NCBI RefSeq assembly: GCF_932294415.1
Contig: NC_065539.1
Span: forward strand, 34,102,001-34,166,000
DNA from: Quercus robur
Taxonomy: Eukaryota; Streptophyta; Magnoliopsida; Fagales; Fagaceae
Length of the DNA: 64,000 nt
Reading direction: 5' to 3'
A model generated the notes under the pieces. It was not told where the DNA came from, ran no database searches, and saw nothing but the letters and a program-made list of their open reading frames with translations. Position 1 is the stretch's first letter, and the number at the start of each line of letters is the position of its first letter. Below, in pieces: positions 1 through 64,000 of this stretch. A program made the position numbers and the translations under genes.

Positions 1-1308
1 TTTAATCATCTTAGCATCCTTAGTTGCCATAACCATTGCCACCCCGGAATGATAATTTGATGTAAGCAACTGCCATGGGAGTGAGGAGGCAGAGGGCTTT
101 TAGGGTTATATTAGTAGATTGACGATGTAGCATCTTAGCCCTTTATTATTAAAGAAAGGTTTAAAGAACTCTCTAAGAACACCAGCGAATCTTGATCTCT
201 AATATATACCCATAGCATGTCACGAAATTGTTCACCTGAAAACCTGCTCTAACAAAAATACATATAATATTTGTCTTCAAAGTCAATATATAGGCCAGAC
301 TATGCTAACATCATAACATAACATCAATAATATCCAAAGGTATTAGCGAAAGATTCACCCTAGTGCAAAGGATTAGCAAATCTGAAACTGTATTTAAAGG
401 TAGTAAAAGAAGAAGATCCAGCTGAAAAGTCTTCACAGCACATTGTAATATCCCTGCACACAAAAAAAAAATTATAGAAGTGAGTTTTCTAACCAAGAAA
501 TTTTTATTATGGAAACTTTAATATATGAAAATAAGAAGAATAACTAGTACCACAAGTATAGGGTAAAGAATATGGTCATGAGTTCAAGACCCACAAAGTG
601 AGTATTTACCTATAGAAAATTTGAATTACATTTACATACTTTTATGTATTCAATTCAAAGTTTGCAACAGATGTTGAAGCTTTGACAATGACATGTGATT
701 ATGCACCCGGACACAGATCCAAACAAACAAAAAGAAGAAAGAACAAACCAAGAGAAACAGGGCTACTAAGGAGAGCGCTGGAATCCCAAAGTCATTCATG
801 ACACAAAAATTGAGCCCTAGCAGAAAACATAATATGCAAGAGCGTCACATGGCCAACAATTGAGAAATCAATAAAACATTTTTTATTTTTTTGATAATTG
901 AAAAATCATTACACCATAACAAAGAGATCGCTGCCACAACTAACAGTTCTATCTTTCCATTTTCAATTCCTAGTCTTTTTTAGATAGATCAGAAATTAGT
1001 AAATACCTATTTCATCCAAATTCAGATTTGTTTCTGTCATCTACTACACTGGCATGACGGTGTCCCTAAATAATATCACTTGCATCTTAATCGCTCAAGA
1101 GTCCAACACAAAAGCCAGTTCCATTACCACATGCAGGACTTTGTAAACATGACTACAATTGATTGCAGTACAAGATATTCACAAAACCTAAATATTAACA
1201 TTATCAGGTGGCATTGCCCAATATATTTAACCACCCTAAGTTTTCCACATAGAATAAGTTATATGTTTCTTAGAACAATTCAATAGTATTTAACATTGCC
1301 ACAAGATT
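1..1308. other. AT-rich intergenic sequence, no gene seen
   Basis: I find no convincing coding region here. Open frames are short and lack recognisable domains. Around 560-600 there is a short B-box-like string (GAGTTCAAGACC) that may be the remnant of a tRNA-derived SINE, but there is not enough flanking structure to call it. Confidence 0.4.
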
Positions 1309-1403
1309 GTTTTTTTGATAGTTACAACAGGGGAGAAGGGATTGAACCTTGGACATCTCTATTGGAAACACCAGAAGGTACCAATTGAGCTACAAGACCC
1401 TTA
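1309..1403 (-). mobile_element. tRNA-derived SINE, family A
   Basis: Read on the minus strand, this begins with a tRNA-like head: TAGCTCAATTGG fits a pol III A box and GGTTCAATCCC a B box. It ends in a short T/A-rich tail (TATCAAAAAAA). The same layout and wording recur at 26991-27083 and 49541-49642, so it is a dispersed family. It is too short and diverged to be a functional tRNA gene. Confidence 0.65.
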
Positions 1404-4135
1404 GCACCCTTGCCACATGTTATTTTGAGACAGCACAGCTGTTACACAAGCAGTGCTGGTTCCATAAGATGGTACCATTGTCAAAACACAAGTGAAAGAA
1501 TAACCTATCACTTTGAGCTATCTGATGCTACTTCTAACAAATACAACATTAATGTACAAAAGCAAGTTATAAATTCTATGAAGCACATTCATGGACACTG
1601 GCTGCTGGCACGTTATGGGTACGACACAATGACACGGAAATTTTTAAAAGATTAGGACATGGGTATATGTATATTAATTAATTATTAAATATATTTTTAT
1701 TTTTATTTTTAAATATTTTTAAGCATTTTTTTTTCATATAATGTTAAAACATATATCACATTAAGAGCAATAAATGATAATAAAGTGAATTCAAGACTAA
1801 TATATGATATTTATAAATTAGAATACAAACCAAAGAATAAGATCTAAAAGAGTAAATAAAAGACAACTAAATAAGTGTTTGAGATTAAAACTAAAAAGAA
1901 ATAAAAGATAAGTGTCCCTCCCGTGTCCCGCAAATTTTCAAAAAAAAAGACAGGTGCAAGTGTCCGAGGCGTGTCCCGTATTCGACACGGGTATAGCACT
2001 TCAAATGAAGTATCCGTGCTTTTTAGGTTATAATATATCCAAAAAAATACCATACGGAAACAAAACTACATGAAAAACATAATGTACTGTTGCAAAAAAC
2101 TACAAAATCAAGCAAACCCCCAACTTAAGATAGGGTTAAAACCATAAAACCTCTGTAGCTTCTTCTCACTCTAGTACCTGTCAACCCTCATAATGAGATT
2201 GTTGTACAGGATAACCTCACCCACAGAATCTCTAGCATCACACAAAGGTTCTGGCGAAAGATCTCCACCAACCTATCTTGAACTCTGCTGTCAATCTATG
2301 GTAAAAGCCTAATGATAAAAAAATAAACTAGAAAATTTTAAACCAAGCTGGAAATATTTAGGCATGTAAAAGGGAGAATGGCAGTAGGGCAGAATTGCTT
2401 AACATATGCGAGAGGAATGAAAATAGAATTTTGGATCATTATGGACTGCATCAGGGGATTGGAGTGTCTAGAAGAGAGATAAATCAATCTTCTAACAACA
2501 TGTTCTTCAAACATTGCCGTGATATGTATTGGGCTATCCATTTTATCCAACCAGGAAACAGGAATGGGAGGTTCATGAAATTCTCAAAATTTTAGAGTGT
2601 CTCTAGGAGGGATGGTGTGCATACTGGAAGGTAAGGATGCAAGGGGTGGGCTGAATTCAAAACTTTGTTAAGTATTCAGCTCTACTATGACAAAAAGGTT
2701 AGCAAATAAGCAAAGCACAAGGGTCCCATATTAGAGGGAATCACAACAGAGAAGGCTTAGAGATGGAGGAACCCAAAACTGTATGTTGGGCGATCATGGT
2801 TTCGGTGGAAGAACACTGATGTTAGGACGATTTAGGACATTAGGAGATTAGAGCAGCAGCGTAGAGACCACACAGTGTTCCACAACCCAAAGCAAGATTC
2901 AGGATGAGACCAACTCATAGGTTTAATGTTTATGACAGGGGAAAGGAGTCAGGGAGGATATGGAGGTGAGATGTTTGCAATCATTGCGGCTGGAATGACA
3001 GTAGGGCCAAACAGATTTTAAATTTCTGATGAGCATCATGAGTTATGAGGATCTATTGTTGATTTCATAGAAGATAGAAACTATATATATAAAGAGTATA
3101 TAGTATATGCTGAAAATCAAGACCATGAATATCATCACATCAAGAAGTTAACTGACAAATATCTAAAATGTCTGTGCCTAGTAACAAATATCTAATGATG
3201 CTTATATCTAAGAAGCTATATATTTAAGGAGTATATAGTATATATATGATACTAAATAGTCTTTATATATATTTAACATGTCATCAAGAAGGAACACCAA
3301 CCATACCTAGAGGTGCAATTGCCTGCATCAAGACAATGGCAGAGGACATCAAGAAGTTAATTGACAAATATTAAAAAGTCTACGCCAAGCAGCAAGACAA
3401 GAAAAATCCATAATTACAAAACTGCAGTGTCATGCCGAAACATAAACAATGATACCACAGTGATTGAGGGGTTCAAGGGATATCCCAGTGGTTTCAACCT
3501 CTCTTCTGGTGCCTAGGTACTAGGATTTGAGGGATACCCCAGTGGTTCTAGCACCTTAGTACTTATTAAGGGCCCAACTGGGTAACCTATTACTGTGCAC
3601 AAAGGATATGAACCCCTAACAAAACATATCTATGCAGTCAAAACTAAAAATTTTTACAAAGTGCACATAGTTTAAATAGTTTTCAAGACATTAAGAAACA
3701 CATATGCTGTATGGCGGAAATCATAACGAAATAAATTGAAAGCCCAAGGAGAGAGAAGGTTGAAATGCAAATATTTTCTATACCAGCAACAATGCTACAA
3801 ATACAACATAGTGAACTCATTTTATAACCTAATAAACAGAAACATTACAAATCAGGACGATCAGATGTGTCCAAAATCCTTCATTTTAATGTACAACTAG
3901 AAACACAACCTCATTAACAGAAGAGTAGATGCTAGGATTTATAAGTTAATATAAATGAAACAAACAAGCTTAATGCCTACTTTACATGCACTTTAGGTGC
4001 TCAAGAAACTCAATACAAGCTTTTTTTATAGGACCAACTAAGCCAGCATTCATGTATAATCTCAAATTAGTTGAATTCTCTAGAACATTGCCAAATGGTT
4101 TGTCTTTCTTTTCAAAACTATAAAGTTGTGATTTA
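1404..4135. other. Intergenic, with a degraded coding trace near 2340-3000
   Basis: Mostly non-coding. Between about 2395 and 2990 several broken frames on the plus strand show protein-like wording (for example WAEFKTLL), which suggests an old retroelement or gene remnant with several stops. I cannot name its family. Around 1915-1995 there is a GC-richer repeat with several copies of CGTGTCC. No intact gene is visible. Confidence 0.35.
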
Positions 4136-4353
4136 GGGTCCGTTTGTTTTGGGTGTAAATGGTTTCAAGAAATCATTTTCCGTAAAATAGGCTGTTTGGT
4201 TGGCTTTGAAAATAGGCTTTTCCGGAAATGCTTTTCAGTTGACCTTAGTGTTGGGTGTAAAATGATTTCCGTTTTTATTTTACCTTCAAATATCATTTTC
4301 CGGAAAACAGAGAGAGAGAGAGAGAGAGAGTGAGAGTGAGATCGCGCCCGCGT

Positions 4354-4388
<35 letters not shown>

Positions 4389-5110
4389 ATCATCGGCGAC
4401 CCACGAGCCTTCAACTTCGCCGGTGACCTAGAGACTTCGCGCCACGAACCCATGAACCAATCTTCGACTTCGCCGGCGAACCCAGAGCCCAGATCACGCC
4501 ACGAACCCAGAGCCTTCGACCCACTGATCTTCGGCCCAGAGCCTTCGACCCACGAGCCTTCAACTTCGCCGGCGACCTAGAGCCTTCAACTTCGCCGAAA
4601 ACCCACGAACCGATCTCTTTCTCTATGTGATTTTGATTTCTGTGTGATTTTGATTTCTATTGTTGTTGTGGTGGTGTGGGTGGTGGTGTTTTGGTGGTTT
4701 TCCTGTTGTGTGGTGGTGGGTTTTGCTTGCTTGCCGTCGGTTGTGGCTTTTGATTGCCGGAGTGAATTGGAGTTTCGGTGGTGTGTGGTGTTGTTTCGGT
4801 GGTGGGTATAAATTTCGGTGGTTGTGGGTTGTTGGTGGTTGCAAGTGATGGGTATTTGGCTGTGATTTGTTCTGTGGATTGGGATTTGGCTGTAATTTTA
4901 AAATTTTCTATAATAAAATTTGTTTGGATGCTGAGAAAATAGCTGAGAAAATGTGAAAATTTTGTAGGAAAATAGCATTTTCAGAATAGAACCAAACACA
5001 TGAAAATATTTTCTACAACAATTTTCATAATGCAACCAAACACTTGAAAATATTTTCCTTTCCCGAAAATAGCATTTCCGGAAAATATTTTACGGGAACC
5101 AAACACAGCC
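4136..5110. mobile_element. Tourist/PIF-Harbinger-like TIR element
   Basis: The element begins GGGTCCGTTTG and ends with CAAACACAGCC. Read inwards from both ends the sequences are inverted, with several further copies of ATTTTCCGG-type subterminal motifs. It is flanked by TTA on both sides (4133-4135 and 5111-5113), the 3-bp duplication typical of PIF/Harbinger. The middle holds two GA microsatellites and a degenerate minisatellite rich in CTTCGCCGG (4390-4620). No transposase is encoded, so it is non-autonomous. Confidence 0.75.
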
Positions 5111-6070
5111 TTACAACAATTTTGTGTTGGCTTTAATTCCGTGCCAAATTTGATTTTAATTTTATTCAATCATTTTTCTATGTATTTATGTGGGGTTTTT
5201 AATTGTAAGGGTTGAGTGTGAGAGTGTAAAGACTCAAGCTTAAAACGAAAAACAAGTAGATTTCGCAAGAAGCTAACCCACGAAGTAGCCATGTGTAGAG
5301 CTCATGACTGGAATGCAAAGAGTTATGACAACCTGGAGTTTTCACAAGTGTCTCGCAGGTAAGCCCTTCCCGCAAAATACTCGCGAAATATTCTATTTGG
5401 CTAATTTGTCATGTTTGTTTTACCAAGTCTTTACCTACATTATATATACCTTTATTACCCACATATTGTAAAGAGTGTTTTTCAAAGAGAAAAGCCTAGA
5501 AAATACACTTCAGAGTTAAAGATTGTAATACTCACAATCATCTATACATTTCCTTGTAATGTTCCTCTACTCCTACCTCTCCATCTCTAGATCCTTGAGA
5601 GGTTGATAACCCAAATACTTACCACACCCAATCTGAATGTCAAGTGAGGTTTTGGCATTACTGGGAAGTATCGGAAGGAGCCAATCATTGGCAAATACAA
5701 TCGGGGGTATTGCGGGATCCGGAAGAGCTAGAGAAGAAAAGGTTCCAAGAAGCTAGTTGGTAGCAGAAGTTTAGAGGACTTAAGTACATTGAGTAGACTA
5801 GGCTTGGAGGGTCTTTTGTTATTCGTGTTCTCTAACCTATTCTCTAGTAAATCGATTTACCGCTTGGAGGGCGGCAAAGAGGTTTTTCGCCGAGCTCTCC
5901 GATTTCCTTTTCAATAACATATCTCGGTATTATCTTGTGTTTGCATCTCTCTTTCCTACTTTTAAACTTTACTTTATATCGTTGATAATGAATGAATATG
6001 GCTTAGGGTAGTGTTTTTGGTTGTTTGCGTTCATTTACTCTTATTCCCTCTTATTCTGCACATAGTCTAA
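5111..6070. other. Intergenic, no gene seen
   Basis: AT-rich sequence between two Tourist-like elements. I see no open frame with a recognisable domain. The text near 5600-5900 (AAGTATCGG, AGGCTTGGAGGGTC) looks like old repeat material. Confidence 0.35.
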
Positions 6071-6595
6071 GGCTTCGTTTGGGAGTTCATAAGAGAATGG
6101 AATGGAATGATCATAAGGGAATGGAAAGGAGTGGAATGGAATGTATTTAAGTAAAGGAAATGAATGAAATGAAATGAAATTAAGTAACCTTAATTGGATG
6201 TTTTAAAATAAAGAAATGGAAAAGAATGAAAATGAATGGAATGTAAGGAATCCTGTTTGGGAGTAACATGAAGGGAATGGAATGAAATCATTTTATGACA
6301 ATATTACTTTTAGACCCCTATTTTAAAACAAATGGTTGAGTATATAGGGATATTTTGGGAGTTTTAGTAAAAAATTCATTAAATCTAATTTTATTCCCTC
6401 TCATTCCTCCCAATTTCGGGAGAATGAAAATTTGAGGTTTAAAGGAATAGAAAGGAATGAGTGTTCTTTCCTATCCATTCCTTCCCACTTAAACTCCCGT
6501 CTAATTCCTCTATTAAGACTCCCAAACAAGGAAAGAATATTCTAAAATTATTCTTTCCATTCATTTTCATTTCATTCCCTCCTCCAAACAAGGTC
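6071..6595. mobile_element. Tourist-like foldback MITE
   Basis: The left end GGCTTCGTTTGGGAG and the reverse complement of the right end (GACCTTGTTTGGAGG) form a terminal inverted repeat. The interior is purine-rich (GGAATGGAATG) on the left and the complementary pyrimidine-rich sequence on the right, so the whole element folds back. TAA flanks both ends (6068-6070, 6596-6598). It has no coding capacity. It lies 241 bp beyond the SmB stop codon. Confidence 0.7.
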
Positions 6596-6835
6596 TAAGT
6601 TAGAGTAAAAGTAATCTAATCATAATTTTAATTTGGGGTCTAAAAAAGACCGTGTTTTCACACAAATCTGAGCTTTCAAAAACTTTGGTCAAATTTCTCA
6701 AGTACTGGTTTTTTCAAATAAACTCACACACATAAACAAGTGAAAATGAAATGAAACACATATAAGACGTCCTTAATTTAAGGACCATTCTAACAAATAA
6801 GTTTAAAGGAAAGAATAGCGAACCTAATGTACTAA

Positions 6836-7642
6836 TCACTGCTGTTGTTGTTGCTGTTGCTGCTGCTGTTGATTCTGAGGGTTTGGTGGAGGAGGCATAT
6901 TAGGACGTGGAGGCCCATAAACACCAACAGGCGGAGGTTGCATTCCAGGACGAGGCATCGGCGGCGGCGGTGGTCCTCTCATCATCTGACCACCAGGCGG
7001 TGGCGGACCCATCGGCCTCTGCGCAAACTGCGGCACGAACTGCTGCGGCGGCGGTGGTCCACCAGGCCTGGAAACAAACTGCTGTCCCTGTTGCATAGGC
7101 GGTGGGCCCCGCATCATCGGAGGCGGGCCCCCGGGATACACCTGGGGCCGCATCACAGGCGGAGTCGGGTAATTCACAGGCGGAGCAGAAAGCTGAGGTC
7201 TCGACATCATCTGTGGCTGCATCATGTTAGGTGCAGGCCCACCGACTCCACGGACGGGCCCAGCAAGACCAGGCTGGGCTTGAATAAGAGGCCCAGTAGG
7301 AATGCCTCTACCGGCAGCTCGGCCAATGCCAGGACCAGCCATAGCGGCGGCGTTAGCAGCTTTGGCTCTGGACTCTTCGGGAGGAGGCGGGCCTTCGACG
7401 GTCATGGAGATGACTTCTTCGCCACGGAGGAGGACGAGGCCGAGAGTGCGGCGGTCTTCGGTGGGGGCGGTCTTGCCTTTGGAGGAGGGAAGGTTGCGGA
7501 ACTCTTCGCAGTCGCCTAAGACGAGATTCATGTGGCGGTCGAAGGCCATGAACTTACCAACCAACTGACGGCCGTCTTGGATAGTGACTCGCATACGGTA
7601 GTTGATGTACTGGAGCATCTTTGAGCTCTTTGACATCGACAT
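6836..7642 (-). CDS. SmB: Small nuclear ribonucleoprotein-associated protein SmB
   Basis: Core spliceosomal Sm protein: SmB joins the seven-member Sm ring that binds the U-rich Sm site of U1, U2, U4 and U5 snRNAs in the nucleus. The 268-residue frame is intact and uninterrupted by introns. Residues about 9-48 form the Sm1 motif ([10 protein letters not shown], then [15 protein letters not shown]) and about 65-83 the Sm2 motif ([17 protein letters not shown]). After residue 84 the protein is a Pro/Gly/Met-rich tail with repeated PPPP and RPG/RGPPPP motifs, as in plant and animal SmB, and it ends in a run of about 11 glutamines at the stop. The start is the first ATG, only eight codons before the Sm fold. 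Length fits plant SmB (about 250-270). The glutamine run is CAG/CAA-coded and likely varies in length among individuals. Confidence 0.95.
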
Positions 7643-9400
7643 CTTTACGGAAGAGAAGACGGCGGCAGTGTTTCTTTCTGCGTTTCAGGTTTCGCCCTAA
7701 CGCAATAAGCACTAAAACTAAAAGCAACAACACATGGGCGATGTCCTTTTTATTTTTATTTTTCATTTCTGGGTCTCTTCCCGCTTAGGGGAATTCTTTT
7801 TTCTTTTTCTTTTTCTTTTTTTTTTTAAGTACCAAGTCAGTATCAACTATCAAGATCTGGCAGTCCCAACAAATAGAATAAATCCACATTTTTCAAAAAA
7901 AATTATATAAGTCTTCCCTATCTTACATTTTTATAATACTTTTATAATTACTTTTTTATTCATTAATAATAACTTACCACTTAAAATTTGTTCTGAAAAT
8001 ATTATAAACATAGCATTTCTCTAGTAGAAAATAGTAATGCTACAACATCACTTTTTATGCAACGAATTCAAAATTGTTGAAGCGATTTCTTGTGAGTGTT
8101 TAACGTAACTGATACTTGTGGACTCACTCTTTGTTTTTTTTAGACATGGCAAAAGGATCGATTAGGTCAATCGAGTTCAAGTAAGAAAATGGCATTTTAA
8201 ACATGTTAGGAATGGGTAAAGTCGATTGGATTGGGGTTAGGTTGGGTTGACCTATATTTTTCACATTGATTAAAAAAATACATGTATTTGCTACTTGTTA
8301 AGTCATGCATCAAATTACTTGGTGTGAAAATGAAAATCCATTAATTTGGATTCATCCATGTCAAGAAAGAGCTCAGCTCGACAATTAATACTTGTTAATT
8401 AATAATCAAATTAGACAAATCTCAGTATTGCTAATCAAAACAAAATAACACAAACAAAAAAGAGTCTAGTTTACCATTTGAAAATATAATTAAAACAAAT
8501 ACACAAGTTTCACTTTCACACAGTATCAACATCCCAAAAGAGATAACAGAATAACAAATACCCTATTGGATAGCTAATTTGATAAAAACTAAAAACATAT
8601 AAAAATTTTACAAGTTGAAAACCTATTTCATAATCTAATATCTTAAAAAATAATCTATTAGTTGTGTTTAATATTAGATGCACAATGGTTGGCACTCTGT
8701 TTCAATTTGGATTAAAGTTTGATTTTTTAGTTATTTATGCATGCTCTTTTTCATGAATATCATATTATTGTTAAGTAACACACACTCTAGGGAACATTAT
8801 CTTTTATTCTGAAAAGTCATTCTCATAAATAAAAAAATAAAAAAAAATCATTTATTTTGGCTATGGACTGTTTAAAAATAGGCATAGCATCCACAATTGA
8901 TGTCAATTTCATTAATATACTTTAGTTTCACTATTTTCACACTTGTAAATGTTTCTCATGTATGTCTATAATTTCAAATATTTTGTCTTGACTCAATTGC
9001 AACTAGATTATCTTGGCATGCGCTTTTTCATTTGATGTCTAAAAATCTTTACTTTTGTGTTATTCAAGTGAGAAGAAGGCTTCATTCATTCATCTTTCAA
9101 TTTGCTTGCATTCAATTAGATAAAAGGCCTTAGTTGCTTTCTTGAAGTCATTGTATTTGAATGACATTAACAAAATTAAGGTAAACTACATATTTGGTCA
9201 TTAACCTTTATACTAAATTTCAATTTGGTCCCAAACCTTTTGGTATTATGTCAAAATAGTATATGTCGTTAAATGATAGATGAAAAATGTTGATGTGGCT
9301 AACAGTCAAAATAAAATAATATTTTTTGCCACATAGACTAACACGCGTAATGCCACGTTAGCATAACAATAAAATAAATAAATAAACCAAATAAATTAGA
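7643..9400. other. SmB 5' flank and intergenic AT-rich sequence
   Basis: The first 150 bases upstream of SmB (to about 7800) hold the likely 5' UTR and promoter, with a pyrimidine-rich stretch at 7796-7826. At about 7895-8045 there is a copy of the small AAATTTGTT/ATTATAAACATAGC-type MITE also seen at 46826-46982. The rest shows no gene. Near 9180-9300 the wording (TTTGGTCCCAAACC, GATGTGGC) resembles the end of the MULE family at 20912. Confidence 0.4.
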
Positions 9401-9429
9401 AATTCACGTGTGAAAGGAACTTATGACAT

Positions 9430-10139
9430 AACACAAGGGATGTGCAGCGAACCTACTAACCCACCAAAACCGATCTGATCCAACCCAACCCGCTAGGTTG
9501 GTTATAAAAAAAATTTTAACAGTGGGTCGGGTCAGGTTCGAATCATAAGATTCACAAATCCACCTAACCCGATCCAACCCACCTATATTTAATATATATT
9601 TAAATTTTAAAAAATATATTAAAAAAATATTATACAATTTTTTATTTACTTTTTTGCCCCTCTTCCTAAATAAAATCCAAAACCTAAGTAGTTCTCCTCA
9701 TATTGTTTGTGTTTGTTTGGTGTTATGCTCATGATTATTTGGTTATAAATTTGATCTTATTTGTAGTGATGTTATTCTAATGTTCAATTTAATAATAATA
9801 ATAATAGTTTTTTTTTTAAATGTTCAACCCATAGGTGGAGAAAAATGGAAATTAACCTTAAATTTCAAACATTATAATTAGTAGTTAAGTTTTCAAACTA
9901 TATTTTTTACTAGCATCTCAAGTCTACGAGACTCGATTTAGGGTCTATAAATCGAGTTTTTGGGACTCAATTTTCATGGATTGTTCACGTCTGATGTGAC
10001 ACTTTTTCCACATGACATTTACTTGGAAATCGATTCTCTAAGACTCGATTTACATCTAAAAAGAAAACAAAGAAAACCACAACGACAACAGCAATTCCTG
10101 AAAATATGTGTTCATTAGAGAAGAATATGTGTTCATCAG

Positions 10140-10181
<42 letters not shown>

Positions 10182-10760
10182 AGGGGTTGCAGTGAGATCG
10201 GCCTGGGTCATGCGGTGACCTGGGTTGCGCTGCGGCCTGGGTCGGCTTGAGCTTGCATCTCCATTTCTTCTTCTTCTTCTTCTTCTTCTCTCTCTCTCTT
10301 TCTTTTTTTCTTTCTTTCCGCGTTTTTGCTGTTTCTGCATTTTGGGTCATTAATAATTATTATTTTTGAGTTAGAAATCGAGTATTAAAGACTTGATTTC
10401 CAAGTAGATGCCACATGGAAAAAGTGCCACATCAGACGTGAACAACCCATGAAAATCAAGTCCCAAAAACTCAATTTATAGATCCTAAATCGAGTCTCTT
10501 AAACTCAAGATGCTAGTAAAAAATATAGTTTGAAAATTTAAACTACTAATTATAATGTTTGAAATTTAAGGTTAATTTCCCGATTTGGCCCCCATAGGTC
10601 CAACCCAACCCAATCTAATCCATGTGGGTTGGGTCGAGTTGGTTTGGACCCTTGTGATGGGTTGGGTTGGGTTTGATTTTTTTAACCTGCCATGGTGGGT
10701 TAGGTCAAAAAAACTTCTCAACCCAACCCAACCCGACTCATGCACACCCCTACCTGAAAC
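9430..10760. mobile_element. hAT-like MITE rich in GGGTTGGGTTGG, host of an inserted MULE
   Basis: The left part (from about 9435) and right part (10591-about 10755) both consist of repeated CCAACCCAACCC/GGGTTGGGTTGG text in inverted arrangement. The right end read inwards starts TAGGGGTGTGCA and the left reads AAGGGATGTGCA, the style of hAT-derived MITEs. The unit was split by the MULE at 9837-10590, as shown by the CCCATAGGT duplication on both sides. I cannot fix a clean 8-bp hAT duplication, so the outer ends are approximate. Confidence 0.5.
9837..10590. mobile_element. Non-autonomous Mutator-like element with 9-bp TSD (CTCGATTT family)
   Basis: The identical 9-mer CCCATAGGT lies at 9828-9836 and 10591-10599. 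Between them are long inverted repeats of roughly 200 bp: 9849-10050 is mirrored by about 10370-10580. Shared inverted text includes GAAATTAACCTTAAATTTC and TTTTTTACTAGCATCTC. Short CTCGATTT/AAATCGAG motifs recur in both arms. The centre contains a 41-base A run (10140-10180) and a GC-rich CCTGGGTC segment. There is no transposase. The 752-bp element at 59217-59968 has the same arms and nearly the same length. Confidence 0.85.
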
Positions 10761-10858
10761 CGGGTTCCTTCTTAAATTTGTTGAGAGATAACAAGGAGTC
10801 ATGATGGTGGCAGTGAGGCCAAGACGCACTCCAAAGCTGATGGTAAGGATTCTCTCTC

Positions 10859-10890
<32 letters not shown>

Positions 10891-12380
10891 CCTCTCTTAA
10901 TTAAAAATATGTTAATCTCGTCAATTTGAATTATAGCAGCTTTGCTGTTCTTGATTTATTGATTGTACACTTTTGAATCTTTGTAAGCCTAAACACAAAA
11001 CTTGGTGGTTTTGTTCTACCTATTGGTGTCAATTTACTTTTTGTTTTGGTTGGGTTTAGAGATTGTATAAAATATAAATCTTACCTGATTCATTGTTAGA
11101 ACTCTAAATTTGTATTTTTTTTCCCCTAGGTTTTGGATGGTCATTAGCAAATAATTAGAAGTTATGAGAGGCTTTATATCAATTTGTTTATTTATTTGTA
11201 TCTGAGTTAGAGATAATCTCATATGCATTTGACCACCATTTTTTAAAATTTGTTTTATTAAGCAGTTTCTTCTAGTGTTTCTTTTTAAAAAATTTGTTTA
11301 TTTTACTGTAGGATATGGGGATATATGTGTGTGTGTGTGTGTTGAAAAATGGTTGAACACCCAAAATGTTGATCTAAAGATGAATAACAACGATGATGAG
11401 TTTATTCAAATTATAGTCTAGAGTTTCATTTTAGTTTTGTAGTGCTTGATGTTGAAGATAATAACACATTATATAGTAGTGTTGAGCATGGCAACATCAT
11501 TTCTTTGGAGGAATACTTGAAAGGAAGATGGAGCAAATCATCTAGCTTTGACTAGCTTTAGTTGTAGTCTCCATAATCTATCAAACACAAATTTGCATTA
11601 AAAGACTTTTTTAGATGTGTAGTTTATACTTGTACCATTGAGGAAAAGAATGTTGGCACCCTACAGTGAGTGGTTTATAGATTTAAAATGTAAAAATCTC
11701 ATTTAATATAATGTTACAATTGGACCAATCCTAGCTTCATCTTCTCTTTTATTTATTTATTAATGAATATCTATAGCTCCATATTGCAAAATGTTTAGAC
11801 AACATCCTAGAACTTTATGCTTGATAGCCAACTACATTTTTCTGAAGATCTTGGAACACACTTCTATGCAAATTTTTGGTTAGATACAACCGGTCACAAA
11901 CAAATTGTAACTATAATTGGCACTAAAATCTGTAAGTAAAGAAGACTTAAGTAATTGCCTTAATGGTAAACAGAATTGGCAGTACAAAGATGTTGCTCCT
12001 CTCCTTTGTGTGAAGATTCCTTTTTGTTTCCTACTAATGTATGTTGAGCTTTATTAGACCAAATTTTATTAGTGTAATGTACATGGTCCTTAAGCAGTCA
12101 ATTAGGATATTAATGATCACTGCTTTTTCTGCTTACTTTAATGGCATCTTAGCATTTCAGATTTTTAGAGCAAGTAAATTTCTACTTTTGCTTGACAATT
12201 TATGGAGTTTGAACATGCCATTTTTGTTGCATGCGGCTTCCATGTTAGCAACTAAATATTGTGGTTCTTTTTGTTTGATGTGAAACAAGATAGAACCATG
12301 GAATTCATTTTATAATTGTCCAAGTACTAGACAATTCAAGAACTTAAGGTCTAGAATTTGTGTTTATGTGCTTTGTGTTC
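10760..12380. other. Intergenic, no gene seen
   Basis: Contains a CT microsatellite at about 10850-10892 and a short TG repeat at 11325-11342. Otherwise AT-rich sequence with no recognisable protein. Part of it may be the 5' subterminal region of the CACTA element, whose transposase begins near 12400, but I could not find a terminal CACTA motif with confidence. Confidence 0.35.
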
Positions 12381-13739
12381 ATCTTGTGTTTATTTATAGT
12401 GAAGATGTCAATAGATAAGGCTTGGATGTTTATTAAAGATAGGGGATCACAAAAATGGCAAAATGGTATGAAAGCATTTATAGATATGGCTTTTGTTGAA
12501 GTAGTAGAGGCAAATACAATTCGATGTCTATGCCATAAATGCATTAATGTGGTTCCTAAGACATGTAATGAGGTAGCATTAGATTTGTGTAAATTTGGAA
12601 TAGATTAAAACTACAAGATATGGATCCATCACGGTGAAGAATGGTACAATGAACCATTTAATGAAAATAGTCGGGGCATAGAAAATGAAAGCAATCAAGA
12701 CAGAAGTGATGATGCTAGGGCATATAAGATGATCGATAATATGATGAGAGGTGAGAACTTGGCTAGTATTACGATTGGTAGAGATGATGATTTGCACATG
12801 TGGGATCATGAGGAACCAAATGATAATGCTAAAAAATTCTTACTATTGTTACAGGATGTGGGACGAAAGTTGTACCATAGTTGTAAAAATTTAACAAAGT
12901 TATCATTTGTTATGAGGTTGTTTCAAATGAAGTGTCTATACGGGTGGAGTAACAAATAAGATGAGGAATCACTTGAATTCTTTAGGTTTTCATATCCTGA
13001 TGGCAATTTGGTTCCTGATTCATTTTACAATGCTAAAAAAATGATTTGGGATTTAGGACTTGACTACGAAAAGATTGATGCATGCATTGATGGTTGTGTG
13101 TTGTATCAAAATGAGTATGCTGATTTGGAAAAATGTCCAATATGCAAGAAATCTAGATGGAAATTGAATGAGAGTAATGGTAATGTCATTGGGAAGAAAA
13201 AGAACAACAAAAGGTTCCTTAAAAGATTCTACATTATTTTCTATTAACGACTAGGGTACAAAGATTGTTTTTGACAAAACATATAGCTTTCGAAATGAGA
13301 TAGCATAAAGAGGGTAGAGTAAAGGACGGTATGTAAAGGCATCCAGCTGACTCCATGGCATGGAAACAACTAAATGAGGTTCACTCTTAGTTCGCATTAG
13401 GTTCTCGTAATGTTAGACTTGGCCTTGCAAGTAATGGGTTCAACCTCTTCGGTGTTATGAGTGCAAGCCATAGTACATGGCTTATTATGTTAATTCCATA
13501 TAACTTGCCACCATAAATGTGCTTGAAGCAACCTTTTTGGATATTATTCATGATTATACCTGGTCCTACAGCACTTGGAAATAATATTGATATTTGTCTA
13601 CAACCATTAATTGAAGAAATAAATCAATTGTGGGAAAATGGTGTCAAGACATACGTTGTTTCATTGGAGCAAAATTTTCGTTTATGTGCATCAATTTTAT
13701 GAACAATCAACATCTCCCCTGCATATGCAATGGTGACTC

Positions 13740-15930
13740 CAGGACAAGCAATCGTTCATCCACTGATCCCCCATTCGATTGCGTAGTTCATTATTTATAT
13801 ATTTCATTACTGAAAAACTTCTTTCTACTGTTGTAGTAGCAATTGGAAGGGTCAAAGCTAACTTTACAAGCAAATAGACTAATGGATAAGTTTCATGCTT
13901 CCTTGTACTCACTAACTTTTCAGCAAGTTTACTAACTCCTTGAAGCTCTAAAAAGAAGTCATTGCTGCGCATATCAAAAATGTAATTCTGCAGTTGAGAG
14001 TCAAGTGCCAAAATATCTGTCCCAAGAAAATCAGAGGGATAGAACTTAGCTAGATGTATCAATTTTTCCTTATCGAAAGCCATAAATGAATTACTTGGAT
14101 TCAAGCAAGCCATACAAAGTAGCAAATCGGTATTCGCTCCAGAAAAACGATTGTTAAGCTCTTGAAGTTGCATATCTATGACTGTGTAAAATAACTCAAC
14201 ACGATAATGATGTAAATTTGTATTTTGTTGAGTGTTGTGTCGCGGCCTCCTACTAACTACAAATATTTCATCCATATTCAAGATAGAAATATCATGTGTA
14301 GTACAAAATGAAGACACTTCAGTCAATAAAGATTTCCATTCATCATCTCTCCTCACTTGCAATCGTTGCTTAGACACTTTAACAAGATCCATATCATTTA
14401 CTATATCCTGATTTTTTTTTTTTTTTTTTTTGCAATGCTATTGACAACTCATTTGTGATCTCTAAAATGTTTTTCATCAAGTGTAGAGCAAAGACAAATT
14501 CAAAAGATAGAATTGACCTTATAATAGATTGAGCTTCAACTTTTTGGTCAAAGAGGCCATTTTCTTCAATAATCTCAAACACATCAACAACAACAGAGAG
14601 TTGAGAATAGTCCCATAATATGATCCCCAAAATGTATCACCAAGGCGTTTAAGATTTGTCTCTTGATTCAAAACCTTGCCCACTTCTACGTACACCATTC
14701 TCTAAATCTTCTTTAATTTTGGCAAATTGTGCATCTCGAAGAGCATCTCGTCTCTTACAAGAGCTTCCAACAACAGTTACTAAATTACTAACCACATAAA
14801 AAAATTTAGCAATGTTAATATGATTTTTAGCAATGGCAACAAGTGTCAATTGAAGTTGATGAGCAAAACAATAGACATAAAATGCTGACTTATTCTCTTT
14901 CAAAATTAAAATTTTGAAACCATTGATATCACCTTGCATATTACTAGCCCCATCATAACCTTGCCCACATAGGTTTGATAAACTCAAATTATGTTCACAA
15001 AATAAACATTCAATAGCATATTTGAGTGACAAAGCGGTGGTACTTGTTACATGTACAACACCAAGGAACCGCTCTATAATAATTCCTTTTTTGTTCACAT
15101 AACGAAGAACGAGGCTCATTTGTTCTTTCACTGAGATATCACGTGACTCATCAACTAATATTGAAAAGAACTCATTGTCAAGATCCTTGATGATGACTTT
15201 GGATGTTTCACGTGCAATTGCATTCACAATGTCTTTTTGAATATCAGAGTGGGTAAGCTTGCAATTTTTTGAAGCGCTCTGCAACACTTCAGTGATAGAT
15301 TCATTGCGATCCCCCAAAAATTGTTGAAGTTCAAGGAAATTTCCTTTATCACTTGAACCTTGAGATTCATTGTGACCACGAAAAGTTAATTCCTGGCATA
15401 AAAGGAATCTTATGCAATCAACGATTGCATTTAATTGAACCCAATATTCAAATTTATCTTTATTTGATTGCTTAACCAAAACACTTTGAATGTGTTGCTT
15501 TTCCTTTAGTAGATCTTCACTCTTTTTGACAGCTTGGTTATGAGCACTATTAACTCCTCCAACATGGGAATCTAACTTCGCAAACTGATTTCAAAATTTG
15601 AATCCCTTCATTACAAAAGTCTCACCTCCTCCTTGCTTACCAACATTTTACCCAAATAGGTAGCAATAAAAACAAAATGCCGCATCCTTGTCTATACTAT
15701 ATTCCAACCACTTTCTATTTACATACCATTTGGATCTAGCTCGACGGGGCTTTCCAGAAAAATATGAAACATGGTAATCATGAACAAGTTGACAAGGGCC
15801 TTTTGTTAAATAATATATTCTTATTTCTTCATGATTATTAGGATGATAAGATTATATCTTTTGTTGTAGCTCAGGATCTGAAGGAAGATTTTATAAGTTA
15901 AAGTCAACACAAATTCACTTAGAAGATGAA
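13740..15930 (-). pseudogene. hAT transposase (TTF zinc finger, DUF4371, hAT dimerisation)
   Basis: Read right to left on the minus strand. About 15785-15640 is the TTF-type zinc finger region (SKWYVNRKWLEYS, DAAFCFYCYLFG). 15479-14690 is an open DUF4371 block with the catalytic-type ILVDESRDIS and CGQGYDGASNM, and AHQLQLTLVAIAK. 14392-13740 ends in the dimerisation region (PLVYLLVKLALTLP, TTVERSFSVMKYI, NELRNRMGDQW). Breaks: in-frame stops near 15650 and 15590, a frame change near 14640, and a frame change at the homopolymer around 14411-14431. The last residues run into antisense CACTA sequence, so the C-terminus is truncated. It is non-functional. Confidence 0.85.
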
Positions 15931-16350
15931 GATGAATCTTGCACAAGAAATGAATCTTGCACATGAGATGAATCTTGTATAGGAAATGAATCTTGGGTAC
16001 GTGGTTTCTTATAAAATATTTGTCCATAATTCTAGCAAAAGAATAAACAATAAACTATAAGTTCATTTGAAATATTAATAAAATTATTAATTATTGTTGT
16101 TTAGTTGTCTCATTAATTTGTCTGTCTTTTATAAACTATAATTTGTTATATTGTTGTTTCATTAATTATAAAATTATTAATTGTTATTTATCCTAACATA
16201 ATTTAATTTATTTGTCTTTTGTAATGTATTGGTTAATTATAATGTATTGGTTAATTTAATGTATTGGTTAATTATTAATTGTCTTTTATAATTGTTAATT
16301 TATTTAGCCTAACACTAAAAGAGTCAGGCATTACACATCCTATGTGCAGC

Positions 16351-16504
16351 ACAATAATTAAAGCAGTGTAATGTGCTGCACATTACACTGCTTTAATTAT
16401 TGTTTACCCAGCCCCATGAGCCCATCTACCCCCTCCCCACTGCACATTACACTGCTTTAATTATTGTTTACCCAGCCCCATGAGCCCATCTACCCCCTCC
16501 CCAC
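16351..16504. repeat. 26-bp perfect inverted repeat plus a 64-bp tandem duplication
   Basis: Bases 16351-16376 are the exact reverse complement of 16378-16403, separated by one base. The right arm begins a 64-bp unit (16377-16440) that is repeated identically at 16441-16504. The duplicated unit therefore carries a second copy of the right arm. The two identical copies suggest a recent duplication. Confidence 0.9.
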
Positions 16505-16857
16505 TCAACAGACAAGCACAAGCCTCATGCTTGATGCCCTAATCACAATAGTCAGGTGCCAATCAGAAAATTTCACAATCACAAATCATAATACACTTAT
16601 ACACATTACACTAAAAGACAATCAATATCTCACCAATACCAACACCAACACCAACACACATTGACCAACACCAACGGATAAGAATAAGATAAAGCCAAAT
16701 TTAAAAAGTCAAAAAACAGGCAAACAGCTAAATATTAATAAAGCTAAAGAGTAAAGGCCAGCCAATTACAGACTAGTTCAAAAGAGAGAGAGAGTTAGAG
16801 AATAAAGACACTCTCAATGGCATTTTTCATTTCATAGTTTTCATTTCAGATTCAGAT

Positions 16858-16859
<2 letters not shown>

Positions 16860-16891
<32 letters not shown>
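16860..16891. repeat. GA microsatellite
   Basis: Simple GA repeat within the non-coding 5' part of the hAT insertion. The surrounding sequence is also purine-rich. Confidence 0.9.
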
Positions 16892-16892
<1 letters not shown>

Positions 16893-17140
16893 AAGAGAGA
16901 TAGAGAGTCAGAGAGAAAAAGAGAGACAGAAATACCTTGAGGGAGGGAGCACCGAGCACCGGAGCAAAGCGATCTGCGATCTGTGATCTACAATCTACGA
17001 TCTGCAATAAGGGGCAAGCGACGAGCGACGAGCGACAACGAGGACGAACGAGCTACAGCGACGATGAGCGAGCTGCGAGCGACGTGACCGTGGGTTTGGT
17101 TTGCTCTGTATTGGGTTTGGTTTTGGTTTGCTCTATATTG

Positions 17141-17179
<39 letters not shown>

Positions 17180-19319
17180 ATAAACACCTCTTTATTGGAG
17201 TTTGTTTTGCTTTTGCTCTGTATAGACTGTATTGGGGTTTGGTTTTCTCTGCCAGCGACGTGATCGTGGGTTTGATTTTTGATTTTCTGTGTTGGCTTTT
17301 TTTTTTTGGAGAATCCGTGGGCTTGCTACCTCTATAATCTGTTGTTGGGCTTGCCATAAGGATACAGTGTCATTAAGACTTAAGCATGAACGAAAGCATT
17401 GTTATATGGGTCATCGTAGATTTTTAGAAGCTAATCATAAATGACATAGGACAAAGGAAGCATTTGATAACATGAGGGAAACAAGACAAGCACCAAAGCC
17501 ATTATCAGGGGATGATGTGATTGAACAGTATAAAACTTTTGAGCAAGTGATTTTTGGATGTGATGCATATAGAAAAGAATATTTATGATAGTATATTGGG
17601 AACACTGCTTGAAATAAAAGGGAAGACAAAAGGATGGCCCAAATGTACGTCAAGATCTTAAAATAATAAGAATTAGAAAAGATCTACATCCAGAATGTAA
17701 ATGTGACAAGTATATTATTCCTTTTGCATGTTACACACTAACAAAAAATGAAAAACAAATGTTGTGCCAGTTTTTAAAAGAAGTGAAGTTGCCTGATGCT
17801 TATGCATCAAATATAGGGCGATGTGTAAAGATGAAAGACAACAACATGGTTGGATTGAAAACACATGATTGCCATGTTATATTTCAAGGTTTACTGATTG
17901 CCATGTTATATTTCAAGGTTTACTTCCGCTTGTAATACATGGTTTATTACCAAAGAAAGTTTGTGAACTTTTAATTTCTTTAAGTCATTTCTTTGTGGAA
18001 ATATGTTCAAAAGAATTGACTGTTGAAGCATTGGACCAAATAGATCATCAAAATGCAGAAACCCTTTGTAGATTGGAAAAAGTATTTCCACCTTCATCTT
18101 TGATGTTAGGATGCACTTACTGATTCACCTTGCATATGAAGCTAAGGTAGCAGGTTCTGTGCAATATAGGTGGATGTATCCAATTGAGAGATATTTATGC
18201 ACGTTAAAAGGGTATGTGCGTAACAGAGTTCATCCAGAATGAACAATTGTTGAAGGGTATATTTCAGAGGAATGTATGACATTTTGCTCCTGGTATTTTA
18301 ATGATATGGATACAAAACTTAATCAACTAGAAAAGAATGTTGACACTTGTTTAACTGAAGCAACATCTGATTTGAGTGTATTTACATTGGTATAACCATG
18401 ACAGATAAAACTACATGTTTGAAGCTCTTTGTAATTCAAAGCTCCAAATGGCACATCATTACATTTTAACCAATTGTGAAAAAGTTTCTCTATGGGTTGA
18501 GAAAGTCATTTTATATTCATAAGAAGCACAATTCTTTAAATTCGTATTTGCTGATAATTTTATTATTAATATTGCCTTTACATGTATGTAGCGAACATAT
18601 TAGGGAGCTTACATCAATTAACCCTCAAAATGTAGAACAAAGACATAAAGAATAATTTTCAAAGTGGTTTAAGTCTCAAGTAAATGGATTAATTTTATAC
18701 TAACTTTCATGTGTCCATTTCAAACATTTGCAATTAACTGATTGTGATAGTAATTGTGTAAATGTAGATTGAACAACTTTACGACAATCAAGATGAACGG
18801 ATAAATGACCAAATATTATCGTTAGCTTGAGGGTTAGATTCTTGTGCACGAGTTTATTCTTGATACATTATTAATGGTTTCTTATTTTGAACAAAAGAAA
18901 GTGAGCAGATGTTAAAAACCAAAAATAATAGTGTGGTTGTGAAAGGTGAAGAAAGTACAAGGTATATAGATTGATTTGGAGTCATTAAGAAGATTATTGC
19001 TTTAGAGTATTTGGGAAGTAAGGAAGTTATTCTGTTTAAATGTGATTGATTTGAGGTGCCACCTCAAGGTAGAAACTAAAGTAGAGGGTGTAAGAAGAAT
19101 AAGTATGGATTTATTGATGTTGACATGACATGTCTTCCCTACAAAGATGACCTCTTCATTTTAGGATATCAAGTAGAACAAGTTGTTATTCAAAGAATGT
19201 TAAAAATTCAAATTGGTATGTAGTGGTAAAGTTGAGGCCAAGAAACCTCTTTGTTATGCCAAATAGGGTGCAAGAAGTAGATGGTGAGAATAAAAAATTC
19301 TAATTATGAGCCTTACGAA

Positions 19320-20475
19320 TTGAATGAAGTTCTAAGAAGTCAACATGATATAGGTGGTAGCGAAGAAGGTTCCGAAGACATGACTAGCTGGTGTAGAAGT
19401 ATTCCTTACTTTATAAAATTTTGTTCATTGTTAAGCAAAAATATTCCTTTACCTTTAAAATCCTTGATTCATCCTACATTTTATTGACATTACTTTATAA
19501 AAACCATAAATTCAAGCAAAAGTAAAAATTCCACAAAATCCCAACCTTCAGACTCCATAATTTGTCAAAGATATGAAAGTAGCAAACACCCATAAAGTAA
19601 AGTAAAAAAAAAAAAAAAAAAAAAATCTAAAACTTAAAATTTTTTTTTCTCCCAGTTTGGTGGCTACAAAAATTGACAAAAGAAAAGGAAAGAAAATTCT
19701 TAATTTCCTTTTCTCAATCTGGGCTTTGAAATAAAAATCAACTCAGTTGAGACATATACTTGTATTAGGCTACTTCATTCTACTTCACTTCTCAAAATCT
19801 AAAGCTAATTTTTTTTTTCAATCTAAGTCCTCTCTAGAAACAAACAAAAAAAAATTTAAATTTAAATTTAAAGAGAAGCAAAAGATTATACCTGTAAGTC
19901 AAAGAAATTCCTCAAACCAACCAGAATGAGAGATTGAAATTCCTTAAAGAAAACCCAGTAAAAGAGAATGAACTTCTCCTTCACTGCTCCTCAAATCACA
20001 ATCTTCAACGATCTCTCATCTTTGCCTCCTTCAAATCTCACTTTTTGGCCTCTCTAAAAAAACTTTTTTTTTTTTTTGGGTGATAGTTTCTGGTTGTTTG
20101 CGTGAGAGAAACCAAATTCAAGCCAGTAGAGATAAACTTCATACTTTAACGGTATCATGGATGGAGATAAAGAGGGAACTGAGAGGGTGAGAGAAAAACA
20201 GAATAGAGATGAGAAAAAAAAATGGGAAAATGATTCAACTTTCCCACTACTCAATTTTTTTCTCAAAAAAAAAAAACTTTCCCGCTACCCAATATCCTGT
20301 CCTGCAAAATATTGCAACAATATCCGGCTCTACACTATAAGCAATTGATGTGGTTGCCTAAGGCCTCAAGTAGAAAAAAGATCCAAAAATTTAATTTAAT
20401 TAAGCCCAAGCATTAGCCAATAAATAAAATAATTTTTTATCAAATAAAAAAAATAAGAAAAAAAGACAGAGAAAT
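19320..20475. other. Intergenic, homopolymer-rich, no gene seen
   Basis: Probably the 3' non-coding remainder of the CACTA element followed by low-complexity sequence with A and T runs (19600-19625, 20064-20078, 20260-20275). No recognisable gene. Confidence 0.35.
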
Positions 20476-20620
20476 GCTACGTTCACAATATTTTTCACAA
20501 CAAATCCTAAGTCGCAATTTGTTATTGATGGCAAAAAAACAATTACAATGGTGGGTTCAAATTACAACTAGTAGCAACTTAACATCTAAAATTTGTTGTG
20601 AAAAATATTGTGAATGCACT
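20476..20620. mobile_element. Short foldback MITE
   Basis: About 30 bp at the left (TTCACAATATTTTTCACAAC) are inverted at the right (GTTGTGAAAAATATTGTGAA). It is about 145 bp long and non-coding. Related copies are at 46826-46982, 48664-48820 and about 7895-8045; a looser relative may lie at 20640-20808. Confidence 0.7.
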
Positions 20621-20911
20621 TCTAAAAAAAAATGCAATACACAAAAAAATTCACAACATTTTTTACGATAGTTAAATTGACAAACTTTTACTAGTTCTCA
20701 CCTAGTTCCACCACTAACATCACTCTTTTACTTATTACTACCAATTTACCACATCAACAGGTGTGAAAAGTTTTGCCAATTTTTTTGTGTCTATAGACTT
20801 TCTAAAACAAAATTCTACGTGGTTCATCTTAATTAATCATAATTTTGCATCTAAAACAAGATAATAGAGTTTATATAATATTTAATTTTTTTAAAGTCAT
20901 ATTTAAATATA

Positions 20912-22461
<1,550 letters not shown>

Positions 22462-22576
22462 TTAAATATATAAAATGCCTCAATTTCAATTTTTGCCTTA
22501 AGCCCCCAAATGCATCAAGCCGCACCTAACCTCTATTACAACAATTTCATTTGATGTGAAATAAGGTTTTACCTAT

Positions 22577-23083
22577 TGCAACAATATATTTCAACATAAA
22601 ATAAGGTTTAGCTATTGCAACAACATATTTAGATATAACAAGGTAATTCTTTTTTTTTTTTTGACAAGATGTAACAAGGTAATTCTTGCAACAATCTTAA
22701 ATTGATGTAATACATTTAAATTACTATTACCAAAAAAAAAAAAAAAAAAATCAGAGACGCAATAGTATATATATTATCCCAATTAATTTTTTTTTGTTAC
22801 AATAGTACTTATTGTAACAAGTCTTTTTTCACCAATTACAAAAATATATTTTGATGTGAAATAAGTGGTTACTTATAGCAACAATATATTTCAACATAAA
22901 ATAAGGTTTAGCTATTACAATAACACATTTAGATATAACAAGGTAATTCTTGCAACAATCTTAAATTGATATAATAAATTTAAGTTACTATTACAACAAA
23001 AAACAACCCACAGATGTAATAGTATATATTACCCCAATTATTTTTGTTATTGCAATAGTACTTGCAGTCCTTTTTCTTGTAGT
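22577..23083. mobile_element. Repeat block ending in a CACTA-like terminus
   Basis: A segment of about 190-240 bp occurs twice in direct orientation (22577-about 22820 and 22878-23062). Shared text includes ATATATTTCAACATAAAATA and GCAACAATCTTAAATTGAT. The first copy has an extra roughly 36-bp insert around a T run near 22650. The block ends at 23082 with CTTTTTCTTGTAGTG, the reverse complement of a CACTACAAGAAAAAG-type CACTA terminus. A 25-bp string at 23072-23096 is repeated at 23117-23141. The matching left terminus is not visible. Confidence 0.5.
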
Positions 23084-23141
23084 GTAATATACTAGTTTTC
23101 TTCCATTTCTTATATGCTTGTAGTGTAATATACTAGTTTTC

Positions 23142-23700
23142 ATGGTAAGAGAACCAATAATGCAAATGCAATACAATTTCTCTTCCATAAAGCTAAGAGT
23201 CTAGTAATTTAATTAACTTTTTTTTGTTGTTTTTAAGGGAAACACGTCATGTTTAAATTCCCTGCTCCAACTATCGAATTAAAAAAAAAAAATCTCTCTT
23301 CCATAAAAGTATCCTCTCTCCTAACGATTTATTTTTATTTATTTTTTTTTTTTTTTGGGTTGAGAAACAATGTTCTAACAATTGAAAAGTTTTTTTTTTT
23401 GGGTGAAAACAATTGAAAAGTTAATTCCATGGTTTTTAAAAAATATAATATAATAAAAAGCGGAAAGGGAAGATAAAATTATCCTCTCTCTCTCTCGGTT
23501 AAAAAAGTGTCCTCCCTTGTTCTATAATTATTTCTCTCTGCCTATCCATACCTGGTGTCAAACAAATTCACAAGTTGACTTTACATTTGATTATTTACCG
23601 AGGAATACCATATTTGCCTTCACTTTGTAGTCCATTTGGCTAAACCGGAACTCCCTGATCTTTAACAACCAATTCAATACCCTCTTCATCAACATCCTAA
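23142..23700. other. Intergenic, low-complexity, grading into a LINE fragment
   Basis: Homopolymer-rich DNA to about 23500. From about 23600 the sequence is likely the upstream part of the RNase H-containing retroelement fragment described next. No host gene is seen. Confidence 0.35.
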
Positions 23701-24312
23701 TACTCATTTATCCTTATCACATGGACGCCAGCTAGTAACCCTTTTATTACCATAAACACGGATGGCAGCTCGAAAGGAATTCCAGGACAATTAGCTTGAG
23801 ATTCTGATGGCAACTGGCTTTCGGCCTTCTCTCTACATTTAGGTAACACCAATAATACTGTGGCCGAACTTTGGGCCATCCGTGAGGGCCTGATGCTAGC
23901 TTGGAATCATGGATACCAACATGTCTCCCTTCAAACAGACTCCTTACTTGCTACTAAAATTCTGGATTGCAGGTGGCTCATGTCCAAGCCATGGGCGGTC
24001 CGCATTGAACACGTGTGGAGAGAAGCCAACAGTTGTGCAGACCTGTTGCTATCATGTTTAGTTATGTGTGTTTGTAGTTCTAGTGTTGGTGTCTTCTAAT
24101 TTTCTGTTTGTAGTCCAAGTCTTGGTGTTTTGTAAGTCTGTTTGTGTAAGTTTCTGCTGTCTTGATGAGCAGTGAAAACTCTGTTCTGTTATTTATTTCA
24201 GTTCAATAAAGCAAGTTTCTGCTGTCTTGATGAGCAGTGAAAACTCTGTTCTGTCGTCTATTTTAGTTCAATAAAGCCTTCGTTTATGCAACCAAAAAAA
24301 AAAAAAAAAAAA
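23700..24312 (+). mobile_element. 5'-truncated LINE-type fragment: RNase H domain, 3' UTR, poly(A)
   Basis: The frame from about 23740 reads as a plant retroelement RNase H (RVT_3) domain: ITINTDGSSKG, one stop after GQLA, then NTVAELWAIREGLMLAWNHG, LQTDSLLATKILD and IEHVWREANSCADLL. The final D/H-type residues are cut short. A non-coding 3' region follows, with a 65-bp tandem duplication (24148-24212, 24213-24277), each copy containing AATAAAGC. It ends in an A run at 24293-24312. The A tail shows insertion by reverse transcription. It ends 30 bp from the tRNA-Ser gene. Confidence 0.75.
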
Positions 24313-24335
24313 TTGTTGAGAAACCTTGTTCTAGT

Positions 24336-24342
24336 AAAAAAA
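24336..24342 (-). terminator. RNA polymerase III T-tract terminator of tRNA-Ser
   Basis: Seven consecutive T residues on the tRNA strand directly after the discriminator base, the standard eukaryotic pol III stop. Confidence 0.85.
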
Positions 24343-24424
24343 CGTGGGCGGCAGGATTCGAACCTGCGCGGGCAAAGCCCACATGATTTCTAGTCATGCC
24401 CGATAACCACTCCGGCACGCCCAC
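24343..24424 (-). tRNA. tRNA-Ser (anticodon AGA)
   Basis: On the minus strand an 82-base class II tRNA can be folded. The acceptor 5' half GTGGGCG (24424-24418) pairs with CGCCCAC (24350-24344), with discriminator G at 24343. The anticodon loop CTAGAAA places AGA at 24391-24389, closed by ATGA/TCAT. The long variable arm is TGGGCTTTGCCCG. The T arm has the invariant GGTTCGAATCC, which also serves as the B box. There is no intron and no encoded CCA. A run of seven T on the transcribed strand directly follows (24342-24336) and is the pol III terminator. It matches the usual plant nuclear tRNA-Ser(AGA) pattern and looks functional. Confidence 0.96.
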
Positions 24425-25092
24425 TTACTTGTTGAAAAGTGTCATACCATTATATCTTATAATTTAGTTTGAGCTACATACGATCGTTAAGTTACCGAAC
24501 CGGGTTTCATTGTCTTTGAAATGGATGAGTGTTACTATGGTAGGTTGTGAAGCAATTCGGGTCTATCTTTGCTGCTAGAGGCCAGAGCAGGTCAGAAATG
24601 GTTTCCATCGATCATTATCCTGTTCTTTCCATCCGTTCTTCTTCACATATCTTTTCATTCCTTCTAAATTTTTTGAACTCTGCACTAAGCACTTTGTGTG
24701 TAATGTAATTCTACTGTGACATAGCAACTCTTTTTGGCATCTTCTTGACTTATTTTCCAGTGTTTTACATTAAAATCCTTTCTGGGTACCCTTCAAAATC
24801 GATTCTTTTTATGTATTTTGAGGAAACTTCACTACCATTTTTGCAAAAACCTGATTCCTTTCATATCCCAGCATTTGTTATTTGTGTGACTTCAACTGAT
24901 TTTCAAGTTCTGAGCATGAGCATCAAATATTATCTAGATATTCAACAGTTGGAGTCCTTCTAACTGATTTTGGTTCTTAATTTTTAAGTTATTCCCTTTT
25001 GAATATCTTTATAGCTTACCAATGCCTTTGTTTTTTTAATGCTATGCAGACACAGCCTTTGTAGTGTTTGATAGATTGATTGAATTAGTGCC
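24425..25092. promoter_or_regulatory. Shared upstream region of tRNA-Ser and GatB
   Basis: A 668-bp spacer between the divergently transcribed tRNA gene and the GatB start. It contains no recognisable gene and must hold the GatB promoter and 5' UTR, possibly with a leader intron. I cannot point to a specific TATA box or transcription-factor site with confidence. Confidence 0.45.
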
Positions 25093-28000
25093 ATGATGGC
25101 TTCTACCATTTTTAGAAGCATTCAAAACCACCCTTTGTTGCTGTACCCAACTGCATTGTTTAGAAGAAAGAATGGCGTTTTTTATTGCACTATGAAAAGC
25201 ACAGAAGCCCAAACTGCCACTCAAGAAAAGCAAAAGCCCCAAATAAAAAATCCACCTCGTACCCAGACCAAAACAAGCGATAAATTCTCAAAAGATTATG
25301 AAGCAGTCATTGGTATAGAAACCCATGTCCAGCTCAACACCCTTACCAAAGCCTTCTGTGGTTGTCCTTACAATTATGGGTCTCCACCAAACACCAGTGT
25401 CTGCCCCATTTGCATGGGTTTGCCTGGTGCTTTGCCGGTTTTGAACTCAAAGGTCATTGAATTAGCGGTGAAAGTGGGTCTTGCACTGAATAGCAAGCTG
25501 TCTCTAAACTCAAAGTTTGATAGGAAACAGTACTTTTACCCTGACCTTCCAAAAGGCTACCAAATATCTCAGTTTGATGTTCCAATTGCAAGTGGTGGTT
25601 ACATTGATTTGGATCTTCCTGTGGAATTTGGCGGGGGACATAGGAGGTTTGGCATTACAAGGGTTCACATGGAGGAAGATGCAGGCAAGCTGCTTCATTC
25701 AGAAAATGAAAGTTATTCACAGGAAATTACTGCTTCCCCTGTGCTTAAATACTGTACCACTTTTTACTGCATTGAACTGTAGTCTTCTTTGCTTTCAAGA
25801 ATATATATTGTCGCTTTCACGTTTAATCAGGGTCAAGTGTCAGTCATATGATTTGTGGGTCAAGTTGACTCTATACGCATGCTAATTCTATAATTTATTG
25901 CCTTCTTATCTAGTAGTATGAGTTCATATGCATTCAAAATGAAAATTTGTTTGTGACATATCTCTTTCCATAGATTTTGATGACTGCTGAAAATGGCAAT
26001 TATCATGTATAGTATAGGCTTGTTGATATGGTTGATTTTATTGCAGGTTGATTTAAATAGAGCAGGGGTGCCTTTACTTGAGATTGTTTCTGAACCAGAT
26101 ATGAGAACTGGTATTGAGGCTGCAGAATATGCAGCTGAATTGCAGAGGTTAGTTCGGTATTTGGGAGTGAGTAATGGCAATATGCAAGAAGGTTCACTTC
26201 GTTGTGATGTGAATGTCTCAATTCGACCAATTGGGCAAGCACAGTTTGGGACAAAGGTAGTTGACTTCTCACTTCTTACTGTTTTTGTTTTCCTAGCAAC
26301 TAGAAAAACTGAAACAGTTCAGAAAGTAAACAGTAAAGTGTTCTGATGTGTGAAGGAAGCCTTTTTCTTAATTTATAAATATAATGTAATATATAAATTT
26401 ATTTCATAGAAAAGTAAAACTCAAATACAAAGGGGATGTATTAGTGCTACTCCTAAATAATTACAAACTCCAGTTCTGAAGATCTAGAAAATCAAATAAA
26501 GATGTGGGTTGCGCATTGCCTAAAATAGTCATCCAGTTCTCCAAAGTCCAAAGTTCTCAAAAAAGAGGACTTTAATTGCATGCCAAGGACACTTAGCACC
26601 ATCAAAAGTCCTATTCTTCTCTCCATACTCATTGCACACAAGGGAACATGCCAAATCTTTTTCACCTGTTATGACCAAACTTACCATGCTAACATACAAG
26701 TACTTGATGCCATAAGATAATGAGAGAATACAATGATTTTTTTTTTTTTTTACTATTGATAAGATTTCACATACACCCAGTGGTTTTGAAACCACAACCT
26801 CACCCTCCACCCATTATTATAGGAGGAGAAAGTGCCATTTGAGCTGGAGCTCAATGGCTCAAATGGCCCTTGGACCAAATGACATCTTCTTTTCTCCATA
26901 ATAGGTCACGGGTTAAATCTTGTATGGTTGAATGATTTATATCTACAAAACAAAACAAGAGAAAAAAAAATGATAGAAATTTACATCCCTAATTTAATTG
27001 TTACAATAATTGGGGAGGGGGGATTTAGATCCTAGTACTCATAAAAGAGACAAGCTAATGCCATTAAGTTACAAGGCCTTTGGCAATTATTAACTTAGGG
27101 TTCTATGATAAGATGTGCTTAAAAATAAGAAAAATCCATTGTGTATAATATACCCTTTCATAAAATCACAAAAATGTAAAAAAAAAAAAATTAAAAAGTC
27201 GAAGAATTATACTTGGAGGTTCCTATATTGCTTCGACCTCCTTATCATGATCCTTTTAAATGCATGTAGTTACTGGTAACCAGAAGAACTTTTCTAGCAT
27301 ATAATTTTCTTGTACTACCATGATTAATCTTTGTATTTCATTTTAATTTTGGGGGTAATGAAGATAAATAGATTCATGGATGTATAACAATAACAACAAA
27401 AGGCACTAATTCTTTTTCTAATTGGTGTTTTATATTTCTTTTAGTTGGTAAGTTATACACACACTCAATGGGTTTTGAACCCATGACCTTACCCTCTACC
27501 CACTCTTATAGGAGAAGTGTCATTTGAGTCAAAGCTCCAATGGATTTGGTGTTAAAAGTTATTGGAAGTTCATGATCTAATTCCCTCTTGTATTGGCAGG
27601 TTGAGATAAAAAATTTGAACTCTTTTTCATCAGTTAGCCGGGCCATTGATTTTGAAATTTCAAGGCAGGTGCTTCTTCACAGCCAAGGCCAGGATGATCA
27701 AATTACACAGGAAACTCGTCTCTGGGAAGAAGGCGCTCAGGTTATTGTTACATCTTTTATTCTAGTCATGTTGTGGAAACAAATACCAGATATATGGTTC
27801 ACTTAGTTATTTTGTGTCTACTTTATGCTCCATTAACCTTTGTTATAATGTTTAGAAAACAGTTACAATGAGGAAAAAGGAAGGGCTTGCTGATTATCGA
27901 TATTTCCCAGAACCAGACCTTCCGGGAGTTATCCTTACTAAAGAATATGTCAATAGTATCTGTGATTCATTGCCAGAACTTCCAGAAGTGAAGCGTCGGA

Positions 28001-29178
28001 GGTATGAGAAGATGGGCCTGAGCATGCAGGATGTTCTTTTCCTTGCAAATGACGTTAATGTGAGCCCTCCTTATTACTTCAAATGTTTTTGCCGGCTGGG
28101 GATTGCTCAGTTGGCATTTAAAAGATTTTGCTTTTCATATTCAGGATTTTGAAGGAAAAGGCCAATCAAATTAAAAAAAGAAGAATTTTCTATGTTTTAA
28201 TACAATCTCTTATTACTTATCAAAAAATAAAAAAATAAAAAAGAAGAGTAAAAAGTTGACACTGAATTCATATTCAAACTTAGAATTAAAAGAGTCGTAA
28301 GAAAAGCTAAATTTTGGGTTAGTCTTTTGATATATGATACAGTAATCCCCAATTTAGAATTGTGCCCCAGGTCCTTACAATCTACATATATTTTATTCAA
28401 AATGAATGTAAATAAACACGGAGAGAGCGAGAGAGAGAGAGAGCGAGAGAGAGAGACACACAGAGAGAGAGACAGGGGCGTGTTAGCTCTTAATCCTGGA
28501 ATACAAAACCCCAATATTTGCTAAGTCATGTATTTCAGTCATATATCACAAGCTTCAGGCATTTTCCACGTGCATCTTGAGTGTTGTTTGAGGGGTGGCC
28601 AAGGTCATTTAAGCCTCTAATTCTGCAGGCATATTCCTTAGTCTTACTTCAAGACAAGCCTGAAAGAAATTTCTTACAATCCTTAATAACCTTGTATCTG
28701 TTGCTTTATAGTATTGTTTGGGATATATATCATTCTAGAATGATCTGAGATATGGCTCTTTTGCTGAACAAATGTCTTAGGTTGCAGAATTTTTTGATGC
28801 AACTATTGCAAAGGGAGCTGATGTGAAGCTGGCTGCCAATTGGATAATGGGTGACATTGCTGCTTACATGAAAAATGAAAAGTTGACCATAAATGAGATA
28901 AAGTTAATCCCCCAGGAGCTAGCTGAGTTGATAGCTTCAATAAAAGGTGGGACCATCAGTGGGAAAATTGGGAAAGAGGTAAGAGTTTGCCTCTGGTAAT
29001 AATGCTTACCACATACAACATTTTCAAATTTCATTTGAACTCTGATGTCCTAGCTGATCATTGTATAACCTAGTGCCTCTAGTTTGTCAGACTGAAAGAT
29101 TTATATGCTTACTTTTTCAACAATCTCATTGTATAAAAGATTATCTTTTTTTATCTTTTTCCACTCCCCCCCCCCCCC

Positions 29179-29216
<38 letters not shown>

Positions 29217-32200
29217 AAGTCTTTATAATGTTATTGGAATGTAAGAGCCTCCCTAACTTATAAGCAGGTGAAATATCAAATAAAACTAGCTTATATTAAT
29301 CTTGTAATAGCATGTGGCATAAGGGTTTAATAAATTGCTAGGCTCCCTAAGGTTGCAAGGTTTTAAGATTTTTTTTTAAAAAAAATTATTATTTATTGGT
29401 AACCCATACACACACACTGGATGGGTTTTGAACCACGATCTCATCCTCTATCTTACTCTTACAAGGGGAGGAGGTTCCATTTGAGCTAGAGTTCCTAGTT
29501 GATAAGTTTTATAGCTTGTTTGGATGGAGGTGGAGTAGAGGAGAGTAGAGTAGAGAGAGGGAGAGTAAGTTAAATTACCTTATTTTGATGTTTTTTAATT
29601 GAGGAGGGGGAGGGATTTTGATGCAGATTGGTTAAGGGAGAAGAAAATATTTTAATATTTTATGTTGTTTTATCATTCCTAGTGGAATTAGGATTTATTT
29701 GCTTTTATAAGTTCAATTAAAATCCTTTTCCTAGTCAAATTAGGATTTTAATTGTTTTTCTTTTCTTAGTTAAATTGTTTTTCCTTTCTCAAGTAGAAGT
29801 AGGTTTATTATTTCTTTTCCTAAAAGGAGTAGGAGAAATTCTATTCCTATAAATACTCTTTATAGAGAGGTTATTGATGTTATGTGTGTTTTGAATAAAA
29901 GCTTGCTAGAGAGGTTTTCTCTATTACTGTGCCTATTAGCCTAGTGTTCTTGTAGAACTTAGGTTTAGTGGAAGAGTTGTAGTATTTGTGTGTTTTAGAT
30001 TCTGCTTCTACACGCCTACGCTGCATCAGTTGGTATCAGAGCAAGGCTAGGTTCCTACCATGGCACAAAGAGGAGCATGTGGGGGAAGACTTGTTGTCAT
30101 AGATGACGTGTATGAATGCGATGAGGTTGCACACGATGCGCAATTAGAGGCGTTCTTTCAACGAATAGAGGAGTGGTTTGATGCGCTTTCAAAGCAGCTC
30201 GCCGCCTTAGCCGTTGAAAACCAACCTCAAAACTACTATCCAAATCCATGTTATGTGGAGGAGGAGGAGTATTTTGATGTTGAGGACGAAGACTACGATA
30301 TAAAAAAGGAGGATGAATACATTGAAAGAGTTTGTGTAATAAATTGGGATTCTCCACCAATTTATGATGACTATCCTGAAGATTTTAGTCAAGAAGACAA
30401 GATTGAGCTTGATAAAAATAAAGTCATATACATACAAGGTGAGCCCATAACTCACCATTGATGAGACTTTCGACGTTCAAAGACAAAAGGTTATTGATTT
30501 TACTGATTACAATCATAGGTTGGTACAATCAGTTTGTTCAGTAGTAGACGAGTTCTCAATTGATGAACAAAGTTTCAATCTATTAAGGCTTGAACTTGAA
30601 CACATTAGACACTATGATTTCATTGGGGTTGATGAGTTTGTCTCAAATTTCTTTGGTAATACAGTTAACATCAATTTGGAAAGATTAATGGAAAACGTTA
30701 TTGATCCCTTCTGGGAGGATTTTATTGAACAAGAATTGATAGAGATCAACAAGAGGCGTAAACAAGTGAAATTAAGTAATCTTTGTGGAGTAGGCAATAT
30801 GAAGTTTATGGATGTGTGCATGGATTCTTTTTTAGTACTTGCTTCATATATCCCACCGTTGCAAAAGAAGTCAAGAATAAAAATCCGTACATCAAAATTT
30901 ATTATAAGTGAGAAAACATTGACAAGTAGCATACTGATTCGTCTTGTCTTGCACAGAAGAATAGGATGGAGAGGATTATTCGGGGTTCCAATTGATCGTG
31001 GAAGATTGCTACAAAGCTCGAGGACGAGTTTTCTCCAACCTCGAGAGAATGATGCAGATTGGTTAAGGGAGAAGAAAATATTTTAATATTTTATGTTGTT
31101 TTATCATTCCTAGTGGAATTAGGATTTATTTGCTTTTATAAGTTCAATTAAAATCCTTTTCCTAGTCAAATTAGGATTTTAATTGTTTTTCTTTTCTTAG
31201 TTAAATTGTTTTTCCTTTCTCAAGTAGAAGTAGGTTTATTTTTTTTTTTTCCTAAAAGGAGTAGGAGAAATTCTATTCCTATAAATACTCTTTATAGAGA
31301 GGTTATTGATGTTATGTGTGTTTTGAATAAAAGTTTGCTAGAGAGATTTTCTCTATTACTGTGCCTATTAGCCTAGTGTTCTTGTAGAACTTAGGTTTAG
31401 TGGAAGAGTTGTAGTATTTGTGTGTTTTAGATTCTGCTTCTACACGCCTACGTTGCATCAGATTTGAAGGGGTTCTAACTACTTCTAACTCCTCATTTTT
31501 AATTCTCCCAAATTGGAGAGATTTGGAGGAAGAGTGGAGCATAGAAATGTTTGACCAAATGAATTACCAAATTTACCCTTACCATATTAACAAAATTACA
31601 AATTATGAAAAGGCTAATTATTCCCCTCTTCTTTACTTAATTTTAAAAACATCCAAACAAGGTGGAGGATAACCACTCCCCTCTACTCTCCTCTCTCTCC
31701 AAACTTCCAAACATAGCATTAATATATTGTAGCTGCACCATATGTAGGATAATAAAAGTATTATATGCATTGGGACCCTATGATAGTTTAGCAATGAGAG
31801 AGTTCAATTGGCATCTGGGGCATTGGCATTTGCGCAGGCCTAGATTTTGCAAATGTCCTTTGTCGTGCATGGTGCTGTGTTAACTTGTCCAAGTGAATGG
31901 AAAAAGGAAGCAAGACCTTATGATAGTTTTTCTGTATTTCTACTCTTCTGTGGACATGTTTTACCATATTGTGTATTTCTAAAATTCTCAACTTATAATT
32001 TATAATTTGCAGATACTGTTTGAACTACTGGCCAAAGGTGGAACTGTCAAGGGACTAATAAAAGAAAAGGATTTGGTTCAGGTAAGTTATTTTATTTAGG
32101 ATCTAGTATAGATATGATTCTTTCAAATGGTAAAATATATGAAATATGAAGCTCTCTATTGTTTGTTTTTTTGACTCTACAAATTTTATTTCCCATACCT

Positions 32201-33984
32201 TTGCCTTGAAATGCTCAGATGAGATGTCTAAATTTGAAAGACCTATGATTGGTTGCTCAATGTCAAAAGGTACATGGTCTTGGATTGATGTGAGAGTGAG
32301 TAAACAGGAAGCAAGAAAAACTAGTTTAGTGAATGTTATACCTAAGGATTTTAATGACAAAAAACTTTTTGAAGTAGAATTTGTCTATTGTATGCTAATT
32401 TTAGGTTAGTCATTGAAGAGATCACAAGAAACATTGTATTGACATTTATACTAGCTTCAAATATAGGATTACATTGCCCTGTTCCATTAAAATAAGAGCC
32501 AATTCTTAAATTTTGCTTCAGCATGTTATGTGTGAGATTAAACAACCGAGTGGTTAACTAATTTACAGTGTGTTTGGAATTTTTTTTTGAGCAAGAGGAG
32601 AGTAGAGTTGAGGGTCCCGGTCAAGGGGGGAGGGAGAGGAGAGGGGAGGAAAAGGTGCGGAATGGTTACCCCTTCCCTTTGTTTGGATATTTTAAAAATT
32701 AAGAGGTGCAAAGGGGAGGGGGATGATTGTACAAATTGACAATTATGAACCTCGTTTTCTAATTTTAAAGAAATAGATATAAATTGACATCATAAGGGCA
32801 AAATTGATAATTTAAATTTTTTTAATATAAGTGGAACACCTCCCCTCCAAATTCCCCCAAACTGCTCATTTTTTATTCCCCCACCCTCAAACCATTTCCC
32901 TCCCCCTTTAAAAAATCCAAACAAGGTTCACTAAACCCTCCCATCCCCTACCTTCTACTCTCCCTCTCCTCTCCTTCCATCCAAACACCCATTTACCTAG
33001 ATTGCCCTGGATAGTACATTGTTTCAGATGCTGAATCTGCACCTGCAGAATATACAAAATCTTCCAAACCCCTTTTTTTGTTAATATAGTGACAAAGATG
33101 TAAATAGGGACGAAAATGTATAAGCATTTTAATTTCTTGGAGATATGGTATGAACCAAGAGAAGCTAAATGGTTGTTTAAGCTTTGGGTATATTTGAACT
33201 TCCAGTGTGCTTATTTTGATCTTAACTGATCTGAGCCAAAACTTGAGCTTATTCATGGGTCTAACTGAGGTTGTTCAGTAGGCTAATTTGATAATTACTT
33301 TTATTGTAATTCAATATTAATTACAGCACCCCACCCCTTTTTTTTCCAAAAAAAAAAAAAAAAAAAAAAAAGAGGAAAAAGCATCACACTTTTGCATGGG
33401 ATCCATCAACTGGTGTTCAAGCATACTGCTGTCCAAGCCTTGGCTTGTTTGGCAATCAGCATGATATATGAGAGTCTGTAATATGATAATGAAAAGGCAT
33501 GACCAAGTTATTCCCTAAATTGGGAGTAATTTCATTAAGTGATATCCTATGAGAGAGATAGTTTACATTGTCAATCAAATGGTTACAATTATTTGTATGC
33601 TAATGATGATTATAGTAACATTTGGCTTAGAAGAAATTGGGTAAAGAAGTCTCATGGTTTTGAATATAACAGATAGTAGATCCTATGGAGATTGAGAAAA
33701 TAGTAGATAAAGTGCTTTCAGAGAACCCAAAGCAGCTGGAGCAATATCGTGGGGGCAAAACTAAGCTACAAGGTTATTTTGCTGGCCAGGTAAAAAATCT
33801 GTGGGTTTTAATATGAAACTTGTAATCTATTTCTTCATCCTGGTTAATTTGTTAATAATTTTCCTGTCTACCATGATGATTCTGTATGTTTTGGGATGTG
33901 CAGGTAATGAAACTGTCAAAAGGTAAAGCAAATCCAGGGCTTCTAAACAAGATCCTTTTGGAGAAATTAAATGCCCAAAGCTGA
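25093..33984 (+). CDS. GATB: Glutamyl-tRNA(Gln) amidotransferase subunit B, organellar
   Basis: With GatA and GatC, GatB turns Glu-tRNA(Gln) into Gln-tRNA(Gln) in chloroplasts and mitochondria. Eight exons: 25093-25722 (or 25740), 26047-26256, 27600-27740, 27856-28059, 28781-28978, 32013-32081, 33673-33789 and 33904-33984. All join in phase 0 to give 549 residues, close to the family length. Residues 1 to about 68 are a Ser/Arg-rich transit peptide. The core starts at [13 protein letters not shown]. Zinc cysteines are C89, C91, C104 and C107. The family signature [20 protein letters not shown] opens exon 2. The tRNA-binding YqeY-like tail ends [19 protein letters not shown]. Introns 2-7 have GT-AG ends; intron 1 does not at the expected place (see findings). 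Introns 2 and 5 are loaded with SINEs and other insertions, but no exon is broken. Confidence 0.94.
26737..26853 (-). mobile_element. tRNA-derived SINE, family B (GatB intron 2)
   Basis: Reverse strand: GAGCTCCAGCTCAAATGGCA-type head fits an A box. It is followed by a purine-rich middle (GGGTGGAGGGTGAGGTTG), GGTTTCAAAACC as a weak B box, and an A-rich tail (T run at 26738-26750 on the plus strand). Same family as 27442-27541 and 29389-29500. Confidence 0.65.
26854..26970 (+). mobile_element. Possible SINE in plus orientation (GatB intron 2)
   Basis: Starts with TGGCTCAAATGGCCC (A-box-like), has GGTCACGGGTTAAATC (B-box-like) and ends in an A-rich tail (GAGAAAAAAAA, 26960-26970). It abuts the minus-strand SINE at 26737-26853. 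Moderately supported. Confidence 0.45.
26991..27083 (-). mobile_element. tRNA-derived SINE, family A (GatB intron 2)
   Basis: On the minus strand: GGCCTTGTAACTTAATGGCA head, a central segment, then GGATCTAAATCCCCCC (decayed B box) and TTGTAACAATT. It shares layout with 1309-1403 and 49541-49642. Confidence 0.6.
27442..27541 (-). mobile_element. tRNA-derived SINE, family B (GatB intron 2)
   Basis: Minus strand: TTTGACTCAAATGACAC head (A box), AGAGTGGGTAGAGGGTAAGG, then CATGGGTTCAAAACCCA (B box GGTTCAAAACC) and GTGTGTGTATAACTTACC. It ends about 60 bp before exon 3 and does not reach the splice acceptor. Confidence 0.65.
28428..28470. repeat. Imperfect GA microsatellite (GatB intron 4)
   Basis: GAGA-rich tract with occasional C and a short CACA interruption, inside the intron between exons 4 and 5. 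Confidence 0.85.
29169..29214. repeat. C run plus CT microsatellite (GatB intron 5)
   Basis: A short run of C followed by about 17 CT repeats, near the start of intron 5. Confidence 0.9.
29389..29500 (-). mobile_element. tRNA-derived SINE, family B (GatB intron 5)
   Basis: Minus strand: CTCTAGCTCAAATGGAACC head, GATAGAGGATGAG, and TGGTTCAAAACCCATCC (B box). Same family as 26737-26853 and 27442-27541. Confidence 0.65.
29619..30028 (+). repeat. 5' LTR
   Basis: Left long terminal repeat of the LTR element. Contains a TATAAATA-like core in its second half (near 29848). Ends CTGCATCA just before the primer-binding site. Confidence 0.88.
31050..31460 (+). repeat. 3' LTR
   Basis: Right long terminal repeat, almost the same as the left one and in the same orientation. 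It is directly followed by the target duplication GATTT. Confidence 0.88.
32568..32990. mobile_element. Foldback MITE (GatB intron 6)
   Basis: Left TGTGTTTGGAA then purine-rich GGAGAGGAGAGGGGAGG; right CTCTCCTCTCCTTCCATCC then AAACACCC. The arms are inverted and the whole element is non-coding. It is closely related in style to the MITE at 29514-31717. A clean target duplication was not resolved. Confidence 0.6.
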
Positions 33985-35467
33985 TGATTTTGTTGGTGGG
34001 TATCTCCATATATTTCCTGTTTATTACAAGAAAATGAAAAACACAAGCAACCTTCTTATTCGTGCCATAACGCTTGCCAGGTTCCATCATAGAAACTGGT
34101 CTATCCTTGGGTATAGCTAGATGATGCGCTTACTGGAGGCAAATCGGTGTTGTCCCAGTGACATAAGTTTGCTGATGATGTCACCCCATGAGCTTTTCTG
34201 ATGAATTATATATCCGTGCCTACTGATGGTAGAAGAATATTGTAACTCTGACTGACATGTTTGATCTCTACTTCTGAACTCATAATACTTCATAGCAGCT
34301 TGCAGTTTACTTCTGAAATCATAATACTTTGCAGCGAATTGCAGTTATACCTGTTCTGCAAGAAACATGGAATAGAATTGTGTGGAAGAGGCTGGTGGTG
34401 TTACTTGCTCGTCACTTATATATTCTTCTGTCACTTGAGCGGCTTTCCAAAGTGGGATAGATTAATAGTGAGTTGTAAGCTCATTTTGTTTTAGTATTTA
34501 CATATAAATCTTGTAGGAAGTCAAGCACTATACTCTAGACTTCCATTTCTTTCTCTTGATGATTATAATTTGGTGGAAAGGGTTAGTATGTTATTGTTAC
34601 TCTGCCCATTCCAATCTTTCCAAATACCTTCTTGTTTCTTTCAGTTTCATTTTGAATATATTTGGTTGGCTGTGGCCTAGTAAATATTAATTGATGCTTA
34701 TTGATAATCTTGCCAGGTTTTTAGTTTGCTCGTTGGTCACTGAGATTTTCCTTAGCTTGTTCGTCCAATACATTTCAGATTATCATTAGTCCCTTAAAAA
34801 AATATTGGAACTATAAGATTCAGTTGTTTAAAAATTTGACTCAAGAAAAAAAGGATACATAATAATATGATAACATTAATTAGTGAAAGAAAAGAAAAGA
34901 GAACTTTTTTCAGTTAATGCCATATTGCATGTTAGATATTTTAGTCCTTTATAATGACTTTATCATGATGCAATGGATACTAATTATAAGAATAGCTTGA
35001 AGGGATCACGACACTGAGGGTTGTTTAGGTCTTATGACGGGCATGTTAATATGCTGTTTATCCTTACCATGTATAGCTGGGATTTGGATGCTTTGCAATA
35101 CCCAGGGCATTGTATGGGCTGCAATTACCCTCATTCCTCTAACAAACAATTTTTACTTCACATTTTTTAAAACTTTTTAATTTTTTTTTTCATTGAGATT
35201 GGAAGTTGTTGTTGTTGTTGTTGTTTTTGTTTTTTATTTATTTATTTTTTTTAAAACTCTCAATCTCAGCCATTAAGGGGTAATATTTTAAGTATTGCAC
35301 TTGATTGTATAACTCATCCGATATTGAGCCCAAATTAAGGATCTTTTCTCTATATTTAGTCAACCATAGGGCTTATATAATCAACTCAAGTCCTTGATTT
35401 TAGCCCAAATCTAGGATCTTTTCTCTGTGATTAGTCAACAATAGGGTCTATATCATTATAATCAACT

Positions 35468-35500
<33 letters not shown>

Positions 35501-36297
35501 GTAATTAGTAAACAATGGGATCTATCAACAAGTGAAAAGCATTGTGTACTGGGTGTGGTCTTTTTTTTATCCTAACAATAATATTCATCTCCTATTTTTA
35601 GCTCAGAAAACTCAAACAACCCTCAGTGTTGGTAAATGGTAATGTACCTTAGACATGTTAACCCTCTGTAAAATCTACCATTGTTTTGAATGATTAGAAG
35701 ACAACTTTCCAGTTAGACATGATAAGTTATTAAGGCACTTGTTGTAACATTCTACATAAACTTGCCTAAATTATAGGGATGAAAAGTTGTATAAGAAAGA
35801 TCTAAAAAATTATTTTAAGAATTTAGCATAATTTAATTGGGGTCGGCTCCAATATTAGAGGCAATGACCTAAAGTATGCAAGGAAAGTGCGAGTCTATTG
35901 TGTGAAAAAAAATTGTAATAATAGTTGTTTGGTATATCTTATTACACAAGCCCTATTATACATGCACACTTCCTTTTGAAATTAAGTTTTAAAAACACAA
36001 TTTCAGTCTATATGGCCATGTATGTTTGTTGAGTGTGTATGTGTACAATAGGAGACCAAAAAACCCCTGGATTGCATCAAATAGGTAAGTAGCCGATATT
36101 TAGATATTGACTCTTGGTGTTGTTCTACTAAAGTTATTTAATACAACACTACACAAATTAAGTGGAGAAGTCGCAAATTATTCCGTGCTTAATTAGATAC
36201 AATGAAATAAGCTATGATATTATATATATGCACCTGATGATCATGTCTTATTGCCACATATCAAAACCCAGTCACATTATATATATGCGCCTGATGA
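33985..36297. other. GatB 3' UTR and intergenic sequence
   Basis: The first few hundred bases are the likely GatB 3' UTR. After that the region is AT-rich, with a GTT repeat (35207-35226) and a long A run (about 35469-35498). A roughly 70-bp phrase near 35300-35370 (TAGTCAACCATAGGG) recurs in altered form at 35375-35450. No further gene is seen. GatB and the UGT pseudogene meet tail to tail here. Confidence 0.4.
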
Positions 36298-37716
36298 TCA
36301 TGTCTTCTTGCCACATATCTCATCAACGAGCAAGTCCAATGTGCACTTGGACGATCCAGCCTCCTCCATAGTTTTCTTGGCCATCTGTGCCACCTCTTTG
36401 CTCTTCCTCACCTCCTTACCTTTCTCTTCTTCCATCAACTCCTTCACCATTTTCTCTAACCCCTCCCACTTCACAAACCCTCTCACTGACCCATTACATG
36501 TCTCAACCCTCAGTCCCACCTTTATCTCTTCCACAACCATTCTTGCATTCAAAGGTTGCTCTGCCATCATAGGCCATGCAAGGATTGGAACCCCAGCACA
36601 TATGCTCTCCAACACAGAATTCCATCCACAGTGACTTAAAAACCCTTGCACACTCTCATGCATCAAAATCTCCCTTTGGTCAACCCATTCTCTCACTAAA
36701 ATTCCTCTATCTTTCACTCTCTCTTCAAACTTGTCATCTGAAATCTCTGACTCACTTTTTCTTATCACCCACAAGAAATTCACTTTGGATTCCTCCAACC
36801 CAATTGCTATTTCTTTGAGTTGTGCAGGTGAAATCTGTGTCTGAGACCCAAAGGCTATATACAGAACTGAGTTTCCTTGCTCAAGCTTCTTGTCGAGCCA
36901 CTGAACCCATATGGGCTTATAATTATTGTGGGCTTCATTTCTAACCTTTGGTGGTTCAGCTAGGCATAAGGGTCCCACAGACCAAGCCTTGGGTATATAT
37001 TTACGATTAAAAAAATCAACAAACAAAGGTTCAAGCTCATTGAAGCTATTGAATATAATACCATAGCTATTCTTTGTTGCTGTGATTGCTTTCATGGTGA
37101 ACTCAAATTTCAGACCCTTTGGCTCCGGTTCAGTAAATGGGGGCTCAAAGTCATTTCTAGTAACTCTAATTCATGGAAAAGGAGTGACTGTTATTAACTC
37201 GTCGTCTAACTCGGCTCCAAAGAGAAGCCTATCATTAGCCACAGCTCTGGAGATTGACAAAGAGTAATAGCTCATACCATTGAACACCAATCGTGGGATG
37301 TTGAACTTGGAGGCAGACTCTAGAGTCCACTAAAGGAACCCATCAGATACCATGAAGCTGACATGTGGAAGAGTCTGGAGCGCTTGTTCGAAGTCAGTTT
37401 GCATGACCTTTGTAGCGTTAGCAAATGAATGGAATAGGGAGATTGAAGGCAGTTTTTCAGTGCTCTCGATTCCAGCAGGGATATCAGGCACGTTGTGAGA
37501 GAAGGGGAGGTCAAGAATGGAGGCTGAAGTGTCATTAAGGGACTCAGATAGGAAGGCATGATTGGCTTGGGTGGTGAAGATGGTCACAGCTAGGCGGCGA
37601 TGGAGGAGTAAGCGTGTAAGGTGGAGGATTGGTATGATGTGACCTTTGGACATAAAGGGGAAGAGAACCACATGGTGTGGTTGTGCATCAATATCACCAC
37701 AGATACTAGAACTCAT
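36298..37716 (-). pseudogene. UDP-glycosyltransferase (UGT90A-like), two in-frame stops
   Basis: Family-1 UGTs move a sugar from UDP-sugar to plant small molecules in the cytosol. The reading is otherwise collinear over about 472 codons with no intron. N-terminal: HHVVLFPFMSKGHIIPILHL, with the catalytic-type His in the GH motif. C-terminal: a full PSPG box from WVDQREILMHESVQGFLSHC through GWNS to AWPMMAEQ, ending in Q (usually UDP-glucose). Stops are at 37330-37332 (TAG, within DGFL-WTLESA) and 37171-37173 (TGA, within TPFP-IRVTRNDFE). At both, relatives normally have Trp, so each fits one G-to-A change of TGG. No frame change is seen, so decay is recent, or the two stops are sequence errors. 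UGT90A is my best guess from overall wording. An upstream ATG at 37770 would add a GA-repeat-coded leader. Confidence 0.85.
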
Positions 37717-38070
37717 TAAAGTACTTCCTCTCTCTCTCTCTCTCTCTCTCTCTTGCAAGTTATCTAACACTGTTGGGTGATAAACTCAAATAGCATATTT
37801 TGGCGTTTTCAACTAGACTTTATTGTCATCTCCACTTACCATGTCCTAAATAAAAAGAAAGAAGAAAGAAGAGACAGAGAATAGACCATCATTGAGTGGG
37901 CAAGACATTCTCAATTCAATAATGCTACAATTGAATATAGAAACATTCTACAATATAAAATTACAAAAAAAAAAAAAAAAAAAAAATCTACATTATCAAA
38001 TTACAAAAGACCGAGCTACTTGGTTCGAGAAATTATAAAGTTCACATGGTGGACAAGTGACGTAATCCAC
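37717..38070. other. UGT upstream region with CT microsatellite
   Basis: CT repeats at 37728-37755 sit just upstream of the UGT start, and an A run at 37967-37986. No other gene. Confidence 0.4.
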
Positions 38071-38193
38071 CATTCTACTAAAAAACTTCCATTTGTTTAA
38101 AATTGTTGATTAAAAAAGATTTTTAAACAAAAATTAATTACGTACTGATTCAGTAATTTTAAACAAGTGAAAGTTTTTTAGTGGAATGGTGGA
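38071..38193. mobile_element. Small inverted-repeat element
   Basis: CCACCATTCTACTAAAAAAC at the left is mirrored by GTTTTTTAGTGGAATGGTGG at the right, and the inner TTTGTTTAAAATT/AATTTTAAACAA also pair. The arms are about 38 bp around a short spacer. MITE-like, non-coding. The left flank GGACAAGTGACGTAATCC also recurs on the right as GGACAAGTGACGTGATCC. Confidence 0.6.
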
Positions 38194-38850
38194 CAAGTGA
38201 CGTGATCCAACAGAAGACTCTATAATTTCTCCCATGGTTCACGTGGGTGTGTGTCTTCATCTCTCCTCCATCTCTTCTTCTGTTCTGACTTCTGAGAGCT
38301 CAAGGATGAGAGAATGAACGTTCCTCTGTATTTGGTTTCTCTATTTCTTAATGTTTCATTATTATTATACCAGACAAGAAAAAAGAGTGCTATGTACCTC
38401 AAGCTAATCGTTATTATTAATTTTAACATAAACTAGATAATATCAATCATTCAAAATTGTAAAAAGTTTTATCAAACATTTTGTCTTTCAATTTTTATTG
38501 CAATTATTAATATTCAAACAATTTAAAGATATTAAAAACTCAAAATATTATCTTACATCACATTAGGTAAGAAGTGGGCATGATCGTTTGCGCACATATC
38601 CTAATTATCACACCATAATATTGTGAGAGAAAAAAGTTGAGATGGTAAAATAATAAAAAATGTTAAAAGTTTTGATTTGAGATTAAGTAAATTTTTTAAC
38701 TTTTAATCTCAGCGATCAATAGTGCTCATGGACATTATTTATTATTATATAATATATGCATTATTATAATTTTAAATAATTCGATAGTTAAGGAATGATG
38801 GATTGAACCATAGATGTATCTATTGAAAAACTAGTTGAAATATAAGGCAT
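38194..38850. other. Intergenic, no gene seen
   Basis: AT-rich DNA without recognisable coding sequence. Confidence 0.35.
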
Positions 38851-38861
38851 TTAGTGTATAT

Positions 38862-39090
38862 TTGGATAGTGCTGAAAAGCACTTGCGTTTGCATTTCACC
38901 TTTTTTTTTTTTTTTTTTTTGAGAAGAGCGTTTCACATTTTCGAATGTGGGACCCATGGTTACAGTGTAGGAAGAGAAAAGTGTTTTCAGCAAAATTATG
39001 ATTTTTTAGTGGGTCTCGTGCACTGTTCACGGGACCTGTTTTCAATTTTCAGCAATAAGCAGTATCCAAATAGATCATTGGTGACATATT
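38862..39090. mobile_element. hAT-like MITE
   Basis: Left TTTGGATAGTGCTGAAAAGC and right TTTTCAGCAATAAGCAGTAT-CCAAA are inverted. Text such as GTGGGTCTCGTGCACTG is typical of this widespread plant MITE style. The T run near 38902 is an added homopolymer. Ends are approximate. Confidence 0.5.
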
Positions 39091-39644
39091 TAGGCATTAT
39101 ATATTCATTACATGCAGGTCACATGCAATTATATTTAAATATATAATTTGAAATATTGGGCCATTTTGGGTGGTTGGGAGTATCATGATCAAATTAGAGA
39201 AATTTTGACAGGCTGGTTAGTAGGTACGATGTTAATGTTAATTATTGAGCGATTGTATCGTGATTCATGTGAAGTAATCAAATGGAAGATAATCTCTAGA
39301 AGGGACTCAATTGGGCATATTTTGATCGGGCATGGATCTCGCAAAATTGACCAGTAATTTAATTTTCTTGGATTGGTTTTGAGTCAAATTTACCTTTCCT
39401 GAAGCTGAAAAAATGCAGGAAAATATGATGCTTAATTGATATGGCAATCTGGAGGTTGCCACTTCATTTCACGTCACAATTGTGAAAGTTTCTCCTCTCT
39501 AGGGTCAGAGGGTGCTCCTTCTTCCCCTAGGTCGTAGAATTTGCAGTCCCTTCTTTGTAGGAGTATTTTCGTCCCTTTGGTAATAGTGTTACCTTAGGTT
39601 TTGTGGGTTTTTTTCTTCGTGGGGATTGGGAAACACTCTTAGAA

Positions 39645-41091
39645 ATGGACGACCTCACTAAAGCATGGAGTTGTCTAAATCTTACAGACCAGGAAGGGGA
39701 TAACCTTCGCCTGAATGAAGAAGAGGCAGAACCAGAATTCACTCTTGCAGCAAAGCTTTTGACCAAACGGGTGTTAAACATTGAAGCTATTGCAAAGACT
39801 TTCAACCCGATATGGAGATCGAGAAATGGTTTCAAGGTTAAAAAAGAGGATGACCACTTCGTGTTATTCACTTTCGACAACCATGAGGAGATGGAAAAAA
39901 TCTTAGCGTTAGAGCCATGGAGTTTTGACAAACACCTAGTGGTGTTACAGCGGTATGAAAAGGATGTTGATTTATGTGATATGAATTTTAACATGGTAAA
40001 TTTTTGGGTTCAAGTACATGAAATACCAGTTAGATTCAGAACTCAAAAGATAGCAGAAAAAATATGTGAGACTATAGGCACGGTTAGCAGCTCAGCAGAT
40101 AACACAGAGGTAGAAGGAGATGGTTTCATTCGGGTTCGAGTCAGGGTTGATGTATCCAAACCATTGTGTCATGGACATGTCATATCACTTGAAAATGGCA
40201 GGAGTTATGGGTGTCCTTCAAATACGAACGCCTCCCCAACCTTTGTTACTGGTGTGGTTGCCTCACACACGCGGATAAAGATTGCGATCTATGGATTGAT
40301 AGCGAAGGAACTTTACAATTGGAAACTCAACAATATGGTCCATGGATACGTGCACAGCCCTTCACGTGAACGCGAAAGAATGTAGTCGTGGTCCCTGGAT
40401 TTTACTCCAAAAAAAGCAACTCGACCAAGGCAGCGCCTTCAAACCAGAGCAGGAAACCACCAGTGGTGGTGGTTCGTAAGGGGGGTCCGTCACCTGAGAT
40501 CATACGGTCAGAAAAGGAAAGGAATGTGCAATCAGTTACCACGGATTCTGCTCCAGATATTCAGGGAGAAGATCCGTTATTTCCAAATCAAACTCCCACA
40601 GTCCAGCTATATCCAAATATAGCAGACCCGGCATTTATGGCAGAGAAAAAATCTGATGAGATATTTGAAGAGCAAATTCAGGAGATAGACCGTGAATTGG
40701 GTAAGTTTGAGGCCAACAGGGAGACTTCTCAGGACAAACAGGGGGAAAACAATAAGGAAAATAATCTGGAGTTTTTGAAAATTAATGAGGAAGGCTCTTC
40801 CACAAAAGTGTACTCACGTGCACACAATTCCCATCCCCTAAAGTGCCGTCCAGCATCAGCATTAGCTGATATTTCAAACAGTCCAGAACTTAATACAAGA
40901 AGATGGAAAAGAATCAACCGGCAGAAACTGAATCAGGTATTGTGATGGAGGATGCAGTAGGGGAAAAAAGAAGTGGCAGAGAGGAGGATCAACCAAAGTT
41001 ACTGAAGAAATTGAAACTAGTTTCTCGGGTGGATGAAGTAGTAACAAACATATTGGCGGAGGCTGGTTCCCAGCCCCGCCAGAATCAATGA
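39645..41091 (+). pseudogene. LINE ORF1 (DUF4283 RNA-binding, CCHC knuckle)
   Basis: Nucleic-acid-binding protein of plant L1 elements. From 39645 the first block reads MDDLTKAWSCLNLTDQEG and continues through DUF4283 (FTLAAKLLTKRVLNIEAI, WSFDKHLVVLQRYE). The frame shifts near 40205. The shifted frame gives the CCHC knuckle CYWCGCLTHADKDC (about 40245-40290), then a TGA at 40367-40369 where arginine CGA is expected. The charged tail runs on from 40388, with a further frame change near 40940 before the stop at 41089-41091 that overlaps the ORF2 start. It is non-functional. Confidence 0.85.
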
Positions 41092-44000
41092 GTCTCTTAT
41101 GTTGGAACTGTCGGGGGCTTGGGAACCAACGAACAGAAAATCAACTCGTGGATATGGTGCGGGCAAAAGATCCCTCTGTTGTGTTTATAGCTGAAACATG
41201 GACGGATGAAACAAGGCTAATTTTAGTTCAAGATAAAATAAAGTTCAAACATAAATTTGTGGTGCCAAGAAGAAATAAGGCGGGTGGAATGGTAATTTTC
41301 TGGAAAGAGGATTTTGACTTAAGCTTTGAAACTTTCTCAAAAAATCATATAGATACAATTGTGAATAAGAACAAGGATGATGAATGGAGATTTACAGGAT
41401 TTTATGGAGAACCTGATACACAGAATAGACATAAGGCATGGGCTCGTTTAAAGAGTTTGAAAGCAAGGGGATCTGCACCTTGGATTTGTGCGGGAGACTT
41501 TAATGAGATAACAAAACAATCAGAGAAAAGGGGAGGTAGACTTCGGCCACATGGACAGATGCAAGCTTTTAGAGAGGTACTTGATGAATGCGGCTTTATT
41601 GATTTGGGATTTGTGGGGTCAGAATTTACATGGCATAAGCACTTTGCGGATTACACAGTGTGGGAGCGCCTTGATAAAGCTGTGGCAACTTCGGACTGGC
41701 TGTCTTTATTTCCGGATACCAAAATCTATCACTTGGAGGCAGATGCATCTGATCATAGACCTATTTTGATTGTGCCGGATGGGATGAATTGTTCACAACA
41801 GAGACCGTTTAGATTCGAGCAGATGTGGCTGACTGAACAAGGCTGCTCAGACACAGTACAAGCTGTGTGGCAGCGGGACAATGGGGAAAATGAGGTTTTA
41901 AAGGTGATACGTAAGGTGGATGAGTGTGGGAAGGAGCTAACCAAATGGAGTAAAAAAAATTTCAAAAATGTGAGGAAAGAATTGGAAAAAACAAGGAAGT
42001 TATTGGCAAAAGCAGAGCTGGTTGCGATGAATGGGGGCAGCAACAAAAGGATGAAATACTTAGAAAAACAAATCCTCACACTCCTTGACCGTGAGGCAAA
42101 AATGTGGGCTCAAAGATCAAAAGTGCAATGGCTTCGTGATGGTGACAAGAACACTCGCTTTTTCCATAGTAAAGCAACACAGAGAAGAAGAAGAAATTAC
42201 ATCAAAGGGTTATTTGATGAAAATGGTCAATGGTGCACTCACCCAAGCCGTGTGACTGATACTGTAGTCCAATTTTATCAAAAACTCTTTACCTCCTGTG
42301 CACCGGTGGACTTTGAGGAGATTTTGGAGCAAATACCTACAAAAGTTACAGAAGACATGAATGTGGAGTTGCTAAAGGAGTTTACTGCAGATGAGGTTGA
42401 AAATGCTTTAAAATAGATGGCACCCTTAAAATCCCCTGGCCCTGACGGTATGCCACCACTTTTTTACCAAGGATATTGGTCTTTGGTAGGTCCCGAGGTA
42501 ACATAAGCAATCTTGTTGTATTTAAATTCAGGTACTCTGCCTAATGCACTCTGTCACTCCTTTATTACTTTAATTCCTAAAGTAAAAAATCCTGAATATG
42601 TCTCACAATATCGACCTATCTGCCTTAGTAATGTTCTTTTTAGAGTTTTTTCAAAGGTGTTGGCAAACAGGTTGAAACAAATTATGCCACAGCTTGTCTC
42701 TGATCATCAAAGTGCTTTCATGGCGGATCGATTAATTTCAGACAACATCATGGTGGCTTTTGAGACTCTACACTACATGAGAAATCACTCATCGGGTAAC
42801 ACAGGGTACATGGCTTTGAAGTTGGACATGAGTAAGACATACGATAGGGTGGAGTGGCCATACATGGAGAAACTGATGCGGAAAATGGGTTTTGCAGAGG
42901 CATGGGTTAAATTGATGATGAAGTGTATTTCGACAGCCACATACTCAGTTTTAATAAATGGGGAACCCCAAGGGCACATTACCCCAACTAGAGGCCTTAG
43001 ACAAGGCGACCCTCTCTCCCCTTATTTATTTCTTTTATGCACAGAGGGTTTTCATGGGTTGTTGAAAAAAGCTAATACTTTGGGTGACATAAGGGGGGTT
43101 TCGATTTGCTGGAATGGTCCTAGACTAACCCACCTTCTTTTTGCAGACGATAGTCTTATCTTCTACAGGGCAAAAGAAAGTGAGTGTCAGAAGTTATTGG
43201 AAGTCTTAACCAAGTATGAAGGTGCATCGGGGCAGCAAATAAATAGAGACAAAACCACTCTATTCTTCAGTAAATCAACCTCTCAGGATATGCAAAACAA
43301 AATCAAAACCGCTCTTGGAGTGCCGGTGGTGCAGCAATATGAAAAGTACTTGGGCCTACCATCTTTCATTGGTCGAAGAAAAAAAGAGAGCTTTGACAAT
43401 ATCAAGCAAAGGGTGTGGAAAAAATTGCAAGGGTAGGAAGGGAAATTACTATCTCAGGCGGGAAGGGAGATTCTAATCAAGGCAGTGGCACAAGCTTTGC
43501 CTACTTACGCGATGTCATGTTTCAAGCTACTAATCGGATTGTGCCATGATATTGAGACTTTGGTTAAAAAATTTTTTTGGGGTCAAAGAGGAGAGAGCAG
43601 AAAGGTCCATTGGACAAAGTGGGAGGAGCTTTGCAAACCAAAGACACAAGGGGGATGGGTTTCAAAGATCTTTCAAGATTCAATGATGCACTACTCGCAA
43701 AGCAAACTTGGAGACTCTTGCATGATAAAACATCACTGTTTTATAGAGTTTTCAAAGCCAAGTATTTTCCCAACTGCACAATTATGGAAGCCACAAATCC
43801 TAACTCAGCCTCATATGCATGGAAAAGCATAATTAAGGGCAGGGAAGTAATACAAAGGGGTGCGGTTTGGAGGATTGGAGATGGATGCTCAGTTTCAATT
43901 TGGGGTACACGTTGGTTGCCTGCAAAGCACTCCCCAAAAATTATCTCACCATGTACAAGAGCTTTGGCAGATGCTAAAGTTAGTGCTCTTTTGGATTTTG

Positions 44001-45184
44001 AAAACAGAGCTTGGAAGGAAGATGTGCTGGAGGAAAATCTACTGAGTTTTGAAGCGGAGATGATCAAAAAAATCCCCTTGAGCCACACGGACCAGGCAGA
44101 CACCCTCACCTGGCCTTTCACCCCTACTGGGGAGTACACGGTCAAGTCAGGGTACACTTTCTTGCAACAAGAGTACCATTCATCTCAACCTGGTCAATCT
44201 GATCTGGAGTCTCTAAAACCTCTCTGGAAGTCTATATGGAGTTTACAGGTTCCGAGTAAGGTGAAAAATTTTATTTGGTGGGCATCAAAAAATTCTTTAC
44301 CTACAAAGACGAACCTGATGAAGAGGAAAGTCATTGATGATAACCTTTGTGAGCAATGCAAAGACCAAAGAGAGGACGTGGTCCATGCACTATATCACTG
44401 TCCAAAGCTGTGTGGACTGTGGGCAGATGTGCAGCTCTGGAATCATAGTTGCCTAAAGCAGGCGACATCTTTTATTGATCTAATTGGTTGTGTTTTTGCA
44501 AATAACAGGGACCCAACACTCTTCTCCATGGTGGCGTGGGCAATCTGGAATCGGAGAAATAACCTTCGCCTCGGAAAACCAGCAGCTCCACTCAACGAGC
44601 TGATAACTCAAGCACAAGATAGGATGCGTGAATTTAAGCTCTACAACTTCTCAACCATCATCCCAGTGGCCTGACCACCAACCAGTTGGCAAGCACCGAG
44701 CAGCAACATTTACAAAGTTAATTTCGATGGCGCTCAGTTTGCAGCAGAAAATAGCGCCGGCTTGGGAGTGGTTATCCGCAACTCAGAGGGCCAAGTCATG
44801 CTCTCTCTTTCGGAAAAAACCACACCTCCCTTTACGGCTATCGAAGTGGAAGCAATGGCAGCAAGGAGGGCTTTGAAGCTAGCACTAGAGACCGGGTTTC
44901 AGCAGATAACCTTGAAAGGGGACTCGCAGATACTTATCTCAGCACTAGTAAACAACACTCACTCTCTGTCAAGTTTTGGTCACATACTGAAGGACATTCA
45001 GTTTCTTGCCTCATGTTTCTCAAAAATAAACTACTCTCATGTGTGTAGGCATTGTAATACTGTAGCTCACTCTTTAGCAAGAAGGGCAATTTATTTATCT
45101 CAAATGCAAGTCTGGATGGAGGATGTACCACCAGATATTCTTTCTGTACTCCAGGCCGATTTAACTGGCCTTCCTACTAAATAA
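41088..45184 (+). pseudogene. LINE ORF2 (endonuclease, reverse transcriptase, zf-RVT, RNase H)
   Basis: Domains in order: AP-type endonuclease 41088-41800 (LLCWNCRGLGNQRTENQLVD, ICAGDFNEI, ASDHRPI); reverse transcriptase about 42420-43440 (SPGPDG, YRPICLSNV, KLDMSKTYDRVEW, RQGDPLSPYLFLL, LLFADDSLIF); zf-RVT about 44200-44440 (VPSKVKNFIWW, CEQCKDQREDVVHALYHC); and RNase H 44700-45184 (VNFDGA, AIEVEAMAARRALKLALETG, LKGDSQILI). Breaks: TAG 42414-42416 where CAG is expected, TAA 42504-42506 where CAA is expected, TAG 43434-43436 and TGA 44672-44674 where TGG is expected, and a one-base frame change near 43655. The RT active site keeps FADD. Confidence 0.9.
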
Positions 45185-45204
45185 GAGTTTTGGTCTTCTT
45201 TCTC

Positions 45205-45237
<33 letters not shown>

Positions 45238-45246
45238 ATGGCAATC

Positions 45247-47450
45247 CAGAGAATATGATGCTTGCTGGATATTAATATATATTCATATTTAGTATGTATC
45301 ACTGTATAATTATATATTGCATGCTTCGTAAGGAAAATAATTTTTGTAGAAAAAGTTACATGAAACATTAGAACTTCTAGAAAATGGTAGGAATTGTCAA
45401 TACACTTTTAAGTTGTAACTAATATATTTGGGAAAATGTTAACCAATGTGAGCATTGGTTTAAGAGTTATTTTTAGAAATATTTTATTGGGAGAATGATA
45501 AAATAATAAATATTATTAACAGCTTTTTATATTTTTCATAAAAGTAATGTCAAAAATTTTCTATTATGATTTATTAATAATTGCCTTAAGGGCATCCGTT
45601 AACATGACTCATATATTTATGATAATTTATATTAGTTGATTTGAATCGGGTTTTGGAGGTTAGTTTGGAGATGACCTATGCATTTGAGAGTAAATATATT
45701 TAGAGTGATTAAGGCCCATTTGGTAATATTATTCTAGTAATATTGTTTAAGTGTTATGAAAGTATGTGTAAATGAAAAAGTGTTATAGAAACACGTGTTA
45801 TGTTGTTTAACACCATAACCAAAGAAGCCCTAGATTTATGTGTTTCATACCAATGTTGTTAAAAGCGCATTTAGGTGCTCTTAAAGCTTAAGGGCTCGTT
45901 TAGTACGTATGTTTAAATAACAGTTTTTAATTTTTTTAGAAATATGTGTGGATGAAAAAGTGTGTAAAAATGCGTATAATGTTATTTAAAAACTGAAAAT
46001 ATGTGTTTAAAATTATGTGTGTGTTTGGAAAAAATTAAAAAGCCAACTTATTTTAGTATTCAGCTTATTTTTGCTACTATTTATGGGTCTCACTGCACTT
46101 TTTGGTAGTATTCATGGGTCCTAGTACTGTACTATTTCAGCTAACTTCTACATTTATTTACCGTACTTTCAGCAAAAAATTTTCAGTTTCAACAAAATAA
46201 GCGGATCCCGAACTGATATACCCAACAACCCCTACAACTTCCAAATCCTAAAATCTAAAATATTTTGTTCAAAGCGAAACTCGTTTAAAGAAGCGTCTGA
46301 TCAGGCTATCAGCATGCTTTTCAGATGTTTTTTCCAAAGCACATAGGCATAGCACAGCTAGTAAATGGAAGATAACTATTAAAGTAAAGTCTAGAATTTC
46401 TTACACAAACTGTGTAAAATGGCTTGTGTGTACTGTGTACAGCAACATTTTCCCTTAAATAGATGCCACAATGATGATAGTCAATGTTTAATTAAATGTT
46501 GACCCCGTGATAAAATCCAGTATGCTTATTTTCAAATTAATTACTAAGATTAAAAATTATAGAAACTCTATGGGATGGGATTACCTTCATAATTATATAT
46601 AAATAAATAAAATAAAATAAAATCTCCTTAAGAACTCTAGGGAAACTTAATCCAATGCTTTATTTTAATTGAAAACTCTTTAGTTTACATGGTAAACGAG
46701 ATTATATTGGTTTGAAATTAAGGAAGTGATCATTGATTAGACACAAATAAAAAAAATGCATTTTATTGTTTAGTGTATTAGGAGATTACAAATTTTCCTA
46801 CATTAGTTTTAGAAAAATCCGACTTCTACAATACTTTCACAATAAATCGTAGGTGGTAAGTTGTTATTGGTTTTAATTTGAATTCACAACTAAAATGATT
46901 TTTTTTCTCAACTCATAACAACTAATAATAACCTACTACTTAAGATTTGTTATGAAAATGTTGTATGTATAGCATTTCTCTAACTTTTAAGTCATCACCA
47001 TCACATTTATTATCATATAAGTTTGTAGATGTTTTGTAGTGTAAAATTAATTAGTAGTAGTAGACTTGACATTTTATTTTATTGAAGAACACATTTAGAC
47101 ATTTATTTATTATGTTTTGAAATTATCAACCAAAAAAAATCACATTCATTGTAACTGTAATGTTTACGGTCTTCATTTTTTTTTTTTTTTGGGGTAGTAA
47201 ATTGGTTTTTTGTGTTAGAGCTTGACCGGGTCTCGAGGTTGAAGTTTCGAAAACAAACACATCCAAATTTAGCATGGAAACGAAGCAGAACCAGATCGTT
47301 ATTCACATGATGTAAGCTAATTAAAAATTTGTTAATAGTTGTCCATCTCGATAAACACATCGAAAATCATGACTTACCGCTTATTATATTATTACACACT
47401 TCCTAGCTCCTTCCAAAGCCTTTGTGTAGTGTTTGTTAATAATTCGGTCG
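45247..47450. other. Intergenic, MITE-rich, upstream of the stress-protein gene
   Basis: No gene seen. Around 45895-46240 inverted wording (GGGCTCGTTTAGTACG against GCGGATCCCGAAC) suggests a degraded hAT-type MITE. The last few hundred bases to 47450 must contain the promoter of the universal stress protein gene, with a T run at 47178-47191. Confidence 0.35.
46826..46982. mobile_element. Short MITE, same family as 20476-20620
   Basis: Left ACAATACTTTCACAATAAATC and right GATTTGTTATGAAAATGTTGT are inverted. The centre has TAAGTTGTTATTGG and CAACTAATAATAACC. Non-coding. Confidence 0.6.
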
Positions 47451-49203
47451 ATGATCAATAATATCAACAGTACTGGAGGAGGGCCATGCACGGCCCCCAT
47501 GCAAGGTGGTGGTAGCGGGAACGGTACCGGCAACCCTCCGGCGTTGCGGAAGGTAATGGTGGTGGCAGAGCCAAACCGTGAGTCTGTAGTTGCATTGCAA
47601 TATGCTCTTTCACATGTATTGTTTGAGCAAGATGAATTGATTCTTCTTCACGTTGAGAATCAAAACCCATCATGGAAATACACATTCTCTACGTTTCTTA
47701 AAAGGCCTAGTGTAGGCTCATCATCCTCATCATCTTCTTCATCCTCAAACATGGGATCCTCGGAAGGAGGTGGATCATGTGGAGCTGTGCCTGTGGATGT
47801 GGATTTTCTTGAAGAAATGAAGAGTGCATGTAAGGTTGCTCATCCTAAAGTTAGAGTCCGTGTAGAGAGGGTGGAAATGGAAGGCAAGGACAAGGCAAAT
47901 ACTATTCTTTTCCAAAGCCACCAACTTGGGATCGATGTCATAGTTATAGGGCAGCGCCGGAGTCTTTCAACAGCAATATTAGGGTGAGTTTTTAGAGTAA
48001 CGTATCTTTTAGTTTTAATTTCACGTTACAATATGTATGGTGGATAGAAATTCAAGTTATTCTAATATTTCCTATCAAAAAGAAAGAAAAAAAAAATGTT
48101 CTAATAATATTACATGGTTCAGAATTTGAATAACAAGAAACGAAAATTGTTTTCTACATGGATTAACTTTCTTTTTCTTTTTGTAATTGGATAAATGTCA
48201 TGTAAAATATCATCTTACACTCATTTTACAATTAAAAACCACAATTAATGTGTTGATGTACACATTTGATATGGAGAAAAGGAAATATCCACATTTAAAA
48301 TATGAAAGTAGATGTTAAAATGTAAATGTGAGAGTATCATTATCTTAAAAATAAAAGCTAGGCACAATTTTCCTACCATATATAAAGCAAAGATTATTAT
48401 AAACCATTAATGATTAAAGAATGCATGTTACTTGCTAATGAATTTTAGGATAACCAGTACTTTCCTCTCTGATTGAGAGACATGCTTCAACAGTTAAACA
48501 TAATAATATAAAACAAAAAAATGGTATGATAGAAAAATTGTTTACTTCCACCGTACACCTCTTAAACTTAACTCCATTTCCTGCTATCTATTCATTTGAA
48601 TTTTATGAAAAAAAAAAGAGCGAGCACCCATTGCAGGTGAATTTCACAACACTATTTTGAAGAGTAATACTAGAGACAACAATTTTCACAACAGTTGTTT
48701 TAACAAGTTATTATTAATTCTCATATGGACCCACCACTAAAACTACTTTATTATCTATCATTATCAACTAGTTACCTTAGACAATTGTAAAATTTGTTAT
48801 GAATTTTGTTGCGCCTCTAAACCAATTGCATTTTGAAACCAAACATGGTTTCCAACCTAGCAAACAGAAAAGTTGTTTCCTAGTCCTCGGAAAGCTCATT
48901 TTGGTTTCAAGAAACAATTTGTAGTTCTAAACTTACACAAATTAATTCTTGTTTATATTTTTTTTCTTAACAACTTCTACAAAATTTTAGACTGTGAACA
49001 CAAATTATTTCCTAATCATTTATTGCATCTCTTTGTGTACCAACAGACATAAGCGGCCTCTTAGAGGAACAAAAGTGGTAGACACGGCAGAGTACCTGAT
49101 CGAGAATAGCAAGTGCACCTGTGTTGCAGTGCAGAAAAAGGGCCAAAATGCAGGCTTTCTTCTCAATACAAAAACCCACAGGAATTTCTGGCTCCTGGCG
49201 TAA
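47451..49203 (+). CDS. Universal stress protein (UspA) family protein
   Basis: Two exons, 47451-47983 and 49047-49203, with GT-AG ends. They join within a Gly codon to give 229 residues. The start is the ATG at 47451; no earlier in-frame ATG follows an upstream stop. Residues 1-31 are a Gly/Asn-rich leader. The UspA fold starts at ALRKVMVVAEPNRESVVALQ, runs through ELILLHVEN, and after a Ser-run loop (residues 90-99) and acidic linker continues with DVIVIGQRRSLSTAILG, KRPLRGTKVVDTAEYLIENS and CTCVAVQKKG. The usual ATP-binding motif (G-2X-G-9X-G-S/T) after the fourth strand is replaced by GQRRSLSTAILG, so ATP binding is doubtful. Such proteins act in stress responses in the cytosol or at membranes; the exact role is unknown. 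It converges on SEC20. Confidence 0.9.
48664..48820. mobile_element. Short MITE in the intron of the stress-protein gene
   Basis: AGACAACAATTTTCACAACA at the left and TTGTTATGAATTTTGTTGCG at the right are inverted, with TATGGACCCACCACTAAAAC in the middle. Same family as 20476-20620. Confidence 0.6.
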
Positions 49204-49860
49204 GCACTCAAATCTATTCAAGAGTCGCTCGCACTTCTTCAAGTTCTCTGTATGGCAGACAATTGGCTCTATTCAGTTGATGTTTAATAGAAAAGCTTGA
49301 CTGCTTTGAGTTCAAGGAATCAGCTGACTGTTAGATTGACTGAAATGGATGTCTCTCATTGCTTTCCTTTAGCTATGAAGTGAACCATATGCATGATTTT
49401 TCTCTACATCCAATGCAAGAAGATTGTATATATTTGCAACAGGCAGTCTCTTGATAACTGACCATACAAAAATAAGATTGAAGCCAACTTTACTTTTCCT
49501 TTCTCTTCTTAAATAACTTTTGGGCATTTTTTTAAATAAATAATTTGATAGTTTGATAGTTACACCAATAGAGTAGGGAGGATTTAAACCTGGACATTCT
49601 CGTTGGAATTACAAGAATGTGTCAATGGAGTTACAAGCCTCTTCATCTTTTCGGCCATTGAGAAATGAAGCAATTTACTTTTATGATATTTAGTATTTTG
49701 GGGGGGGGGGGGAGATGGGGGTTCTAAAAAGAAAAACATTAGGGAATTATGGCACATTGCGTTAGATATGGCCTTAGAGCCATGTAAGATAAGGGCACAA
49801 GAAAGCATGAGAGCCATTTTATAGGACAACGCTTTTGATCATGACAAAAAGAATAGAACT
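49204..49860. other. Convergent 3' region between stress-protein gene and SEC20
   Basis: Contains the two 3' UTRs, a SINE at 49541-49642 and a G run at 49698-49711. No additional gene. Confidence 0.45.
49541..49642 (-). mobile_element. tRNA-derived SINE, family A
   Basis: Minus strand: AGGCTTGTAACTCCATTGAC head (A box), GTAATTCCAACGAGAATGTCC, then AGGTTTAAATCC (B box) and CTATTGGTGTAACTATCAAA. Same family as 1309-1403. Confidence 0.65.
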
Positions 49861-52800
49861 TTAAAGTTCATCACGCATAGGTCTATCTAAAGGAACATCC
49901 ACCCTATGAACTGCATTGTCATTTATGCCATTTGCGAAAGCCCCACCTCCAATCTTGGCTTGTCCCACCATACCAGCTTTTATGGCAGCAGTAACCTTTT
50001 GCTGCAACTTTAGTATCCCAAATCGCTTTGAGACAACATAAAGAACAGCACAAGAGAACAAGAAAAACCCAACTGCAAGTATCACCCTGTTCGGAGAAAG
50101 ATTCAGTATGGACTCATGCAAATGAAGATAATTAGTCATCAGAGAAAAATACAGTTTCTTCTTTACCTATCAAGGACATCTTGACGTTGCATTGTAGAGA
50201 GTAGGTTCCGGGTTCGCATCAACAACGAGCGTTGCCCTTTGTATTCACTTTCAGCCTTCTTTAATACTCCGGTTGATTCCTCTACAGATCCAACCAAACA
50301 AACACAGAACAAAGTCATGTCCCAAGTTCTTGTAAACGATTTATGTTCTTTTCTTTCTTGTTTCTGACAAAGTATGGTCTACGTTCATATACTAGGAAGC
50401 AATACAATCACATAAAACTTTGGCTAAAAATTTCTAATAAATATGCATCTTGTGAGCATCTAACCAAAAAGAAGAAAGAAAACAGCATCACAAGATAAAT
50501 CATAGGGGAAACATTGAACAAACAAATCACACAAAACTATACAACAAAATATTAAACTAAATTGCATCATCCTCATGGTGAAGCCTATATGATGACAAAT
50601 CTGTCTCTTTGTCATTATTCACTTCAGGAGGATCTTTTTTTTTTTTAGATGACATAGGAGAACTTCACTTAGATTAGTTGTAGTCACAGAGCATATTGTA
50701 CAATAATCCTCACTGCTAATCAAACTCCTAAGGGCAACTGACCCCACCCACCAGAACTAGTTACCAGCTAATATAGGGGCTTTTCACCCTTAATGGGCTA
50801 AGCAGTTTATCCTCATGCCCAGGAGGTCACCTTAGGAGGATTATTCTATAACCTTTGCATAGGCTCCCAGTTTCTCATGATAGATCACTAGGTGAATCTG
50901 TGAAATTGGAGGTGGATAAATGGGGTTACAGCCATAGGCCTAACCACATGACTATTTTGAAGAAACTATAACCTCATCACTAGATCCAAACTAAAAACCA
51001 AAATCCAAGTCATTATTATCCAGATACATGAATTTAAGGGACAAAACCCACGTTTTTTTTTTTTTTTTGTTTGCATAATTGCACCTCAATTCTATTCCAT
51101 CAGACCAAATTTCCTGTCCTTAAGTCCGTGTGTGTAATTTGATAACAAACATAACGTATATATTGTTCTTTCAGCAAGCAAAAGAAAGAAAAAAGAAAAT
51201 ATTGTGCTTTACTTGTTAGAGCTACAACTTCCAACTAGTTGTGTAGGCTTCCCAAAAACAAATCATAATACTCAAGATAAAAATGAGCCAAGCACTTACT
51301 TCTTACACACACTTAAATTCAAGTTTTTGGGATGATCAAAATTTTAGCATCCCCACACAGGATGAACCACAAGAAGATGGCCATAATAAAATTTCACAAG
51401 GGAATGGAAAATGATTAAGAATAAAAAATAAAACTGCATAAATCTTCTTACAACTATAACAGGCAGTGGTTACATATTAATAGTTGATTAAAGTAATAAA
51501 GGAGAAGAGCTCCAAAGAACAATTTCTTTCAGAAATCTAGGCAATTCATCTTGAAATATGACTGAGTAATGAAGAGGGAGAATCAACCACATACCAAAAG
51601 AAAAACCCAGCATCTTTCCTTTGTGATGCAACCCTAATAGAAAATGAATTAACATTTCTACTGCAGCTTCAAATGAATCCCATATATTGGAAGATTCTAC
51701 TCTTTTTTCCCTAATTGATCATTGGGTTAAAGTAGATTCAACATCATTGCTAAATCATGCAGTCATATCAAAATCATACCACAATTCTTTGATTCCTAAA
51801 CTATTTAAAATCATTTTTTTTAACATTGTTTATATCAAATCAGAAAGAGTACCCAAACTGATTACCTAAAATACAAGAAACAACCCGGATAAAAGATCAG
51901 ATCTAATCCAGTATCATTATGATCAAACAATGTTAAATTTATATAAGATGTTGGAATTAAAAGGACGTACCAACAGTCGTGAGTGTGCTTGCACTTCTTT
52001 CCACCTCCTATAAGCACAAAAAGATCCAGTGAGTAAATTAATTGCACATCCCACAAAAACACCTATTAGTCTATTACAAAACACGACAAGAAGAACTATA
52101 GCTACTAACCTGAACCATCAATTGGCGAGTACGCCGAAGGCTATCAGTGATGCTTTCAGCAGCAGATGTCATTCCAGCCTTTGTCCTGACAGACAATTGT
52201 AGATCATACACTACATTAACTAATCCACATTAAAAATATGACGAACTTTGTTGAAGTTCATAAAGTATGCCCAAAATTACAATCCCAGTATTAAATTTGG
52301 GAACAAATATATAGAGCATCATACATACTGTAAGTTGCGTCTGCGAATTGTGGACTCTCCTCCACCACCCAGCAATAGCTCTCTCTGCAATTAACACAAC
52401 TATGTTAAACCAAACCTCATTTCAGAGCTCGCCAATGTGCTCTAACTCAGCTGGAACCTTCTCCCCTCATAAGTTCTAGGGAGACAGTGAGGTCGTGCTC
52501 AAGACCCATTTGTGTAAAACAAAATAAAATAAAAACTTACAAGCTTTTCACAAAATGGGTTACTTCAACGGTGGGGTTTTAGAAATATATTTCCTCATTC
52601 AATTTTGAGGGGAGAGTATATAACATGGAGTTGATTACCTCTTCCTGAGCAGCTTTCCTCATGTTAGCCTTTGCTTGTAAATTGGCATTTCTCAAACTCT
52701 GTCGCAAACTAGCAACAATCACAACAAAACACAAGCATTAATATTGAACATTTTTTTTTCTCTCATCTTTTTCAGCAATTCTAAGAAAACTAATAAAGCA

Positions 52801-53401
52801 CAGGGCATTGTATTTGGTTGCTGAGAAATGGTAAAAGAACAGAGAATTATACTAATTATAGTTGAACTCACTATATTTCATTTCCAACATAATCCTCTAA
52901 TCAATGCAATCGCTTTTAACTAGTTGGCTTCAAAGTTCAGTTCCTATCAGGCAATTCAATTTATAATTATATATAATAATAAAAAAGGAGAATTCAACAA
53001 AAGAGTCCAAATTTTCTTTTTCTCTCTATCCCTTTCCCAGTTCACTTTCCTACATTTTCTCAGCAACCAAACCTAGAGTACAATCTCAAATTTCAGAGAA
53101 AGAGGGAGAGGATTGAGTACTTGTGGGATTCGTTTTTCCAGGAATCGAGCAGAGTTGTAGCGGATTGGACTTGATCATCGGTAGGCAACTGTGGCGCGAG
53201 AAGATCGAGCCTGAATTGGAGCGAGGAAAGCAAAGCCAAGGCGTCCTGTGCAAGCCCGTTCAATCTCGGAAGCGAATTCGAATTCTGTTCCTCCCTATGT
53301 TTACCGTACCCTTCAATCGCCTTTATATGCTCTTTGGCCCGACTATACGCTTCGTCCCATTCCTTCTTCGCCGTTTCTACAGCCTCCACCACCTTGTCCA
53401 T
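49861..53401 (-). CDS. SEC20: SEC20-type SNARE (BNIP1/Sec20 family)
   Basis: ER-resident Qb-SNARE needed for Golgi-to-ER retrograde vesicle fusion. Seven exons on the minus strand: 53401-53121, 52708-52639, 52384-52329, 52185-52110, 52007-51971, 50281-50167 and 50086-49861. All have GT-AG ends and joined phases, giving 286 residues. N-terminal region: MDKVVEAVETAKKEWDEAYS, then LPRLNGLAQDALALLSSLQF and LDLLAPQLPTDDQVQS. The SNARE-like helix is about residues 125-210 (TKAGMTSAAESITDSLRRTR, ESTGVLKKAESEYKG, LLSTMQRQDVLD). One membrane anchor at about 213-232 (VILAVGFFLFSCAVLYVVS) is followed by a short lumenal tail ending RDEL, an HDEL-like ER-retrieval signal as in other Sec20 proteins. Length matches Arabidopsis SEC20. 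A 4.4-kb MULE begins 181 bp upstream of the ATG. Confidence 0.95.
50287..51970. other. Large SEC20 intron 5, no embedded gene
   Basis: Intron of about 1.7 kb between exons 5 and 6. AT-rich with T runs near 50640 and 51055. I see no nested gene. Confidence 0.5.
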
Positions 53402-53572
53402 CCAGATCTAGAAACAAGTCTAATTCCTTTTTTGTTTGGTTGCCGAGAAAATGCGGGAAAATATAAAATGGAGATTTTCTTGGTTCAGAAATAAAAATGA
53501 TGGGTGGAGAAAGAAGAAAGAAGAGGAAGGGGAGAGAGAGAGAGAGAGAGAGAGAGAGGGTGAAACGCACCG
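53402..53572 (-). promoter_or_regulatory. SEC20 5' flank with GA/CT microsatellite
   Basis: Only about 170 bp separate the SEC20 ATG from the MULE target site. On the gene strand this contains a CT tract (53532-53558) that is typical of plant 5' UTRs and core promoters. The original promoter upstream of that is now displaced by the MULE, so expression may depend on this short segment or on MULE sequence. Confidence 0.5.
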
Positions 53573-54949
53573 TCTGTACTCGGGATTTTTTAGAAAATAA
53601 CTACAAAACTCAAACAATATAATTAGTTAAGAAACGTTTCAAACTAATTTGGTATCTAGCCATTCGAGTTTAGAGGACTCGATTTCTAGGTTTGTTATTT
53701 ATTATTTTGCCATCAGTTGAGGTGGCCAGATTGTCCACGTAGGCGAGAAATCGAGTTCGTTGGACTCGGTTTCTAAGCCTAGAAACCGAGTTCATAAGAC
53801 TCGATTTTTATACATGTAAATCAAGTCCTCTGAACTCGGTTTCTTTGTATAAAAAACGAGTCCAAGGAGCATCGTTCCATCAGTTCCTAGTCTCATCACT
53901 CTCATCCCACAGCAGTATTAGTTCCCCACAGTAACAACATCATGTGGGCGTATCAGTCCCCCCACAGCAGCATCAGTCCCCAGCCCTCCACGTGTCCGTG
54001 GGTCCCAGCTGGACCTGTCCCTCCTTACCGTGGGGTCTCACAGCTTCTCTAATACTCTTCAAAAACTCAACTCTTCTCTTCAGAAACTCAACTCTATGAA
54101 ACAATTTTCCTAAACTCACTTGCATTCACAGAATACTAATCTCACACAACACTCTTAGGTAATGTTTTTACAATATTGTGATTATATGCTAGTTTTTTTT
54201 TTTAAAGAAAAAATTAGAACATATTAGGAAAAGTTTTGTTTTTCTTATTTGTTAGTGTAAATATTGTGATTAATTTATTTGTTAGTATATTGTGATTATT
54301 TGCTAGTTTTTTTTTAAAAAAATTAATATTAGGACACATTTATATAAGATCATGAATCTACTTAAGAAAAAATATCTATAATGACTAGTAATATTATGAT
54401 TAATTATTGGGAATATTTAGTAAATAATTGTGATTAAATTACAACATATTGGGAAATTTTTTTTTGTTAGTGTAAATATTGTGATTAAATTATTTGCTAA
54501 GCTTTTTTTAAGAAAATTAATATTGTGATTATTGGGAATATTTAGTACCAAATATTGTGATTATTATGTGAAAATTTGAGTACTCTAGATATGCAATTTT
54601 TTCCTTTTATTAGTTTTTTTTTTTTTTAAGAGAATGTATAAGACTTTTTTGGCTAAAGGTTCTGAGCTCAAAATCTTATAAATCCAATTTTTTTTTTTCT
54701 TTTAAGGAAGTTGCAACAGTAAAATTGTAACATGAATCTGTCTATGTGATAGACACATGGTCATGACCATGAATGAATGAATGTGTAAGGATGGTGCAAC
54801 ACGAGCACGCATGGTTTGTGAAAAAGTTACAAATATTTGGTGTTGTTACCGTTTGTAACATCCAAGTTAGGAAAAAAGGAGCAGACTTTAAAAATAAAAA
54901 GAGAGAAAAAGCTGTCCATTTCCATAGCCCTTTAGGCTTTTAGGGGATT

Positions 54950-55557
54950 AGAAGAAGGCAAAAAGAACCTCCACATCTTGTAATGTGATCGTTGTCTCAC
55001 CATGTGGCAGGTGGAAGGTGTGGGTTTCAGGCTGCCATCACTCAACAAAAGCCGTTATCAAGTTATGATCAATCTCTCTACATGGGGTCCTATACAGCCC
55101 CTCTAATCCAACTCTCTTGACAATGTCGAGGACGCGATCATCCACCACTATCGGGCGTCGTTTTTGCAACTCGTCACTACGACCATGGCATTTCAGTGCC
55201 CCCGGATCCTGCACATGATAGAACCATGGTGATGAGATGCAATATGCCATAAGGGTGTAACCTTTATATAAGGGTGTGCAACAGTCTGCCAATCTAACTT
55301 AACCTAACTAATGGGCATGACTATGCATTCAAAGCTAGTAATACCATTAACAAACTTAGAATTTTAGAAATGGAAAGAAAAAAAAAATCAACATAATGTA
55401 AAAGGATAAGAAGAGAATATTCAACAGGTGATCGGTTTAATTTTACCTTGCCTTCCTAAACAGCACACGATTGATGATCTTTTAGAAACCTTAACACTGA
55501 ATCCTTAATGGGACCAGGATCGAACTCATCAAGGATCTGAGCAGGAACAGCAGCCAT
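54950..55557 (-). pseudogene. Plant mobile domain (MAIN-like) gene fragment inside the MULE
   Basis: PMD proteins are plant proteins of the MAINTENANCE OF MERISTEMS type that also travel in transposons. Exon 1 (55557-55447) reads MAAVPAQILDEFDPGPIKDS, VLRFLKDHQSCAV, then TAG (55458-55456) where Trp is expected, and ends before a GT donor. Exon 2 starts at 55208 after a CAG acceptor: DPGALKCHGRSDELQKRR, VDDRVLDIVKRVGLEGLYRT, REIDHNLITAFVE. It then meets TGA (55040-55038) where relatives have Arg (CGA to TGA), and continues WQPETHTFHLPHGETTITLQ to about 54950. The remaining two-thirds of a PMD protein is missing. Dead, truncated. Confidence 0.8.
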
Positions 55558-57598
55558 ACTGCACGAAGTTTAGGAAGTCAAGAGTAATATAAGCACATGT
55601 TGAAGATAAATTGATAATGATCTCAATATATAGCCTAATTTCTTCAACAACAAATTACTATTAATTCTAGTTCAACAACAACAATCACAAATCATTAAAA
55701 TCATAATAGTTAAAACTATGATACTTTTCTCCCATCACATATTCAATGGAAGATGGACTGAGAAGTTTCAGTTTTGGTTTCAGATCACCAAAATTACTAT
55801 AAATTACTACACACAGACACACTTCAATCCAGAAAACACTTATGCATCCCAGTTGTTAATAGACCCAGTGGCAAATGTCTTGAAGTGGTTGCTTAAATCA
55901 AGAAATGAAAATTGGAGATAGAGTCTCAAGAGATTATCACAGTGCATGTAACAGCCCCAAATTTCCAATAATTGTGTAGTTATTTTTCTTTTTTTTGATA
56001 AGTAATAATTGTGCAGTTCTAAAATTCTAATACCAACCTAGCATGGAGTTCAAGAAACCAAAAGAACAACTACCACTGCAAAATCACTAAACAAGCTTTA
56101 TAATGAATTCTGAAGAAAAAAAATGATTAAATAAATATATAATATGACATAAATAGTTTTTGAAATTTGCAATTACAAAATGTAAAAGAACAAACTAAAT
56201 TTCATATGAAATGCATTAGAAATTTTGTAGAATCCTAATAATCATGTCTAAAAGTTCTTTCTCAAGCATAAAATTCTATATTACTATTATCATTTGAACA
56301 GTTCTGAATGGAGACCTAAGAGCAGAGCAAAAGCAGCACTGAGGTGAGAGCCCATGCATGTATGGCCCTTACATAAATACACTAAGGTGATGAAATTTTG
56401 AATTTTTTGTCACTTATCAAAAAATTACAAAAGCAGGTATGGCCCTTACATAAATGCAATTCCACAAAATTGAATTAATCGATAATTACACCTTAAAAAA
56501 TGATGAACACATCAACTTTCTCTATGATCCCAATCTGTATTAAGTTAATACCTCGTGGATGCTATTAACATTTTGGACAGACTATGGTGATAATTATATG
56601 CAAGCTTGTTCCTGACATGAAGATGTCTTTAAAATCTTATTAAATTGCATTTTGGTACTAGAATATACTTCATATTTTCGCACTTCTTTTATAAAAAGAA
56701 ATAAACAATGGTTTTCTGGATCTGAAAGTAGTAGCATATCTTAACATTTTCTATTAATTATGGTAAACTCTTTCTAACTTCTACATTCCCCTTTTATGAC
56801 TTTGAATCTTTTATCATCAGAACACCCTTCATTTCAATTCCCCAGATTTCCTATTTCAATAATTCAGTCCAAATACCAGCCCCATATGCAGTATTTGCAT
56901 TCAAATTCGAAAATGCTACAGTTTTACATGCTCAGATCACACTTTTTTTCCTTAACAAGTTACACGCTGAGATAAACATAAAATTAGCTTTCTACATGCA
57001 AACACCATCATAGTCTTCACAATAAATTTTGCTTTATAGGCCAGCTAGCAAGAGCACATTTTATTAAAAAAGCTCTACAAAATCAAAATCCATTGAGCAC
57101 ATTTTATTAAAGGCCAGCTAGATGACCATAATCAAAATCCTACATTTTCCTTGAATTGAACAAATCATTTGCCTCATAGCAGATATGGCAGCAAACTCTG
57201 CACCCCCCAAATATCAAGTACAATGCATGCCTCCATTACCAATAAACCCAGAAAAAAGAAAGAGTCCTTACTTTTTGTGAGGGTAGTCGGAGCCAACCAC
57301 TGAGGGAGACAGACTGAGCGAGGTGGAGACAGAGCGAAGGGAGCTGGCAGCGACGGCGACAGAGGAGAGGCAGCAACGGCGACGGAGCGAGAGGTGAGAG
57401 GGAATGAGAGTGTGAGAGTGAGAGAGAGACTTCTTGTGAGAGAGAGACGAGAGAGAGACTGAGTGAGAGGGAATGAGAGTGAGAACTATGTGTTTTGAAA
57501 GTTTTTTTGTGTGCTGAACTGTTTTTGTGTTTTTAAGTTTTTTTGTGTGCTTGAACTATTTTTTTGAGTGCTGCGATGATTGACAGGTGCCCAAAAGG

Positions 57599-57805
57599 AA
57601 ACCGAGTACAATGGACTCGGTTTCCTTTAAATCAAAATCGAGTCCAATGAACTCGATTTCTGCTCTTGTAAAACGAGTTCATTGAACTCGATTTATATGT
57701 ATAAAAATCGAGTTCATTGAACTCGGTTTCTTGGCCTAGAAATCAAGTCCAATGAACTCGGTTTCTATCCTTACAAAACGAGTCCAATGAACTCAATTTC
57801 TTGCC
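57599..57805. repeat. 35-bp periodic palindrome array in the right MULE arm
   Basis: Six units with CG (or its CA derivative) at 57603, 57639, 57674, 57709, 57744 and 57779, a period of 35-36 bp. Each unit is a near-palindrome of the form AAATCGAGTtCAnTGaACTCGATTT, with CCGAG and TCGAG variants. The left arm at 53745-53880 has matching units in inverted orientation. Confidence 0.85.
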
Positions 57806-58269
57806 TACGTGGACAGTCTGGCTGCTGGCAAAACAGGAAACTTAAGTACAATATACTCGATTTTATAACCCAAAAATCGACTCCTCTGAACTCGAATTGT
57901 TAGAAACCAAATTAGCTTAAAACGTTTCCTAACTAATTATATTATTTGGATTTTATAGTTATTTTCTAAAAAAAATCCTCTGTACTCTTCAACGTTATAA
58001 ATGGGCAAAATGCAACGCACCGTTTTTGCATTCTCCCACAGTCCTACTCCTATGTCATTTACTATTATGTGACACCACCGTGCGCTCCTCCGGTATTATT
58101 ATTTTTTGGGTAAATTCCATAAACCTACCTTTAGGTTTGGACTAATACCAATAAAGTCCACACCATTTAAAAAGTGACCATTTTAGTCCTTTTACCCAAA
58201 TGGTTTGTAACACTATTACTTTTTTTTTTTTTTTTCATTTTTCTTTGTTCTTTCCTCTCTCCAGAATCG

Positions 58270-58307
<38 letters not shown>

Positions 58308-58370
58308 CATATTATCACTCACAACTCACAATTTCAAAAAATCAAAAAATTGAAAGATAAAGAAGAAAAA

Positions 58371-58512
58371 GACCTCGGAATCGACGAGATTGCCAGAAAG
58401 GCCAAGGCTGCCAGGCCCACAGAGGCGGTCAATGATGGCGTTCATCTCGGCCTCCAAGGCGCTCCTCGTCCATCAAAGCCATCGTCTCTGATTTCACGTT
58501 CGTCGCCACCAT
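58371..58512 (-). pseudogene. Captured 5' coding fragment of a PSMD9/Nas2-like proteasome chaperone
   Basis: Minus strand from the ATG at 58512: MVATNVKSETMALMDEE, then, after a one-base frame change, ALEAEMNAIIDRLCGPGSLG and LSGNLVDSE. This is the start of the plant orthologue of 26S proteasome non-ATPase regulatory subunit 9 (Nas2/p27), a chaperone that helps assemble the regulatory-particle base. Only about 47 of the usual 200-plus residues are present, and the PDZ-like domain is absent. The fragment lies wholly inside the MULE inverted repeats, so it was taken from a host gene elsewhere. Its 5' flank (58513-58700) may be the captured 5' UTR. Confidence 0.8.
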
Positions 58513-59040
58513 TGTTACGGGTTTGTGTTTTGGTCACTGACACGGTGGTTTATCAACGCCTAAGTTTTGAGCGGTGCGTTTGAGTTTTAGTGAGTAGTGA
58601 GTGAGAGGAGTTTCAAAAACCCGCTTAGACCGGTAACGTTTCACTTTCCTCTGCTTAGATCCGGCGACATTTCAATCTCCTCTACTCAAATCCGGCGCCG
58701 TGGTGGTGGGTTTGCAATTTCTCTTCTCTCTTCCTCTTTGCGGTGGCGCTGTGGTGGTGGGTTTTGTAGTGGGTCGGTTTTGGTTTGGATTGGTGATAGA
58801 GAATTTGGTTTTTTGTGGGTGTGTTGGATTTTTGTGGGTTTTGGTTTGTGTTTCTGATCTGGGTTTGTTGTGGGGTGGTCGGTATTGCTAATGAGTTTGT
58901 GAATTTTGTTGGTGGTCGGTGGCTCTGGGTTTGTGGGTTTTGTTGATGTTGTTGCTTTGCTGGTGGTTGATGGTTTTGTGGGTTTTGCTGGTGGTCGGTG
59001 GTTGGTGATCGCTGACTTTGTGGGTTCTGTACTCAGAGAT

Positions 59041-59082
<42 letters not shown>

Positions 59083-59216
59083 TTCTGCAAAGAGGAAAGA
59101 ACAAAGAACCAAAATAATAATAATAATGGTGTTACATGCCGTTTGGGAAAAAGGACCAAAATGGTCGCTTTTTAAATGATGTGGATTTTATTGGTATTAA
59201 TCCAAACTTCAGGGTA

Positions 59217-59968
59217 GGGACGAAATGAGTAATTAACCATAATTTCCCAACCATTTAGTTAGTAGTTCTGGTTCCTAAACTATATTATTTACTAGCATCT
59301 CGAGTCTAACAAACTCGATTTTAGCCTATAAATCGAGCATCAAAGACTCGATTTCTATGCTCTAATTAATTCCGATGTGGCATATTTTTTCACGTGGCGA
59401 CTACATGAAAATCTAGTCTTTAAGACTCGATTTATAACCTTTATAAATAAGAACAAATCAGATAGGAACCACTAGAACATCAGAGAAGAATCCAGAGGGA
59501 AAAAAAAAAAAAGAGAGAGAGAAGATTAAGATCGGAGTGGGTGGCTTCAGATCGGCTTCAGACCACCGTGCGCGACCCAAGCCGCGCAAGACCCAGGCCG
59601 TGCGAGCCCCAGGCTACGCGCAACCCAGCTCTTTCTCTCCCTCTGAGCTCTTTCTCTCCCTCTGATCTGAGTCTTTAGGATTGGGATTGATGTGTTTGAG
59701 ATTTCTTAAATTTTTTTTTGGGTATTTCGGCTTGTACATGAGACTTAAATTTTTTAAAATTTTTTTGGGTTAGAAATTGAGTCTTAGAGACTTGATTTCC
59801 AGGTAGATGCCACGTGGAAAAAATACCACATCAAATGTGATCAATCCATGAAAATCGAGTCCCAAAAACTATAGTTTTCCCAACCATCTAGCTAGTAAAA
59901 AATATAGTTTTGAAACCTTAACTATTAACTAGATGGTTGGGAAAACTAAATTAGTTACCCAGATTCCC
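59217..59968. mobile_element. 752-bp MULE nested in the Pack-MULE, 9-bp TSD
   Basis: TTCAGGGTA is repeated at 59208-59216 and 59969-59977. Removing the insert and one copy restores the outer element's right arm. The arms are inverted and share TTTACTAGCATCTCGAGTC and AAAATCGAGTCCCAAAAACT with the 9837-10590 element. The centre has GC-rich text (CGCGCAAGACCCAGGCCG) similar to the CCTGGGTC region of that copy. Non-autonomous. Confidence 0.85.
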
Positions 59969-60004
59969 TTCAGGGTAGGTTTGTAGAATTTACCCTTATT
60001 TTTT

Positions 60005-61666
60005 TTATGTTAGAAAAATATTTTTAATGGAAATTAAATTGAATAAATTTAAAACTTAAAAAATTCTATTGAAGGAAAGTAAAATTAAAAAACTGGAATG
60101 AATTTCAACCAAATTTGAAGGGCGCAATTTGCATTTTAACTATTTTTTTATTTTTTTTATACATATATATTCTCATTTGAACCTATTATCCACTGTTTTA
60201 AAAACCAAACTGGACGGTCCGATCGGTTCAACCGGGAACCATGTGCCAATTTGGTCCGATTAAAAGCCCCAAAACCGGTCAATAACCGAAAAACCAGGGT
60301 TAAACCAGAAATTAAAAAAAAAAAAAAAAAAAAAAAACGGTTCTATTCCTGGTTCGGTTTTTAAAACCATGCTATTATCTACTATTAAAAAAACTTGCTA
60401 ACTCAATAATTGTGACTTGTGAAATATTTTGAAAAAATTATTGTAACTCAAACTTATTATTGTTGTATATTGTATTTCTTTCTTTTATCATGTTTTTCTA
60501 GTTTTAGTTAATAATTTAGAGGTCTATCACTTTTGCCCAAAAAAAAAGAAAAAAAAAAATTAGAGGTTTATAACAAAATTTTGGACCATTTTAGGTACGA
60601 CTATAGAAATAAAATATTTTGATATCAATGTACTGTTTTAAGAAGTCATCAATAGGCCAAATTGAGCCAGTCCGACTAAGTTTTATATGGCTAATGGGCA
60701 CAATGAGTTGGGCATAGTGGGCTATTAACTAGTTAATGAGCTGAGTCGGGCTATGTCGAAAGAGAAAACTCCAGCCCATAACCTTGTTCATAAGCAATGC
60801 TCATTTTGTCTTTAGCGAATTAGGCCTAATGGGCTACCCATGGGCTTGTGTTTGTATTTTATTTTATTATTTTTTATAACAATTTTTTTTATAAGGGAAT
60901 AATCTATATTTTTTTAAAAGGAAGAGTCAAAGAATTTAATACTTAAATAAATTTTTTTTAATGATCAAATCTATTTAATTTTTTGTTTTGTTGATAAAAA
61001 CTTATTTAATTTTTTTTATTAAGGCTTTAAATGGTTTTTTTTTTTTAATCTTTAATAATAAAAAAATGTCAAATGGTTAATTCAAAGTTGTTAGACTACT
61101 AGAAAATATATATTTAGTAAACTATGTTTAACACAATCACTTTAAGAATCATAGTAATTGAGGGAGTTCTCTTAAGAAATTTCTCTATAATGTCTTAAGA
61201 TCAATTCTTCATACTCCTTGTATATATTTTTGTTATTAATTATGAGTTATTGGGTTAGGCAACAAGTTAGGCCAACGGGCACCCATGGGCATAAACACTA
61301 GCCCACGGCTTGACCCCTAGGCTAGTAGGCTACTCATGGGCCTCAATAACAATAGATCGAGCTGCCCATTAGCCTGGTGAGCCGTGTACAATGAGCTATT
61401 TGGTAACCCTTTATACCACTATCTTAATTTTTTAATTATGTCATCTCATTAGTCAGCATAAATTCATAAAAAGTTATATAATACTTAAAAGGAGATGCAA
61501 AAATTCATTAAAACTAATACATAAAAGAAAAAAGGTATATTTTAACAAACAAAATCACATAGGTTGGTTGTATTAGTATTCTAATGGTATCAAGCCTATT
61601 TCATAACTTTAATTTATAGATGTTAGTCACAAAGTTAAGTGAATTTCAGAACCACACTGTTAGAAG
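60005..61666. other. Intergenic repeats, no gene seen
   Basis: At about 60190-60372 there is an inverted GTTTTAAAAACC/GGTTTTTAAAACC element with CCGGTC-rich text, a MITE. At 60650-60850 and 61250-61400 an inverted pair rich in TAATGGGC/GCCCATTAG suggests another foldback element of about 750 bp. No host gene found. Confidence 0.45.
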
Positions 61667-62632
61667 TAGGGGTAGTAATTTTTACCCAAATTCATCAACC
61701 CATTACCCGTCTAAAATCTAAAACCTAAAAAGCGTTTTAAAAACTAAAACCAAAACCAATTCAACTCCGGTTGTACTATCTCTTGCTTCTAAACTCTATA
61801 GAGAAAAATTTTATCTTTGATTTTCTTCTCATTTTCTCAGCTACCAAACAAGTCCTAAGCCTCTAACCTTCTCTCTCTCTTTCTCTCTCGCACACTTTTC
61901 CTTCTTAGATTCTCAAAGATCTTATGACAGCGCTGGAGATGAACTCATTGGAGCTCATGGATGAGAAACAGAACCTCCCGAGAGCATTAGAGATGAACTT
62001 GAATCGACTTGATTTTCCTTGACTTGCCAAATCGACTTTCTAGTTCTCAATCTCCTTTTTAATGGAGACAATACCAATTCTACTCACTTTCTCTCTTATT
62101 CTTGTACTTGTTTCTTTTGCTTTACTTTTGAAATTTGCTATTTGAAGTGAGGTGTGTGTCAACTTTGTCTGGTGGCAGAGAAAATGTAAGGGAAAGTGAA
62201 ATATATGAACTTTCAAGCATGATTTAGTGAACTTTGTGAAATTCGGTGAATCATTTGCAGAAAATTTGTGAATTTCAGGGTATTAGAACAAAAATTTGTA
62301 TTGCAATTATTGTTATTATGATTGTTTTATTGTGCAATTTGAAGTGTGTGAAAACTCTTGTTTAGTTGCTAGGAAAATGTAGGAAGGTTTAAAAGAATGA
62401 ATCCTGATTGTTTTCATAGTAATTTCATTAGTTTTTTTTTTTTTGAAAGGGTAATTTTATAAGTTTTAAGTGTTTGTAAAATCTAACAATTGGTTAAATG
62501 AGCGTGTTTAGTAATTAGATGGGTTAAGTGGGTAATAGGTATTTAAATTTTTTTTAATTGGGTAATAAATGGGTAAATGAGTAATTATATACCCAACCCA
62601 AAACCTTCCCAACCCACCCAATTGCCACCATA
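61667..62632. mobile_element. hAT-like MITE with imperfect 8-bp TSD
   Basis: It begins TAGGGGTAGTAATTTTTACCC. The right end, inverted, reads TATGGTGGCAATTGGGTGGG. Inner arms share ACCCATTACCC/GGGTAATAAATGGGT. The flanks are GTTAGAAG (61659-61666) and GTCAGAGG (62633-62640), a 6-of-8 match. No transposase. The right end was later amplified into the minisatellite at 62614-62802. Confidence 0.55.
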
Positions 62633-62802
62633 GTCAGAGGCAACAACCCAAGAATGATGAGTTAACCCCACCCAATTGCCACCGTAGTCAGAGGCAACAA
62701 CCCAAGAATGATGAGTTAGAGGCAACAACCCAAGAATGATGAGTTAATCCCACCCAATTGCCACCGTAGTCAGAGACAACAACCCAAGAATGATGAGTTA
62801 AT
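62614..62802. repeat. About 52-bp minisatellite, three and a half copies
   Basis: Units contain CACCCAATTGCCACCGTAG, TCAGAGGCAACAACCCAAG and AATGATGAGTTAA. There are three nearly full copies plus one partial copy (from about 62719). The unit spans the right junction of the hAT-like MITE, so it arose after that insertion. Confidence 0.85.
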
Positions 62803-63474
62803 TTTTTGACTACATTTTGCGAATCATTAAACCCATGAATAAGTTTGCTGCAAAACATTGCTTAATCAGCCCAAAGAACATGATAATTTCTCATTATTTT
62901 CCCATCATTGAAACCTCGTGTGAGATTCATTGTCCATTTACTAACAATAATAGGAGTTTGGTAGGACTGTGCACGTCGCCAGCAGATGGTCACCGGCTAC
63001 GACGAGCCTAGTCATTGTTATACTACCTCAATATGCTCTCCTTCCAAGCCATATTAGACTTAGCACTCAACCAAGTTCAAAACTTGGTAAAATTGGTCAA
63101 ATACAGTCGAAACTCGAAAAAGAAGTGAACAAAGGAAAGAATGGACAAAATGAAATAAACAAAAGCTTTATGTACATGTAGGCATTACTTACAGCGAGAT
63201 TACATGTCAAGTTACAAAATCTCACCCAACTAACTGGGGGTGAAGCATGAAGACATTACGCTTCAAGTGGAGCAACAGAGACAAAATTGTTGCTGCCACT
63301 TCAGATCAATTTCACACCCTCTTGCTTGTCGCTTTAGGGATATCCGATAAAATTGGAAAGACAAATCCACTTGTTTTTTTTTACCTTTAATTACATACAA
63401 TAACAAATCAAGGTCGACTACCTCTTTCTTGACTGACTAGCTAAGGGTTGCACATGGGATCATGGGCTGTAGCA
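62803..63474. other. MSH1 3' flank, no other gene seen
   Basis: Likely holds the MSH1 3' UTR nearest 63474. Two open frames in 62817-63181 have no recognisable domain. No repeats stand out. Confidence 0.4.
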
Positions 63475-63702
63475 TCATGAACAAACGGGCACACTTTCTA
63501 TGGAGACGGATGTGCCAAAATTTCTGTGCTTACCATCGGCCACATTGGCTAGTCGGAACCCTTGATTAGGAAGCTGGTTGATGAGAAGAGTTTCCAGTTG
63601 ACAAGCCAGGCTCTTTCCAGGGACTACAAAATAAAGAAAAGACACATTCTGCAGCCCTTCCTTTGAACGATGGGCACTGACTCGGCCCTCAAGATCATCC
63701 GT
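63475..63702 (-). CDS. MSH1: MSH1 (organellar MutS homologue), last exon with the GIY-YIG end
   Basis: MSH1 keeps mitochondrial and plastid genomes stable by suppressing recombination between short repeats. It combines a MutS core with a C-terminal GIY-YIG nuclease-like domain. This exon starts after a CTAG acceptor (AG at 63704-63703) and reads TDDLEGRVSAHRSKEGLQNV, then VPGKSLACQLETLLINQLPN and VADGKHRNFGTS, ending in TGA at 63477-63475. It is 75 codons plus stop and covers the second half of the GIY-YIG fold. The preceding residues and the rest of the gene lie beyond the right edge. 63703 to the end reads as intron. The identification rests on recall of the highly conserved C-terminus. Confidence 0.88.
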   Translation of the reverse strand, partial: TDDLEGRVSAHRSKEGLQNVSFLYFVVPGKSLACQLETLLINQLPNQGFRLANVADGKHRNFGTSVSIESVPVCS

Positions 63703-64000
63703 CTAGAGCAAAAGTTTTTGAAAAAGTTAATTTAGCATTATAGCTGATAGTTTAATATGTACAGGAAAAAAAAAGGCATATCAGATTATAAAATGACATC
63801 AATAAATTGACTGCGCCAGAGAGTGAAGACAAATACATTGCACCATATTTTGAGCTAAGAATGCTTGGGTTATCTTGCTGAAATAGCAGAAATACCAATA
63901 AAATTTTCTTTATGGCACTTTTCAGCCAGTAACCAAAACAAACCCTCATCATGATGTCATGGCATGATGTATTTAATCATTCTAGAAAAAAACTTTCAGG
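63703..64000 (-). other. MSH1 intron (continues off the window)
   Basis: AT-rich, no exon recognised up to the edge. The pyrimidine stretch before the acceptor is weak but present. Confidence 0.55.

Follow-up and report, generated by a model that had tools for sequence, protein, structure and literature searches.

The question raised by this locus is how the beginning of a proteasome-chaperone gene came to lie, on the minus strand, in the interior of a transposable element, and what became of it there. The window, that is, the whole stretch of 64,000 nucleotides analysed here, comes from contig NC_065539.1 of Quercus robur (positions 34,102,001 to 34,166,000 of the forward strand). We think, with a probability of about 0.95, that a Mutator-like element (MULE) captured a 5' piece of a PSMD9/Nas2 gene, that the product spread to at least four sites, and that the piece is now passenger DNA.

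The element occupies 58108..59995, with no strand assigned to it or to its structural parts. Its limits were set by its ends and by its target site duplication (TSD), and its 1,888 bp include a nested element of 752 bp together with the 9-bp duplication which the latter made. The element starts with GGGTAAATTCC and ends with GAATTTACCC. The two copies of the TSD, TTATTTTTT, at 58099..58107 and 59996..60004, match each other at 9/9 positions, so that the element with terminal inverted repeats (TIRs) and a 9-bp flanking duplication described in an earlier note on this DNA is indeed present. The left TIR, delimited by comparison of the arms, extends over 58108..58302 and ends in a (CT)n run, its inner end being approximate. 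The right TIR is interrupted by the nested element and consists of an inner part at 59047..59216, the inner end of which is also approximate, and an outer part at 59969..59995, which opens with the 9-bp duplication that arose when the nested element inserted. The inverted arms at 58124-58253 and 59089-59218 are 130 nt long and 82% complementary, and they grade into simple repeats of CT/GA. The right half of the interior (58607..59036) was recognized in the family alignment as sequence common to family members that have no PSMD9 piece.

The nested element (59217..59968), which sits in the right TIR, is a second MULE-like element. It starts with GGGACGAAATG and ends with CAGATTCCC; its 9-bp TSD, TTCAGGGTA, is found at 59208-59216 and 59969-59977, and its arms (59226-59296 and 59891-59961) match at 79%. 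Imperfect palindromic repeats of the form AAATCGAGTC...GACTCGATTT were observed upstream of the outer element (57600-57900) and again within the nested one (59300-59876).

Searches of the genome with the interior and the ends of the element revealed many relatives. The end pattern occurred 158 times in the forward and 163 times in the reverse orientation, and 0 times in the reversed control. The TSD in the window is T-rich and is weak evidence alone; the argument is carried by the other loci. Among the 17 loci with pairable ends, that is, the window and 16 of the 21 loci compared, the TSD copies agreed at 9/9 positions in 14, at 8/9 in two and at 7/9 in one. This count leaves out the donor locus described below (L013), L021 and L036, which hold the same elements as L015 and L027, respectively, and also L026 and L032, where the left TIR of the family was not found. 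L024 gave three pairings because of its tandem left ends, all of them 9/9, and was counted once; an extra pairing at L035 (2/9, with a false end) was dropped. A TSD of 9 bp is a mark of MULEs. By this duplication of about 9 bp and by the long TIRs, which are present on both sides in the TSD-tested family loci, the element can be classified as Mutator-like.

In L024 (729-2140; C4:66.202-66.203 Mb), which belongs to the same MULE family, three left TIRs stand in tandem, 186 bp apart, with a TSD of 9/9. MULEs with multiple TIRs have been described (PMC3310237). The genome is rich in MULE transposase domains: of 1,249 candidates 150 were scored, and 150/150 exceeded the cut-off. A spot check by eye, among the matches listed (100 of the 321 ends), found no transposase within a pair of family ends.

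The captured PSMD9/Nas2 piece lies on the minus strand at 58306..58606. Exon 1 contributes its coding part, intron 1 its beginning, and a further 100 bp or so come from upstream of the ATG. The piece aligns with L013:4210-4529 at 86% identity over 320 columns (E 1e-103), which is far beyond chance, and the similarity ends at 58306 and 58606, both between the TIRs of the element. Within the piece, the decayed coding sequence of exon 1 (MVATNVKSETM...) occupies 58374..58512 on the minus strand, and a 2-bp deletion after codon 15 shifts its frame. Read from 58512 to 58374, this strand gives MVATNVKSETMALMDE, followed by RSALEAEMNAIIDRLCGPGSLGLSGNLVDSE in a second frame. The peptide joined across the frame change matched positions 3-39 of the 79 positions of Pfam Nas2_N with E 1.7e-4 and 21.8 bits, which is just under the curated cut-off of 23.2 bits. 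With a short in-frame lead, the downstream frame gave an E value of 0.005, and the upstream frame alone gave no Nas2_N match in the Pfam search. The fragment also returned one match in a PDB search, to a leucine-rich-repeat protein (E 0.0047), which was taken as chance. The earlier note had read a PSMD9-like N-terminus with one frame change and had placed it at 58371..58512. The two frames and the nucleotide match to the gene support this reading and its location, but the extent has to be corrected, since the capture is wider (58306-58606). As that note had proposed should be checked, we looked at where the similarity halts, and on both sides it stops in the element interior, between the TIRs.

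A DNA search of the genome (786 Mb) with 58370-58520 as the query pointed to four places, namely, the window, C35:22473161-22473309, C2:87831782-87831934 and C2:83279231-83279383. The donor is the locus at C2:87.83 Mb (L013), which was found by the DNA search and by a protein search of the genome. At this locus exon 1 (MVATNVKSETMALMDKRGALEAEMNAIIDRLCQPGGPGLSGNLVDSE, in frame), exon 2 (GFPRSDIDIPVVRAERHRLSG) and a PDZ exon follow one another in order on one strand. The joined protein matched Nas2_N with 76.8 bits and gave two PDZ matches, both under their cut-offs; its best relative of solved structure is 'Probable 26S proteasome regulatory subunit p27'. When the donor protein was compared with the genome at E values up to 10, seven matches were obtained, four within the donor gene and three corresponding to exon 1 in the carriers. 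Besides the capture, the element components matched only the simple-repeat part of the TIR in the 9.9 kb around the donor exon. L013 is a gene and not an element, and no second PSMD9/Nas2 gene turned up in the genome searches. A search of the genome with the Pfam Nas2_N profile found nothing, and there was no signal in the control genomes either; this is no evidence of absence, because the search reads exon by exon and an intron interrupts the domain. A donor elsewhere in the genome that matches at the nucleotide level is thus at hand (C2:87.83 Mb, 86%), and the Pack-MULE reading of the earlier note holds, in that a fragment of a host gene with an identifiable parent is confined to the interior of a TIR element.

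In the donor, the coding sequence of exon 1 has a GC content of 63%, against 35% in the gene region; in the window, the captured piece as a whole has 46%. MULEs of rice are reported to lean to GC-rich sources (PMC4858842). The GC content of donor exon 1 is in line with this leaning, and the preference of Pack-MULEs for GC-rich donors is a tendency and not a requirement.

In all, four carriers of PSMD9 sequence were found in the genome: the window and the elements on C35, at C2:83.28 Mb and at C3:19.59 Mb. The TSD is 9/9 both in the C35 carrier (L014) and in the carrier at C2:83.28 Mb (C2_83, L015); the latter element is 2,744 bp long and has received at least one further insertion. The carrier at C3:19.59 Mb (C3_19, L016) has a TSD of 7/9 and retains, of the capture, just the intron side and some 35 bp from the end of the exon. 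The left TIR of C2_83 is broken by a GC-rich insert (L015 4607-5268), bounded by GTAGGGATGACAAT.../...ATTGCCATCCCTAC, that has the look of a further DNA transposon.

At the site where the carriers have the PSMD9 piece, five relatives that share the left TIR and the right half (at C37:9.84, C37:42.84, C40:36.06, C4:66.20 and C2:41.36 Mb, the last with a match of 186 bp) have another stretch of about 240 bp. This resident stretch also recurs, at 78-83% and reaching its final base, in L072, L074, L075 and L076 (4/4 loci examined), and no left TIR of the family was seen in these loci, a single simple-repeat match in L076 aside. L072 (75%) and L074 (79%) weakly match the beginning of the right half, so that these two are perhaps distant relatives and not outsiders. 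Many further loci of the genome match the resident stretch (L020 1262-1500) at 74-83%. In L076 the inverted arms on either side of it are different ones, 187 bp long, and the sister elements may accordingly be mosaics themselves.

The last 34 bp of the resident stretch are kept in L016 (97%) and visible in C35 and C2_83, and are partly lost in the window. Because these 34 bp survive beside the capture, the capture most simply replaced resident DNA. The simplest order suggested by the alignments would be that an element already holding the resident stretch exchanged the left part of it, about 200 bp, for about 300 bp of PSMD9 sequence. As judged by eye alone, CATA (about 4 bp) is common to the donor and the sister elements at the left junction; at the right junction no clear overlap between the donor and the sister elements was seen by eye. 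Such a replacement fits gap-filling repair with template switching, a model set out for animal Pack-TIRs and also put forward for Pack-MULEs (PMC8277862).

We then consider the decay of the piece. Over the captured piece, the K2P distance from the donor was 0.090 in the window, 0.097 in C35 and 0.093 in C2_83. The values for the coding and the non-coding parts were 0.102 and 0.079 in the window, 0.094 and 0.100 in C35, and 0.101 and 0.086 in C2_83, with standard errors of 0.02-0.03. Nonsynonymous changes made up 5/13 of the coding changes from the donor in the window, 5/12 in C35 and 9/13 in C2_83. The frame-breaking 2-bp deletion is common to the window and C35 and absent from C2_83. Since the window and C35 have the same frameshift, the break most simply predates their parting, and the element moved with a broken frame. 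Because the frameshift is shared and the coding divergence is about equal to the non-coding divergence, we infer that the piece decayed as passenger DNA. The decay, which the earlier note had called readable, is legible in the window copy as a frame broken by the deletion and an exon that has drifted from that of the donor.

Other explanations of the locus can be weighed against these data. Gene pieces are able to insert into transposons, and the PSMD9 piece in the window is decayed; one might thus regard it as a pseudogene, by retrocopy or segmental duplication, that fell into an existing element. However, the piece retains intron 1 and sequence before the ATG, which means that it is no cDNA copy. 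In addition, in three copies, each with a TSD of its own, it stands in for element sequence and has the same borders, and no duplication flanking the piece was seen by eye in the alignment. Because of the intron part and the replaced segment, this explanation is largely refuted, and we give it hardly any credence. A second capture of PSMD9, or its exchange by recombination between elements, deserves somewhat more attention, although it is also unlikely. When the right halves of 9 elements were placed in a tree, the window, C35 and C3_19 formed a group, whereas C2_83 joined C40_36 and C4_66 at 0.87, and the separation of C2_83 from the other carriers has modest support (the supports in this tree range from 0.71 to 0.87). 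In contrast, the left and right borders of the capture are identical in the window, C35 and C2_83, and 8 substitutions and 2 length differences from the donor are common to all three, which could be changes in the donor itself. The placement of C2_83 is possibly due to recombination between elements or to a poor tree, and a second capture is the less likely cause.

The remaining alternative concerns function. The captured piece might act as a regulator, with transcripts through the copies giving rise to siRNAs that act on the PSMD9 gene. Comparison of identical k-mers showed that the donor shares 31/281 21-mers and 19/278 24-mers with the window, 24/292 and 12/289 with C35, and 16/283 and 5/280 with C2_83. 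Small RNAs have been reported to map to the interiors of gene-carrying MULEs in rice (PMC4858842). The shared 21- and 24-mers would permit small-RNA cross-talk in oak, which is a possibility and not evidence that it occurs. But the coding and non-coding parts of the piece drift at about the same rate, and targeting would fade as identity falls. From these comparisons such regulation seems quite improbable, and that a multicopy Pack-MULE family might act in trans, by siRNA or antisense, on the only PSMD9/Nas2 gene found here seems a shade less probable still.

We therefore return to capture by a MULE with subsequent spread and decay. The events may have proceeded as follows. A non-autonomous Mutator-like element would have lost about 200 bp of its interior, and repair would have closed the gap with about 300 bp for which the 5' end of the PSMD9/Nas2 gene on C2 served as the template, giving a Pack-MULE. 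This chimera would then have spread to at least four sites by transposase supplied in trans. The gene piece would have been carried along as passenger DNA, its frame probably being broken before two of the copies parted, and its sequence would have drifted.

The oak element resembles the Pack-MULEs of rice, maize, tomato and Arabidopsis in being non-autonomous, in having long TIRs, in carrying a fragment of one host gene and in being present in several copies; an example in tomato is PM-ZIBP (PMC3310237). Its length without the nested element, about 1.1 kb, is within the peak of 1000-1200 bp given for tomato Pack-MULEs (PMC3310237). It differs from the known Pack-MULEs in that the donor is PSMD9. 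It also resembles animal Pack-TIRs, in which, according to PMC8277862, the interior is replaced by a copy of unlinked host sequence (the gap-filling model) and multiple copies arise by later transposition, although in our case the element is a plant Mutator-like one. The same source considers it worth exploring which of the models holds for Pack-MULEs in plants.

A literature search found no paper that joins Pack-MULE, capture and proteasome, nor one that joins PSMD9 and Mutator-like. The absence of a PSMD9 cargo from the literature searched is weak evidence of novelty, and its importance is small. Pack-MULEs are already known as a kind, and the present case is an ordinary yet unusually readable one of transposons shuffling gene pieces. 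Because the donor, four carriers and capture-free sister elements are found in one genome, the borders, the likely replaced stretch and the order of decay can be read. The case adds PSMD9 to the donor genes known as cargos of Pack-MULEs, and its legible capture borders and replaced stretch bear on how plant MULEs take up genes.
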